DNA of 14,800 nt from Planctomycetota bacterium (GTDB lineage Bacteria > Planctomycetota > Phycisphaerae > WQYP01), in NCBI GenBank assembly GCA_021785155.1, contig JAJYGE010000195.1:1-14800 (forward strand), written 5' to 3'. The position numbers were made by a program, and so were the translations under genes. Positions 1 through 14,800 of this stretch are shown here, in pieces. The notes below the pieces were generated by a model that had not been told where the DNA came from, made no database searches, and was given only the letters and a program-made list of their open reading frames with translations. Within the stretch, counting starts at the first letter, position 1; each line of letters opens with the position of its first letter.

Positions 1-1596
1 CGGATTAATCGCCAGATCCGTCAGAGTGCTTAATCCCAACGTGCCTGTGCCGGTGGTAGCACCGTTGACCGGACTGGTGGCATAATCCACCTTAGCCTGC
101 CGAAGCCCACGCCAGGTACGGCCACCATCCTGCGAACTATAGAAGGTCCCGTTCCAAGCTTTATTGCCGATGGCGTACACATGATCCGCATGGTTGGGCG
201 AAATTACTACGCGCAGCATGTTGTCCGCGGGATCTATCCCTTTCGAGCACTTGGTCCACGTTTTACCCCGGTCGTTTGACCTATGCACGCCGTCATGGCC
301 GAATGTGGCGTATATGATATTCTCATCCGTGGGGGCCACGCTTACGCCGGTGGCGTGCCCCGGCGTTTTAAGTTTCCGCCAGGTTTGGCCGCCATCACCG
401 CTCATCAGTACACCGGTGTTTTCCGTCGCCGCCAGTACCAGCCGGGAATCTTTCGCGGCCACAGTTACTGACTGTACGGCGTCGTTCGCCCCGGCACCGC
501 TTTTGCGGCTGACCTTGCGGCTGTTGCCGTAGGTATACGCGATGCGGTCTCGGCTGAAGTCTTTGGCGACTAATCTGGTTTCTCCGCCCCCGGAACGCTT
601 TACGATGAACGTGAAATCCTTAACCATAATGAAAGAACTTTTATCCAGTCCGTTAACGCACACAAAATCGAACCGGTTTACCTTGGGCCAATCCGGTGTG
701 GCCGGCGCATTGGGGTGGCCTTTGGCGCTTTGGGTATCGAGCACAAAGTCGCCGGGACCAAGTACCACTTTTTCCCAGCGTTGCCTGGCAAATAGATCGG
801 CCAACTTTTCGTTCGTGTTATAGCGCACGCCATCCTGCGTGGTCAGGGACACCACGACCCTGCCGGGGACCATGCTCCCGTTGGCCCGGAAAAAAAATTC
901 CAGGCCTTGGCAATGCTTGGAACTGATGGCAGCGGGTGCGGTCATCGGAAACCAAAATCCACCAAACGCCTGCCCGGTCAGGCCGCCAATCTCAATGTCC
1001 ATGACTCCCACCATCGACGCTTTCCCATCAGGGCTATATACCTGTTTCCAGGTTTGTCCGCCGTCTACGCTTTTGCAGATCGTGCCATTGGTGCTGCCGA
1101 CGTATAACACGTTGCTGTTCACGGGATCAACGGCGATGTTGTCCGTGCTGCGGCCACGTTGGGATGTCAGGTTGTACCCCGCCGGTCCGGTCCGGGGCAG
1201 TAATTTCCAATGCTCACCACCGTCGGTGCTTTTGCACAAGCCCTGTTCCGTGCCGGCGAAAACCGTCTGGCTTTTGGGATCCACCGCCAGGGCATAGACG
1301 GCATATCCGGGCAGACCATTGTTGATCAGCCGCCAATTGCGTCCATGGTCTTCGGATTTATAGATGCCCGCGACGTCCCCGCTCATGTAAATCACCCCCT
1401 CCCGGGTCGCGTCAAATACGGTCGCCCAGTAAAATCCTCCGCCACCCCACCCCGCCGGTTGCCAGTGTGTTGGAATCGGCGGGAGGCCCCCGCTCGCGGG
1501 CTTTCCCACAGCCCGGTGATCAATGGCCTTGTCGGCCAGAATCGCTGCTGCAGCGGCCCCCGAATATTTTAATATCGTGCGCCTGGATAGAACCAT
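1..1596 (-). CDS. Tat-exported BNR/Asp-box beta-propeller protein (partial; possible glycoside hydrolase)
   Basis: This reading frame is open from an ATG at 1596 (complement) to the left edge, giving 532 codons with no stop, so the C-terminus is outside the window. The start is supported by an AGAGGAG ribosome site at 1603-1609. Residues 4-10 read SRRTILK, followed by an Ala-rich hydrophobic stretch: a twin-arginine export signal, so the protein should act outside the cytoplasm. Six Asp-box (S-x-D-x-G-x-x-W) motifs are visible near residues 81, 123, 176, 399, 440 and 488, as in BNR, sortilin and GH74-type propellers. Between the third and fourth boxes (about 200-335) lies a segment without Asp boxes, rich in alternating hydrophobic residues, resembling an inserted beta-sandwich or carbohydrate-binding domain. 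GH74-like xyloglucanase, sialidase-like or non-catalytic propeller are all possible; I cannot assign catalytic residues. A structured repeat lies only 44 bp upstream and may have displaced its promoter. Confidence 0.85.
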   Translation of the reverse strand, partial: MVLSRRTILKYSGAAAAAILADKAIDHRAVGKPASGGLPPIPTHWQPAGWGGGGFYWATVFDATREGVIYMSGDVAGIYKSEDHGRNWRLINNGLPGYAVYALAVDPKSQTVFAGTEQGLCKSTDGGEHWKLLPRTGPAGYNLTSQRGRSTDNIAVDPVNSNVLYVGSTNGTICKSVDGGQTWKQVYSPDGKASMVGVMDIEIGGLTGQAFGGFWFPMTAPAAISSKHCQGLEFFFRANGSMVPGRVVVSLTTQDGVRYNTNEKLADLFARQRWEKVVLGPGDFVLDTQSAKGHPNAPATPDWPKVNRFDFVCVNGLDKSSFIMVKDFTFIVKRSGGGETRLVAKDFSRDRIAYTYGNSRKVSRKSGAGANDAVQSVTVAAKDSRLVLAATENTGVLMSGDGGQTWRKLKTPGHATGVSVAPTDENIIYATFGHDGVHRSNDRGKTWTKCSKGIDPADNMLRVVISPNHADHVYAIGNKAWNGTFYSSQDGGRTWRGLRQAKVDYATSPVNGATTGTGTLGLSTLTDLAINP

Positions 1597-1602
1597 GTCG
1601 TA

Positions 1603-1609
1603 CTCCTCT
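1603..1609 (-). promoter_or_regulatory. Ribosome-binding site of the propeller gene
   Basis: On the complement the sequence reads AGAGGAG, ending 6 bp before the ATG at 1596. It fixes the start that gives the twin-arginine signal at the very N-terminus. Confidence 0.7.
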
Positions 1610-1639
1610 GAATTTCTAACCTGAGAATTTTAAATCATC

Positions 1640-1913
1640 CTAGTGCCCTGTTCCATCCGTAATTACGGGTGGATTGGCCTCAAACCGGCCAGATGCCAGG
1701 AGTCGGCGGCGAAAACCGGGTTCGTAAACCCCTTGAGCCGACGCGACGCCGCAGATGGCCGGTTTCAGGCCAACCCTACGGGCGGGGGCCAAGGGGCCGT
1801 GGGCTTTGTCGCTCGTCGTCAACGTATGCATCCATACGCAATCCTCCTCGCTCCGCGCCCACAACTCCTTGGCCCTCCGTCAACCCGTAATTATGGCTGG
1901 AACAGAGCACTAG
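1640..1913. repeat. 274-bp structured repeat element, long form of the 46-bp palindrome
   Basis: The element begins with CTAGTGCCCTGTTCCAT and ends with GGAACAGAGCACTAG, the same termini as the 46-bp palindromes at 12275 and 14633. Inside are two copies of a 17-bp direct repeat, CCGTAATTACGGGTGGA at 1657-1673 and a copy with two changes at 1885-1901, bracketing a 211-bp core. The core folds into two long hairpins. The first pairs 1674-1696 with 1751-1773 (about 20 of 23), with inner stems 1702-1707/1737-1742 and 1718-1722/1727-1731 closed by a CGTA tetraloop. The second pairs 1786-1794 with 1867-1875, 1799-1804 with 1857-1862, and ends in the stem 1823-1828/1833-1838 with a CATC loop. Open frames across it lack coding character. 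It could be a non-autonomous mobile element or a structured RNA gene; the sequence alone does not decide. Confidence 0.75.
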
Positions 1914-2067
1914 AACGGGAAGGCACCTCGCGCGACTTGATATCAACCGAATTCAGCAGGCCCGCGAATCCGATGTGGAAATCCAGGGCCGATAGGGATG
2001 CGTTTGACAGCGTATTTCGTCCTTGTCGTCGCGCGTCACCGGTTCAGGCCCATGGCCGCGTGGGTAA
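1914..2067. other. Intergenic DNA without recognisable features
   Basis: Between the structured repeat and the hairpin that follows the prepilin-like gene I see no supported reading frame or repeat. No convincing -35/-10 pair for the propeller gene was found here. A weak partial candidate (TTGATA near 1940 on the complement) lacks a matching -10. Confidence 0.4.
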
Positions 2068-2093
2068 CACGGGGTGGTTGTCGCCACCCCGTG
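2068..2093 (-). terminator. Hairpin after the prepilin-like gene
   Basis: CACGGGGTGG (2068-2077) and CCACCCCGTG (2084-2093) form a perfect 10-bp stem with a 6-nt loop, 21 bp past the stop codon at 2115. No U-tract follows on the complement, so it is a possible terminator or 3'-end-stabilising hairpin rather than a textbook intrinsic terminator. Confidence 0.5.
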
Positions 2094-2114
2094 ATGTAAA
2101 CACTACCAGCACTT

Positions 2115-3113
2115 TTAATAGTCGTATGGCCCCAAGGGTGGGTATTGGCCATTGCCCAGTGCCGGGTTGATCACATTGAGTATCCGCAGGCCACTGGTGC
2201 CACTGGTGGAAGATCCTGGGGCCGCGTTCATGGCATTATTATTGGGCGAAATAGTCTCAACGTGTCCATCAAAAAATAAGGCATTCGCCACACCCAGCGA
2301 TGTGGCATTCTGCCCATGGCGATAGCGCAGTCCACATTCCCATCCGGTTCCGGACCCGAAGCTGTCAACCTGGGATTGCCCGCCATTCATACCTTCCGGT
2401 GGGATCATGTAGTTGAGATCATTGTAGTCGCTTTGCACCGGCGACCAGGAACTCCAGGTCTGAGCCCATGAGAAATTTGCCCATGCCCGCCCCGAATTCG
2501 CGTAGGAGTTTTGTGAAGCATCTCCAACGGCCAGGCTAAGCGTTGGAGTCTGGACGTTCGAGAGCTTGAAATTTGTAGTATTGATTTTTCCGCCAAGCAA
2601 CCCGTCGTAGAAAAAATAATTGGGGTTGCAGGCGTAGGTGGTGGCGAAATCAGGGGTTCCCGAAAAAGAAGGCTCCGGCCCCCACGAGACCGGGCAACGG
2701 AAAATTCCCTGGAATTGTGCTGCCCAAGTGTAGGCTTGGCCGCCGGCGGCATTATATTGGCTGGGATCGCAGAACTGTATTTCAGGATGGCCCGAGTTGA
2801 AACTATACAGTTCGGTTGCCCATCCGACCACGAATTGCGGCGTGTAGGGCATGCTTGGCCAGAGCGTTGAGTTCGTCTCGACATCAAACGGGATGGCATC
2901 CTCGTAGGTGCTGGAGTACTCATAGAGCATCTGGCCGACGGATCGCAAATTAGAGGCGCATGAAATCGTGACCGCCATCTGTCTGGCTCTGGCCAAGGCC
3001 GGCAGCAACAGCGCGATCAACAAGGCAATGATGGATATCACCACGAGCAGCTCAATGAGCGTAAAACCGCGCCTGGATTTACGAGCCGATCGCAGGAAAC
3101 AGTTGGAAAACAT
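2115..3113 (-). CDS. Prepilin-like protein with type IV pilin methylation signal (332 aa)
   Basis: The start at 3113 has an AAGGAG ribosome site at 3120-3125 and puts the class III signal where it belongs: a basic 16-residue leader ending RRG, then F17-T-L-I-E with Glu at mature position +5 and a hydrophobic helix to about residue 40. A prepilin peptidase would cleave after Gly16. The body is a large, Tyr/Asn/Ser-rich extracellular domain. Near the C-terminus [10 protein letters not shown]...LFFDGHVE resembles the H-X9-DG signature of PVC-group prepilin-like proteins, but 15 residues rather than 9 separate His and Asp, as if 6 were inserted. Such proteins are abundant in planctomycetes; their role (pseudopilus, surface substrate binding) is mostly unproven. 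The gene has its own promoter with an upstream regulator-type direct repeat. The frame stays open far upstream, but a longer start would bury the signal. Confidence 0.9.
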
Positions 3114-3441
3114 AAATGACTCCTTTCGCTCCATATTATTGGGGACGTTTGAATTGACCGTTGACCCGATGGACGACGGTTTGTCCCGATACATCGGGAT
3201 GGATGTAACGATGCTTGTATTGTTACTCATATTACGCTTTCTTATAACGGAAACCTGTTTTGCAAATCCAATTTTTTCCAACCACAACGGCTGGCATAAT
3301 TGACGCTGATCAGCAGCCCTGAAAAACACTAAATCGGTTGCCCTGACCAACTCCCGGAAAAACCTTTTCCGCCCAAAAGCACCTTTTTTACAATCAGAAT
3401 GGCGAATTTGTTCCGGGCCTTCGCCCTTCCATTCCATAACT
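3114..3441 (-). other. Long 5' leader of the prepilin-like gene
   Basis: The predicted transcript carries about 330 nt before the start codon. It includes a hairpin TCCCGA-TACA-TCGGGA at roughly 3186-3201 and the AAGGAG ribosome site. I recognise no known riboswitch. It stays open in the downstream frame, which I regard as incidental. Confidence 0.4.
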
Positions 3442-3447
3442 GTCTCA

Positions 3448-3475
3448 AGTATAGTCGCCTTGGAGGTCGATTCAA
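3448..3475 (-). promoter_or_regulatory. Sigma70-type promoter of the prepilin-like gene
   Basis: On the complement TTGAAT (3470-3475) and TATACT (3448-3453) are separated by 16 bp. Transcription would start near 3441, giving a leader of about 330 nt. The regulator box lies immediately upstream of the -35 element, as expected for an activated promoter. Confidence 0.6.
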
Positions 3476-3483
3476 TAATGGAT

Positions 3484-3515
3484 AGCGCAAAAATATTTAT
3501 CATTAGCGCAAAAAT
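3484..3515. promoter_or_regulatory. Direct-repeat operator, copy A (candidate XylR/AraC-type site)
   Basis: AGCGCAAAAAT occurs at 3484-3494 and again at 3505-3515, exactly 21 bp apart (two helical turns) in direct orientation. Near-identical pairs occur at 7959-7990 and 9174-9205. The proximal half ends 8 bp from the -35 element. Direct repeats with 21-bp periodicity next to -35 are the arrangement known for AraC at araI1-I2. Confidence 0.65.
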
Positions 3516-3530
3516 ACGCCCGGCGCTTTT

Positions 3531-3648
3531 ATCGGGTTAAGCCGCAGGTGGCAATACCGGTTTCGCCACGCGACGGCAGCGCAGGGTTGCCATGCACTGA
3601 TGAAAACCCTGAATTTTTCTGTGATCTTTACGCAAAAAAGCGGGCCGG
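3531..3648. repeat. Relic copy of the region between operator B and the PEP-CTERM terminator
   Basis: This stretch matches 8005-8127 closely, for example in AGCGCAGGGTTGCCATG and CCTGAATTTTTCTGTGATC, apart from a few substitutions and a gap of about 5 bp. It ends with the first arm of the PEP-CTERM gene terminator (GCGGGCCGGGAA at 3640); the second arm is missing. It suggests a PEP-CTERM gene once lay to the right of the prepilin-like gene and was lost, with a breakpoint near the hairpin centre. Confidence 0.65.
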
Positions 3649-3706
3649 GAAGGGCCTGTGACCGATTCTGCAACGCGGCGGGACCGCCAGCATTTAGGAG
3701 TTGTGG

Positions 3707-3742
3707 GTTAGAAGTTAGAAGTTAGAAGTTAGGAGTTAGAAG
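3707..3742. repeat. Short tandem repeat, unit GTTAGAA
   Basis: About five consecutive 7-bp units occur here, with one AGGAGTTAGAAG variant, and a shorter copy at 3885-3903. There is no coding frame. It resembles a simple-sequence array and could vary in length by slippage. Confidence 0.7.
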
Positions 3743-3755
3743 ACCTTGCGAATTT

Positions 3756-3862
3756 CAAGTTGCTCAAGATGCTCAAGTTCGGGGGCAAGGTGCCCAAGTT
3801 GGGCAAGTTGATGAGAGCGTTGATTTTAGCGGGTTTGGTTCAAGTTGCCCTAGATGCCCAAG
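3756..3862. repeat. Degenerate CAAGTTGCYCAAGATG repeats
   Basis: A 22-bp unit at 3756-3777 recurs at 3841-3862 with three differences, and weaker relatives (AAGGTGCCCAAGTTGGGCAAG) lie between them. Unit boundaries are loose and no open frame follows the period. The block is bracketed by the GTTAGAA arrays at 3707 and 3885, so the whole 3707-3903 stretch looks like one compound non-coding repeat region. Confidence 0.5.
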
Positions 3863-3903
3863 ATGTTTTAACGGGGGGGCATTCAGGAGTTAGAAGTTAG
3901 AAG

Positions 3904-4129
3904 GCAGTTTGGGCGCGGGCGTCGATTTTTTACCGGGTACATAGCGAACTCCATGGCCATACGGAACCATTGATGCGGGCATGTTATTTAATTGTCAAAG
4001 AACAGGGTTCAGCGGGTCTGAACTATTCATCGGGAAAGCTATAGGGTGGCAGTAAGCGGGATAATGAGCAACAGCGCTAAAACGTCAAGGCTTTGGCCAC
4101 GAAAGACCTGGCAGAATTTGTCACAGGCC
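3904..4129. other. Gene-free DNA between relic repeats
   Basis: No reading frame with a ribosome site, family resemblance or clear promoter is visible here. It lies between the short-repeat block and a copy of the upstream region of the neighbouring hydrolase gene, and probably is remnant DNA of a deleted gene. Confidence 0.4.
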
Positions 4130-4236
4130 CTGCTGAAAGTCTCTGATTTTCGCGCATTTTACATAGGCCTCCGGGATACATAACGTGTTGCGCAATGACC
4201 GCGACAGGTTCTACCGCGACCTGCTATGGCGGGCAG
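4130..4236. repeat. 107-bp direct repeat, left copy (downstream of the TIM-barrel/FGE gene)
   Basis: This aligns without gaps to 6574-6680 with about nine substitutions. Both copies share CTCTGATTTTCGCGCA, an imperfect inverted repeat GAAARTC-TCT-GATTTTC, and a CAGGT...ACCTG stem. A neighbouring hairpin here is GCGGGC-AGAT-GCCCGC (4229-4244). The matching copy lies upstream of the gene start at 6508, so the two copies flank that gene in the same orientation. Confidence 0.75.
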
Positions 4237-4327
4237 ATGCCCGCACCACAACATTACGCGGCGCACAACAGAAATTGGATGGCTGTGGTATTGGGGTTTT
4301 CATCAGGTCGGCGTTACGGGGGCGACG

Positions 4328-6508
4328 TTAAGCGTCTACAACGCAACGGAACCCGATCGTGGCGGCGCGGTCTCTTCCGGGGTACATCAGCAACAACCTT
4401 CCGTGGTCCGTCAGCCTGGCCGAGTTTGGGAAATACCACTGCGAACCTTGGGGGTGGTAATAACTGCCGCCGCGGATGATAGCGGAGCGGGTGTGTTCGT
4501 CAATATATTCATCGGTCCACTGCCATATATTTCCGACCATATCCATGACGCCAAACGGGCTGACGCCGTTTGGAAATGCGTCGACGTTGCTGGGAGGGCG
4601 CATCTCCCGTCCCTTATGCGGCGGTGGAACCGCACCCGCATTCCACTGCTTGCCCCAGGGGTAAAGCCGGCCATCTGTGCCCTGGGCCGCGTACTGCCAT
4701 TCCCACTCATGCGGAAGTCGTTTACCGGCCCAGTGTGCGTAGGCGCGGGCGTCTTCCAGGGAAATCCAGGTCACGGGTCTATTTTCCCAGCCTGTCGGAA
4801 AATGTCCTTTTTGCCAATCCCGGAGGAATGCGTGATCCTCCTTCGGATGATAACCTGACGCCACCAGAAATGTTTTGAACTGCCCATTGGTCACCGGATA
4901 ACGATCTATAAAGAAGGGCTTGATAACAATGCGGTGGCGATGATGTCGTCGCGGAGCATCCTCCCATGGATATTGTACATCCACGCCGACACCACGGCCC
5001 TCGATTTCAATTCCAGATACGTTGAAATCAAAGCCTCCGCCCGGAATTTTCACCATGCCCGCCGGCAACACCTTCGCCGGGACGGTGGCCGCGATTTTCA
5101 CCTGATATTGTGGGAGGAATTTCCATTCGTCCGAAAAATCCACCAGCCGCCGTTTTGCCAATGCTTTCATGCCATTGAGGAAGGACCGCAGCGAACGATT
5201 TGCAGCAATCCGCGTTGCCAATACCGCGCCGTAACCGTTGGCTTCCATGTCAAAACTCAGTGCGGCGGAGGTGACACCGTTGATTACACGGATGGCCGGT
5301 ATTAATTCGACACCGTGCCAGAGGTCAAAATACCGCATCAACGGGCGATGTGGTATTTGGATTACCGCTCCCGAAAAGTCGTTGGAGGTCCGGTTAATGA
5401 GCGTCCAAAGCGTTTGTCCGGCCCGGGAAAATTCGCTTGCGAAGACACCATGCCGCAACGTGGGCGAATGCGGTATCCAATCAGGACTGATTAAGAGATG
5501 AGAAAAGGCCCGAAAAATGTCAGCGATGCGACGCAGCGCCTCGGCGTCGCGTGGCGTCAGGCCATTCCAGATTCCAAAGACATTTTCCCAACTCTCGAAG
5601 CCCACGCCGTTGAAGAAGGCGTGTTGCAAATCATCTGTGTGATTGCGCGCCCAACGGTTGCAGATATTGACCATGTGGCGCGTTTCAAGCCATTTATATT
5701 TGCTGACCGCCGGGATAAAACCATAACTCCAGTAACCCCAGGTCATATTGTTCCACTGCAATTCGGCCAAATTGCCCACGCCGAGTTCCGGCTCAAACGC
5801 CAGAATGCGCCCGGTCTGATCCGAGGCTTCGCGATATTCCCTGGGAATGCCGTCCATGGTGTCGCCGTTTACGCCGTCCGCCTCCACCGCCTTGAGTTCC
5901 CCGGCAATGGCGGTCCAAAGCGGCTGGCCTTCATCGCGTGTGCCGTTGTCCCAGGGGTTGAGGGGAAAAAGCACTTTGACGCCGCGCCGGTGGAAATCCG
6001 CCACCATCTTTTGCACTCCGGCAATGCCACCGGGAAGGGCTTTGAGCATTTCAAATTGATTACGATTATCAACGCCCAGATTCGGATAGGTGTGCCAGAT
6101 CAGAACGCTGTCAATCCCGCCGTAGCGCCTTTCCAGGTCATCAAGATAACGATCCACGGTGTATTGGCCATCCGTGGGATTGTAGAAATATCTGTCTTCG
6201 ACCATCATCTGGGGTTGAATGAAACTACCTTGCGTCCATTTGAGTTCAGGGACGCCATATTGGGCACCACTGTAACGGATCTTTTCCAACTGCGCGGATC
6301 TCCATCGCTTCATTGTCGCAAGCCACGTCGAAAATGCTCCGGGTGTGGCTGGTCCAAGGATGGTCTCATGCGTTACATCGAGAGCCTTGGCCCGTGCTGC
6401 TCGCCTGGACGAACGGGCCCCGGTTGAGCGTATCGCGCCTGCTACGGTTGCCGTCGCCGCGATGCAAGTCTTAAGTAGATTTCGCCGCGCAAAAAATTTA
6501 GCCATCAT
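4328..6508 (-). CDS. Tat-exported TIM-barrel glycosidase-like protein with C-terminal FGE/SUMF1-fold domain (726 aa)
   Basis: I place the start at the ATG-ATG pair 6503-6508, 5 bp after GGGG. Residues 8-13 (RRNLLK) plus an Ala-rich stretch form a twin-arginine signal. Residues about 100-345 look like a TIM-barrel hydrolase: YGGIDSVLIWHTYPN, RRGVKVLFPLNPWDNG, ADGVNGDTMDG and AFEPELG sit where strand ends and acidic catalytic residues would be (D216 and E239 are candidates only). A beta-sandwich segment (about 355-435) follows. Residues about 484-726 are an FGE-sulfatase/SUMF1 domain (MVKIPGG, FFIDRYPVTNGQF, GKRLPHEWEWQYAA, VGNIWQWTDEY, IIRGGSYY, IGFRC). The cysteine pair used by true formylglycine-generating enzymes after GGSY is absent (HPQGSQWYFPNS instead), so it probably does not oxidise sulfatase cysteines and may bind or modify something else. 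Probable role: extracellular glycan breakdown. The substrate is unknown. Confidence 0.85.
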   Translation of the reverse strand: MMAKFFARRNLLKTCIAATATVAGAIRSTGARSSRRAARAKALDVTHETILGPATPGAFSTWLATMKRWRSAQLEKIRYSGAQYGVPELKWTQGSFIQPQMMVEDRYFYNPTDGQYTVDRYLDDLERRYGGIDSVLIWHTYPNLGVDNRNQFEMLKALPGGIAGVQKMVADFHRRGVKVLFPLNPWDNGTRDEGQPLWTAIAGELKAVEADGVNGDTMDGIPREYREASDQTGRILAFEPELGVGNLAELQWNNMTWGYWSYGFIPAVSKYKWLETRHMVNICNRWARNHTDDLQHAFFNGVGFESWENVFGIWNGLTPRDAEALRRIADIFRAFSHLLISPDWIPHSPTLRHGVFASEFSRAGQTLWTLINRTSNDFSGAVIQIPHRPLMRYFDLWHGVELIPAIRVINGVTSAALSFDMEANGYGAVLATRIAANRSLRSFLNGMKALAKRRLVDFSDEWKFLPQYQVKIAATVPAKVLPAGMVKIPGGGFDFNVSGIEIEGRGVGVDVQYPWEDAPRRHHRHRIVIKPFFIDRYPVTNGQFKTFLVASGYHPKEDHAFLRDWQKGHFPTGWENRPVTWISLEDARAYAHWAGKRLPHEWEWQYAAQGTDGRLYPWGKQWNAGAVPPPHKGREMRPPSNVDAFPNGVSPFGVMDMVGNIWQWTDEYIDEHTRSAIIRGGSYYHPQGSQWYFPNSARLTDHGRLLLMYPGRDRAATIGFRCVVDA

Positions 6509-6573
6509 TAATTCCCCGGAAACCTTTCTCGGTAACTCAGACATACAGGCGCACCATGCAACCGTCCGGCGGC

Positions 6574-6680
6574 CTGCTGAAAATCTCTGATTTTCGCGCA
6601 ATTTCCATAGGCCTCCGGGGTACATAACGTGTTGCACAATGACAGCGACAGGTTCCACCGCGACCTGCCATGGTGGGCAG
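6574..6680. repeat. 107-bp direct repeat, right copy (upstream of the TIM-barrel/FGE gene)
   Basis: This is the partner of 4130-4236, lying 65 bp upstream of the gene start, so on the complement it probably contains promoter or leader sequence. It includes the perfect inverted repeat GAAAATC-TCT-GATTTTC (operator-like or hairpin) and ATTGCGCG on the complement, which resembles only a half-site of the AGCGCAAAAAT boxes. The hairpin beside it has changed to GGGCAGG-ATG-CCTGTCC, keeping a stem despite substitutions. Confidence 0.7.
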
Positions 6681-6900
6681 GATGCCTGTCCCGCCAACAT
6701 CGCTGCGGGGTAACCGTTCACTGCTTTTCGGCCTTCCCAGCTCCGTATCCGTTCAGGGCGGTGCTGCTGCCGTACGTTCGTGGCTCGGACTACCGCTCCG
6801 TGTGGTGGGCAAGCAAGAAACGTCGTGCGTGAACGGCCCCCGAATTTCATCAGCTCACGCCAAGGGTGCCCGCGCCCAAATGGCTGCACGCGGTTTGACC
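6681..6900. other. Gene-free upstream region of the TIM-barrel/FGE gene
   Basis: A frame in phase with the hydrolase stays open through here up to 6889, but it lacks a ribosome site and would put the Tat signal deep inside the protein. No clear -35/-10 pair is visible in this GC-rich stretch. Confidence 0.4.
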
Positions 6901-6937
6901 AAAAAGCGGGCCGGGAAAGCTTTCCTTCCCGGCCCGC
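6901..6937 (-). terminator. Intrinsic terminator of PEP-CTERM gene 1
   Basis: GCGGGCCGGGAA pairs with TTCCCGGCCCGC (6906-6937), forming a 12-bp GC-rich stem. On the complement it is followed by five Ts (6905-6901). It lies 35 bp past the stop codon. Confidence 0.9.
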
Positions 6938-6972
6938 AGGACGAACGTGTTGACCTGACTCCAGTCGCGGAT

Positions 6973-7791
6973 TTAAGTGAATTTCCGCTTGCGGCCCAAC
7001 AGCAGCAACCCCAGCCCGCCCGCCGCCACCAGAGCCAGCGAAGCTGGTTCGGGAACGGGGGCACTGACTAACTGCAGTCCATTGACATTCCCCGTGTTGT
7101 GGGTGGTTATGGACGGGGTGCCGCTCGTTGGATAGGGTACTATTGTGATGGTTCCGGTGGCGCTGGCGGTGACGTCAAAAATCACGTAGTTGGTATTAAG
7201 CGCGAACGCCCCGGGAGCGACTTCGCTTGCTGACGTGTAAGCATTGCTGCCGGCGGCCGGGGTCGCGGTGCCGGCTGTGAATTTGAACAAGGTTTTAGCC
7301 CCGTACCCCGCGCTACTGCCATAGAGGTAGAGTTCGTAGTTGCCATTGTCGGTCAGCCCTGTAAGCTCGATGTTGTTGTTTACATAGCCCGCCACGCTGG
7401 CGATATAGGAGTCCAGAAGGTTATTTGCGGGGCTTGTTTTTTTGTAAGCGTTGAACCACCCTTGGTACCCGAAGGTAATGCCGACGCCTGTGGCCGTGTT
7501 GGTTGAGTCCACGAGACCATTCACCGTGACGGGGACTACCTGGCCGCTTCCGTTTACATCACCATCGACCGTAAGCACGTTCCACGTCGGCGACGTCAGA
7601 CTGTCGCCCGTGTATGCGCCCTGCTGGTGTTGAAAGTTGCCGCTATTCGCGTTCCCGTTATTCCAGAATTCAACATTGACGACCGACGCGCTGACTGCGC
7701 CCGTCCCGGCCAGCCCGGCCACTGCCACCGCCGCGAGTGCCGCGGCCCCCAGAGAAGAACCACCACGATTTGGGAAGATCTTGGAAAACAT
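6973..7791 (-). CDS. PEP-CTERM surface/exported protein 1 (272 aa)
   Basis: The start at 7791 has AGGAG at 7798-7802 and gives a Sec signal: MFSKIFPNRGG, an Ala/Gly/Val-rich core, and a cleavage-type GAVSA near residue 35. The last 27 residues are a canonical PEP-CTERM sorting tail: VPEP, a hydrophobic Gly/Leu helix and the basic end GRKRKFT. In known systems such tails are processed by an exosortase during export to the surface or matrix; no exosortase gene is in this window. The middle (about 36-245) is Asn/Thr/Ser/Gly-rich, predicted to be beta-structured, with no family I can name. Leader DNA, signal peptide, tail and terminator are nearly identical to the gene at 8186-9025, while the middles do not align. 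The upstream operator and promoter (7922-7990) suggest control by the neighbouring regulator. Confidence 0.9.
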   Translation of the reverse strand: MFSKIFPNRGGSSLGAAALAAVAVAGLAGTGAVSASVVNVEFWNNGNANSGNFQHQQGAYTGDSLTSPTWNVLTVDGDVNGSGQVVPVTVNGLVDSTNTATGVGITFGYQGWFNAYKKTSPANNLLDSYIASVAGYVNNNIELTGLTDNGNYELYLYGSSAGYGAKTLFKFTAGTATPAAGSNAYTSASEVAPGAFALNTNYVIFDVTASATGTITIVPYPTSGTPSITTHNTGNVNGLQLVSAPVPEPASLALVAAGGLGLLLLGRKRKFT

Positions 7792-7869
7792 AAAATACTC
7801 CTGCTCCCTCAAGGAAGCCACATGACTTATCCCGCAGAAAAGACCGCTGCGGGAGACCGGTTCCACCGC
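7792..7869 (-). promoter_or_regulatory. Conserved 5' leader of PEP-CTERM gene 1 with two hairpins
   Basis: The leader matches that of gene 2 (9026-9103) with only two changes. A perfect 7-bp stem CCCGCAG/CTGCGGG (7831-7837 and 7847-7853) and a smaller one CTTCC-TTGA-GGGAG on the complement (7804-7817) sit just upstream of AGGAG. The second hairpin is 1 nt from the ribosome site, so it could affect translation or mRNA stability. Confidence 0.5.
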
Positions 7870-7921
7870 CCGCCTGCCGAAGGGCAGACAACATGCGGAG
7901 AAAATCTAATTCACTGAATTC

Positions 7922-7950
7922 ATTATTGACCCGTTGAAATTAGAATGCCA
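7922..7950 (-). promoter_or_regulatory. Promoter of PEP-CTERM gene 1
   Basis: On the complement TGGCAT (7945-7950) and AATAAT (7922-7927) are separated by 17 bp. The weak -35 next to the direct-repeat box at 7959 fits an activator-dependent promoter. Confidence 0.5.
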
Positions 7951-7958
7951 TAATGGAC

Positions 7959-7990
7959 AGCGCAAAAATATTTATCATTAGCGCACAAAT
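7959..7990. promoter_or_regulatory. Direct-repeat operator, copy B
   Basis: AGCGCAAAAAT at 7959-7969 and AGCGCACAAAT at 7980-7990 are 21 bp apart, with the intervening bases as in copy A. It lies 8 bp beyond the -35 element of PEP-CTERM gene 1. Confidence 0.65.
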
Positions 7991-8004
7991 CATCCCATTT
8001 CTAT

Positions 8005-8118
8005 ATCGGGTTAAGCCGTATGTGGCGATGCCGGATTCGCAACGCCACGCCACGGCAGCGCAGGGTTGCCATGAGATGATGAAAACCCTGAATTTTTCTG
8101 TGATCTTTACGCAAAAAA
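8005..8118. other. Spacer between operator B and the PEP-CTERM gene 2 terminator
   Basis: No coding frame is supported. The sequence is conserved with 3531-3640 downstream of operator A, so operator, spacer and terminator were copied together as a unit. Confidence 0.5.
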
Positions 8119-8150
8119 GCGGGCCGGAAAAGCTTTCCTTCCCGGCCCGC
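8113..8150 (-). terminator. Intrinsic terminator of PEP-CTERM gene 2
   Basis: The stem arms GCGGGCCGG and CCGGCCCGC (8119-8150), with further pairing inside, are followed on the complement by six Ts (8118-8113). It is the same hairpin as at 6906 with one base change, and lies 35 bp past the stop at 8186. Confidence 0.9.
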
Positions 8151-8185
8151 AGGACGAACGTGTTGACCTGACCCCAGTCGCGGAT

Positions 8186-9025
8186 TTAAGTGAATTTCCG
8201 CTTACGGCCCAACAGCAGCAACCCCAGCCCGCCCGCCGCCACCAGAGCCAGCGAAGCTGGTTCGGGAACGGAGCTGGGAAGGGACGTCAAGCTTAGGTCC
8301 TTGATGGACCCTGTGGCATTGTCGTATTGGTACACTGCGATATTCGATGTACTGCTCAGACCGGTCACTGTGACGGGAGTACTGCTCCAACTGCCGACGC
8401 TATCGGTGAAGGTAAGCATGCTATTGCCGGTAGCGAGGTTACTTGCCGTGGCAAGTGTTACGGTCAACGTTCCCGTCCTATTGTAGGGTTTATATTGGGC
8501 ACCCCCGTTCTGATTAAAGCCGGCGGTACGCGTACCCACCCACCCGGAACCACTAAGCTGCACAACGCCCGGACCAATACCAATGCCCATGTATACGCCG
8601 TTGGTGTTGGTAACGTTAAAGACTCCCGAGAGCACATAGGTTGTACTCGGCGTCAGAGTAACAGGCAGGCTCTCAGATGCCCCATAGTTATAGCCACCAG
8701 ATTGTACAACCGGGGCCGAGAGGCTCACTTGCGTACCGTCGGTCGAAAAATCCTGCGGATACGAATATTTCCCGGCGGTGGAGGGCGTCCAAGTGTCGCT
8801 GCCCGGATTGGGGCCGTTGTCAACGGCAAGTCCTGGTGTCGGCGTGCTGTTGAGGCCAAGGCCGGAAAGCGCCTCGGAGGTGCTGGCCGTGGAAGCCGTG
8901 AAGGCCTGATAAATCACCGACGCGTTTACGGCTCCCGCACCAGCCAGCCCGGCCACTGCCGCCGCCGCGAGTGCCGCGGCCGCCAGAGAAGAACCACTAC
9001 GATTTGGGAAGATCCTGGAAAACAT
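8186..9025 (-). CDS. PEP-CTERM surface/exported protein 2 (279 aa)
   Basis: The start at 9025 uses the same AGGAG context as PEP-CTERM gene 1. The signal peptide (MFSRIFPNRSG, Ala-rich core, GAVNA) and the 27-residue tail starting VPEPAS match gene 1 closely. The middle (about 36-250) is unrelated in sequence. It is Ser/Thr/Gly-rich and reads like a jelly-roll domain with alternating strands (SLPVTLTPSTTYVLSGVFNV, NGVYMGIGIGPG, GTLTVTLATAS, SMLTFTDSVGSW). That pattern is reminiscent of beta-sandwich carbohydrate-binding modules, but I cannot assign a family. It is likely anchored or released at the cell surface by an exosortase encoded elsewhere. It is transcribed away from the regulator gene with operator C between them. 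Confidence 0.9.
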   Translation of the reverse strand: MFSRIFPNRSGSSLAAAALAAAAVAGLAGAGAVNASVIYQAFTASTASTSEALSGLGLNSTPTPGLAVDNGPNPGSDTWTPSTAGKYSYPQDFSTDGTQVSLSAPVVQSGGYNYGASESLPVTLTPSTTYVLSGVFNVTNTNGVYMGIGIGPGVVQLSGSGWVGTRTAGFNQNGGAQYKPYNRTGTLTVTLATASNLATGNSMLTFTDSVGSWSSTPVTVTGLSSTSNIAVYQYDNATGSIKDLSLTSLPSSVPEPASLALVAAGGLGLLLLGRKRKFT

Positions 9026-9103
9026 AAAATACTCCTGCTCCCTCAAGGAAGCCACATGACTTATCCCGCAGAAAAGACCGCTGCGGGAGGCCGGTTCCAT
9101 CGC
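9026..9103 (-). promoter_or_regulatory. Conserved 5' leader of PEP-CTERM gene 2 with two hairpins
   Basis: The same two stems occur as in gene 1: CCCGCAG/CTGCGGG at 9065-9071 and 9081-9087, and the small hairpin at 9038-9051 next to AGGAG. The few changes from the gene 1 leader fall outside the stems. Confidence 0.5.
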
Positions 9104-9136
9104 GACATGCGAAAGACTGATGAACCACCTCACCTT

Positions 9137-9165
9137 ATTTTGACGCGAAAAAACATGGAATACAA
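9137..9165 (-). promoter_or_regulatory. Promoter of PEP-CTERM gene 2
   Basis: On the complement TTGTAT (9160-9165) and CAAAAT (9137-9142) are separated by 17 bp. The position relative to the adjacent box is the same as at the other two promoters. Confidence 0.5.
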
Positions 9166-9166
9166 T
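9140..9166 (+). promoter_or_regulatory. Possible divergent promoter of the regulator gene
   Basis: TTGACG (9140-9145) and TACAAT (9161-9166) are 15 bp apart, which is shorter than ideal. Transcription would start at the edge of operator C, so binding there could block it. This is a weak call. Confidence 0.3.
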
Positions 9167-9173
9167 GATGGAT

Positions 9174-9205
9174 AGCGCAAAAATATTTACCATTAGCGCA
9201 AAAGT
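9174..9205. promoter_or_regulatory. Direct-repeat operator, copy C (between PEP-CTERM gene 2 and the regulator)
   Basis: AGCGCAAAAAT at 9174-9184 and AGCGCAAAAGT at 9195-9205 are 21 bp apart. It lies 8 bp beyond the -35 of PEP-CTERM gene 2 and ends 26 bp before the regulator's ATG, a position suited to activating one gene and autoregulating the other. Confidence 0.65.
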
Positions 9206-9231
9206 GGGATTCGGTTTCCTCTGCGATTACA

Positions 9232-10500
9232 ATGCCCGACATGAGAATCAGAACTCATGGAACCGCTTCCGCCGCCAAATCTCCGACCGGCTTTCGCAAG
9301 ACGCGCCGCACCAGGCCGTTGCGGGTGGCTTATTTCTCCCGCGAGACCAGCATGTACAACCAAAACGCCGTTGTTGAATTTGCGCGGTGTGCCGAAGAAT
9401 TCGGTAATTGGCACACGCTCGTAGCCACATTGGGCGAAGTGGAGCCGGGAGATATTCTGGCGGGGCGCGTGGACGGGGCGATTATGGGACATTGGGATGA
9501 ACAGGAAACCATTCTGGCACTTCGGCAGGCGAAAATCCCCGTGGTTGTCACTTCGCATCTGCAGGAAAATATTCCCTTTATGCAGGTGGTTCCCGATGAT
9601 TACGCTTTCGGTGTGCAGGCGGCTGAACATCTGGCATCCAAGGGATTTCGCACATTTGCCTATTACGGCATGGCGCAAGCCACCACGTTTTCATGGGATC
9701 GGTTACGCCGAAACGGTTTTACCGAGCGTCTGAAACAGATGAACCATTCCGTGAATGTATGTGATAACGCCATACCGATATACGATCATGATATACCGGA
9801 CTGGTGGCGGTTTCAAAACAAGCAACAGCAAAAAGACCTGCGCCACTGGCTGAAAAGCCTGCCCAAACCGGTGGGCCTGTTTGCCTGCATGGATCGTCTG
9901 GCCTACGATGTGGCTCGATTAGCCAGGGAAGAGCACATCATGGTGCCCAAAGATATGGCGGTCTGCGGGGTGGATAACAACCCGTGGGTGTGCATGCTTT
10001 GTTCCCCGCGGCTGACCAGCATTCCGCACAACATCCGACTGATGGTGCGCCAGGCGGCCGAAACGCTCAATGCCGTCATGCGTAGTAAGCCGGCCCCAAA
10101 AGCCCCCATACTTATTGCGCCTTTACCGGTGGTGCAGCGCGAATCCACCGAGGTGGCGGCCTTTGAGGATCAGGACGTTGCCGAAGCGTTTCAATTCATC
10201 CGTGAGCACGCCCATGAGCCGATTTGTGTCCAGGACGTAGTGGGCAAAGCGATGGTTTCGCGCCGCGGATTGGAAATGCGTTTCAAAACCGCCACCAGCT
10301 CCACCCTGCAGGATGAAATCTGGCGGGCGCATGTGGACCGCGCCAGGAAGCTCATCACTGAATCCGATCAGAAAATGTGGAAGATCGCCGAGGATTCCGG
10401 CTTTCGCAGTGAAACGGTATTCAATGTGGTATTTAAGCGCATCACGGGAATGACCCCGTCAGAATATAGACGCGATAATAGCGCGCAGCTACCTTTTTGA
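9232..10500 (+). CDS. XylR-type transcriptional regulator (periplasmic-binding-protein-like sensor plus AraC HTH, 422 aa)
   Basis: Residues about 28-300 form a LacI/periplasmic-binding-like ligand domain: RVAYFSRETSMYNQNAVVEF at the first strand, GAIMGHW, IPVVVTSHLQ, VVPDDYAFGVQAAEHLASKG, and the LacI-like VPKDMAVCGVDNNPWVCML followed by RLTSIPHNIRLMVRQAAE. Residues about 315-420 carry a two-helix-turn-helix AraC domain ending in the typical WKIAEDSGFRSETVFNVVFK...GMTPSEYRRD. This is the layout and length of E. coli XylR (xylose activator), which binds direct repeats at -35. The ligand here is probably a sugar but cannot be named. The start at 9232, or the ATG at 9241, lacks a clear Shine-Dalgarno; starting later would remove the first strand. 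It is divergent from the PEP-CTERM genes with operator C between. Confidence 0.92.
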   Translation: MPDMRIRTHGTASAAKSPTGFRKTRRTRPLRVAYFSRETSMYNQNAVVEFARCAEEFGNWHTLVATLGEVEPGDILAGRVDGAIMGHWDEQETILALRQAKIPVVVTSHLQENIPFMQVVPDDYAFGVQAAEHLASKGFRTFAYYGMAQATTFSWDRLRRNGFTERLKQMNHSVNVCDNAIPIYDHDIPDWWRFQNKQQQKDLRHWLKSLPKPVGLFACMDRLAYDVARLAREEHIMVPKDMAVCGVDNNPWVCMLCSPRLTSIPHNIRLMVRQAAETLNAVMRSKPAPKAPILIAPLPVVQRESTEVAAFEDQDVAEAFQFIREHAHEPICVQDVVGKAMVSRRGLEMRFKTATSSTLQDEIWRAHVDRARKLITESDQKMWKIAEDSGFRSETVFNVVFKRITGMTPSEYRRDNSAQLPF

Positions 10501-10969
10501 CGCTGATTTCAGACGTAACCGTTTAGCCCTTGCGCACAGGCCGTGAAATAATAGAGGAACCGTCGCTGGGTTTTGAATATGGAAACAGTCGCGAATGCCA
10601 ATAACTTAAGCAGAGAAAGCAATGGAATCAACGGCATTTGATTTTCTCTCCACGTGCGATCATCGCCTCAATGATCCACGTTACCGTGTCAATAAAGCTG
10701 ATGCGGTCTTTGCACCTTGGCCAGCAATTCGGGCAATTGGTTATTGACGCGCTGCATCGCCTGGATCATAGGGGTCATCCGTGATCTCCTGTTAAAGAGC
10801 CATGAACATCACCCTACCTGCGTTAATCGAATATTCATAATCGCAAGAATATATGTTCATACGTATACTATAATGATTTATGACTTACGTTCATGGCCCT
10901 TGCGGATGATACCTGTTTTCGGGGATAACCGAATGTCTGAAAAACCGGGCAGGGGCGGAAGTTGCGGGG
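10501..10969. other. Intergenic region between regulator and polyprenyl synthase genes
   Basis: Apart from the small reading frame at 10689-10778, I see no gene. An AT-rich stretch at about 10820-10885 (ATATATGTTCATACGTATACTATAATG) contains TATACT and TATAAT-like sequences and could hold a promoter, but no gene starts clearly downstream on either strand. No clear terminator follows the regulator. Confidence 0.4.
10689..10778 (-). CDS. Possible 29-residue small protein
   Basis: An ATG at 10778 is preceded by AGGAG with 7-bp spacing and opens a 29-codon frame (MTPMIQAMQRVNNQLPELLA and so on, ending HQLY, stop at 10689). The peptide is amphipathic and helix-prone. An AT-rich possible promoter lies just upstream on the complement. 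It may be a real small protein, a remnant N-terminus of a decayed gene, or chance. I recognise no family. Confidence 0.3.
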   Translation of the reverse strand: MTPMIQAMQRVNNQLPELLAKVQRPHQLY

Positions 10970-11959
10970 TTACGACTCGCGGGCGGTGACAAAGCGGGCC
11001 ATGTCGATGAGAATCCGGCGGATTTCTGATTCCGGCAAATCATGGATGGCGGCGATGGCCTGATCCACAAGCTGTTGCGCGCGGTTGCGCGCGTACCGCA
11101 TTGAAGGGCTGGGGATTAACAATTGCCGGGCATTATCAATGCGATCCGGAGCATCGGATTCGAGGAGACTTATCAATAGCTGCTGGTGGGTCGGGGCCGC
11201 GGTAGCGAGAAAATGAATCATCGGCAACGTAAGTTTGCCTTTTTCAATATCGGTGCCCAGAGATTTTCCGACGGTTTTCTGCTGGCCGACAATGTCCAAA
11301 AGGTCATCGACAATTTGAAATGCCATACCCACGTCTCGGCCATAATTGCCCAGCGCCGCCACCGTTGCCGCATCCGCATCGGACGCCCAGGCACCGAGGC
11401 GGCAGGATGTTTCAATGAGGCTGGCGGTTTTACGATAGATAATGTCAAAATAAGTATTTTCAGTCAAAGCCCAGTTGCCGCGATTAAAATTCTGCGTCAG
11501 TTCACCTTCGCAGACGATATTGGTGGTGCGACCGATGGCACGCGACGCAATCTGACTATCCAGTGAACTGCAAAGATGGTAGGCGTGGCTGATTAACAAA
11601 TCCCCCAGCAATACCGCCATCTCATTGCCGTGCAGATGATTAATCGTGGCCCCTCGCCGACGAATTTCGGCATTGTCCAATACATCGTCATGCACCAGCG
11701 TGGCAACATGCACCATTTCCACCACCGTGGCGATGGTGACGTGGGTTGACCCCAGCGATTGGGAATTGTTGCGCGCCGCCAGGCCTGAAAGAAAAACCAG
11801 CACCGGGCGGAGCATTTTGCCGCGGAAGCGTTCAACATGATGGGCAAGTTTCTGGACATGATCCAGATCGCTGGCCAGTTCGCGCGCAAAGAGATCATTG
11901 ACTTGCGCGAGGTAAGGCTCAATCGCCTGCAAGGTAATGGGGCCGGCCAGTGTGACCAT
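10970..11959 (-). CDS. Long-chain trans-polyprenyl diphosphate synthase (329 aa)
   Basis: This is an all-alpha trans-isoprenyl diphosphate synthase that extends allylic diphosphates with IPP, here probably for the quinone side chain. Landmarks: GKMLRP (47-52), first Asp-rich motif D91-D92-V-L-D95 followed by RRG, GDLL (119-122), KT (177-178), second Asp-rich motif D218-D-L-L-D222, and GTDIEKGK (235-242). Ala86 and Thr87, five and four residues before the first Asp motif, are small, which in this family goes with long (C30-C50) products rather than FPP or GGPP. I chose ATG 11959 with GGAG 9 bp upstream. A TTG at 12001, preceded by GGGAGG, would add 14 residues. It looks like a housekeeping gene unrelated to the surface-protein cluster. 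Confidence 0.92.
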   Translation of the reverse strand: MVTLAGPITLQAIEPYLAQVNDLFARELASDLDHVQKLAHHVERFRGKMLRPVLVFLSGLAARNNSQSLGSTHVTIATVVEMVHVATLVHDDVLDNAEIRRRGATINHLHGNEMAVLLGDLLISHAYHLCSSLDSQIASRAIGRTTNIVCEGELTQNFNRGNWALTENTYFDIIYRKTASLIETSCRLGAWASDADAATVAALGNYGRDVGMAFQIVDDLLDIVGQQKTVGKSLGTDIEKGKLTLPMIHFLATAAPTHQQLLISLLESDAPDRIDNARQLLIPSPSMRYARNRAQQLVDQAIAAIHDLPESEIRRILIDMARFVTARES

Positions 11960-12274
11960 AAAAGCACGCTCCACGAACGGAGAGGGAAAAACCAGGCCCA
12001 AAAGCCTCCCAAGTCGGCACTTCCGTTCAATTCTTTTTGAAACTATAGAAAATTCTGACGGGAATGTCCAGTGAATGACATTGTTAACCTGACGTGCGGG
12101 CTATGTTAACCTCGCGGTATTTTTTTTCAACATGGCAACGGTCAACGATGGCCACGACGGCGTGGCAATAAATCCGGGCGTGGGTCCGAGGTGCGAGTTT
12201 CCAGGACGAACCTTCTCTAAGCGCCGGCATTTATGCCGTTGATTTCGCTGTTCGCCGGGAAAAATGGCCACACT
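11960..12274. other. Upstream region of the polyprenyl synthase gene
   Basis: This contains a direct repeat TGTTAACCT at 12082-12090 and 12104-12112 (22 bp apart), which could be an operator or part of a promoter, and a run of eight Ts near 12120. An ATG at about 12131 on the plus strand opens 36 codons but lacks a ribosome site and family resemblance. Nothing else is recognisable. Confidence 0.4.
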
Positions 12275-12320
12275 CTAGTGCCCTGTTCCATCCGTAATTA
12301 CGGGTGGAACAGGGCACTAG
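12275..12320. repeat. 46-bp palindromic repeat, copy downstream of the antiporter gene
   Basis: The element starts CTAGTGCCCTGTTCCAT and ends GGAACAGGGCACTAG; its two 23-bp arms pair perfectly except for one T/G position. It is the exact reverse complement (bar its last base) of the copy at 14633-14678, and equals the termini of the 274-bp element at 1640. It lies 36 bp past the antiporter stop and could also act as a terminator hairpin, although no T-run follows. Confidence 0.85.
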
Positions 12321-12355
12321 CCACGGTGGTCGCGTGACGGCTCCCTTTCCGGTGG

Positions 12356-14506
12356 TTACACCCGGGAAGTATCCGTTTTTCTATCTGCCGACGGTTTGCT
12401 GATGGCGGCAGCATGGACAACGAGAACGGAACAACTGCTGAGCACCGCGACCGAACTTTGATTGCTGCCCAAAAGATTCTGGCGCAAGCGCCACAATGGT
12501 GAAATACCAAGAATCATCAGATCATAATCACGGGTGCGCTCACTTACAGCCGAAACGGGTGTATCCGTTTCGATAACGATCATCCGAATTTTATTGCCGC
12601 CATCGGTTCCCGGCAAAAAGCGATCCACGAGTTCTTTGACCCCCAGCGGTTGTTCGGCATTGGGGCGTTTGGGTTTAACGACGTGCAAGATGGTGATCTC
12701 CACGTCCGCGTTCTTACTGATTCTTTGTGCTGCCAGCATGGCACCCGCATCTTGCGCTTCTCCAAGGTAGGGTACCAGTACCCGACGAATGGCGGTCAGG
12801 CGTTTGTTAATGAGAATGGCCACATTCTGTTGACTGTGCTTGAGCACGTAATCCACCACGCCGCCCAGCGCGGATGGATTGACAATACCCTGATGGGCAC
12901 CAAGCACCGTCCAACTGACACGTTGATGCTCAATGACTCTGCATATATCCCGGGCGATGCGGAGACTGGGTGGTGAAAGTGCGGTGAGTTCAACATTCAG
13001 CACTTTGGCCTCCGCCAACGCCATGTTAATCGGATCGGTATCGGCGGCAATCGCTGCGTCCGAGATGAGTGTCGATTCCGCCGGTTTCCGCAGCAGCAAT
13101 GCGGTAACGCGTCCCGGCTCCCCGGCCAAGAGGGCGTGTGACACCCGGATTAACCCTTTGACGGTTCCGGCCTGCGAAAGCGAGGCAAGAATATGAAGTT
13201 TAGGCGTATCATCTTTTTCAATTTCAAAACTGGCGGAACCGGCCAGTTCGCGACGTCCCATCGGCAACCGGGCCAGCCGCACCAAAACAGAGGATAGGGT
13301 GGTAATGGCCAGAAAAGCCAGCACCAGTACGGTCAATGTTGTGGAACTGATGGCCCCCATCTGCCAGGCGAGGCTCAGCACGACGAGTTCCACCACGCCG
13401 TGGGTGTTCATGAGCAGGCCGGTTAATCCGGCGGTGCGCCAGCTTGCGCCGGTGACTTTGGCCGTTATGCTGCTGAATGAGAATTTAACCAGCATCAGCG
13501 CGGCAATCAGGTATCCCCAGCTTTTCCATACGGCGGCGGAATGCAGATGGGCGATGTTGGTGTGCATGCCGATGGTGGCAAAGAATATCGGCAGCAGTAA
13601 CAGCAGTGTGATGTCTTCGAGTTTGCTGGAAATGTGCCGGACAAATTTTTCATTGGATGGAAAAACCAGCCCCAGCATGAAGGCCCCAAAAATGGCGTTG
13701 ATGCCCAACGCGGTAGTTACCAGGCTGCTGACCAGCAGAAGAAAAAAGGTCAGTGCCAGGACATCACGGGTGATGTGGCCGCGGACCTCAAAATGGGCTT
13801 GGAAACGCCACAGAAATCGGCGGACAAAAAACATCATGACCACGATATATGCGCCCGCCAGAATTGCGGTTTTAACTCCCAGCCCAATGGAAGACAGCAC
13901 ACTGCCGCCGCCGGCAAGTTGGACCTTGGCCAGATCATACACCACCGCCAGCAGGCACCACCCGGCGACATCCAGCACCGCGCCGGCGGTTATGACAAAA
14001 GCCCCGACTTCCGTATCTTTAAGATTCTGTTCACTGATGATCCGGGCCAAAACTGGAAATGCCGTCATCCCCATTGCCAGAGCGGCCATGAGGATAAAGG
14101 CCGCCGGGGATTTTACATGCCCCACCAGATGGGGGTGTTGGAGCATCAGCCAGGCAATAACCAGTCCGGCGGTAAAAGGCCCCAGCAGGCTGGCCAGTCC
14201 GGTGGCAATGACGCTGGGGCCTTTGCCGCGCACGCGCACCAGGTCCAGTTCCAATCCCACAATGAACATGAAAAACATAACCCCGAGTTCGGCAAGCAGT
14301 TGCAGCAGGGGCATGCCCTTGGCGGGGAACAGCCAATGAAAATACGCCCCGTGGGCCAGCAACCCCAGGGCGGAGGGACCGATCACCAACCCGCCGATCA
14401 TTTCACCAATGACTTCGGGTTGCCCCAGAAACCGCAGAAGTGCCCCGCAAAAGCGCGCCGCCAGCAATATCACGGCAATTTGAAGAATGAGGTGTTCAAT
14501 GGTCAT
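12356..14506 (-). CDS. CPA2-family cation/proton antiporter with C-terminal UspA-like domains (716 aa)
   Basis: Residues 1 to about 405 are a monovalent cation:proton antiporter-2 membrane domain with about 12 helices. Family landmarks include GQPEVIGEMIGGLVIGPSAL, LAELGVMFFMFIVGLELDL, MTAFPVLARII, GAVLDVAGW, GINAIFGAFMLGLVFP, LLLPIFFATIGMHTN and MNTHGVVELVVLSLAWQMG; the last resembles the NTRGLxELVVLN segment of plant CHX and related transporters. Residues about 430-565 and 575-700 look like two universal-stress-protein-type domains (RRVLVPYLGEAQDAGAML, DLMILGISPLWRLRQNLLG, SVAVLSSCSVLVVH), a cytoplasmic regulatory tail. It exchanges Na+ or K+ for H+ in the inner membrane; the ion cannot be told. 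I chose ATG 14506, next to the first helix; a GTG at 14533 would add nine residues. Palindromic repeats lie on both sides. Confidence 0.92.
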   Translation of the reverse strand: MTIEHLILQIAVILLAARFCGALLRFLGQPEVIGEMIGGLVIGPSALGLLAHGAYFHWLFPAKGMPLLQLLAELGVMFFMFIVGLELDLVRVRGKGPSVIATGLASLLGPFTAGLVIAWLMLQHPHLVGHVKSPAAFILMAALAMGMTAFPVLARIISEQNLKDTEVGAFVITAGAVLDVAGWCLLAVVYDLAKVQLAGGGSVLSSIGLGVKTAILAGAYIVVMMFFVRRFLWRFQAHFEVRGHITRDVLALTFFLLLVSSLVTTALGINAIFGAFMLGLVFPSNEKFVRHISSKLEDITLLLLLPIFFATIGMHTNIAHLHSAAVWKSWGYLIAALMLVKFSFSSITAKVTGASWRTAGLTGLLMNTHGVVELVVLSLAWQMGAISSTTLTVLVLAFLAITTLSSVLVRLARLPMGRRELAGSASFEIEKDDTPKLHILASLSQAGTVKGLIRVSHALLAGEPGRVTALLLRKPAESTLISDAAIAADTDPINMALAEAKVLNVELTALSPPSLRIARDICRVIEHQRVSWTVLGAHQGIVNPSALGGVVDYVLKHSQQNVAILINKRLTAIRRVLVPYLGEAQDAGAMLAAQRISKNADVEITILHVVKPKRPNAEQPLGVKELVDRFLPGTDGGNKIRMIVIETDTPVSAVSERTRDYDLMILGISPLWRLRQNLLGSNQSSVAVLSSCSVLVVHAAAISKPSADRKTDTSRV

Positions 14507-14632
14507 GAAAGGCTTCTGCTCCAGCACCCACACATAGTAACCAAGGTATCATGCCATGCCGCGGGTGAATCGACCAGCATGCAAGGCTGTCAAAATAATA
14601 TTTGCATCACCCGCGACGCCCCTTGATAATAC

Positions 14633-14678
14633 CTAGTGCCCTGTTCCACCCGTAATTACGGATGGAACAGGGCACTAA
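14633..14678. repeat. 46-bp palindromic repeat, copy upstream of the antiporter gene
   Basis: This is the reverse-complement orientation of the copy at 12275: the single stem mismatch is swapped (CACCCG on the left, CGGATGG on the right). The final base differs (CTAA instead of CTAG). It lies 127 bp upstream of the antiporter start. Confidence 0.85.
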
Positions 14679-14800
14679 GTAGGAACGCAAAATGAATCGT
14701 TCATTGTATCGACGGCATAAATTGCGAATGCCATGGTATTGGCCACAATCGTGATAGTGTAAATCAATATGCGTTTCTACTTAGTTTCCGGCGGGCTGCT

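Follow-up and report, generated by a model that had tools for sequence, protein, structure and literature searches.

The araI1-I2 site of AraC at araBAD is a direct repeat with a 21-bp period, and its promoter-proximal half-site lies over the −35. In the E. coli xylA-xylF region, comparison of lags from 15 to 30 likewise revealed the best direct repeat at lag 21 (12 of 16), followed by 11 at lag 25. XylRA of marine Vibrio is a LacI-AraC chimera that positively regulates a xylan cluster, and its motif consists of two AT-rich direct repeats (PMC12125979). The passages describing XylRA concern a gammaproteobacterial sugar cluster and mention no pilin or PEP-CTERM targets (PMC12125979). According to the "fishing rod" hypothesis planctomycete pili capture polysaccharides for uptake; pilin-like proteins and pili-like fibres have been tied to polysaccharide capture, and gold-labelled dextran was located at pili-like fibres (PMC12078418, PMC5394234). 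The passages in question deal with other species and name neither a regulator of the pili nor the particular pilin genes involved (PMC12078418, PMC5394234), whereas the link proposed here is a shared operator. Here we describe a paired box of a Planctomycetota bacterium, kept in several species of uncultured planctomycetes, through which an activator of class II and of the XylR type probably controls a carbohydrate regulon as its operator. A search of titles and abstracts found no description of such an operator or regulon.

The window, i.e. the whole stretch of 14,800 nucleotides that was analysed, encodes a regulator with the same domain order as E. coli XylR. A Peripla_BP_3 domain (4.7e-31, residues 131-306) is followed by a C-terminal HTH_18/AraC domain (4.6e-15, residues 340-414), which confirms the XylR-type design ascribed to this protein in an earlier note on the sequence. 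The closest solved structure was that of E. coli XylR (4fe4/4fe7; E 2.6e-40), covering residues 81-418 of 422 and both domains, and the protein is 29.3% identical to a record annotated xylR. Its sensor is LacI/GalR-like, in contrast to the arm domain of AraC. It also differs from E. coli XylR in its surroundings, as it adjoins surface and pilin genes, with polysaccharidases appearing in relatives. A scan of 8 ORFs in the 14.8-kb window revealed no gene for xylose catabolism or transport. The regulator's first ATG is located 26 bp past the end of box copy C, as the earlier note had stated; the true start is perhaps the second ATG at 9241.

The window contains three paired boxes, A, B and C (Table 1), all with a 21-bp period, compared with a mean of 0.00 in 200 dinucleotide shuffles, none of which contained any. 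Half-site matches within 1 mismatch in the whole window were exactly the six half-sites of these boxes, where 0.60 were expected. Together with their intervening bases the boxes form a 46-nt family (D5), in which every copy matches the reference with an identity of 91% or more. Thus, the three pairs, their identical spacing and the nearly identical bases between the half-sites are as first described. The repeat period is that of AraC sites, and the predicted −35 placement would fit them; the half-site sequence differs from that of AraC and from the E. coli xylA-xylF operators.

Table 1: Features of the window. Operator and −10 assignments are predictions.
Feature	Position	Strand	Remarks
Pseudopilin-like gene	2115..3113	-	prepilin motif; mechanical ORF 2115-3503
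Candidate −10 TATACT	3448..3453	-	30 bp after box A
Operator copy A	3484..3515	-	reads TTTTGCGCT-N12-TTTTGCGCT on -; 0 mismatches; for pseudopilin gene (predicted)
PEP-CTERM gene B	6973..7791	-	listed ORF 6973-7866; putative start at MFSKIF
Candidate −10 AATAAT	7922..7927	-	31 bp after box B
Operator copy B	7959..7990	-	1 mismatch; for PEP-CTERM gene B (predicted)
PEP-CTERM gene C	8186..9025	-	listed ORF 8186-9193; putative start at MFSRIF
Weak candidate −10 CAAAAT	9137..9142	-	follows box C at 31 bp; scores 3.8 against a cut of 4.5
Operator copy C	9174..9205	-	1 mismatch; between PEP-CTERM gene C and divergent regulator
Regulator candidate −10 TACAAT	9228..9233	+	shared by each of the five relatives in the alignment
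XylR-type regulator	9232..10500	+	LacI/GalR-like sugar-binding domain and C-terminal AraC HTH

The pseudopilin carries an N-terminal prepilin motif and a long N-terminal helix (residues 19-69), and its start was placed provisionally at 3113, where a prepilin leader and a stretch resembling a ribosome site suggest it. A fold search with the model of this protein, directed at a known pilin head fold, gave no PDB match at E ≤ 0.001. Both PEP-CTERM genes encode the C-terminal PEP-CTERM motif (22.7 and 22.8 bits; cut-off 20.7). A search with gene C returned 3 matches, one being gene C itself and the other two covering 15-17%. A plus-strand element beside boxes A and B was tried as a second small RNA and showed weak folds (z of −0.48 and −2.33); it had no match in 16 genomes, an empty result that is uninformative in that search. 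Rfam gave 0 matches at the gathering score (7 sources searched).

The earlier note had proposed scanning the genome and relatives for the paired box and listing the genes downstream; the scan reported here covered relatives. The regulator profile was used to fetch 12 loci from relatives (42-66% identity), and in 11 of them a box with the 21-bp period (at most 5 mismatches in 22 positions) immediately precedes the regulator gene. In the sole exception, L010, the regulator match is devoid of the first 119 residues. In an alignment of six regulator promoters, the four more divergent rows, on which the count was made, had 29 invariant columns out of 39 in the box versus 44 out of 167 in the flank. 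A genome-wide scan of the relatives' genomes yielded 28 matches within 3 mismatches in 7 of 8 genomes, and the controls yielded 0. Two of these (L013, L014) appeared chance-like by eye. A relaxed search of 16 genomes chosen among the nearest produced 53 matches versus 4 in the controls. For 3 of 14 close regulators there was no box above the cut at a spacing of 20-22. When the strict box was applied to the whole phylum, 25 of 392 genomes matched and controls matched in 10; many hits were coding or chance by eye, e.g. a 21-bp repeat in G069. The strict box is therefore a feature of the clade.

The claim that the DNA flanking the boxes differs holds for copy C and fails in part for A and B. The latter two share promoter-distal DNA which is absent from copy C, namely 3530-3584/8004-8058 (82% identical) and 3564-3651/8043-8130 (94% identical). 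Consequently, A and B go back in part to the duplication of a single segment. The 5' ends of PEP-CTERM genes B and C are 93% and their 3' ends 98% identical, which likewise fits the view that the window copies are leftovers of a recent gene duplication and have no regulatory meaning. However, copy C and the loci of relatives keep the box while the flanks diverge, and different genes carry it in other genomes. This cross-genome conservation largely refutes the duplication reading, which we regard as having next to no chance of being right.

The position of the boxes relative to promoters was analyzed for 27 unique boxes that deviate from the paired nonamer by no more than 1 mismatch, counted in the fetched stretches only. 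Removal of 1 box without flank, 2 coding-like chance matches (L187, L206) and 2 near-duplicates left 22. A −10-like hexamer (score cut of 4.5, chosen after inspecting the data) was present 28-34 bp downstream, on one side, in 18 of these 22 non-redundant boxes, or 16 of 19 outside the window. Under a stricter redundancy cut 17 of 21 sites carried it at 30-33 bp; none of 500 random rolls matched this count, compared with 163 of 500 for the opposite direction. No good consensus hexamer was found at the −35 position in most relatives. For the plausible promoters postulated earlier, candidate −10 elements were located 30-31 bp from boxes A, B and C, that of C being weak. A box upstream of the −10 at a fixed distance, combined with a −35 mostly without consensus, points to an activator layout and fits the geometry of a protein whose near half-site covers the −35.

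We infer from these sequence features that the regulator binds the box, activates transcription and has a sugar as its ligand. A sugar-sensing LacI/GalR-like domain would be fused to an AraC-type DNA-binding domain, and two such binding domains would occupy, in head-to-tail order, a pair of half-sites set 21 bp, or two helix turns, apart. Each domain would read TTTTGCGCT as its fixed anchor, along with a second part that varies. The promoter-nearest half-site would cover the −35. Since the −35 mostly deviates from consensus, transcription in the direction of TTTTGCGCT would depend on the bound regulator, i.e. on class-II activation as at araI1-I2. The pseudopilin and both PEP-CTERM genes of the window would be switched on together, and the box shared with the regulator's own divergent gene would allow autoregulation.

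LacI-like domains are often found in repressors. The neighbouring XylR-type regulator might accordingly bind the box as a repressor, with sugar relieving the block. Upstream of the paralogous regulators of L007, L008, L009, L011 and L012 a −35-like TTGACG and, 17 bp further on, TAAATT appear to lie inside the box, so that a bound regulator would obstruct the promoter of its own gene. On the target side, however, the box does not cover the −10 but lies upstream by a fixed distance. Repression of the targets is therefore improbable, and activation of the targets may be combined with self-repression.

The genes on the −10 side of the 22 boxes comprised 5 for pseudopilins, 6 for PEP-CTERM proteins (one of them, L119, assigned by motif alone), 3 for GH31 enzymes and 2 for propeller proteins. 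Three further boxes are followed by a candidate small RNA, and the remaining three (L124:5773, L007:1327, L009:7590) have neither a −10 nor an assigned target. Weaker boxes precede GH39 and GH26-CBM35 genes and one more pilin gene. L116 is an exception, with its GH31-CBM6 gene on the opposite side of the box. Independent loci, the fixed distance to the −10 and the single direction support the proposed AraC/XylR-type direct-repeat operator near the −35 for pilin-like and PEP-CTERM genes. In relatives boxes also lie before glycoside hydrolase genes, beyond what the window shows. In the activator model the GH31, GH39 and GH26 enzymes and the other pilin or PEP-CTERM genes of relatives would be controlled through like boxes.

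Many boxes in the fetched stretches lie far from any regulator gene, and in G010, a possibly incomplete genome, a window-type box was present and no close regulator was found. Both observations would suit a different AraC-type factor that binds the box, the adjacency of the XylR-type regulator being incidental. The matches listed included 99 distinct XylR-type regulators, 93 of them with 300 bp upstream; the 79 of these that scored below 300 bits were taken as distant. Upstream of these 79, TGCGCAAA was the top octamer (15 of 79 versus 1.9 expected). GCGCAAA pairs (cut-off 13 of 16, chosen after inspecting the data) peaked with 13 at a spacing of 21 bp, with 4 each at 20 and 22, a mean of 0.69 and a maximum of 3 per other spacing, and none in 75 control regions. 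Related 21-bp pairs thus precede the regulators' own genes in 13 of 79 cases and in no control, which makes another factor a very unlikely binder. At spacings of 20-22, 60 of the 79 were without a clear box above the cut. The helix SRRSLEMRFK is identical across relatives of two box types, while their second HTH differs; the window regulator has SRRGLEMRFK. As a predictor of the box in distant regulators, the SRRxLE helix was weak (12 of 40 with it versus 7 of 39 without).

If the XylR-type activator model is correct, the shared operator joins certain pseudopilins and PEP-CTERM proteins with enzymes of GH31, GH26 and GH39, all governed by a regulator that resembles a sugar sensor. It would provide candidate pilin genes, suggested inducing conditions and a motif for reading regulons from genomes, and would render the idea of polysaccharide-catching pili testable. 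Going further, we tentatively suggest, as a possibility of somewhat less than even standing, that in this planctomycete clade, and more loosely in related Planctomycetota, XylR-type sensors are commonly divergent from a pseudopilin gene. Substrate-specific regulons might then co-activate a filament protein of pilin-like type, PEP-CTERM surface proteins, hydrolases of the hemicellulose type and a structured small RNA via one operator code, with the fixed TTTTGCGCT read by HTH1 and the variable part by HTH2. Such regulons would parallel the SusCD polysaccharide utilisation loci, with pilins as their basis. A divergent pilin gene was found nearby in 33 of the 99 regulators among the matches listed.

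The repeat pair AGCGCAAAAAT-N10-AGCGCAAAAAT was present in three copies in the window (boxes A, B and C; see table) and absent from all shuffles of this sequence (0/200). The boxes form one 46-nt family with at least 91% identity to the reference copy, which bears out the earlier note's description of three pairs with 21-bp spacing and nearly identical intervening bases. In gene direction they read TTTTGCGCT-N12-TTTTGCGCT, followed by CCAT within 3 bases, with box B one base off. The further claim that the flanks differ held for box C, which lacks the promoter-distal flank common to A and B, but not for A versus B, where this flank is 82–94% identical; thus, the likeness of A and B is partly due to descent. 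The repeated element adjoining boxes A and B carries a terminator-like hairpin and a T-run, and a search of 16 genomes gave no match to it.

Features of the window and of loci from relatives (L numbers)
Feature	Location	Strand	Remarks
Box A	3484–3515		0 mismatches
Box B	7959–7990		1 mismatch
Box C	9174–9205		1 mismatch
Element adjoining A and B	3528–3624; 8002–8103	+	
Regulator gene	9232–10500		
TACAAT to second ATG	9228–9243		
PEP-CTERM genes B/C	6973–9103		
Near-palindrome, 45 nt (CTAGTGCCCTGTTCCA..TGGAACAGGGCACTA)	1640–1684; 1868–1912; 12275–12319; 14633–14677		four copies, 73–100%
Direct repeat, 108 nt	4129–4236; 6573–6680		92% identical; either side of FGE-sulfatase-domain gene
Candidate small RNA	L006:12090–12215	-	also L001, L002, L003, L004
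Boxes without -10 on usual side or assigned target	L124:5773; L007:1327; L009:7590		

A domain search of the regulator revealed Peripla_BP_3 and an AraC-type HTH, and its nearest solved structure was E. coli XylR (E 2.6e-40), in keeping with its assignment as XylR-type. Of the three window genes next to the boxes, one encodes a pseudopilin, which has a prepilin motif, and two encode PEP-CTERM proteins. Modelled with AlphaFold2 (mean pLDDT 79.9), the pseudopilin shows the long N-terminal helix, and its N-terminus matches pilins by sequence; comparison of the model with solved structures gave no significant match.

A profile search with the regulator yielded 12 loci in Planctomycetota metagenome-assembled genomes (42–66% identity). 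In 11 of them a box of 21-bp period lay directly upstream of the regulator (at most 5 mismatches in 22 positions); L010 had no upstream box, and its regulator match lacks the first 119 residues. In a six-promoter alignment, the four more divergent rows had 29 invariant columns out of 39 in the box versus 44 out of 167 in the flank. The gene divergent from the regulator is a pseudopilin gene in L001, L003, L005 and L006 and a PEP-CTERM gene in the window. Therefore, the box was kept while the neighbour gene changed.

The first recognition helix SRRSLEMRFK is common to window-type relatives (L001, L002, L003, L006) and paralogues (L007–L009, L011, L012), as is the GCGCT anchor of their boxes; the window regulator has SRRGLEMRFK. 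The second HTH differs between the two groups, and the half-site near the promoter likewise differs in its second part, CCATT in the window type versus TACGYAGTGG in the paralogues. This suggests a recognition code in which the anchor goes with the first helix and the variable part with the second HTH.

Scanning relatives, as the earlier note had proposed, gave 28 matches with at most 3 mismatches across 7 of 8 genomes (control 0), two of which (L013 and L014) looked like chance. A box match occurred in 15 of 101 genomes (G001 and relatives; control matches in 2), and the relaxed pair matched 53 times versus 4 control matches in 16 genomes chosen among the nearest. Across the phylum, 25 of 392 genomes contained the strict pattern and, by our count, 10 gave control matches; consequently, the strict form is a clade feature.

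Of the 27 unique boxes in retrieved DNA, 22 were retained after exclusion of one that had no flank, two that looked like coding sequence and a further two that nearly duplicated others. On the TTTTGCGCT side lay genes for pseudopilins (5), PEP-CTERM proteins (6), GH31 enzymes (3) and large propeller proteins (2; sortilin/BNR and Reg_prop), a candidate small RNA (3) or no assigned gene (3), short spurious-looking ORFs being skipped. The postulated sharing of the box by prepilin-like and PEP-CTERM genes thus extends to relatives. Pfam supported all five pseudopilins, all three GH31 proteins and 5/6 PEP-CTERM proteins; the L119 call came from the script motif, with no Pfam match. Weaker boxes (2 mismatches in 18) preceded GH39 (L107), GH26 with CBM35 (L108, L109, L110, L117) and pseudopilin (L122) genes, and in L116 a GH31-CBM6 gene lies on the opposite side of its box.

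In 18 of the 22 boxes (16/19 without the window boxes), a -10-like hexamer lay 28–34 bp past the final T of TTTTGCGCT. After a stricter redundancy cut it lay at 30–33 bp in 17 of 21, the typical count per offset being 0.8, and none of 500 random rolls reached the mean -10 score at this distance. In the opposite direction no such peak was observed (163/500 rolls as good). By our arithmetic from the -10 distances, the box spans about -72 to -43 with its variable tail over the -35 position, which mostly lacks a consensus. In araI1-I2 a half-site lies over -35, and the boxes resemble this layout. The four misses are window box C, with CAAAAT, and the three boxes for which the TTTTGCGCT side has no assigned gene. 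The L124 and L009 boxes have a small gene (181–203 aa, MAISxIREK) on the other side; those of L007 and L009 come after a long ORF, past its 3' end.

A second box, 2.3–2.5 kb from the first, occurs in five genomes and is followed by a -10-like hexamer and then by a block of ~120 nt, a candidate small RNA, which is 95–100% identical to the L006 copy while the surrounding DNA diverges. The block ends in a T-run, and its predicted fold (-53.4 kcal/mol, z -2.18, 8/200 shuffles as good) is closed and multi-branched. All 235 of 235 pair cells in the alignment were standard; seven pairs vary on one side and none on both, so five related sequences cannot prove the structure. The block was present in 5 of 150 genomes searched and missing from the window, where one 27-base stretch matched with at most 3 mismatches. 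Rfam gave no family at gathering score (7 sources searched).

In the regulator family at large, 33 of 99 distinct regulators had a divergent prepilin motif within 1.8 kb upstream and 0/99 a same-strand one, among the matches listed; 89 had upstream DNA of 1 kb or more. From 27–130 prepilin matches per genome (9 genomes) we calculated a chance expectation of ~1–2%. The window regulator is outside the 33, its prepilin gene being 6 kb off. Upstream of 93 regulators, exact repeats were most frequent at lag 21, where 13 had an 8-base run versus a mean of 1.8 per lag. Among the 79 distant regulators (below 300 bits) TGCGCAAA was the top octamer (15 versus 1.9 expected), and paired sites peaked at spacing 21 (13; 4 each at 20 and 22; mean 0.69 at others), with 0/75 in control regions. 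A box above our cut was missing in 60 of the 79.

The box is best read as the operator of a XylR-type class-II activator that would co-control pseudopilin and PEP-CTERM genes and, in relatives, polysaccharide-degrading genes; regulator binding, ligand and activation are inferred. The earlier interpretation was right in substance. A shared operator would fit and sharpen the pili-based uptake hypothesis for planctomycetes (PMC12078418, PMC5394234).

The regulator mRNA may be leaderless, since a TACAAT ends 7 nt 5' of the second ATG and is kept in five relatives at a spacing of 6–7 nt. PEP-CTERM genes B and C are 93% alike from promoter to signal and 98% from C-terminus to terminator, with dissimilar middles, as if the middle had been swapped. 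The near-palindrome of the window is a REP-like or MITE-like element.
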